Shown here in pieces: positions 1 to 24,761 of a stretch of 24,761 nt of DNA. How positions within the stretch are numbered: the first letter of the stretch is position 1; every line of letters begins with the position of its first letter. Source of the DNA: a virus. The translations under genes and the position numbers were made by a program. The stretch covers positions 1 to 24,761 of the IMG/VR virus record IMGVR_UViG_3300036845_000547, one strand, 5' to 3'. The notes below the pieces were generated by a model. That model did no database searches. It was given only the letters and a program-made list of their open reading frames with translations, and was not told where the DNA came from.

Positions 1-621
1 CTGCATGACTTGCCCGGCCGTTAGACCAGCGAATTCCGGGTTCGCAGATACCGCGGCCGGGTCGATCGCCTCTATCCGTGTATTAGGATCGGCCTGCGCA
101 ATCCTCTTCGCGCCATGCGCACCGAAAACAAACGCCAGCCGCAACGTACCATCATTTACGGGTACCCCCGACTTCGCCAGTTCTTGCCCGTTTAACTCCG
201 TGCGCTTGCCCGTCATATGCGCCTTGAACGCCAGCCCAGCTGGGCTGTTGTCATCCCTCATGGCCAGGATCTGGTCTTCGTCTTTGCCTTGAACCTCCGG
301 TTCGCCACGCGTGATTTCGCGCCAGTCGTCCTTGATCCATCCGCTGACCGCGCTTGATCTTGGGTCTTTTCCTGTGCCCTCCAATTGCATGTTGACTTTG
401 ATAAAATTGCTCAACCCATCCGCATGGGGATTACCAGTCGCCTGTTGCGCTTGTTGCTGGAGATTGCCCGTCAATCCAGACGGCTTAACACTCGGCTCTG
501 ACGGCATTTGGAGAGAGGCCAACAACCCAGGACGCAACTGGGGTTCGGATGGCGGATTGAAAGCCGCTAATTGCCCAGGCGATAGGTGCGGATCAGCCGC
601 CTGTAGGTTTGCGTCATCCAT
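1..621 (-). CDS. Internal virion (ejection) protein with lytic transglycosylase-like domain, N-terminal part
   Basis: The frame is open from ATG at 621 to the window edge (207 codons) and continues beyond it, so the gene is partial at its 3' end. Residues 1-70 are Pro/Gln-rich and probably disordered. From about residue 72 the pattern resembles the SLT/lysozyme-like domain of phage internal virion proteins: FIKVNMQLEGTGKDPRSSAV places a Glu where the catalytic Glu of transglycosylases lies, followed by DQILAMRDD, a helical segment and a repeat-like DPNTRIEAIDPAAVSANPEF. The family cuts peptidoglycan during DNA ejection. The usual G-x-x-QF segment after SSAV seems shortened to SGWIKDDW, so activity is uncertain. 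ATG lies three bases after the upstream gene's TAA. The role is inferred from motif resemblance and from its position after the other ejection-type genes. Confidence 0.7.
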   Translation of the reverse strand, partial: MDDANLQAADPHLSPGQLAAFNPPSEPQLRPGLLASLQMPSEPSVKPSGLTGNLQQQAQQATGNPHADGLSNFIKVNMQLEGTGKDPRSSAVSGWIKDDWREITRGEPEVQGKDEDQILAMRDDNSPAGLAFKAHMTGKRTELNGQELAKSGVPVNDGTLRLAFVFGAHGAKRIAQADPNTRIEAIDPAAVSANPEFAGLTAGQVMQ

Positions 622-624
622 CTG

Positions 625-906
625 TTATGGCAATCGACTAGAAAATGCAGCTTCTATGCCATCCCGGATGGCATCATAAAAATCCTCAGACGGCGCATCT
701 GTAGCATTAGTAGCAATCTGGAAAACCGCATCCTTCACGGCTTGTCTGATCGCGTCATAAAATAACTCGTGTGGGGCATTAAACGTGCTGTCGCCATCGG
801 CAATCCTCAAAATCGCCTGCCTAACTCCATCGGTAATTGCCTCCATGAGGTCTTCTCGGCTTAGGCTAATGGGCATTCTGCCCATCACGCGCTTGCCGCA
901 GCTCAT
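625..906 (-). CDS. Small protein with three helical repeats, unknown function
   Basis: Up to 93 aa. I do not recognise a family. The protein is built of three related segments about 27 residues apart: DLMEAITDGVRQAILRIA, ELFYDAIRQAVKDAVFQIA and EDFYDAIRDGIEAAFSSR. Each is an amphipathic helix with the pattern (D/E)-x-(F/M)-Y/x-(D/E)-A-I, joined by short Asn/Asp/Pro linkers. The start is uncertain: ATG at 906 has AAGG five bases upstream but overlaps the preceding gene by 41 bases, while in-frame ATGs at 885 and 876 give shorter overlaps. It lies directly upstream of the transglycosylase-like gene, so a virion or ejection-accessory role is possible but not shown. Confidence 0.7.
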   Translation of the reverse strand: MSCGKRVMGRMPISLSREDLMEAITDGVRQAILRIADGDSTFNAPHELFYDAIRQAVKDAVFQIATNATDAPSEDFYDAIRDGIEAAFSSRLP

Positions 907-1093
907 TGAGCCTTAGCACTTCATGGATACGCTCTTTAGCCTGTTCGGGAGTTGAAAATTCCCCGATAATAAAATGGTTGTTTCTAACGTGCCGCCTGGT
1001 CCTTGATTCCTCCCCTTGGTAAACATCAATAGCATAGCCCGACTGGAGACTAAGATCTATTACTCCCCACCACTTTTTTACTGTTGTTCTCAT
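866..1093 (-). CDS. Hypothetical 75-aa protein
   Basis: Not recognised. It is short and basic, with a Trp pair near the N-terminus (KKWWGVIDLS), a predicted strand-rich middle (YAIDVYQGEE, NNHFIIGEF) and a C-terminal helix (TPEQAKERIHEVLRLNEL). The start codon overlaps the stop of the ejection-type gene upstream as ATGA, which supports both the frame and translational coupling. No signal peptide or membrane segment is visible. Confidence 0.75.
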   Translation of the reverse strand: MRTTVKKWWGVIDLSLQSGYAIDVYQGEESRTRRHVRNNHFIIGEFSTPEQAKERIHEVLRLNELRQARDGQNAH

Positions 1094-2400
1094 GCTGTCG
1101 CCGCAGCAGCATAAGCTGGCGGCGAATAACCAGCCCCAGCCAGCGATCGGGCAAACCCGTAAAGCGCGTTGCGATATTGCTCGTCTCGTGCCATCTGCGC
1201 GTTCAGCACGGCGTTATAGTCATTCCCCGCGATCGATGAGTATTGAGCCCCTTGCTGCAACAAGTTGTTGGCGATGCCGAACTGCTGAGCGGCGGCATTC
1301 TGCTTGATCTGCGAAATCTTGTCCGCCTCCATCGTCGAGCCGGTCAACCCCAAATTCCCGTAGGCCGACTTTGTTTGTGCGATGGCCGCGTGGGTTGACG
1401 CATCCACTTCCTGCTGTGCGCCGGGAGGAAGAATACCCGTATTAAGCGGCGAGGTGAGCTGTGTCGCGGTCCCCTGCGCTGCTGCTCCGAGGTTGCCAAC
1501 TTTAGTTTCTGCCGGGAATGGAGGATTCCCCTTGAAGAGTTGGGAGCCGAACAATCCCGCCGTCAGCAATGCGCCAGGATTCTTTTTCGCCCATTCTCCC
1601 GCGTCGCTGGCGAAGCCACCAAACCCACCGCCACCTCCGGCTACGGCAGAATCTGAAGCCGCCACCCCCGTACCAGTCGGATCTGCGGCAACATCAGCCG
1701 CCACTTGTTGAGCAGGGGTGAACGCATTGTAAGCCTCTGCCGATGGGATGCCGCCGCCCGGCGTTCCGGCCGCCGCCGTCAAGCCTGGCCCTCCCGGCGT
1801 GATCGTTGCTGGCGCAATCTCTGTTGGCGCACCTACCGCCCCCGCAGGAGGCGTCAGGGTTCCCGATGCTGCCCCAGGATAAGTGGCTCCAGTAAACACA
1901 TCAGCCCCCGCAGGAGGGCCTTGCAAAGTGAAATCCGGAGAGACGGCACCCGGCGGAGGAGTGCCACCTAAAAACCCGCCGCCCGCAGGCGCAGCTGATG
2001 TCGGAGCCGAGATGCCGCTAACGTCGGCTCCTGTCAACGACGGCGCAGCTGAAGCAAGTTGCGGAGCCGCCTGCGCAGCAACATCAGAGGTGGCGGCCAG
2101 AAGATTTGGCGCAACACCACCTAATCCCCCAGCAGCTTCCGCCGCTCCCGCCAATCCCGGAGCAGCGCCTGCCAATCCTGGCGCTGCAGCGGCGATGTCT
2201 GAGCCGAAACTCGCAAGGGGGATTGTCTCCGCTCCCGTAAGCGCTGTTTCCGTACCCGGAATCAGGAATGGGGCAGCCTCTGCTGCTCCCCCCGCCGCAG
2301 CTTCTGCAGGCAGAACCGCCCCGAGGAGTTCCGGCGCCGCAAGTCCCGCAGCACCGAGCGCCAGCGGCGCCAGAATATTCAGAAATCCAGGTTTGGCCAC
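1090..2400 (-). CDS. Ala/Gly-rich internal virion (ejection) protein
   Basis: 436 aa, starting at GTG 2400, three bases after the preceding stop. Residues 1-270 are extremely rich in Ala, Gly and Pro, with small repeats such as APGLAGA twice in tandem and PPAGA-type units; this part is probably disordered or membrane-active. The C-terminal 140 residues are helical and contain the arrangement (A)IAQTKSAYGNLGLTGST, then Gln/Asn-rich helix, then NAQMARDEQYRNAL. I associate that arrangement with internal or ejection proteins of short-tailed phages, where the helical C-terminus builds the core or trans-envelope channel. It lies between GNAT-like genes and the transglycosylase-like gene. The role is inferred from resemblance and context; no catalytic motif is visible. 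Confidence 0.7.
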   Translation of the reverse strand: MAKPGFLNILAPLALGAAGLAAPELLGAVLPAEAAAGGAAEAAPFLIPGTETALTGAETIPLASFGSDIAAAAPGLAGAAPGLAGAAEAAGGLGGVAPNLLAATSDVAAQAAPQLASAAPSLTGADVSGISAPTSAAPAGGGFLGGTPPPGAVSPDFTLQGPPAGADVFTGATYPGAASGTLTPPAGAVGAPTEIAPATITPGGPGLTAAAGTPGGGIPSAEAYNAFTPAQQVAADVAADPTGTGVAASDSAVAGGGGGFGGFASDAGEWAKKNPGALLTAGLFGSQLFKGNPPFPAETKVGNLGAAAQGTATQLTSPLNTGILPPGAQQEVDASTHAAIAQTKSAYGNLGLTGSTMEADKISQIKQNAAAQQFGIANNLLQQGAQYSSIAGNDYNAVLNAQMARDEQYRNALYGFARSLAGAGYSPPAYAAAATA

Positions 2401-2403
2401 AAG

Positions 2404-2823
2404 TCACCATTCCAACACGTAGTTGACTGATCGTCGCACGGACATGCCGAGCCTCCGAGCGAACGGACCGAAATCAACATTGCATATTTCGGCCTCAATA
2501 TCCAATCGCGAGCAACCGCGCTCGATCGCCCATGCGTGAACTGCGCGAACAAGAGCAACTGACTGCCATGCTGCCCGGCCCTCGGAAAGCGCCGAGCATA
2601 ACAGAAGGAGATGAGTCTGCGGCTTCCGTGGGGCATAAAAGCGAGGCTGACACGCCGCGACACACCATGCGTCTTCGGTTCGCAGAATAGCCACATCATC
2701 GTTGTGGATCATCGCCGCTCCCCACGTCAAAGCCGCATCGGCATCAAAAGCAGGGTATTTACGAGACGCAACTTCGATGATCCAGGGCAAGTCTCGCGGC
2801 GCCGCCCGCCAAACCGCGATCAT
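2404..2823 (-). CDS. GNAT-like acetyltransferase-fold protein
   Basis: 139 aa. The layout follows the GCN5-related N-acetyltransferase fold: an N-terminal strand-helix with RAAPRDLPWIIEVA, a central strand with AILRTEDAWCVAA, a helix after a conserved Arg (GRAAWQSVALVRAVHAWA), then ERGCSRLDIEAE and the C-terminal ARRLGMSVRRSVNYVLEW, where families usually show the (A/F)-R-R-L-G helix followed by a strand. The acetyl-CoA pyrophosphate loop (Q/RxxGxG/A) is not clear, so catalysis may be lost. Similar small GNAT-like proteins occur next to internal-protein genes in short-tailed phages. Start ATG overlaps the preceding TGA as ATGA. The substrate is unknown. Confidence 0.6.
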   Translation of the reverse strand: MIAVWRAAPRDLPWIIEVASRKYPAFDADAALTWGAAMIHNDDVAILRTEDAWCVAACQPRFYAPRKPQTHLLLLCSALSEGRAAWQSVALVRAVHAWAIERGCSRLDIEAEICNVDFGPFARRLGMSVRRSVNYVLEW

Positions 2824-3074
2824 AGCGGATCGCCCGCCTCCCTCGGGACGAGTTTATATTTGCGCGGCACACCGTAGTGTCCTGCTTCTCCAATCGCCTT
2901 GGCGACGGCTTCAGGAGCCTTAATGCCCATCGCCGCGAATGCGGCGGCGCGTGCCCCAAACTCTGCTGCTCCCATGACGCCCTCGCCATTCGGCGCCGCT
3001 TCGTAAGCTCCCCAGAAAGCCTCTTGGATCTCATCGAGCAAATCATCATCAATGATCGGATCGTCCTCGGTCAT
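2820..3074 (-). CDS. Hypothetical acidic 84-aa protein
   Basis: Not recognised. The N-terminus is strongly acidic (EDDPIIDDDLLDEIQEAFW), followed by an Ala/Gly-rich helix (AAEFGARAAAFAAMGIKAPEA) and a basic tail (VPRKYKLVPREAGDPL). It is joined on both sides by ATGA overlaps to GNAT-like genes, so it is translationally coupled within that pair and may act with them. No membrane segment or metal-binding motif is seen. Confidence 0.75.
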   Translation of the reverse strand: MTEDDPIIDDDLLDEIQEAFWGAYEAAPNGEGVMGAAEFGARAAAFAAMGIKAPEAVAKAIGEAGHYGVPRKYKLVPREAGDPL

Positions 3075-3589
3075 AGGATTAAACTCACCTCTACGTCCTC
3101 TCGCGCCGCAAGCTTTCGAGCGATGTCATTCGACACGCAGTCGGAATTCCTATCAACAATGTATCGGCTCGCCCCGAGGTTCTTCGCCCATCTCCCCGTG
3201 TCTCGGTAGATCGCAAACCCCTCGCGATCATATTTGTGTTCTTTCGGCTCCTCAAGGAACAGGAATACTTCCTCTGCGATTGGGAGCGCGTCGAGCTCCG
3301 TGCGAACGATCCGGCTCAGCCCTACCCCGTGAGGAGTCTTCGTAAGGTAGTGCGAGTTCGATCCGATCCATGCCCGCAACCGGCCGGAGAACGTCGCCTG
3401 TGACAGATGGGGCCATTTTTGCGTCAACCGATTGATCAGCCATGCTCCGCGAGGCGACATTGCGTCAACGAGCAGAAAGCGACTCACAATGACTGGCGTC
3501 GGATCGAACGGACTTATCTCTCGTCCCAGCGTCTCTACCTCGACGAGCGGCCGACGCGGATACGGAGGATGCCCCTTCTCAAATGCCAT
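3071..3589 (-). CDS. Probable GNAT-like protein, 172 aa
   Basis: The middle and C-terminal parts look like a GNAT fold: a beta strand with EEVFLFLEEPKEHKYDREG, then GFAIYRDTGRWAKNLGASRY, where a helix after the cofactor-loop position ends in the typical (K/R)xLGAS, then a strand and SNDIARKLAA. The N-terminal half (WLINRLTQKWPHLSQATFSG) is helical and has no family I can name. No complete acetyl-CoA loop is visible, so the call rests on pattern resemblance and on a second GNAT-like gene two positions downstream. Start ATG follows directly on the stop of the upstream gene. It could be a virion-associated accessory protein; enzymatic activity is not established. Confidence 0.5.
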   Translation of the reverse strand: MAFEKGHPPYPRRPLVEVETLGREISPFDPTPVIVSRFLLVDAMSPRGAWLINRLTQKWPHLSQATFSGRLRAWIGSNSHYLTKTPHGVGLSRIVRTELDALPIAEEVFLFLEEPKEHKYDREGFAIYRDTGRWAKNLGASRYIVDRNSDCVSNDIARKLAAREDVEVSLIL

Positions 3590-3936
3590 TAAGTCACTCC
3601 CAATTTCGCCTCAGCCTGGTAATGCTCGATAAAGTGCTGTTGTATCCACGATGATAATTGCGCTTCGTCCTGAAAATCAAGGCTCGTCAGATCTTCCCCC
3701 TGGATGCCGAGGATCTCGTTCTGCACATTATGGGTGGCTTGGTGGTTTAAACCCCAAGTAAGCAGCCCGCCCGCGAAAAGAGGGATCGGGTCGAAAACGT
3801 ACTGCGGGATGATCATCCCCTTCATCTGGGCGAACACCGCTGCGGCGATCTTCCGATGCGAGTCTTGATTGGCGAAGGAAAACTGCCCGATCAGGTTTTG
3901 ATCGCGCGGTAAGTTCAGCAGTGTTGCAAGCGCCAT
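3589..3936 (-). CDS. Conserved phage hypothetical protein (115 aa)
   Basis: ATG at 3936 overlaps the preceding TAA by one base (TAATG), which makes it preferable to an in-frame GTG at 3957. The protein begins MALATLLNLPRDQN, then IGQFSFANQDSHRKIAAAVF, and ends with acidic helices (LDFQDEAQLSSWIQQHFIEH). The F-S-F-x-(N/H)-x-DSH pattern followed by an N-HxxTHN segment is one I have seen in uncharacterised proteins located after tail-hub genes in short-tailed phages. It is probably a virion or assembly accessory protein. Function unknown. Confidence 0.75.
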   Translation of the reverse strand: MALATLLNLPRDQNLIGQFSFANQDSHRKIAAAVFAQMKGMIIPQYVFDPIPLFAGGLLTWGLNHQATHNVQNEILGIQGEDLTSLDFQDEAQLSSWIQQHFIEHYQAEAKLGVT

Positions 3937-4214
3937 TACGGCAGCATCCCCGGCCACGGCTTCTTGTTTTCGTGCTTATCCGCAAGATCATCGAGTTCCT
4001 TGGTGACGGTTTCCTTGACCGAGCCGTCAAGGCCATCTTGATTTTGGATTCCATGCTTGAGTTGGCGATACACCCTGCCGACAGCTTCGCCGAACGACTT
4101 AGGAGGCGGAGGCTGAGTGTTCTGGGGGGCGGTCTGGGCATCAGCCTCGCAACAGCCAAACGCTCGGCGTGTTATCCTACGCAACTCGTCATAAAGGGGG
4201 CCACTATGATGCAC
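3936..4214 (-). CDS. Hypothetical protein after the hub gene, start uncertain
   Basis: Up to 101 aa depending on the start. TTG at 4241 would overlap the hub gene by 17 bases and has no visible ribosome site. GTG at 4214 follows AGGAG closely (two bases) and is used here. TTG at 4181 is a third option. The protein is hydrophilic with a Pro run (PPPPKSFGEA), a helix (GEAVGRVYRQLKHG) and a charged C-terminus (KELDDLADKHENKK), ending in PWPGMLP. No family recognised. Coupling to the next gene through TAATG supports the frame and the stop. Confidence 0.6.
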   Translation of the reverse strand: MHHSGPLYDELRRITRRAFGCCEADAQTAPQNTQPPPPKSFGEAVGRVYRQLKHGIQNQDGLDGSVKETVTKELDDLADKHENKKPWPGMLP

Positions 4215-4224
4215 CGCTCCTACC

Positions 4225-6522
4225 TCACACGTTCGTTTCAAAGGTCTGGTTAATCATCGTCATCGACAGGATAGCGGCATCGCTCGCTTCTGTCTGTATC
4301 GAGATCCCGAGGAGTCTGCCGCTGTTCCCGAGGGGAATCGGACCGAACACGTCAAACCCGGAAGTCACTGGCAGAGAGACGGTCACGGCGGGCGAACTGT
4401 TCGTCTCGTTATCGCACGTCACTCTCAGGCTAATCGTGCTGCCTGTGAGGTTCTGTACGATCCCCAAAAGCCTCAGCATCTGTTTGGTGAAGTAGTATCC
4501 CGGAGTGGCCCAGAGTTTCGATTGTACCGTTTTCGTTACAGCCGTGCTTGGTTCGGTGAATAGAGGATAGATGCTTGTGCCGTCTGTTCCCCATGCGCTA
4601 AGAGCTGAATTGAACTTCTGCCCGGAAATATACGTCAGATTCAGGTTCTGGATTGCCGTAAACCAAATCTTGCCGTTCCACAACAGCAGTTTGTTGGTTC
4701 GCACCCCGGTCACCTGATCGATGATCGGAAGCAACAGCACGTAGACCCTGACCGATCCGAAAAGATCCGCGACGGCAGAGGAGTAATTATCCGTGTTGCT
4801 CGGCAGTGCGAAAGCCGGAAGTACGGTGTTGTAAATCCCGTCGAGTTGATCGCTGATCTTGGTCACTGCCCCGCCATAGGAGACATAGACGCCCGTGGGA
4901 TTGGCGAACACGATGTTGCGTTGATAAACCTGCGTCGAACTCGGCCACGGAGAGCCGGTTTGCGGATCGGTGTTCACAGTGGTGAACACCGTAGTAGCAA
5001 TGGGCGGATTCCCCGACGACGACGTGACGACACCCGAGATGTAATTCACCGCCGAATCGGCGATCAAATAGAGGAAGCCGTTCGCTTGTTTGAGCGAGTG
5101 ATATCCAACTTGAAGAAACGAATCGAGCGCCGGGAAAGCCCCCGCCCCATCTGATGGTCGGAAATCCGAGGGATCGCCAGGTGCGGAGAACACCGTCCGG
5201 TTTAACGGAGGAGGGACCGATGTAATCGGAGCTGCGCCATTGGTCACCCATACTCGCGAGAACGCTATCTCGATCGCTGTCCCGCTCACGCCGAATGGCA
5301 TCAATGAGACCGTCGCCGATGCCCCATCATTGCCTCCGGAGAACTGCACGAGCGCCACGCTGTACCCAAAGCCGGGATTTACGATCAGCAGTCCAGATAC
5401 CTGGCCGCCCGTTACCACGGGCTCGATTTGTGCTCCCGTGCCATCCCCGATGACGGTGACGACAGGATTGGTCAGATACCCCGTACCCCCGGAAATCTGC
5501 ACTGGCGAGATGATTTGACCGCCAGAAATCTCGACAACGCCGACGAATCCACTGCCTGCCGCGGTCGGATCGGTTACCGAGACGGTCGGCGGCGAAGTGT
5601 ACCCCAAGCCGCCACTGACGACGGTAATCCCCGTGATGACACCCGCCTGTGCCTGCAATGCAACGCTAGCCCCTGTCCCACCGCCTCCGGTTATGGTCGC
5701 ATAGCTGCTCGCCGAATACTGATGACCCCCGTTGACGACTTGAACGCCTGACACCGCCGCTCCGGGACCGATGCTGACGGTAAAGATAGCGGTGTTGTCC
5801 GATCCGCCTCCGGTGATCGATAGGACGGAGAAATCGTTGACGCCGAATCCATGACCGGGATTGGTGACTGTAATCTTGTCGATTGAGCCGTTTGCCAAGG
5901 TCGCCGAGAACGCGGCGCCGGTTCCACCTCCCGTGGTCATTAGGCTGAACGTCGGTGCCGAGCTGTAATTCATCCCCGAATTGGTGAGGGTGACTACCGG
6001 GGATAATCCGCCAGCGCCAAAGAGATTGATCCCATCCCACAGCCAATAACCGTTCATCTGAGCGGCAGAAAAGATCAGGTATTGCCCACCCCACGAAGAA
6101 AACCCGAGAATGTTGGAGGGATGTGTGATCGTCCCCGGTGGGGCGATTTGCACCACCGTCGTAGTGCCGCCAACCGCTCCGAATGCTTCTTGCAGTGAGC
6201 CGTCAGAGAGCAGGATCGCACAAACATAGGCGTCCTGAAGGACCGCCCAGCCGAACCAAACGATCGTCTCGACCCCAGGCGAGCCATTGGGAGGGGGGAC
6301 GGTGTAAAATGCCGCGCCGTTATCCCAGATCGTCCGCAGGAATGACGGTCCGAACGGCACCCATCCGTCGCAGATCGACATCTCCGTGTCTTTGATCGAC
6401 GGGCGCGGGACATGAGTGTTCAGTCCCTCGAAGACTTCAAACGGGATCGGAAACGGATTGGACGGGAACCCCGGAGTCTGGGGCGGCCGAGCAGGGAGAG
6501 AGGAGCTGCCGCGTTCAGACAT
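4225..6522 (-). CDS. Tail hub/nozzle-like structural protein with inserted GxGY beta-repeats
   Basis: 765 aa. Residues 1-170 and about 420-765 carry beta-propeller-like text typical of podovirus hub or nozzle proteins: FEGLNTHVPRPSIKDTEM near the N-terminus, then FSRVWVTNG, VFSAPGDPSDFRPSDGAGAF, ANGFLYLIADSAVNYISG and later blade-like strands. Between them, residues about 175-410 form at least six repeats of roughly 40 aa with the core (N/S)-(G/P)-G-x-(G/Q)-(Y/F)-x-x-x-P followed by a V-x-V/I strand and GGGTGA-type turns (for example SGGLGYTSPPTVSV, SGGTGYLTNPVVTV). This module also occurs in two other proteins of the window. The protein would close the portal-adaptor channel. Its ATG lies 19 bases after the upstream stop, behind a 10-bp tandem repeat, with no clear Shine-Dalgarno sequence. 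The family assignment is by resemblance. Confidence 0.7.
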   Translation of the reverse strand: MSERGSSSLPARPPQTPGFPSNPFPIPFEVFEGLNTHVPRPSIKDTEMSICDGWVPFGPSFLRTIWDNGAAFYTVPPPNGSPGVETIVWFGWAVLQDAYVCAILLSDGSLQEAFGAVGGTTTVVQIAPPGTITHPSNILGFSSWGGQYLIFSAAQMNGYWLWDGINLFGAGGLSPVVTLTNSGMNYSSAPTFSLMTTGGGTGAAFSATLANGSIDKITVTNPGHGFGVNDFSVLSITGGGSDNTAIFTVSIGPGAAVSGVQVVNGGHQYSASSYATITGGGGTGASVALQAQAGVITGITVVSGGLGYTSPPTVSVTDPTAAGSGFVGVVEISGGQIISPVQISGGTGYLTNPVVTVIGDGTGAQIEPVVTGGQVSGLLIVNPGFGYSVALVQFSGGNDGASATVSLMPFGVSGTAIEIAFSRVWVTNGAAPITSVPPPLNRTVFSAPGDPSDFRPSDGAGAFPALDSFLQVGYHSLKQANGFLYLIADSAVNYISGVVTSSSGNPPIATTVFTTVNTDPQTGSPWPSSTQVYQRNIVFANPTGVYVSYGGAVTKISDQLDGIYNTVLPAFALPSNTDNYSSAVADLFGSVRVYVLLLPIIDQVTGVRTNKLLLWNGKIWFTAIQNLNLTYISGQKFNSALSAWGTDGTSIYPLFTEPSTAVTKTVQSKLWATPGYYFTKQMLRLLGIVQNLTGSTISLRVTCDNETNSSPAVTVSLPVTSGFDVFGPIPLGNSGRLLGISIQTEASDAAILSMTMINQTFETNV

Positions 6523-6550
6523 CAGCAGTGATCAGCAGTGATCAGCAATG
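6521..6550. repeat. 10-bp tandem repeat at the fibre/hub gene junction
   Basis: Three head-to-tail copies of ATCAGCAGTG; the last has A for G at position 8. On the minus strand this reads TGCTGATCAC repeated, so the final Cys codon plus TGA of the upstream gene is duplicated twice before the hub ATG. It contains two TGATCA palindromes. It probably arose by slippage or end duplication and sets the spacing between the stop and the next start. Confidence 0.9.
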
Positions 6551-7846
6551 CACCATAATCCCGTTTATTACCACGACAGTAGCCGCGTTTATGGTCGTGC
6601 AATTCGCAGCGGTCGTCACGCCGCTACCACCATTGTTAACCTGAAGCATGTTACTATTCAGTAATATATTGCTGCTAAGGATTTCTAATGGTTCCACCAA
6701 AGAGTTCGCGTCGTTACGAGATTCAATGCTTGCGCCGCTCGACAACGTATTATTGCCGCCGATCTGAACAATTTTGTCTGTACTAGATCTTGCGACAACC
6801 CCGCCCGTCATAGTGGTTATCGGATAATTAAAATTGAACGCGGGATTCATAGCATTACCGAACATATTAGTGCCAAACTCCAGTTGCCCCTGGAACGCAA
6901 CGCCGGCAATGTAATTCCCCCAGAAAATGTCTTGGCTGTTCGTCGTCAACCCGCCCCCGCCATTGGGGACAAACGCCTTGGTCCCAATAATCGAAAACGT
7001 AGGGGTAGTTCCATTCAGCGTTGCGAGGAATTGACCCCACTTAATAGCTCCAGGGCTCCCGCTGAAATTTGGATAAGATAATGTAATTCCTCCGGTGTTG
7101 TTGTCTTGCACTACTGCGTTACCTGATATAAGCAACGCAGTTGCGACCGTATCAGTATAACTCCAAGATAAATCTAGTTCGTTTTGTATGAGCCGGTTGT
7201 GAGTCCCGGGTGGCTGAGCGACCCTAAATTCTCGATCAGAGATATTTGTGTTAATTCCCTCAACTCGCCCGCCATCAACATTTACCGCGCCCGTGCCAAA
7301 AAGAGATACCGCAAACGGCACCACTCCCGAGAACGGCTGATTCGCCAACACATAACCAGATACTCCCGCGACAATCGGCACAGTTGTACCGGGATTGGCA
7401 ACGCCCACTCCGCGAACGCCGTCATAATTGCCACCGCCAGCGGCCGGGAGCGGCAAACATGGCGCCGTGCAGAACGTAAACGCCAAAATCTGATCGGCGC
7501 TAAAAGTCGGATTGGTGATTCCAGCCAATGTCGCGCCGGTCGTCACTACTGCTCCCGTCTGATTATCGCTTATCTGTGCCGCGCCCTCTCGCAACAATGT
7601 CCCCACGGTATTGTTAAATGAAGTTATCTCAGCAATCGCTGTCACGGTCGGACCATTCACGTTGCCCGTGCCTTTTGTCGCGATCATGGCAGCAAGATTG
7701 TTGAGTCCTGACGCCGGCAGCGGGCAGCCGTCCACAAACGGCGGAGCCGAGATGTTCGGGTTCGGAGAGGGACACGCGCCAAATGCCGCGGAGGCGGTTG
7801 CGAGTAGGAACAGAGAAAGCGTGGGTGCAAGGAATTTACGAATCAC
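6542..7846 (-). CDS. Secreted-type fibre-like protein 2 (signal peptide, Cys-terminal)
   Basis: 434 aa from GTG 7846; GTG at 7855 or 7858 would add only a few residues. The N-terminus is a good Sec signal peptide: basic MIRKF, hydrophobic LAPTLSLFLLATASAAFG, cleavage near AFGA/C. The mature part starts CPSPNPNIS, then DGCPLPASGLNNLAA and TAIAEITSFNNTVGTLLRE. This block is shared with the upstream fibre-like paralog. The middle is a Gly/Asn/Ser/Thr-rich, strand-rich body without a recognised domain. It ends CTTINAATVVVINGIMVHC, a two-Cys cap resembling the ends of two neighbours. A host-exported, envelope-associated or virion fibre role is possible. An exported virion-operon product is unusual. 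The sequence does not prove which applies. Confidence 0.7.
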   Translation of the reverse strand: MIRKFLAPTLSLFLLATASAAFGACPSPNPNISAPPFVDGCPLPASGLNNLAAMIATKGTGNVNGPTVTAIAEITSFNNTVGTLLREGAAQISDNQTGAVVTTGATLAGITNPTFSADQILAFTFCTAPCLPLPAAGGGNYDGVRGVGVANPGTTVPIVAGVSGYVLANQPFSGVVPFAVSLFGTGAVNVDGGRVEGINTNISDREFRVAQPPGTHNRLIQNELDLSWSYTDTVATALLISGNAVVQDNNTGGITLSYPNFSGSPGAIKWGQFLATLNGTTPTFSIIGTKAFVPNGGGGLTTNSQDIFWGNYIAGVAFQGQLEFGTNMFGNAMNPAFNFNYPITTMTGGVVARSSTDKIVQIGGNNTLSSGASIESRNDANSLVEPLEILSSNILLNSNMLQVNNGGSGVTTAANCTTINAATVVVINGIMVHC

Positions 7847-7848
7847 GC

Positions 7849-9159
7849 TCAGCACCACGTTACAGTTCCGCCGTGCCCAGATGCAGACACTAATGTCCCA
7901 GCTGATCTGCCTGCACAACTTGACGGCATGGACGAGACAATCGTACCCCCAGAACCCTGACCGGAAATAATAATGTCTACGTTTGTGTCGGAACCTGCCG
8001 CATGAATCTGCGGCGCTACGCCGGTCGTGCCCGAAACTAATGATGCGTAATTTACGGTATTTCCTACCGCGACCATCGCCCCAGCAACGTGCGTTCCGCT
8101 ATCAGAATAGAAGAACAACGGTATATTCGTTCCGATAGAGGTATAGTTGCCGCTTGTCAAAAGCGTGCCAGCACCATTAATCAAACACCCCATCGAGGTA
8201 TTCAAGAAGCAATTAGACACGATGGTTCCGGCGAGATTGAGCGCGTTCCTAACAACGGTCCCGCCGGAAGACGCAACCAAATCCCCTCCAGTGGCAATAG
8301 GGTACTGACCATTAAAGTTAGAGAATAGGATTCCAACATTCCAACCTACAGCACCAGCGATGGAGCTGACGCCAAGAGCGGCTTCTATCGTTCCATGCAC
8401 GGCGTCGGTTCCCAACTCAACAAGAGTCCAGCCGAACTTGCCATAGACGGACGAACCGGTTTTAGCCGCTATGTTAATCTCGGCTCCCGAGAGTTCTAAG
8501 AGATTCGTCGCCCCAGAGTCTGCTAGCGCATATCCACCATATGTGAAGAATGCCCCTTGGGGACTGCCTCCCGTACCATTATCGCCGGCCGCCGCTTCTG
8601 CGTTGCCGGATATTCCAACATAGTTATGATTGGTATTGGATACTGATGTCGAAGAGGTTAGCAATACACCAACATTAGCACCAATCCTGCCGCCAGCCGC
8701 GCCACTTCCCCCGAAGTTGTCCTGAATGTTGAGATTAACGCCGAAATTTGGCCCCGGTACCGCCATCGTATCGGGGTTGTTGGAAATCTGATTGAGGTAG
8801 TACGAAACTCCACCACCTACCGTGCCGCCCGATGCTTGGAACACCTGTAGTCCACGCCCCAGACTGGCAGCTGGTATGGATAGGGTTAAGCCTGGTCCCG
8901 CGTCTTTCAGCAAAGTTCCAGTAAGATTATTAAACAACGCCACTTCTCCGATCGCGGTCGCCGTAGTCGGAGCAAACACATTACCCTTCGTCGCTATCGT
9001 CGCGGCAAGATTGTTCAAACCAGACGCAGGCAGAGGACATCCATCGATAAACGGATTCCCAGGAACTCCTGCTGAAATATTCGGATTAGGAGAAGGACAC
9101 GCCCCAAGCGCTGACGTCACAGAGCCAAACAGGAGAGCCCAGGAGATCAAGCCTTTCAT
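7849..9159 (-). CDS. Secreted-type fibre-like protein 1 (signal peptide, Cys-terminal)
   Basis: 436 aa from ATG 9159, which overlaps the preceding TGA by one base (TGATG). The signal peptide is MKGLISWALLFGSVTSALGA followed by Cys; LGAC also fits a lipobox, so a lipoprotein cannot be excluded. The mature N-terminus has CPSPNPNIS, DGCPLPASGLNNLAA, IATKG and a TAIGEVALFNNLTGTLLKD block shared with the downstream paralog. The body is Gly/Asn/Ser-rich and likely beta-structured (FGGSGAAGGRIGANVG, GISGNAEAAAGDNGTGG). It ends SCAGRSAGTLVSASGHGG, then TVTWC. It sits between an adaptor gene and its own paralog. It may be a fibre, an appendage or an exported host-envelope modifier. Confidence 0.7.
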   Translation of the reverse strand: MKGLISWALLFGSVTSALGACPSPNPNISAGVPGNPFIDGCPLPASGLNNLAATIATKGNVFAPTTATAIGEVALFNNLTGTLLKDAGPGLTLSIPAASLGRGLQVFQASGGTVGGGVSYYLNQISNNPDTMAVPGPNFGVNLNIQDNFGGSGAAGGRIGANVGVLLTSSTSVSNTNHNYVGISGNAEAAAGDNGTGGSPQGAFFTYGGYALADSGATNLLELSGAEINIAAKTGSSVYGKFGWTLVELGTDAVHGTIEAALGVSSIAGAVGWNVGILFSNFNGQYPIATGGDLVASSGGTVVRNALNLAGTIVSNCFLNTSMGCLINGAGTLLTSGNYTSIGTNIPLFFYSDSGTHVAGAMVAVGNTVNYASLVSGTTGVAPQIHAAGSDTNVDIIISGQGSGGTIVSSMPSSCAGRSAGTLVSASGHGGTVTWC

Positions 9160-10178
9160 CAGTAGCGTCCGTAGGGGTTGTTGATCCGTGATGGCCGCGC
9201 CCATGCCGAGTATTTGTGCGAATAATCATTGAACATTTCCCGGTAATAACGAGCACTGTTCAGATTCTGGAGCTCTTCGTAGCAAAGCGCTGCCGCAACC
9301 CACGGGACCGAGTCCGTCCAAGGTTCGGGAAGCGCCTCGGGGCTTTCGTCCGATTCCAGATCGGCGGGCAGACACAGCGCGTCCACATCGAACTGATAGG
9401 CTGTGTTTGGGATCGGATAGAATAACAGGCTACCAGTCGAGCCCTGCTTGAGTTGCGTGTACATCGTCGGCACGTAGAGATATTGCCGAGGATATTGCCG
9501 GATGAATGCTTGATAAACAGAGAACGGATAGTAAGGAAGACTATACCTATAGTTGGAATAAATGATAGACACATCCAGCACAGCGAACACAGACTTGATG
9601 CCTGGCAATGTCAGGATAGGGAAATCTTCAAAATCGTAGGTCTCTTGCTGGAACGCCGTAATGCTCAGCGGTTCGGTCTGCACCGCGAGCATTGCGCCGA
9701 CTCCCAGTCCCGTTGGAACGGGAGGGGATGCGATCGACCCGAGAACGTCAGGGCCACCGAGAATGGAGACGCCCAGGATGAACACCTGAGCCTCTTCGGG
9801 TGTGGCGAAGTCGATTATTGATGCGGTCGGCTGGAAATACCCAGCTCCCCCAAACGTCACAGAGACGTTGGTGATTTGCCCGCTGATTTGCTGCGCGACG
9901 GCTGTAGCCTGCGCTCCCCCAGGATAGGGAAGTTGCCCGTTGGGGCTATCGGGCGGCGAGATCACTACGACCGGGTTCTGGTACATCGCGCCGGGGTTCA
10001 GGATGTCGATCTCGACGATCGCCCCCGAGGTCGGCGGAACCCTCCTGATAGATTGCGAGCGGAGCGCAACTTCCCGACGCGCACGGTTCACATAATCCCA
10101 AATGTCGGGCTCGTCGATGTGCCCCATCTTCGGGTCGCGCAGGAAGCGCCGCACTTGCTTGGCGTAATCAAACAGCAT
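9159..10178 (-). CDS. Connector/adaptor protein, paralog C, with GxGY-repeat insertion
   Basis: 339 aa from ATG 10178. An upstream in-frame extension has poor protein character and is rejected. Residues 1-45 are the typical adaptor N-terminus (YAKQVRRFLRDP, IWDYVNRARREVALRSQS), comparable to the SU10-type or gp6-like adaptors that bind the portal. Residues about 52-165 are an insertion with the same beta-repeat as the hub protein (NPGAMYQNPVVVIS, GGAGYFQPTASI). Residues 170-339 return to the adaptor core: KQGSTGSLLFYPIPNTAYQF, LCLPADLESDESPEALPEPW, TDSVPW and a helical tail ending NNPYGRY. The block around 245-295 aligns by eye with the two other adaptor paralogs in this window. The role is to bridge portal and tail hub. 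Confidence 0.7.
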   Translation of the reverse strand: MLFDYAKQVRRFLRDPKMGHIDEPDIWDYVNRARREVALRSQSIRRVPPTSGAIVEIDILNPGAMYQNPVVVISPPDSPNGQLPYPGGAQATAVAQQISGQITNVSVTFGGAGYFQPTASIIDFATPEEAQVFILGVSILGGPDVLGSIASPPVPTGLGVGAMLAVQTEPLSITAFQQETYDFEDFPILTLPGIKSVFAVLDVSIIYSNYRYSLPYYPFSVYQAFIRQYPRQYLYVPTMYTQLKQGSTGSLLFYPIPNTAYQFDVDALCLPADLESDESPEALPEPWTDSVPWVAAALCYEELQNLNSARYYREMFNDYSHKYSAWARPSRINNPYGRY

Positions 10179-10305
10179 AGTTTCTTGCCGCCGATGCGGA
10201 CCGGAAAGCAGCCACGCGAGCGCGGGCAACCGAGTCCAAAGGGCTGTGACATGGCCAGCCACGGTCCGCCAGTAAGTCGTGACAACGAATACGCCGCATC
10301 GGCAT
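10168..10305 (-). CDS. Possible 45-aa basic ORF
   Basis: This small open frame fills the gap between the HiPIP-like gene and adaptor C. ATG at 10305 is one base after the preceding TGA, and its stop overlaps the adaptor C start by 11 bases. The product begins MPMRRIRCHDLLADRG and is Arg/Ala-rich toward the end (VARARVAAFRSASAARNYAV). No family is recognised. Gene-like packing is the only support. It may be a coincidental frame in a 128-base leader. Confidence 0.3.
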   Translation of the reverse strand: MPMRRIRCHDLLADRGWPCHSPLDSVARARVAAFRSASAARNYAV

Positions 10306-10306
10306 T

Positions 10307-10567
10307 TCAAACAGCATCGGGTTCCGTCACCTTCTCCCGCATGCTCGTGACCTGATGGCGCTGGCGGTCCTGTTGCCTCGCTAGGCGAGATCCGCGGCGG
10401 TGTGAATTATCGTGGTGATACTTGCACCAGCCGTTTACCTGGATGTCGCCGTCGACGATCTCGCAAGAGTAAGCGCGCTCTACCTCAAACCATTTGCACT
10501 CGCCGCAGCGGTCGCCGTCTGACTTGGCCTTGCCGTAGTCAGCTTCCTGTTTGGTCTTTTTAGCCAC
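10307..10567 (-). CDS. HiPIP-like four-cysteine protein
   Basis: 86 aa from GTG 10567, overlapping the end of adaptor B by eight bases, with GGCGAGG just upstream. After a Lys-rich start come C-x2-C (DRCGECKWFE), then C-EIVDGDI-x3-GWC. This is close to the high-potential iron-sulfur protein signature C-x(6-9)-hydrophobic-x3-G-(Y/W)-C-x2-aromatic, with His in place of the last aromatic. HiPIPs bind one 4Fe-4S cluster through four Cys. Here the Cys spacing (2, 10, 12) fits a very small version. The basic tail is HRRGSRLARQQDRQRHQ. A structural Fe-S or zinc role within the connector region is an inference. No signal peptide, unlike bacterial HiPIPs. Confidence 0.7.
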   Translation of the reverse strand: MAKKTKQEADYGKAKSDGDRCGECKWFEVERAYSCEIVDGDIQVNGWCKYHHDNSHRRGSRLARQQDRQRHQVTSMREKVTEPDAV

Positions 10568-11279
10568 CGCCTCGCCCTTGGCTGATGCCGTACCGATTGG
10601 CGTTGGCGAGGTCCGGGCCCTGAGATTGGATGTGGGGCAGCACTTGCGAGGTCGCCCCGGCACGAGCGCGTCCCATCATCTGCTCGTAGCGTTGCAGCAT
10701 GTCATCGGGTTTGGTGTCTGGTGCCGGCCTGGTCATCATCGCGAGCCATGCGGCATAGAACGACACCGGAATCGTCCATAGAAGCGGGATCGCTTCGACA
10801 GTCGTGTCGTCAACTAACGGGACCGGCAGGCAAACCGTATCAAGATTGAGTACGTAATCGGTGTCTAGGAGGTTGATCCACAGGGTTCCGGAAACCCCCT
10901 GACCCTGCTGAGCGAACTCTCTCGGCTCGCCCACCGCCGGCACAGGCTGATTGAGAGTGTAGAGTTGATACCAAGACCACGCTCGGGGATAGACGAGTTT
11001 GTGCCCAACGTCCCCGATGCTGAAACTCCCTGTCCGCACATTCAGGACTTGCCCAAACCCGGCCGTGACATTGGCGGCGGTAATCACGATCTGCGAGAAC
11101 GGATACATCTGAGAAGCGGCAGAAACGGCAAGCGACGAATAGTCCACCAGACATTCGGATTCCCCCGCCACCTGATTGCGCGCCTCATTGATGTAGTTGA
11201 TCAAATCGCCGTCGCGCAGCCAATTGAACTTCTCGTCGCCGAGCAGGAGTCGAGTGCGCTGTTGATACGCGACGAGCAT
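10560..11279 (-). CDS. Connector/adaptor protein, paralog B
   Basis: 239 aa from ATG 11279, with GAGGA ten bases upstream; a longer frame to 11351 adds Ser-rich text lacking family character. The N-terminus has YQQRTRLLLGDEKFNWL, DGDLINYINEARNQVAGESE, the usual SU10-type adaptor helix pair. The core is EFAQQGQGVSGTLWINLL, LDTVCLPVPLVDDTTVEAIP and SFYAAWLAMMT, matching adaptor A almost position for position (QQGQG, LP-x-PL-(I/V)-DD-(S/T)-T-x-EAIP, FYAAWLAMM). The C-terminal helix RYEQMMGRARAGATSQ is also shared. It would form a ring under the portal. Having two or more such genes is unusual; their division of labour is unknown. Confidence 0.75.
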   Translation of the reverse strand: MLVAYQQRTRLLLGDEKFNWLRDGDLINYINEARNQVAGESECLVDYSSLAVSAASQMYPFSQIVITAANVTAGFGQVLNVRTGSFSIGDVGHKLVYPRAWSWYQLYTLNQPVPAVGEPREFAQQGQGVSGTLWINLLDTDYVLNLDTVCLPVPLVDDTTVEAIPLLWTIPVSFYAAWLAMMTRPAPDTKPDDMLQRYEQMMGRARAGATSQVLPHIQSQGPDLANANRYGISQGRGGG

Positions 11280-11317
11280 CAGGCGTATCCTCGCGGCGCA
11301 CACACACGGAGATGATG

Positions 11318-11728
11318 ATGAGCGAGATGAAAGAGCGAGTTGCGCGTGCACTGTGTGTTGATGCGCATGGGGGCAACCTTAGCCCTGACGCGATCCTGAC
11401 TTGTGGGCCAGCATCGGAAGTTGGTCAGCCGGCGTGGAAACTTTTTGAGAAACGCGCCCATGCCGCAATCACCGCAATGCGCGAGCTGACTGAAGAGATG
11501 CTGAACGCCGTTAGCTGGACTGAAGGCGTAGGCGACGGCGGATGGACAGAAAGAGCACCATTTTCTGAGGAATACGAAGCCGCTATCAACGCCGCGCTTG
11601 AAGAGAACAAACATACGGAGAATGCGACGAGCACGGCCGTCAAAAATCCCAGTCTCCCACCAGAGGTGGACGACGTAACTCGTGCGACTTACCAACGCAT
11701 GATCTCCGAGATGTCGAAACGCGGCTAG
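11318..11728 (+). CDS. Plus-strand accessory gene inside the adaptor cluster
   Basis: 136 aa. ATG at 11318 is chosen among three consecutive in-frame ATGs because GGAG lies six bases upstream. The start SEMKERVARALCVDAHGG, then GQPAWKLFEKRAHAAITAMRE and LTEEMLNAVSW resemble a family of small phage and plasmid proteins of Alphaproteobacteria with a (E/R)VARA-C... W-x-x-x-E-x-x-A-x-x-A-I-x-AMRE-x-T-x-EM pattern and unknown function. It is the only plus-strand gene in the connector region: 38 bases separate its start from that of adaptor B, and its TAG overlaps that of the opposing gene in a shared CTAG. It is probably an accessory (moron-like) gene. Confidence 0.75.
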   Translation: MSEMKERVARALCVDAHGGNLSPDAILTCGPASEVGQPAWKLFEKRAHAAITAMRELTEEMLNAVSWTEGVGDGGWTERAPFSEEYEAAINAALEENKHTENATSTAVKNPSLPPEVDDVTRATYQRMISEMSKRG

Positions 11729-12069
11729 CAATGCGTGACGACGCCGCTGGTCACGACAAGTGTTGCCAGGGTGACCGTGTTCGCGGCGCACGAAACGCCC
11801 GCCACACTGCTCGTCAGTGTGGTAGCCGAACCGGCGATCGGAACTTGACCGGCAGTTAACCCGGTAATCCCGCTTACGCTGCCGCCGACAATATTGATCG
11901 GGAACCCATGCGTCGCATCGACGCCCGTATAAGGTGGTTGCCCAAACAAGACGAGGTTGGAATTTGGCGGCTGCTGCGCCCACGCTGGATCGCTTATCTC
12001 GGCGTATCGCCAAAACACGAGGACTAGCGCAGCCGCGCACAACGCTGAAATGACAAACGCTCTTTTCAT
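11725..12069 (-). CDS. Short exported protein with fibre-like C-terminus
   Basis: 114 aa from ATG 12069; GTG at 12078 is an alternative. Residues 1-20 (MKRAFVISALCAAALVLVFW) are a signal or anchor sequence; AWA at the end of SDPAWA is a plausible signal-peptidase I site. The rest is fibre-like: LVLFGQPPYTGVDATHGFPI, NIVGGSVSGITGLTAGQVPI, AGSATTLTSS. It ends SCAANTVTLATLVVTSGVVTHC in pieces SCAANTV and TSGVVTHC, the two-Cys cap also seen in the two larger exported proteins. It follows adaptor A directly. It may be a reduced member of that group, or a donor of its C-terminal cap. Confidence 0.7.
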   Translation of the reverse strand: MKRAFVISALCAAALVLVFWRYAEISDPAWAQQPPNSNLVLFGQPPYTGVDATHGFPINIVGGSVSGITGLTAGQVPIAGSATTLTSSVAGVSCAANTVTLATLVVTSGVVTHC

Positions 12070-12070
12070 C

Positions 12071-12736
12071 TCATCCACCCTGCTGTAGTCGGAGCCCGCG
12101 ATCCGCAGGCATGCTCGACGGCAACTCGCTCGGGGTTGACCCCATTCGCGCCAGTCGCATCATCACCTGTTCATACCGGGAAAACATCATGTCGGCGTCT
12201 GCTTGCCGCTGGGCGTTCATCATCGCGAGCCACGCCGCGTAGAACGGCACCGCGTCAGTCCAAGGGTAGGGAATCGCTTCCGGTGTACTGTCGTCAATCA
12301 GCGGGGTAGGCAAGAACACGGCATCAAACGATGCCGTGGCCGACGCAATCGGAACCGGAGCAAACACCAACGATCCGGCCGTTCCCTGACCCTGTTGAGC
12401 GACGACCTTGGGAACCCCTACGCCGGCTCGCCCAAGATAATAAGCTGCAAACCATTCCCACGGGCGAACATCTAGCGGCGAAGCGCCAATCGATCCCGAC
12501 CGAATCGCTATCACCGTCGGGGCATTCGATATGCCGGAAAGGCTGGAAAACGGATATCCCTGGATCAAGGCCGTCAGAGTGAGCAGGGTTTCTCCCCGGA
12601 TGCACTCTCCCTCGGCCGCTACCTGAAGCCGCGCCGAATTGATGTTGGCGTCGAGTTGCGGCGTCGAGATTAACGGAGTGACGGACGTGGCCGCTTGGAA
12701 CAGCTGGAGGGTCGCTGTCTCATAGGCTGTGAGCAC
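12071..12736 (-). CDS. Connector/adaptor protein, paralog A
   Basis: 221 aa from GTG 12736, preceded by GGAGG four bases upstream. The N-terminal helix (ATSVTPLISTPQLDANINSA) is shorter than in the other paralogs. Then come RLQVAAEGECIRGETLLTL, a Trp-rich turn RPWEWFAAYYLG, VVAQQGQGTAGSLVFAPVPI, FLPTPLIDDSTPEAIPYPW, TDAVPFYAAWLAMMN and a helix MFSRYEQVMMRLARMG. QQGQG lies at 114-118 and the LP...EAIP...FYAAW block at 142-173. It resembles the head-tail adaptors of short-tailed phages and lies closest to the capsid gene, so it may be the ancestral adaptor. The functional split among the three copies is not known. Confidence 0.75.
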   Translation of the reverse strand: MLTAYETATLQLFQAATSVTPLISTPQLDANINSARLQVAAEGECIRGETLLTLTALIQGYPFSSLSGISNAPTVIAIRSGSIGASPLDVRPWEWFAAYYLGRAGVGVPKVVAQQGQGTAGSLVFAPVPIASATASFDAVFLPTPLIDDSTPEAIPYPWTDAVPFYAAWLAMMNAQRQADADMMFSRYEQVMMRLARMGSTPSELPSSMPADRGLRLQQGG

Positions 12737-12754
12737 GACACCTCCGGACTCCGG

Positions 12755-13597
12755 TCAGAGGGACTGGATCGTCACGACGTCGTTGGCAGCAGCGACCACC
12801 GTAGCCGGATTCGTCGTCGCCGTGGCACCGCTTCCTACACCATTCACGGTGAGGGTCGGCGCGGTCGTAAGCAATTGCCCGCCGTTCACCAGCAGAGCCG
12901 CCGTCAACGTCCCGGCTCCGGTCAAGGCAACAGTGAAGGTTGCCGGGACAATCGCCGTGCTCGGATCGGTCGGATCGCTGTAGAGAATAACCGGAGGAGC
13001 AACCAGATAGCCCGCCCCAGCGGTCCGGATCGTAATCGACGCCACAGTCCCTGCTGCACCACCTGTGCCGAGTGCTGCGGTTGCGGTCGCCTGAACACCG
13101 GGCGGAGGCGGATTGGGAATGAACACGATCGGCGGTTTCGTGTACCCAGAGCCTGGCGTTACCTGCGTGAAGGTGCCAAGCGCGCCGCCGACGATCGCCA
13201 CCCATGTCGAGTTTCCGGTCCCCGCCGTGATCGTCGTCGAGGACTGGACATAGAGAGTGCCGGCGGCGGTAACGATCCCGCCATACCACCAATCCGACAG
13301 ATTGGCGATGCGCCAGGAAAATCCGTCTGACCGAACGTACATGCCCCACGCTGCACCGGGGCCGAGCAGATTGGTCCACTGCTGCGTGACCGGGTTCAGC
13401 CATTGGAGAGCCGAGATCGAACCGGTGACCGAAACGATCCACTGACCGGCCGGGATGTAGAGCGTTTCCGCAGGACCAAGCGAAACGCCATTAGACGGTC
13501 CGGTGAATGGCGCGATCCCCTGCAGGAACTGGTGCGGCGCATACGGCTCCTGCGGGAGCGGCAAGCCTTGACCGGGACCAGCGATAAACTGAGGCAT
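12755..13597 (-). CDS. Virion protein with GxGY beta-repeats
   Basis: 280 aa, next after the major capsid gene, with GGGAAAGAG before the ATG. Residues 1-45 are Pro/Gly-rich (GPGQGLPLPQEPYAPHQF). Residues 45-135 form a compact Trp-rich domain (IPAGQWIVSVTGSISALQWL, NPVTQQWTNL, WRIANLSDWWYGG). Residues 145-255 carry three copies of the repeat GxGYxxPPxVxI: GSGYTKPPIVFI, GAGYLVAPPVIL and a degenerate NGGQLLTTAPTLTV. The same module appears in adaptor C and the hub-like protein. Position after the capsid gene suggests a head decoration, head-tail completion or fibre-attachment protein. No known family is recognised for the N-terminal domain. Confidence 0.7.
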   Translation of the reverse strand: MPQFIAGPGQGLPLPQEPYAPHQFLQGIAPFTGPSNGVSLGPAETLYIPAGQWIVSVTGSISALQWLNPVTQQWTNLLGPGAAWGMYVRSDGFSWRIANLSDWWYGGIVTAAGTLYVQSSTTITAGTGNSTWVAIVGGALGTFTQVTPGSGYTKPPIVFIPNPPPPGVQATATAALGTGGAAGTVASITIRTAGAGYLVAPPVILYSDPTDPSTAIVPATFTVALTGAGTLTAALLVNGGQLLTTAPTLTVNGVGSGATATTNPATVVAAANDVVTIQSL

Positions 13598-13607
13598 GCT
13601 CTTTCCC

Positions 13608-14645
13608 TTAGAACGACGCGGCGCCGACGCCTACGACTTGTGCATTAGCGACGGGCTTGGCCGTCAAAACATTGTAGCCCGTGACCACAACGCCCTGTTG
13701 TCCGATCTGACCAAGCGGCACCAAAGAGTAGAACCCGCTGAAATCGAACATCGCATCTTCGGATGCGTACATATTCGTGTAGCGGGCATTCACGAAGAAG
13801 ACGGACCCCTTGGGGCAGAAGTGATCAGCGTAGATCGGCACGCCAGCGACATTGAGGTTCGGGAACGAGGAACGAACAGGTGTCCCCATCGCATATTCGC
13901 GTCCGGGATCTTTGAAGATCGTCTCGGTGCCGACGAAATCATTGTTGAGCGTCGCAAAATCGCCCGGATACATGACGCCAAAAGTCGGCGCCTCTCCGCC
14001 CGAAGCATTGACGATTTGCAGGATCTGGTTCGACATCGTGGCGCGCGTGTACCCGGCGGTTCCGGGGAGACCGGTGCCGGTTGCGGCCGTGTAGTACTGG
14101 CTCTGCCACGCAGTGTTGCCGGGAGCATTGCGGTTGATGCCGCCATACACCGCGACATTCGTGCCATTGTCGAACGCGTCCACAAACGAGTTCGGCAGCA
14201 ATGTGTTAGCGGTGTTGTTCGTAAAGACCAGACCGCCCATGTTTTGGACGGTGACTGACCACACATCGTTCATCCGCGCTTTGAGGATCGAGATTTCCCG
14301 ATCCGTCGCCTGGATGATCGTCTCACCGAAGGGGAGAGGAACCGGCACGACCCAATAGGCCAGCGGGAACTGCGCGTTCTGGATACCAGGCGTGATGACC
14401 GGGGAATTGAACCCGCCGCCGTACCCGACGAACTGCCCCTGCACCATGCTGTTCATCTGGGTCGGGATCGTGACCTGAGACAGACCACCAGCTGCCTTCT
14501 GCGCGCCGCCCAATAAGTAGAACAATGTGGGTGTCGCAAAATAGACTTGAACGAATAATCGAGGGACGAACGCGCGCCTCGTGGTCGCTGTCAACTCGGT
14601 AAAAAGGCTCCCTGTCGGGACGACGCCTTGGCCTGGAAGGGGCAT
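13608..14645 (-). CDS. Major capsid protein, HK97-like
   Basis: 345 aa with GAGAG-type ribosome site before ATG 14645. The order of elements fits an HK97-fold capsid subunit without a protease domain: a short N-arm (GSLFTELTATTRRAFVPRL), E-loop-like segment with Gly/Ser/Thr (TPTLFYLLGGAQKAAGGLSQ), long spine-helix region (FGETIIQATDREISILKARM), P-domain strands and the A-domain (FGVMYPGDFATLNNDFVGTE, VAGVPIYADHFCPKGSVFFV), ending with beta strands. It is preceded by a scaffold-type gene and followed by connector genes, as is normal. It builds the icosahedral shell. The assignment rests on size, position and motif style, not on a database match. Confidence 0.85.
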   Translation of the reverse strand: MPLPGQGVVPTGSLFTELTATTRRAFVPRLFVQVYFATPTLFYLLGGAQKAAGGLSQVTIPTQMNSMVQGQFVGYGGGFNSPVITPGIQNAQFPLAYWVVPVPLPFGETIIQATDREISILKARMNDVWSVTVQNMGGLVFTNNTANTLLPNSFVDAFDNGTNVAVYGGINRNAPGNTAWQSQYYTAATGTGLPGTAGYTRATMSNQILQIVNASGGEAPTFGVMYPGDFATLNNDFVGTETIFKDPGREYAMGTPVRSSFPNLNVAGVPIYADHFCPKGSVFFVNARYTNMYASEDAMFDFSGFYSLVPLGQIGQQGVVVTGYNVLTAKPVANAQVVGVGAASF

Positions 14646-14657
14646 CTCTTACTCTCT

Positions 14658-14801
14658 TCAGCGCTTGTTCGGGACGTGCTTCACATCCCCTGGCGGATCG
14701 GGATTGATCGGCGGCGGCATCGGTGCCGTCATCGGCGTCACCGCTGGATCGCGATCGGTCGCCTTTGAAGGCGCGGGAGTCTGAAAGATCCTGTCGCTCA
14801 T
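14658..14801 (-). CDS. 47-aa Pro-rich mini-protein between scaffold and capsid genes
   Basis: This short gene starts with ATG overlapping the scaffold stop (ATGA) and ends 12 bases before the capsid ATG. The product begins MSDRIFQTPAPSKATDRDPA, continues Met/Pro-rich (TPMTAPMPPPINPDPP) and ends GDVKHVPNKR. The IFQ-x-P...SK start and the HVPN ending recur in the 56-aa gene on the other side of the scaffold gene, so the two look like paralogs. Disordered character and location suggest a small capsid-assembly or decoration peptide. Function is unproven. Confidence 0.7.
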   Translation of the reverse strand: MSDRIFQTPAPSKATDRDPAVTPMTAPMPPPINPDPPGDVKHVPNKR

Positions 14802-15370
14802 CGCTGGTTACGCACCGAGCCGAGAGCTTCCGGGATGGCTTGCGCGAGGAAGGCGTCTTCATCGCCCTCAAGCAACGCCTTCAAATCCGGCGGGCGGGTT
14901 TCTTTGGCGCCAAAGAAATCCCATCTCTGACCGCCGGTCTCGACAGGCTGAGCTGGGGGATGCAGACGTTCGAAGGCAGGGATCGCGACGCGGTGATCGG
15001 CGACGCCTTTCTCCTCCATAAATTTTTCAAGCGCATCAAGCGATTCGCCTTTGTACCCATCGCTACGCGCAGCGGCGCGCGATTCATCCCAGCGGCGCGT
15101 CAGCGCGTCCCGGCTCTCGCGCTCTTCACGATCGGTCTTTTCCTTGGTCGTCTCCTCGCGAAGCTTGGTGAACTCGCCAAGGATCTCGGTTTTGAATGCG
15201 TCAAGGGAGGACCGGAGCGTGATCTCCGGGGAAGTCGCTTCCGGCGTTAATTCGGCCTGGACTTCGAGCAGCTTGGAGCGGGTCTTGGGATTTGCTAGGC
15301 CCTGCCGAACCGCCGTAAAAACCTGCCGGTAAGTCGCGAGTTCGGTCTCGTCGATTTCGACCTTCGCCAT
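14798..15370 (-). CDS. Scaffolding protein
   Basis: 190 aa, strongly charged. It is mostly alpha-helical: residues 10-30 (TYRQVFTAVRQGLANPKTRS), a Glu/Lys/Arg-rich coiled-coil around 60-95 (KTEILGEFTKLREETTKEKT), then a C-terminal part with PAQPVETGGQRWDFFGAKET, PPDLKALLEGDEDAFLAQAI. Size, charge pattern, coiled coil and location directly upstream of the major capsid gene fit phage scaffolds, which template procapsid assembly and leave before DNA packaging. Start ATG overlaps the preceding TGA by one base. Two related mini-genes flank it. Confidence 0.75.
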   Translation of the reverse strand: MAKVEIDETELATYRQVFTAVRQGLANPKTRSKLLEVQAELTPEATSPEITLRSSLDAFKTEILGEFTKLREETTKEKTDREERESRDALTRRWDESRAAARSDGYKGESLDALEKFMEEKGVADHRVAIPAFERLHPPAQPVETGGQRWDFFGAKETRPPDLKALLEGDEDAFLAQAIPEALGSVRNQR

Positions 15371-15540
15371 CAGGTTTTGGACCCCGCATTCGGAACATGC
15401 TGGATGCCGAGATCTGTGGACTGTCGCGGCGTCGGCCTCGTCTTGGTCATCGTGTCCATGTCTTCCAGAGGGACACGCACGATCTGCGCGTCGCGCTTCG
15501 GGAGAGACTTCGACGGATCTTGGAAGATGTTAACGGGCAT
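15370..15540 (-). CDS. 56-aa mini-protein upstream of the scaffold gene
   Basis: ATG at 15540 is immediately after the preceding TAA, and the TGA overlaps the scaffold ATG by one base, so the frame is tightly fixed. The product begins MPVNIFQDPSKSLPKRDAQI, has an acidic/Met segment (PLEDMDTMTKTRPTPRQ) and ends DLGIQHVPNAGSKT. It shares IFQ-x-P-(x)-SK at the start and HVPN at the end with the 47-aa protein downstream of the scaffold. No known family. A capsid-assembly accessory role is inferred from position. Confidence 0.75.
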   Translation of the reverse strand: MPVNIFQDPSKSLPKRDAQIVRVPLEDMDTMTKTRPTPRQSTDLGIQHVPNAGSKT

Positions 15541-15969
15541 TTACGCCGCCATCGCTGGGGGAGGGGGAGGGGAAGCGCCGCCGGGAGGAGCACCACCGGG
15601 CCCCGGACGCGGGGGCCCGCCGCGCATCTGCGCAACGTTCATCGAATTCTGTCGGTTTTCGAGCATGATCTTTTCCAGGACCGACTTCTCGATCCCGGAA
15701 GAAACCGCGCCGGGCGGCACGAGCTTGGCCAACTTCGGCAAGATGCTGTGCACCGTGCGCCCGGCTTCGTCGCCCATGCCGAGCATTGGGAAGGCTTTTT
15801 CCAGAATGTGAACGGCGACTGCAACGTGGGCCAAACCAGCGGCTTGCTCGCCGCGGTTAGCCACGGGCATCGTCGCAGGCGATGATCCCGTAGTGGGAGC
15901 CTGCGGCGGTGCGCCGGGCGTTGGGGGAGGACCACCCATGCCGGCGGGATTTGGAGCCCCGTCGGCCAT
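15541..15969 (-). CDS. Pro/Gly-rich protein in head module, 142 aa
   Basis: The protein has disordered Pro/Gly-rich ends (GAPNPAGMGGPPPTPGAPPQ; PGGAPPGGASPPPPPAMAA) around a helical core of about 65 residues (EQAAGLAHVAVAVHILEKAF, PMLGMGDEAGRTVHSILPKL, SGIEKSVLEKIMLENRQN). Similar low-complexity proteins with a short helical centre occur between portal and scaffold genes in short-tailed phages, with no established function. It is the first minus-strand gene left of the divergent spacer; in-frame upstream sequence gives no better start than ATG 15969. Confidence 0.7.
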   Translation of the reverse strand: MADGAPNPAGMGGPPPTPGAPPQAPTTGSSPATMPVANRGEQAAGLAHVAVAVHILEKAFPMLGMGDEAGRTVHSILPKLAKLVPPGAVSSGIEKSVLEKIMLENRQNSMNVAQMRGGPPRPGPGGAPPGGASPPPPPAMAA

Positions 15970-15972
15970 GAT

Positions 15973-16268
15973 CTAGCGCCGCCTGTAAGAACGGCGTTTC
16001 GACATGCGATGCCGAATCATTTCGGCACTCGCTTGGGCTGCTTTTTCCGCTTGTAGCGGATCATAATTACCGCTTACGCCCGCGCCTGTGTTTCCGGCTG
16101 CGGATACCTGGGATCGTAATCATCGAGATACTCCATCTCTGGGTTACACACACCCGCAGCCATCCCAACAAGGAGAGACGAGGGCTGCGAACCTCTGATG
16201 CTGTGCGCTGAGAGCGGAGCCGCACAATATTGTTGCGGCGCGAAGTCTCGTGAATTACATACGGACTT
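15973..16268. other. Divergent spacer with nested tiny Arg/Lys-rich ORFs
   Basis: No standard gene is visible here. On the minus strand a ladder of overlapping tiny frames is seen: 16136-16074 (20 aa, starts MEYLDDYDPRY), 16123-16067 (18 aa, ends HRRGRKR), 16064-16017 (15 aa, RYKRKKQPKR) and 16020-15973 (15 aa, ends SKRRSYRRR), the last two joined by ATGA. A further minus frame is open without ATG from 16119 to 15973 and reads protein-like (AGVSGNYDPLQAEKAAQASA, then EMIRHRM). This may be one small gene broken by a -1 shift. The right part, 16140-16268, should hold promoters for one or both flanking operons; I see no strong -35/-10 pair. Confidence 0.45.
16224..16233. promoter_or_regulatory. 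Candidate operator palindrome upstream of the HTH gene
   Basis: ACAATATTGT is a perfect 10-bp palindrome in the divergent spacer, 36 bases before the HTH start. It is AT-rich within GC-rich surroundings. A regulator-binding site is a guess from location; a single copy is weak evidence. Confidence 0.25.
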
Positions 16269-16466
16269 ATGCAGAACGGCGCAGGTTCCCGCTCCGACAT
16301 CAAACTTACATCAAAGCAACTCGCCTATGAGTTAGGCGTCTGCGAGCGGACCATCGACGCGTGGCGAAAGAAGCGGATCGGGCCGCCGTACTATCGCGAG
16401 GTCAACCGGATCTACTACTACAGAGAGGACATTGAGGCATGGCGGCAGAATGCGAAATGGGGTTAA
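16269..16466 (+). CDS. Small helix-turn-helix DNA-binding protein (excisionase/MerR-like)
   Basis: 65 aa. Residues 12-60 form a winged helix-turn-helix of the HTH_17 or excisionase type: KLTSKQLAYELGVCERTIDA gives helix-turn-helix, WRKKRIGPPYYREVNRIYYY gives the basic wing, and REDIEAWR the last helix. Such proteins bind short DNA sites and act as excisionases or small regulators. It is the first gene of the plus-strand island. An in-frame TGA lies 21 bases upstream, so ATG 16269 is the first possible start. No strong ribosome site is seen. With no integrase in view, regulation of this island or of the flanking head genes is the simpler idea. Confidence 0.75.
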   Translation: MQNGAGSRSDIKLTSKQLAYELGVCERTIDAWRKKRIGPPYYREVNRIYYYREDIEAWRQNAKWG

Positions 16467-16849
16467 TCGATTCTCGACAAGTCGCGGCAGCGCCACGAAA
16501 CCCAGAACGTAAAATGACTGTCGAGTTCCAGAGAATCAGACTCCAAATTGCTCAATCCATTTTCCAAAAATGGGTTTCAGGAAACTGGATCGGGCAGAAA
16601 GTCCCCGTGGTTCGCCCGCATTCTTGGGATGATGCGCTAGACGCGGTTCGCGAGACTTTCCTTGTGTACGCCGACGCAGCGTTAGATGCGTTTGGCGCGG
16701 CAGAAGATTTCGATATCGCGATTCAGGATGTGATCGCTATGTTATCTAAACCTGGCGCCGAATGCACATTTTGGGAAAAAATTCACAGGCTCAAAGACGC
16801 ATACGGTTGGATCAACGATGGTGTCCAGCAAAACGCGAAATGGGGATGA
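16439..16849 (+). CDS. Hypothetical protein of the plus-strand island
   Basis: Up to 136 aa. Candidate starts are ATG 16439 (28-base overlap with the HTH gene), 16457 (10-base overlap) and 16514 (MTVEFQRIRLQ). It is not a recognised family. It is helical and acidic in the middle (DDALDAVRETFLVYADAALD, AFGAAEDFDIAIQDVIAML) and ends KIHRLKDAYGWINDGVQ, then QNAKWG. The last six residues are identical to those of the HTH protein. The 3' end overlaps the next start as ATGA. Function unknown. Confidence 0.65.
   Translation: MAAECEMGLIDSRQVAAAPRNPERKMTVEFQRIRLQIAQSIFQKWVSGNWIGQKVPVVRPHSWDDALDAVRETFLVYADAALDAFGAAEDFDIAIQDVIAMLSKPGAECTFWEKIHRLKDAYGWINDGVQQNAKWG
16452..16462 (+). repeat. Gene-junction repeat, copy 1
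   Basis: GCGAAATGGGG spans the 3' end of the HTH gene (codons for AKWG) and offers an ATG start for the next gene. The same 11 bases occur at the next junction, at 16835. Confidence 0.8.
16835..16845 (+). repeat. Gene-junction repeat, copy 2
   Basis: This second copy of GCGAAATGGGG lies at the end of the 136-aa gene, in the same reading phase relative to the stop and directly before the next ATG. The sequence continues in a similar way in both copies (GGGGTTAATCGAT versus GGGGATGATTACCGAT). Confidence 0.8.
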
Positions 16850-17022
16850 TTACCGATCTTCACGAAGGGCTCGACGAAGCGCTGCTTTGGCCAGACGGAG
16901 AACCGATAAGCGATGAGGACAACCTTTCTCTTTCCATCGGAAAGAGTATTTTTCACGCTACGGTACGAAATGGATGCGTAATCGCTTTTTCTGTTATCTC
17001 ACCAGGGTGGTCACATGCCTAA
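16846..17022 (+). CDS. Hypothetical 58-aa protein
   Basis: ATG 16846 overlaps the preceding TGA (ATGA); an in-frame ATG at 16840 is also possible. The protein is acidic at first (ITDLHEGLDEALLWPDGEPI, SDEDNLSLSIG) and then strand-rich (KSIFHATVRNGCVIAFSVIS), ending PGWSHA. No family is recognised. It overlaps the next gene by eight bases, so all island genes seem translationally coupled. Confidence 0.65.
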   Translation: MITDLHEGLDEALLWPDGEPISDEDNLSLSIGKSIFHATVRNGCVIAFSVISPGWSHA

Positions 17023-17212
17023 AAAAACATCCATTGATCCTCACAAATGCACTCAGACGAGCACTTGCGTCGGCGAGGTTACCTATAAGCGAGATATAGG
17101 GACGTGCGATTGCTGCGGAGCGGTCTATGCAATGTCTGAAACTGACATTAGCGATGACGCCCCGAGTCCCCAGCCTTCACCGAAGGTGAAGCCAGATGCT
17201 CCGGCAGTTTAA
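17015..17212 (+). CDS. Small Cys-rich (zinc-ribbon-like) protein
   Basis: 65 aa. Cys residues occur as KCTQTSTC and, 13 residues later, TCDCCG, a spacing that suits a small zinc-binding knuckle or ribbon. The C-terminal third is disordered (SDDAPSPQPSPKVKPDAPAV). It overlaps the neighbours on both sides by 8 and 17 bases. The partner or substrate is unknown. Metal binding is inferred from the Cys pattern alone. Confidence 0.65.
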   Translation: MPKKTSIDPHKCTQTSTCVGEVTYKRDIGTCDCCGAVYAMSETDISDDAPSPQPSPKVKPDAPAV

Positions 17213-17507
17213 TTTTCGCAAATCCCCATTCGAGGATCAGTTAGCGCAACTTCTTCGCCAGCGCTATAGATCAGATTTCTATCAAGAGCTTGATGAATTA
17301 ACCGACGCAATCGTCGTGTTTGAATTGAAACGGCTGCGCCGCTGGCGAAAACTCAACTTTCTAATTAAGCCGATACGATCTCTCAAGAGACGATACCAGA
17401 GACTTATTCGTCGCGAAGCGCAAATCGAAGCTAAAGCTATCGCCGATGCCCCGAATGCCCCGCCAAAACCCTCGCTCGTTCGTCGGGAGGAAGAGACTCC
17501 AGCATAG
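17196..17507 (+). CDS. Basic helical protein overlapping the portal gene antisense
   Basis: 103 aa with AAGGTG about seven bases before the ATG. It is rich in Arg, Lys and Leu (FELKRLRRWRKLNFLIKPIR, SLKRRYQRLIRREAQIEAKA) and likely helical, with DNA or RNA binding possible. The last 71 bases run antisense to the portal 3' end. This gene closes the plus-strand island. No terminator with a T-run is seen after it. The antisense overlap may reflect insertion of the island or selection for a compact layout. Not a recognised family. Confidence 0.6.
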   Translation: MLRQFNFRKSPFEDQLAQLLRQRYRSDFYQELDELTDAIVVFELKRLRRWRKLNFLIKPIRSLKRRYQRLIRREAQIEAKAIADAPNAPPKPSLVRREEETPA

Positions 17508-19134
17508 CCGCCTGTTGCTTCTCTTTCTCCTTCAGACGCTGAATAAGTTTGTCTTTATGCTGGAAAGGCAGATCCTCGATCGCCGACTCGCCGGTGATGA
17601 ACCCGGCTTTCACGCCAAACGAAATCAGGTTCGCGTTATCGTCATGGTAGATCGGCGAGGACGAGTGCGAGTCTACCGAAACCCGACGATCGTCGGGTAA
17701 ACTATTTAGCAGAAATTCCCCTTCCTCCTTGGTTTCGGCATCCGCCCAATAGACTTTGGCGTCTTTGGCTTCCATCGCCGAAAAGGTGGCGTCACCGCGT
17801 TCAGCGCACTGCCTCTCGACCAAGAGCGAGCGGTCGCGCAGATGCGGGCTCGCCATCCGCTTGAGGGTGTCGGCATGGACCCCGGCGCGCACACCAGGCT
17901 CGCCCTCACCCGACAGGATATTCGCGAACCCTGAGACGCGATCCATCATCCACAGGATCTCCTTTATCAGCGGGACGAACTCGGGAGGGAGTTTCGGCGT
18001 CAGATCGACCGCCGAGGAACCTGGAGGCATGGACATGAACCCAGACGAGCGACGCTTTACATACTCCTCATCCTGCAACCCATCCATGCCTGGGAAGGCG
18101 TAGAACCCATCGGCCTGATTGCCGACAATTCGTTTGATGTCGTCGAGGTGTGTAGTCAGCCACTCCTGCAGCATCATCAGATCGGTGATTTCCGATCGGC
18201 CCCAGAAATAGTCGGTGACCCAGTTCGGCTGAATCAAGCCATAGGGTAGGGTGTCGGGAGCGAACAGATTACAATATTTATAGCGCGGGGCGATCAGAAT
18301 ATCCGGCTCGCAGATTTGCACCGTCGTCCAGTCGTCATGCCGTTCATCATCCTTGATCCACACCTCGTGCAGCGGAAACAATTCAGCCGCGACCGTGGGT
18401 CCGAGTGTGGCGAAGTTCGGATCGTTGGTGAGCTGCACCACTCCACCTGGCTGGGGTCGAGTGGCGTTCTGCAAACTCACATCGAGCACGGCCGTCGATA
18501 GAACTTGGTGCATGAACGAGGTCGGAATGCCGACGCCGGATTCCTTGGTTGACGAAGCGATAATCCTGCGGAACAGCTTCTCGGCATCAGGAAGATTGCG
18601 AACCCGCCGCCACACTTCAGGCTTTGTCAGGTAGACCGTCTCCATGACGGCTTCCTGATCGGAAAGCGCGTTGACTCTTTCATTGTAGACGGCAAAGGAC
18701 CACGGCTGGACGAGACGCGCACCAACGTCGTGCTTGCCACCATTCTCTTTCGAGAGATTCTTCATAATGCAAGCACCGTAACTCAACCCCTCGAACGTGC
18801 CTTGACCGAACAGGATGTCGATGTTCTTCCGCTCCCATTCTCTGCTCAACGCACGAGCCGCCATCGCTCCTTTGTCTGTGATTTCCTTTGGGTAGTGCTG
18901 CTCGAAATCAACCTGAAACCGCAGATCGGCTGGACTCATTATGTGCGAGGCGGTGCGCTGGAGATGGGAGTAGAGAACGTTCGCCAGAGCCAACGGTCCT
19001 GCGGCCCTCCCTGTCTCCCTCCATTGACCATACGTGCGATAGGCCGATGCCCGCTCGCTTTGCGATGCCCGGCAAACATCGATGATGTCGAGGACTTGTT
19101 TGGTGAGGTCTTTGACGTTATCAGCAAGGATCAC
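17437..19134 (-). CDS. Portal (head-tail connector) protein
   Basis: 565 aa from GTG 19134, three bases after the preceding stop; the overlapping ATG reads into TGA at once. Size and composition fit podovirus portals: an N-terminal helical region (LTKQVLDIIDVCRASQSERA), the RAAGPLALANVLYSHLQRTA segment, strand-rich wing (PNFATLGPTVAAELFPLHEV, APRYKYCNLFAPDTLPYGL), stem helices (YFWGRSEITDLMMLQEWLTT) and a C-terminal helical crown ending KLIQRLKEKEKQQAAMLESL. Twelve copies normally form the DNA channel at the capsid vertex. It follows the terminase, as expected, but is separated from the scaffold and capsid genes by an opposite-strand island. Confidence 0.85.
   Translation of the reverse strand: MILADNVKDLTKQVLDIIDVCRASQSERASAYRTYGQWRETGRAAGPLALANVLYSHLQRTASHIMSPADLRFQVDFEQHYPKEITDKGAMAARALSREWERKNIDILFGQGTFEGLSYGACIMKNLSKENGGKHDVGARLVQPWSFAVYNERVNALSDQEAVMETVYLTKPEVWRRVRNLPDAEKLFRRIIASSTKESGVGIPTSFMHQVLSTAVLDVSLQNATRPQPGGVVQLTNDPNFATLGPTVAAELFPLHEVWIKDDERHDDWTTVQICEPDILIAPRYKYCNLFAPDTLPYGLIQPNWVTDYFWGRSEITDLMMLQEWLTTHLDDIKRIVGNQADGFYAFPGMDGLQDEEYVKRRSSGFMSMPPGSSAVDLTPKLPPEFVPLIKEILWMMDRVSGFANILSGEGEPGVRAGVHADTLKRMASPHLRDRSLLVERQCAERGDATFSAMEAKDAKVYWADAETKEEGEFLLNSLPDDRRVSVDSHSSSPIYHDDNANLISFGVKAGFITGESAIEDLPFQHKDKLIQRLKEKEKQQAAMLESLPPDERARVLAGHSGHRR
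17681..17698. repeat. 18-bp perfect palindrome inside the portal gene
   Basis: ACCCGACGATCGTCGGGT is its own reverse complement and could form a 7-bp stem with a GATC loop. It encodes LPDDRR in the portal. It lies 174 bases after the end of the plus-strand island. No T-run follows on the plus strand; TTT follows on the minus strand. Confidence 0.85.
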
Positions 19135-19137
19135 ATT

Positions 19138-19311
19138 TCAGGCGCTGACTCCAACCTTTCCCTTAATTACATTATGTTGAGCGGACCACCAAAGACGGCG
19201 CAACCAGATAGCCTCACTCGTGTCTCGTTTGCCGGCTAAAGAGAGTTCGCAGAGATAATTCGTTGCAGCGTCCCAAATCGCAAGCCAGCACTTAAATTCG
19301 ATTCCGCTCAT
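19138..19311 (-). CDS. 57-aa Trp-rich protein between accessory gene and portal
   Basis: ATG 19311 overlaps the upstream TGA (ATGA), and the stop lies three bases before the portal GTG. The protein begins MSGIEFKCWLAIWDAATNYL and continues CELSLAGKRDTSEAIWLRRL, then WWSAQHNVIKGKVGVSA. It is helical, with five Trp in 57 residues. No family is recognised. Portal translation appears coupled to it, because the portal GTG has no clear ribosome site of its own. Confidence 0.75.
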   Translation of the reverse strand: MSGIEFKCWLAIWDAATNYLCELSLAGKRDTSEAIWLRRLWWSAQHNVIKGKVGVSA

Positions 19312-19892
19312 TTCTTGTTCAGCCTCCCCTCCTGTTCTACCGCGCGAGCGATCGAAGCATGGCTCCCCACAACCCTGTCTCTGGTCGAGGCGCCGGCATG
19401 ATGGAATACAGCTGGTCTGCCGGTCGTCGGATCCACATGGGCTGCGGCGGCGTATTCTATCCCCGTCGCCCCCGCCATAGGCGCATAGCCTCCCCCGATC
19501 GGCTGCGCTGCCCCTTGGTTCAGCCGCATGAACTCGCTCACATAGTTCGGGGGAGGGGAATATTTCGCAGCGACCTCACCCTCGCGCTGGTTGTCGTGCA
19601 GATCGGTGATCTTGGTATGGCTGTAGTCGGACGCGGAACCGCCGCCGTGTTGGGCCATCATTTCCATCCGCGCCTCGGAAGATCTCTCCATCTGCCGATA
19701 GACCTGATCCTGCCCCTTGCCGAGTTGCGTGCCGATTCGCGGGGCCTGGGGAACGAACACAGGCTTCTCGCCGATCATCGACGCGTGGCAGAGTTCGCAT
19801 TCGTCGGGCGGGGGGGAGTCATTCGGATGGTGCAGATGTTTGAATATGCCGCCGCAATCGGGGCATCGATATCGCCGGAAGAATGCCATCAT
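19308..19892 (-). CDS. Zinc-ribbon protein of the packaging module
   Basis: 194 aa. The N-terminus holds a zinc ribbon, YRCPDCGG ... DECELCH, two C-x2-C pairs about 20 residues apart, after a basic start MMAFFRRYR. The remainder is low in predicted structure (YSPPPNYVSEFMRLNQGAAQ, PIGGGYAPMAGATG) with one helix around EARMEMMAQHGG and a basic end. It is joined to the upstream gene by an ATGA overlap. A second ATG directly follows the first. Location between terminase and portal suggests a packaging or portal-assembly accessory. I do not know the family. Confidence 0.7.
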   Translation of the reverse strand: MMAFFRRYRCPDCGGIFKHLHHPNDSPPPDECELCHASMIGEKPVFVPQAPRIGTQLGKGQDQVYRQMERSSEARMEMMAQHGGGSASDYSHTKITDLHDNQREGEVAAKYSPPPNYVSEFMRLNQGAAQPIGGGYAPMAGATGIEYAAAAHVDPTTGRPAVFHHAGASTRDRVVGSHASIARAVEQEGRLNKK

Positions 19893-20374
19893 CGGCTCTT
19901 TCCGGCTTCCTTCACGGCATCCCAGAATTTATTCTCAGCCTGAGAACCTTCGGCTACCACCGTAGCGGCACATCCTGAATTCTCAGGCTGAGAGGCCGTA
20001 GCGGGCAGAGCCGCCAGTGTTCCGGCTCCTCTCTGTCGCTTACGGGCCAGGGCTCGGGCTTGCGCCCTTTTGTGATTCCGGCGACGCCGTTTGAGAACAT
20101 CGGCCACGGCATCGTCAGTCCACTCGTCGAGGAATCGTTCGTCTCCGGTGACAGAGGCATGATATCCCGCGAGGAATAGTCGAGCGAGATCAAAAATCGT
20201 TCCAGGTTGATGATGCGCATGGGCGGCTGGCCCCATGCCGAGCGTCCGAAGAATTTCTTCCTTGGGCGTGCCGCCCCAGATGGCAAAGCCTTCCTGACAC
20301 GTATCTGTCTCAAGCTTACGTAGCGCATCTACGAACGGGTGTTTTTGTTCTACGATCACCGTCTTCTCGCCCAT
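19889..20374 (-). CDS. Hypothetical protein downstream of the large terminase
   Basis: 161 aa, overlapping the terminase 3' end by 19 bases. The N-terminal 80 residues look folded (EKTVIVEQKHPFVDALRKLE, GTIFDLARLFLAGYHASVTG). They are followed by a strongly basic helix (DVLKRRRRNHKRAQARALAR), which could contact nucleic acid, and a low-complexity tail containing two SQ(P/A)EN units 16 residues apart. No family is recognised. Position suggests a terminase or packaging accessory. Confidence 0.7.
   Translation of the reverse strand: MGEKTVIVEQKHPFVDALRKLETDTCQEGFAIWGGTPKEEILRTLGMGPAAHAHHQPGTIFDLARLFLAGYHASVTGDERFLDEWTDDAVADVLKRRRRNHKRAQARALARKRQRGAGTLAALPATASQPENSGCAATVVAEGSQAENKFWDAVKEAGKSR
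19932..19946. repeat. Palindrome TTCTCAG-C-CTGAGAA, copy 1
   Basis: A perfect 7-bp inverted repeat around a single base. A near-identical element (TTCTCAGGCTGAGAG) sits at 19980-19994, 48 bases away centre to centre. Both lie inside the gene following the terminase and encode SQ(P/A)EN. Confidence 0.85.
19980..19994. repeat. Palindrome TTCTCAG-G-CTGAGAG, copy 2
   Basis: The arms differ by one base, and 14 bases are inverted-complementary to copy 1 at 19932-19946. Together the two copies could pair as a larger hairpin in RNA or act as paired protein-binding sites. Confidence 0.8.
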
Positions 20375-22290
20375 CTCGGCCGTCCCATCGCTTGCCGCTG
20401 CGCCAGGGAACGCTCAACCTGCTTGACTTTGAAGAAATTCGCAAGCTGGAATTGCCGAAAGAGCTGATACTGGTCAGCAACTGAAAGCGCCCGCTTCGCC
20501 ACGTCTGCGGCCTTGGTGCGGTTTCCCGCCATCAGTCCGCGCTGGACTCGCTCTTCCCAGCACCGCCCACCAAGGGCAAGAGTAAAGATCCGGTCGTCGT
20601 GTTTCTTCCCCTCGGCCTTGATCGAATCGCCGTCTCGAGCGATTGAGCGGGCTTCCTCAAGTGTTTCCTGGCTACGCACCAACATCATCCCGTTATGGAT
20701 GAAATCACGAACACGCTCCATGATCGCGACCTTCAACTGCGTAGTTGTCTTCCAGTGGTAGGAGTGACCGGATGTCATGCTATCGGAGCGCGTGTAAATA
20801 TACTGTCTGGTATTGTTCACCATGTCTCCGATGCCCCGGTCCCGTGCGGCGGCAGCGTAATAGCCCGTGCGGATCGACCTTCGCAACTGCCCCATCTCGC
20901 GCCACACCGCCTCGCCAGGTCCGTTCAATTCGACTATCTCATAAACCGCCGAGCCGGAATAAAGCCCATAGTAGGCTCCGAGGGACACGATCAACCAAGC
21001 GAATTGGTGCGTCGGCGTCGAGGCCGAGGCGTACTCGCAGACTTGTTCAATTTGATCGGCATAGCAGCGGAGAACTTCAATGGCGCTGCGATCGTTCTTC
21101 TCGTCGTGCCCAAATGCAGGATCTGCGGCTATAACATAGGTCGCATCAGGCTGCGGTTCTTCCCACAGCTTCAACTGGCACTCCCGCCACGTCCGGGCGG
21201 GCTCGATCCTCGACGTGAAGAAGTCCACTCCAGGCCAGAACTTGAAGGCCTGATATTTGTGCGGAACCGCTTGCGCCATTCTTTCGGAGAGCTTGACCGA
21301 ATCGAAGAACGTCGAGCCGGTAGCCATGAAACACTCGTCTTCGGTCCACGGCTGCTCTTGGAGCTGCATGCTGTCTTCGGGATCGTCTTTGTCGCGATCC
21401 CGTGCCGGGTCCATCTTCCGGCGGTACCACGCCAACTGCTCGCGGCTGACCTCTACGCCGTACTGTTTCTTGACCTCGTAAATGCGCTTGAGTTCGTCAT
21501 CTGTGGGCTCAGGACTCCCGTACCTCTCCCACATCGGGGAACCGAAAGGGATAATCTGAGTTTCTTTGTCGTACCACCCAAGGAAGCAAGTTCTTTGATT
21601 CAAGTCATCGGCCAGAGCTTCTTGCCACATTTCATGCCAGGAATTGAATCCTCGACCAGTCGACTCCTTAATGTAAAGTCGCCTTGGATCAAATTCCGCC
21701 AGTGATTGCTTGAGAGCTACTATTCCCTCTTCGTTATCCCACGAGCATAACTCACTTGCCAGAAGCAAGTTTATTCCGCTAGACCTCCCCAGCACCCCCG
21801 AAGATTTGGATGTGCGAACCCCTGCCGACATGAACCTGAGCAACGACCCGGCGGCACCGCCCTCGCCCTCTAGGGTCATCATGTAGCGGTTCATCGTGCG
21901 AATGCGCGGGAACTTAACCGAGCGCGGCAACCCTTGGATCATCGCCTCGATTTCAAGCCGCGCCTCTTCCTTGTGACTGTCCGTATCGAACACCATGGCG
22001 CCGCGCATCCCTTCGTGGATGCCGACCCAAAACACGCCTAGCGATCGCGCTTCCGTCGTAACGCCCAACTGGCGAGCCTTTAGAAAGTTGAAATCATGGA
22101 CATCATCAGCCAGCCCGTCCCAAATTGTCCGCAAGAATTTCTTTTGAGAGTTGTAGCGGTTCTGCGCAAGGAAGGTGCGGCCCGTTTCTTTGGAATCGAA
22201 GACTACCTGAGAGGTGAAGATCTCATAGGCTTCGCTGTACGCTTCGACCTTTGCCGAGTTCCAGCCGCCTGTTGCTGCTAATGCGCTCAA
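20356..22290 (-). CDS. terL: Terminase large subunit (packaging ATPase and nuclease)
   Basis: 644 aa, the normal size. The ATPase domain shows a Walker A-like KARQLGVTT at 71-79 (no Lys in the loop, as in several terminase groups with KARQ-x-G-x-(S/T)T), a Walker B-like INLLLASELCSWDN at 173-186 and the coupling motif KESTGRGF at 208-215. The C-terminal RNase H-like nuclease domain shows VIAADPAFG with Asp390, then VYEIVELNGPG near 450 and KKHDDRI with Asp565/566, the expected acidic triad. It pumps DNA through the portal and cuts the concatemer. The start overlaps the preceding gene's stop as ATGA. No small terminase can be named with certainty among the short genes upstream. Confidence 0.93.
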   Translation of the reverse strand: MSALAATGGWNSAKVEAYSEAYEIFTSQVVFDSKETGRTFLAQNRYNSQKKFLRTIWDGLADDVHDFNFLKARQLGVTTEARSLGVFWVGIHEGMRGAMVFDTDSHKEEARLEIEAMIQGLPRSVKFPRIRTMNRYMMTLEGEGGAAGSLLRFMSAGVRTSKSSGVLGRSSGINLLLASELCSWDNEEGIVALKQSLAEFDPRRLYIKESTGRGFNSWHEMWQEALADDLNQRTCFLGWYDKETQIIPFGSPMWERYGSPEPTDDELKRIYEVKKQYGVEVSREQLAWYRRKMDPARDRDKDDPEDSMQLQEQPWTEDECFMATGSTFFDSVKLSERMAQAVPHKYQAFKFWPGVDFFTSRIEPARTWRECQLKLWEEPQPDATYVIAADPAFGHDEKNDRSAIEVLRCYADQIEQVCEYASASTPTHQFAWLIVSLGAYYGLYSGSAVYEIVELNGPGEAVWREMGQLRRSIRTGYYAAAARDRGIGDMVNNTRQYIYTRSDSMTSGHSYHWKTTTQLKVAIMERVRDFIHNGMMLVRSQETLEEARSIARDGDSIKAEGKKHDDRIFTLALGGRCWEERVQRGLMAGNRTKAADVAKRALSVADQYQLFRQFQLANFFKVKQVERSLAQRQAMGRPRWARRR

Positions 22291-22541
22291 CCCGGCGGCG
22301 CCTCTTCCGGGGACGACCAGCCACTCTGTTTATCGCCATGAATGAAGCTCTGCGCATCGGCCATCAATTTGAGCGCAGCCATCGAAATGCCCGCCACGGT
22401 AACGCCATTAGACCAGCACGCCGTCCAACACCCGTTAACGCGGACGAGAACGACAACGGCCTCCAGGCCTTCTCGTTCGAGAATCTGTCCGAACAACGCA
22501 GGGACGGACACCTTGTCTCCGATGAAAGTGATCTTACTCAT
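22287..22541 (-). CDS. Conserved phage hypothetical protein upstream of terL
   Basis: 84 aa from ATG 22541; an adjacent in-frame TTG at 22544 is less likely. The layout is strand-rich then helical: KITFIGDKVSVPALFGQILE, EAVVVLVRVNGCWTACWSNG, VTVAGISMAALKLMADAQSF. The V-V-x-V-R-V-x-G-x-W ... S-M-A-A-L-K-L pattern is familiar from uncharacterised phage proteins. It is coupled to terL by ATGA. A role next to packaging is suggested only by position. Confidence 0.7.
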   Translation of the reverse strand: MSKITFIGDKVSVPALFGQILEREGLEAVVVLVRVNGCWTACWSNGVTVAGISMAALKLMADAQSFIHGDKQSGWSSPEEAPPG

Positions 22542-22544
22542 CAA

Positions 22545-22883
22545 TCAGGCGGACTCCAACCTTTCTCGCCCGTCAATATGATAGCATTTTACCAGCACCG
22601 GAATATGCGGATCGGCCTCTGCGCATTGCCGTTTAACTTCTTTAGCGACAAGCGCTAGATCGGCAGGTGAAACATCAAGCCGACTTGCGACCTCGACCAG
22701 CGTATGAGGTTCTCCAATGGTCAGTGAGGATTTCCGACACGCAACGTCTATTTTGTAGCCCAGTATCTCAAAATTAGAACATAGGCATCCGTCGGCCCCG
22801 CCGAGATGCCAAACACTCTCGCGCTGCAGCAGAGACACCGCTCCTGCGGCATCTCCGCTCCCTGGAGAATATTCAGGTTTCAT
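22545..22883 (-). CDS. Hypothetical protein, possible small-terminase position
   Basis: 112 aa, coupled to its upstream neighbour by ATGA. It contains a Cys pair (GCLCSNFEILGYKIDVACRK) and a helical stretch, TLVEVASRLDVSPADLALVA, which could form a helix-turn-helix-like unit, followed by KEVKRQCAEADPHIPVLVKC. That segment and the location two genes before terL would suit a small terminase, but the length is short and no diagnostic motif is seen. Treat as unknown. Confidence 0.65.
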   Translation of the reverse strand: MKPEYSPGSGDAAGAVSLLQRESVWHLGGADGCLCSNFEILGYKIDVACRKSSLTIGEPHTLVEVASRLDVSPADLALVAKEVKRQCAEADPHIPVLVKCYHIDGRERLESA

Positions 22884-23119
22884 CGCCGGAAAGGATCATT
22901 GCTGCGGGCGCGCTCCTCGAACTCGCGTGCGGCGATCGTGACCGCAGCTGTGATCGTAGACCAGAAGAGCGCCAGATCATGCGCCTGTTTCACGAGCAGG
23001 ATCTCCAGCGGATCACCGCCGTCAGGGGGAACCAGCAACAACGCCCCGGCAAACTCGCTCGCTTCGTTGCGCTCGATCCGAGCGGCCATGTCGCGAAAGG
23101 CGTCAGCCGGTGATTTCAT
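22880..23119 (-). CDS. Conserved phage hypothetical protein (79 aa)
   Basis: The sequence follows a pattern I have seen in uncharacterised phage proteins: ADAFRDMAARIERNEASEFA, then GALLLVPPDGGDPLEILLV, then ALFWSTITAAVTIAAREFEE and a basic end NDPFRR. The (N)xAxEFAGA-x-x-VPP-x-GG core is the recognisable part. Both ends are joined to neighbours by ATGA overlaps. Function is unknown; no membrane segment is present. Confidence 0.75.
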   Translation of the reverse strand: MKSPADAFRDMAARIERNEASEFAGALLLVPPDGGDPLEILLVKQAHDLALFWSTITAAVTIAAREFEERARSNDPFRR

Positions 23120-23274
23120 TTAATTCGCGCCAGAGCTTCCGCCGTGCGGATGTCCGGCCCCGTAGAAAACGTCAATTTCGGAAAAGCCCCCAGTCCCGCT
23201 TCGATCCGTGCGAGTCGCTGGTTCATCTCCTTCAGCAACTCGGCGATCTCTCGGAGGTAGTGCTCGCTGGTCAT
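23116..23274 (-). CDS. 52-aa coiled-coil mini-protein
   Basis: Start and stop both form ATGA overlaps with the neighbouring genes, so the frame is firmly set although the product is only 52 aa. Residues 3-30 (SEHYLREIAELLKEMNQRLA, RIEAGLG) have heptad-like hydrophobic spacing typical of a short coiled coil. The tail reads FPKLTFSTGPDIRTAEALAR. A longer frame over the same bases (23120-23410) has poor protein character. No family is recognised. Confidence 0.75.
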   Translation of the reverse strand: MTSEHYLREIAELLKEMNQRLARIEAGLGAFPKLTFSTGPDIRTAEALARIK

Positions 23275-23531
23275 TCGTCTCTCTTTTCAAGTTGAAGATA
23301 TGTGACATGCTCTTTTTCTCCTGTATTAATTCGCGAAATAACCCACTCGGCGCACCAGTCTTGTCTGGAAACACGAGGAAACACTCCATGTCCTCCCTCA
23401 TACCCGTCATTTACAGACGAAAATACACGCGGCGGATGTCTTCGACACAGCAACCAACGATCTTTCGGGTCTGCCGGTGCCGGCCCATCATCGGAGAACG
23501 CACAATTCTCGCAGGAAGGGGTAATGGTCAT
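23271..23531 (-). CDS. Small four-Cys protein
   Basis: 86 aa. Cys are arranged as SCENCAFSDD, then WLLCRRHPPRVF and finally VSRQDWCAEW, giving C-x2-C-x(17)-C-x(29)-C. The C-x2-C ... CRRxPP ... FPxV-x-x-x-DWC order is known to me from small phage and plasmid proteins that probably bind zinc or an iron-sulfur cluster. ATG follows the upstream TAA directly. A loose parallel exists to the HiPIP-like protein at 10307-10567, but the Cys spacing differs. Confidence 0.7.
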   Translation of the reverse strand: MTITPSCENCAFSDDGPAPADPKDRWLLCRRHPPRVFSSVNDGYEGGHGVFPRVSRQDWCAEWVISRINTGEKEHVTYLQLEKRDE

Positions 23532-23771
23532 TTACGGTGCCTTGCCGTTGCCTGGGGTCGAAGCCGCGATGATGTCATCCTTCCTCTCCGAGCCGGCAGA
23601 CGAACCGAAGAACCAATTCACCGCAGTCGTGGCGTTGGCGATAATTGCTCCAGCAATAAGAAGTTGCAATTGCTGATCCTTGTCCCAGACGGCAAACAAG
23701 CAAGCCGCGATCAAAAGAAACTGCGTCACGATCGCAAGACCGATCCGGCCGGCTACAGTTAGATTGTTCAT
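23532..23771 (-). CDS. Holin-like two-helix membrane protein
   Basis: 79 aa with two hydrophobic segments, about residues 8-28 (GLAIVTQFLLIAACLFAVW) and 34-54 (LQLLIAGAIIANATTAVNWF), separated by a short polar turn WDKDQQ. After the second helix comes FGSSAGSERKDD, a motif common in small phage membrane proteins annotated as putative holins. Holins make the membrane hole that releases or activates the endolysin. Start overlaps the preceding stop (ATGA). No endolysin or spanin gene lies next to it in this window, so the lysis role is likely but not certain. Confidence 0.65.
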   Translation of the reverse strand: MNNLTVAGRIGLAIVTQFLLIAACLFAVWDKDQQLQLLIAGAIIANATTAVNWFFGSSAGSERKDDIIAASTPGNGKAP

Positions 23772-24010
23772 TGCTTACGACCGCGCCAGTCGAATTTTGC
23801 CACTATATCCTGCACGAACGGCCAGTCTTCTGTTGGAAGGCCGAACGTAAATCCCGGCATATTTTTGGTGTAAAACGACACAGAGATATTGTCAAACTCC
23901 GGGAAATATTGAAGCGCTAACAAACAATCGCTTGATAAATAAAGCTCGACCCTTCTGCCGGTCCGCAGGTCTGCGATGTACTCAGGATCTTCAGATGTAT
24001 CGATGCCCAT
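23768..24010 (-). CDS. Hypothetical 80-aa protein
   Basis: Not recognised. It is acidic at the N-terminus (GIDTSEDPEYIADLRTGRRV), then strand-rich and aromatic (ELYLSSDCLLALQYFPEFDN, ISVSFYTKNMPGFTFGLP), ending in a basic WRGRKQ. AGGGGA lies before the ATG. It overlaps the KTSC gene by 20 bases and the holin-like gene by four. No membrane segment. Confidence 0.7.
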   Translation of the reverse strand: MGIDTSEDPEYIADLRTGRRVELYLSSDCLLALQYFPEFDNISVSFYTKNMPGFTFGLPTEDWPFVQDIVAKFDWRGRKQ

Positions 24011-24206
24011 ACTTTCCCCTAACGTGAGCGTGAAGCGCCTCGCCGATCGAAGGCGAAGATTGCACCGTAGCCGCGACCGTCAGCGGCACCCCCTCATAAA
24101 CCGCCGTTCGCCCCGAGGGGTACTTCACATGTAGTTCCTCCGTGTCGGGATCGTAGCCGATCTCGTCCACCATCGAGCTATACACAGATCGCATCTCAAC
24201 AGTCAC
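23991..24206 (-). CDS. KTSC-domain protein
   Basis: 71 aa from GTG 24206, after GGAGAAAGG. The whole protein is a KTSC domain: VEMRSVYSSMVDEIGYDPDT, then EELHVKYPSGRTAVYEGVPL and SPSIGEALHAHVRGKYGHRY, matching the family order (V-x-SS ... GYD ... L-x-V-x-F/Y-x-x-G-x-x-Y-x-x-V-P ... S-x-G-x-x-(F/L)). KTSC proteins are small and found in phages and bacteria; the function is not firmly known and an RNA or nucleotide role has been suggested. A second truncated copy of its N-terminus lies upstream at 24461-24517. Confidence 0.85.
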   Translation of the reverse strand: MTVEMRSVYSSMVDEIGYDPDTEELHVKYPSGRTAVYEGVPLTVAATVQSSPSIGEALHAHVRGKYGHRYI

Positions 24207-24218
24207 AGCCCTTTCTCC

Positions 24219-24464
24219 TCAATACTCCGCCCAAAGACGAACTCGATCGTAGCGATCAATAAGCACGATGAGATCTTGAAAAGGATTGGAGATCTCATCC
24301 GTTGCTGCCGCTGCCCCCCTAAGCGCTTCAATATGCTCAGTCCCCACCTCACCCGGCAAGCGGATCCCGATACGATCAAGCACTTCCATAAACCGCGATG
24401 GAGCACCGACACGGAGACTCTTCACTTTCTGAGAAACTGGTTTCCAACAAATCGTTGCGGTCAT
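24219..24464 (-). CDS. Hypothetical 81-aa protein
   Basis: Not recognised. The N-terminus is basic (TATICWKPVSQKVKSLRVGA), then helical (SRFMEVLDRIGIRLPGEVGT, EHIEALRGAAAATDEISNPF), ending QDLIVLIDRYDRVRLWAEY. The start overlaps the stop of the upstream 18-codon ORF as ATGA, so its translation is probably driven by the strong ribosome site of that leader ORF. Confidence 0.7.
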   Translation of the reverse strand: MTATICWKPVSQKVKSLRVGAPSRFMEVLDRIGIRLPGEVGTEHIEALRGAAAATDEISNPFQDLIVLIDRYDRVRLWAEY

Positions 24465-24517
24465 CGAGCGGGCGCATTAATATGCGAGGAATAAACCGAG
24501 CGCATTTCAACCGGCAT
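24461..24517 (-). CDS. 18-codon ORF, truncated KTSC-like N-terminus
   Basis: ATG 24517 is preceded at six bases by a perfect AAGGAGG, the best ribosome site seen in the window. The product is MPVEMRSVYSSHINAPAR. Residues 3-11 (VEMRSVYSS) are identical to those of the KTSC protein at 23991-24206, although almost every codon differs, and HINA continues as KTSC proteins often do before GYD. It then stops. It could be a remnant of a KTSC gene cut by a deletion, or a leader ORF that now drives translation of the downstream 81-aa gene through ATGA coupling. Confidence 0.6.
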   Translation of the reverse strand: MPVEMRSVYSSHINAPAR

Positions 24518-24523
24518 TCAGCG

Positions 24524-24530
24524 CCTCCTT
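24524..24530 (-). promoter_or_regulatory. Perfect Shine-Dalgarno sequence
   Basis: AAGGAGG on the minus strand, six bases before ATG 24517. It overlaps the stop codon of the gene upstream. It argues that the 18-codon ORF is really translated. Confidence 0.8.
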
Positions 24531-24761
24531 ACACTTTCTGATCACAGCCAAAGGCCCTTTCAAGTTCGTCCGCGAAATCCTCATCTGAGGTAAACTCAGA
24601 CACGCGCAAGCGCGCCGCTGCTTCCCGAATCAATTCGACTTGCTCATCCGTCAAAATCGATATGATAAAGTCGCGCGCTACCTTATGACTTTGTGCCAAG
24701 ACGCAACCCTCGACAAACTTTCTGGTCAAGATAATCTCGTCCGGGCAAAGTGGATCTTGCA
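24529..24761 (-). CDS. Hypothetical protein, N-terminus outside the window
   Basis: The frame is open to the right edge, so the true start probably lies beyond it; a TTG at 24729 is the first possible start inside. Visible text runs DPLCPDEIILTRKFVEGCVL, then KVARDFIISILTDEQVELIR, EAAARLRVSEFTSDEDFADE and LERAFGCDQKV. The part from ILTDEQ on is helical and acidic, with amphipathic character. No family is recognised. The stop TAA overlaps the ribosome site of the next ORF by three bases. Confidence 0.6.
   Translation of the reverse strand, partial: QDPLCPDEIILTRKFVEGCVLAQSHKVARDFIISILTDEQVELIREAAARLRVSEFTSDEDFADELERAFGCDQKV

Follow-up and report, generated by a model that had tools for sequence, protein, structure and literature searches.

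Tandem tail-fibre-like proteins with predicted Sec leaders in the virion operon of a soil-type phage, and a candidate class of exported fibres in uncultured phages

Tailed-phage particles are, in the textbook account, assembled wholly in the cytoplasm, and the question raised by this locus is why two adjacent genes inside a virion operon should begin with what appear to be Sec signal peptides. The window (the whole 24,761-nucleotide stretch analysed, IMG/VR record IMGVR_UViG_3300036845_000547) is a 24.8 kb record of a soil-type virus of bacteria, in which the virion genes are read on the minus strand in the order probable terminase, portal, capsid, three adaptor-type paralogues, fibA, fibB, a 765-aa virion protein and further genes; no tRNA was found in the window. 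We infer a phage of the short-tailed type. The features used here are listed below, with a slash marking a predicted cleavage site and SPI denoting signal peptidase I.

20356-22290, minus strand: probable terminase large subunit (PHROG 24361 terminase, E=6e-4, and position)
17437-19134, minus strand: portal protein (30% identity over 93% to the annotated portal of MW202825)
13608-14645, minus strand: major capsid protein (PHROG 9953 major head protein, E=4.8e-12)
11725-12069, minus strand: small fibre-like protein of 114 aa, the third with predicted export; leader ...AEISDPAWA/QQPP, ending in CAANTVTLATLVVTSGVVTHC, a C-terminal Cys hairpin (sequence)
9159-10178, minus strand: adaptor/connector-type protein, one of three paralogues, translationally coupled to fibA (PHROG 399 structural protein, E=1.5e-5; paralogue and sister-phage matches)
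7849-9159, minus strand: fibA, fibre-like protein of 436 aa predicted to be exported; ATG start codon, six cysteines in its mature part (open reading frame and sequence)
9100-9159, minus strand: fibA predicted signal peptide MKGLISWALLFGSVTSALGA, SPI site ALG/A or LGA/C (in-house rule, weak alone, plus alignment to homologues with stronger leaders)
8983-9099, minus strand: fibA conserved mature N-terminal cassette with Cys pair, CPSPNPNISAGVPGNPFIDGCPLPASGLNNLAATIATKG (20 of 21 core residues as in fibB; also in L003 and L004)
7852-7917, minus strand: fibA C-terminal Cys hairpin CAGRSAGTLVSASGHGGTVTWC, up to the stop codon (sequence)
6542-7846, minus strand: fibB, fibre-like protein of 434 aa predicted to be exported; GTG start codon, six cysteines in its mature part (open reading frame and sequence; PHROG 32740 tail fiber)
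7775-7846, minus strand: fibB predicted signal peptide MIRKFLAPTLSLFLLATASAAFGA (rule score 4.23)
7670-7774, minus strand: fibB conserved mature N-terminal cassette CPSPNPNISAPPFVDGCPLPASGLNNLAAMIATKG (alignment with fibA and relatives)
6545-6601, minus strand: fibB C-terminal Cys hairpin CTTINAATVVVINGIMVHC, up to the stop codon (exported fibres of L049 and L080 end in the same pattern)
4225-6522, minus strand: 765-aa virion protein downstream of fibB, gap 19 nt (related to 662-aa proteins of MW202825 and MW202753)

At 9159 the fibA start codon and the adaptor stop codon overlap (TGATG), and a gap of 2 nt separates the fibA stop from the fibB start, which places both genes within the head-tail operon. 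The virion operon holds three adaptor-type paralogues (9159-10178, 10560-11276 and 12071-12736, minus strand), two of which are directly followed by a predicted exported gene. Separately, a glycine/tyrosine-rich repeat matching PHROG 701 and PHROG 460 is common to three different virion proteins (4225-6522, 12755-13597 and 9159-10178, minus strand).

The original prediction, made from the letters of this DNA, had described two adjacent proteins of 434-436 aa spanning 6542-9159, and this is exact; the near-identical mature start that it had read in both is likewise present in all its parts (CPSPNPNIS, DGCPLPASGLNNLAA and TAI-x-E-(I/V)-x-x-FNN). The two proteins align with E=5e-20, and past about residue 90 the match is weak and gappy and nothing more, as expected from the differing middles that had been proposed. 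The core block differs at a single residue out of 21, yet 14 of the 20 shared residues are encoded by different codons and 8 of 12 fourfold sites differ; since the silent sites are so strongly diverged, the conservation is old and selected at the protein level, and a recent tandem duplication is rejected. Both proteins close with a C-x(15-20)-C pattern, similar ends being found in a sister-phage fibre and in L049 and L080. Residues 53-294 of fibB match a tail fiber family (PHROG 32740, E=2.7e-8), and a pea-lectin match of the same protein (E=0.033) was taken as chance. No named domain was found in fibA, whose middle (residues 91-326) has homologues in other exported fibres, with E values as low as 2e-16; its AlphaFold2 model reached a pLDDT of 43.5, too low for use.

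Both proteins exhibit the n-, h- and c-regions and AXA-type site of a Sec/SPI leader, fibA weakly when taken alone. Under an in-house rule scoring these regions fibB reached 4.23, the sister copies 5.32 and 4.04, and the equivalent in the more distant phage L004 4.22; fibA, at 3.04, is weak and falls short of two genes that are membrane-like and not fibres; the case for its leader was therefore made from homologues whose leaders are stronger. The leaders had been called clear in both proteins, which stands for fibB and, for fibA, rests on its homologues. The leader of the 114-aa protein at 11725-12069, for which no homologue was found in the sister phage, was missed by the rule owing to charged residues within it. 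Neither this protein nor the C-terminal Cys hairpins had figured in the original prediction.

The nearest relative, which we refer to as the sister phage (contig IMGVR_UViG_3300036791_000775), shares ~80-95% amino-acid identity with the window in the flanking genes. At the corresponding position it encodes a tandem pair of exported fibres, 580 and 530 aa long, which resemble those of the window over the first 60-75 residues only. Closely similar flanks around fibres that are alike only at the N-terminus are what receptor-binding proteins, with a constant anchor and a variable remainder, usually show. The sister copy of fibA matches PF12708 (pectate-lyase-type/tailspike beta-helix) at 27.2 bits, against a curated Pfam cut-off of 27. 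Two more leader-bearing genes lie at the end of this contig, one opening with a cassette of a further type (VTPGH), so that leaders are present on all four recognised fibre-like genes of the sister; no non-exported spike candidate was found on this contig, which is a fragment. The cassette of fibA and fibB recurs in L004 behind a clear AXA site (SWA/QVGC), and the combination of leader and two-Cys cassette is thus common to the window, the sister and L004. The fibre-like genes of MW202825 and MW202753, which have a homologous head-tail module, lack a leader and have few cysteines.

Relatives were also found well beyond these phages. A further motif, NACASTAFV, searched as a DNA pattern recovered 56 viral contigs, and a second scan, blind to both Cys positions, recovered 55, of which 50 have both cysteines of the NACAST cassette (C1 and C2), five have neither and none is mixed. 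A leader was called in 50 of these 55 contigs (Fisher p=6e-6 for the blind-scan set after dereplication, some relatedness remaining in the sample). One match, L014 to a Nitrospira genome, proved to be a non-phage locus when seen in context and was set aside as chance. The third cassette, VTPGH, is found both with and without a leader, and the two kinds adjoin in L130, which suggests one docking partner for both. Complete exported VTPGH forms have 6, 6, 8, 10, 10, 10, 10, 14, 18 and 20 cysteines, a leaderless 153-aa L130 protein (0 Cys) that a script had listed as exported being left out, and leaderless forms have 0, 0, 0, 0, 0, 1, 1, 4, 8 and 18. Two Cys-rich VTPGH proteins, in L105 (18 Cys) and L134 (8 Cys), have no recognisable leader, so cysteines and export do not always go together.

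If these proteins fold in an oxidising compartment, complete disulfide pairing would predict even cysteine counts. Among open reading frames of at least 200 aa with at least two cysteines on the motif-chosen contigs, those with a leader were even in 70 cases and odd in 9 (p=4e-13), whereas the leaderless ones on the same contigs were even in 120 and odd in 104. Thirty-nine leader-bearing proteins whose first residues fell outside the motif filter, a few of them motif proteins that had slipped through it, divided 35:4. With the class parity of 70:9 and the even counts of 6, 6, 14 and 8 in individual fibres, the case for paired cysteines is statistical rather than chemical. Parity, the coupling of C1 and C2 and the relatives all add to the export that was originally proposed, and export and oxidative folding of fibA, fibB and their class are, as predictions, well supported computationally.

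That fibA, fibB and their class are tail fibres or spikes is indicated by the domains of the class and, in the window and the sister, by a kept N-terminal anchor with a variable C-terminus and by the position in the tail operon. Pfam searches of 54 members returned PF12708 nine times, the S74 chaperone three times, and an endosialidase and a K1-lyase once each; many PHROG matches were to tail spike, tail fibre and depolymerase families, and L122 matches a solved long tail fibre distal subunit. The fibA middle recurs in several NACAST fibres behind a different N-terminal cassette, so cassettes and middles appear to have been swapped within the exported class. Both cysteines of a C-terminal module, LP.C...PVFC.G..W, are present in four exported fibres (one protein is counted twice among these), but a leaderless fibre with the module has neither. 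Together the sequence tests support a Sec-type leader, oxidised folding, a fibre or spike identity for the class and a shared cassette with exchangeable middles.

We propose, with a probability of roughly 0.52, that fibA and fibB are adsorption proteins of tail fibre or spike type which are exported by Sec, oxidised in the periplasm and docked on virions at lysis. They would be made late along with the virion genes and leave through Sec, the leader probably being cut off by signal peptidase I; in the oxidising periplasm they would fold, and the N-terminal Cys pair and the C-terminal Cys hairpin would close as disulfides. The mature fibres, probably trimeric, would wait there until lysis mixes the compartments and may then bind to virions by the conserved cassette at their N-termini, the same anchor with different middles giving two receptor or polysaccharide specificities per particle. 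The model predicts cleaved, disulfide-bonded protein on virions.

An unlikely but serious alternative is that fibA and fibB are exported and never join virions. They would then act in the periplasm, at the cell surface or, once the cell has lysed, as free proteins; soluble depolymerases are one example, and receptor binders preventing both re-adsorption to debris and superinfection another. The periplasm is by itself the end point of Sec export, several class members resemble polysaccharide-degrading enzymes, and phage lambda offers a precedent in Lom, which like fibA and fibB is a signal-peptide protein inside a tail gene block, encoded between the tail spike and fibre genes (PMC12309495), so a leader-bearing gene among tail genes can go to the host membrane. 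Lom, however, is an outer-membrane beta-barrel with a host-envelope function and, unlike fibA and fibB, is not fibre-like. Docking is favoured on two grounds: in the window as in the sister, a single anchor serves two fibres whose middles differ, and non-exported proteins also carry the VTPGH cassette; the sister contig, fragment that it is, also offers no non-exported spike to take the place of the exported ones. Of the two, virion attachment following lysis is our preferred reading, at close to even odds, and a periplasmic or soluble role comes second. Two ideas had originally been offered, and fibres with a reused leader has become the better one, given the tailspike, S74-chaperone and endosialidase domains of relatives and the fibA middle behind another cassette; a pure host-envelope or superinfection-block role is less likely.

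It is improbable that there is no real export. On that reading the hydrophobic N-terminus would serve as a tag, for fibre trimers or for membrane/assembly, and disulfides would form once the cell has lysed, as may be the case in phage Milano. Milano virions do carry extensive disulfides, the short tail fibre having three listed Cys pairs (PMC10811340), so virion disulfides alone are no proof of export, and some leaderless VTPGH proteins are Cys-rich. Yet the leader sequences diverge whilst their n-, h- and c-regions and AXA sites are kept, leaderless cassettes are mostly Cys-free, and the even excess is confined to proteins with a leader. That they are lipoproteins anchored in the host envelope by the first cysteine is very improbable indeed: the junctions of fibA, fibB and sister fibB are lipobox-like (LGA/C, FGA/C), but the lipobox is not conserved, nor is Cys+1 invariant, in sister fibA (ALV/C, from ASAL/VC) and L004 (SWA/QVGC), the first Cys of the NACAST family lies several residues past an AXA/Q site, and the first Cys appears to be half of a pair, since counts that include it are even and its use as a lipid anchor would make them odd.

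Docked, exported fibres would be a new variant of known tail fibres, made by an unusual assembly route. They share with known spikes and fibres (PF12708 beta-helix, PF13884 S74) the domains of the class, the position in the virion operon, a conserved N-terminus with exchangeable middles and the tandem pair, but the spikes and fibres of isolated or annotated phages that we examined are leaderless and Cys-poor, whereas the exported class has a cleavable-type Sec leader and paired cysteines. For example, the NACAST-type TAF-V repeat of Rhizobium phage P10VF, Pseudomonas phage Touem01 and Dinoroseobacter phages (PTxPTxxxGDNxTxxATTAFV) matches the NACAST cassette, but in these isolates it is Cys-free and sits inside leaderless tail fibres, whilst in the exported class it forms the mature N-terminus with two coupled cysteines. 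Milano, a phage of a soil alphaproteobacterium, is like the class in its fibre and spike disulfides; the available part of its description (PMC10811340) mentions no export, and many of its bonds link different tail subunits, unlike those in our model. Exported relatives (the window cassette and the exported NACAST and VTPGH forms) were found neither among 50,697 isolated-phage records nor in plasmids, and the literature covered, which leaves out most subscription journals, held no description of exported or secreted tail fibres or of such a class.

Exported, disulfide-bonded fibres in the window and related uncultured phages would be at odds with the view that assembly is confined to the cytoplasm. 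If the reading is right, host Sec and disulfide-forming (Dsb-type) machinery would be part of phage morphogenesis, virions may become competent for host binding only at lysis, and gene callers and virion-protein predictors may mislabel such genes as host secreted proteins. More tentatively, and at somewhat less than even odds, there may be a large class of uncultured tailed phages in which capsid and tail come from the cytoplasm, disulfide-bonded spikes or fibres from the periplasm, and the two are joined only at lysis; the exported fibre class is common enough for testing in a cultured system.

Other small leader-bearing proteins occur in these phages. A phage with a window-type cassette (L095/L096, contig IMGVR_UViG_3300036798_000409) encodes two at 19698-20538, with 3 and 9 Cys. 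Eight contigs carry, close to the NACAST fibre gene and in its orientation, a leader-bearing protein of ~190 mature residues (AQVN.VPQVGV...FCI...CLNLNGVS), mostly with two Cys (L017 2977-3618, L020 5729-6358, L028 1-657, L029 2973-3611, L067, L068 4560-5207, L080 and L021, where the copy looks truncated), which is a possible exported partner of the NACAST fibre.
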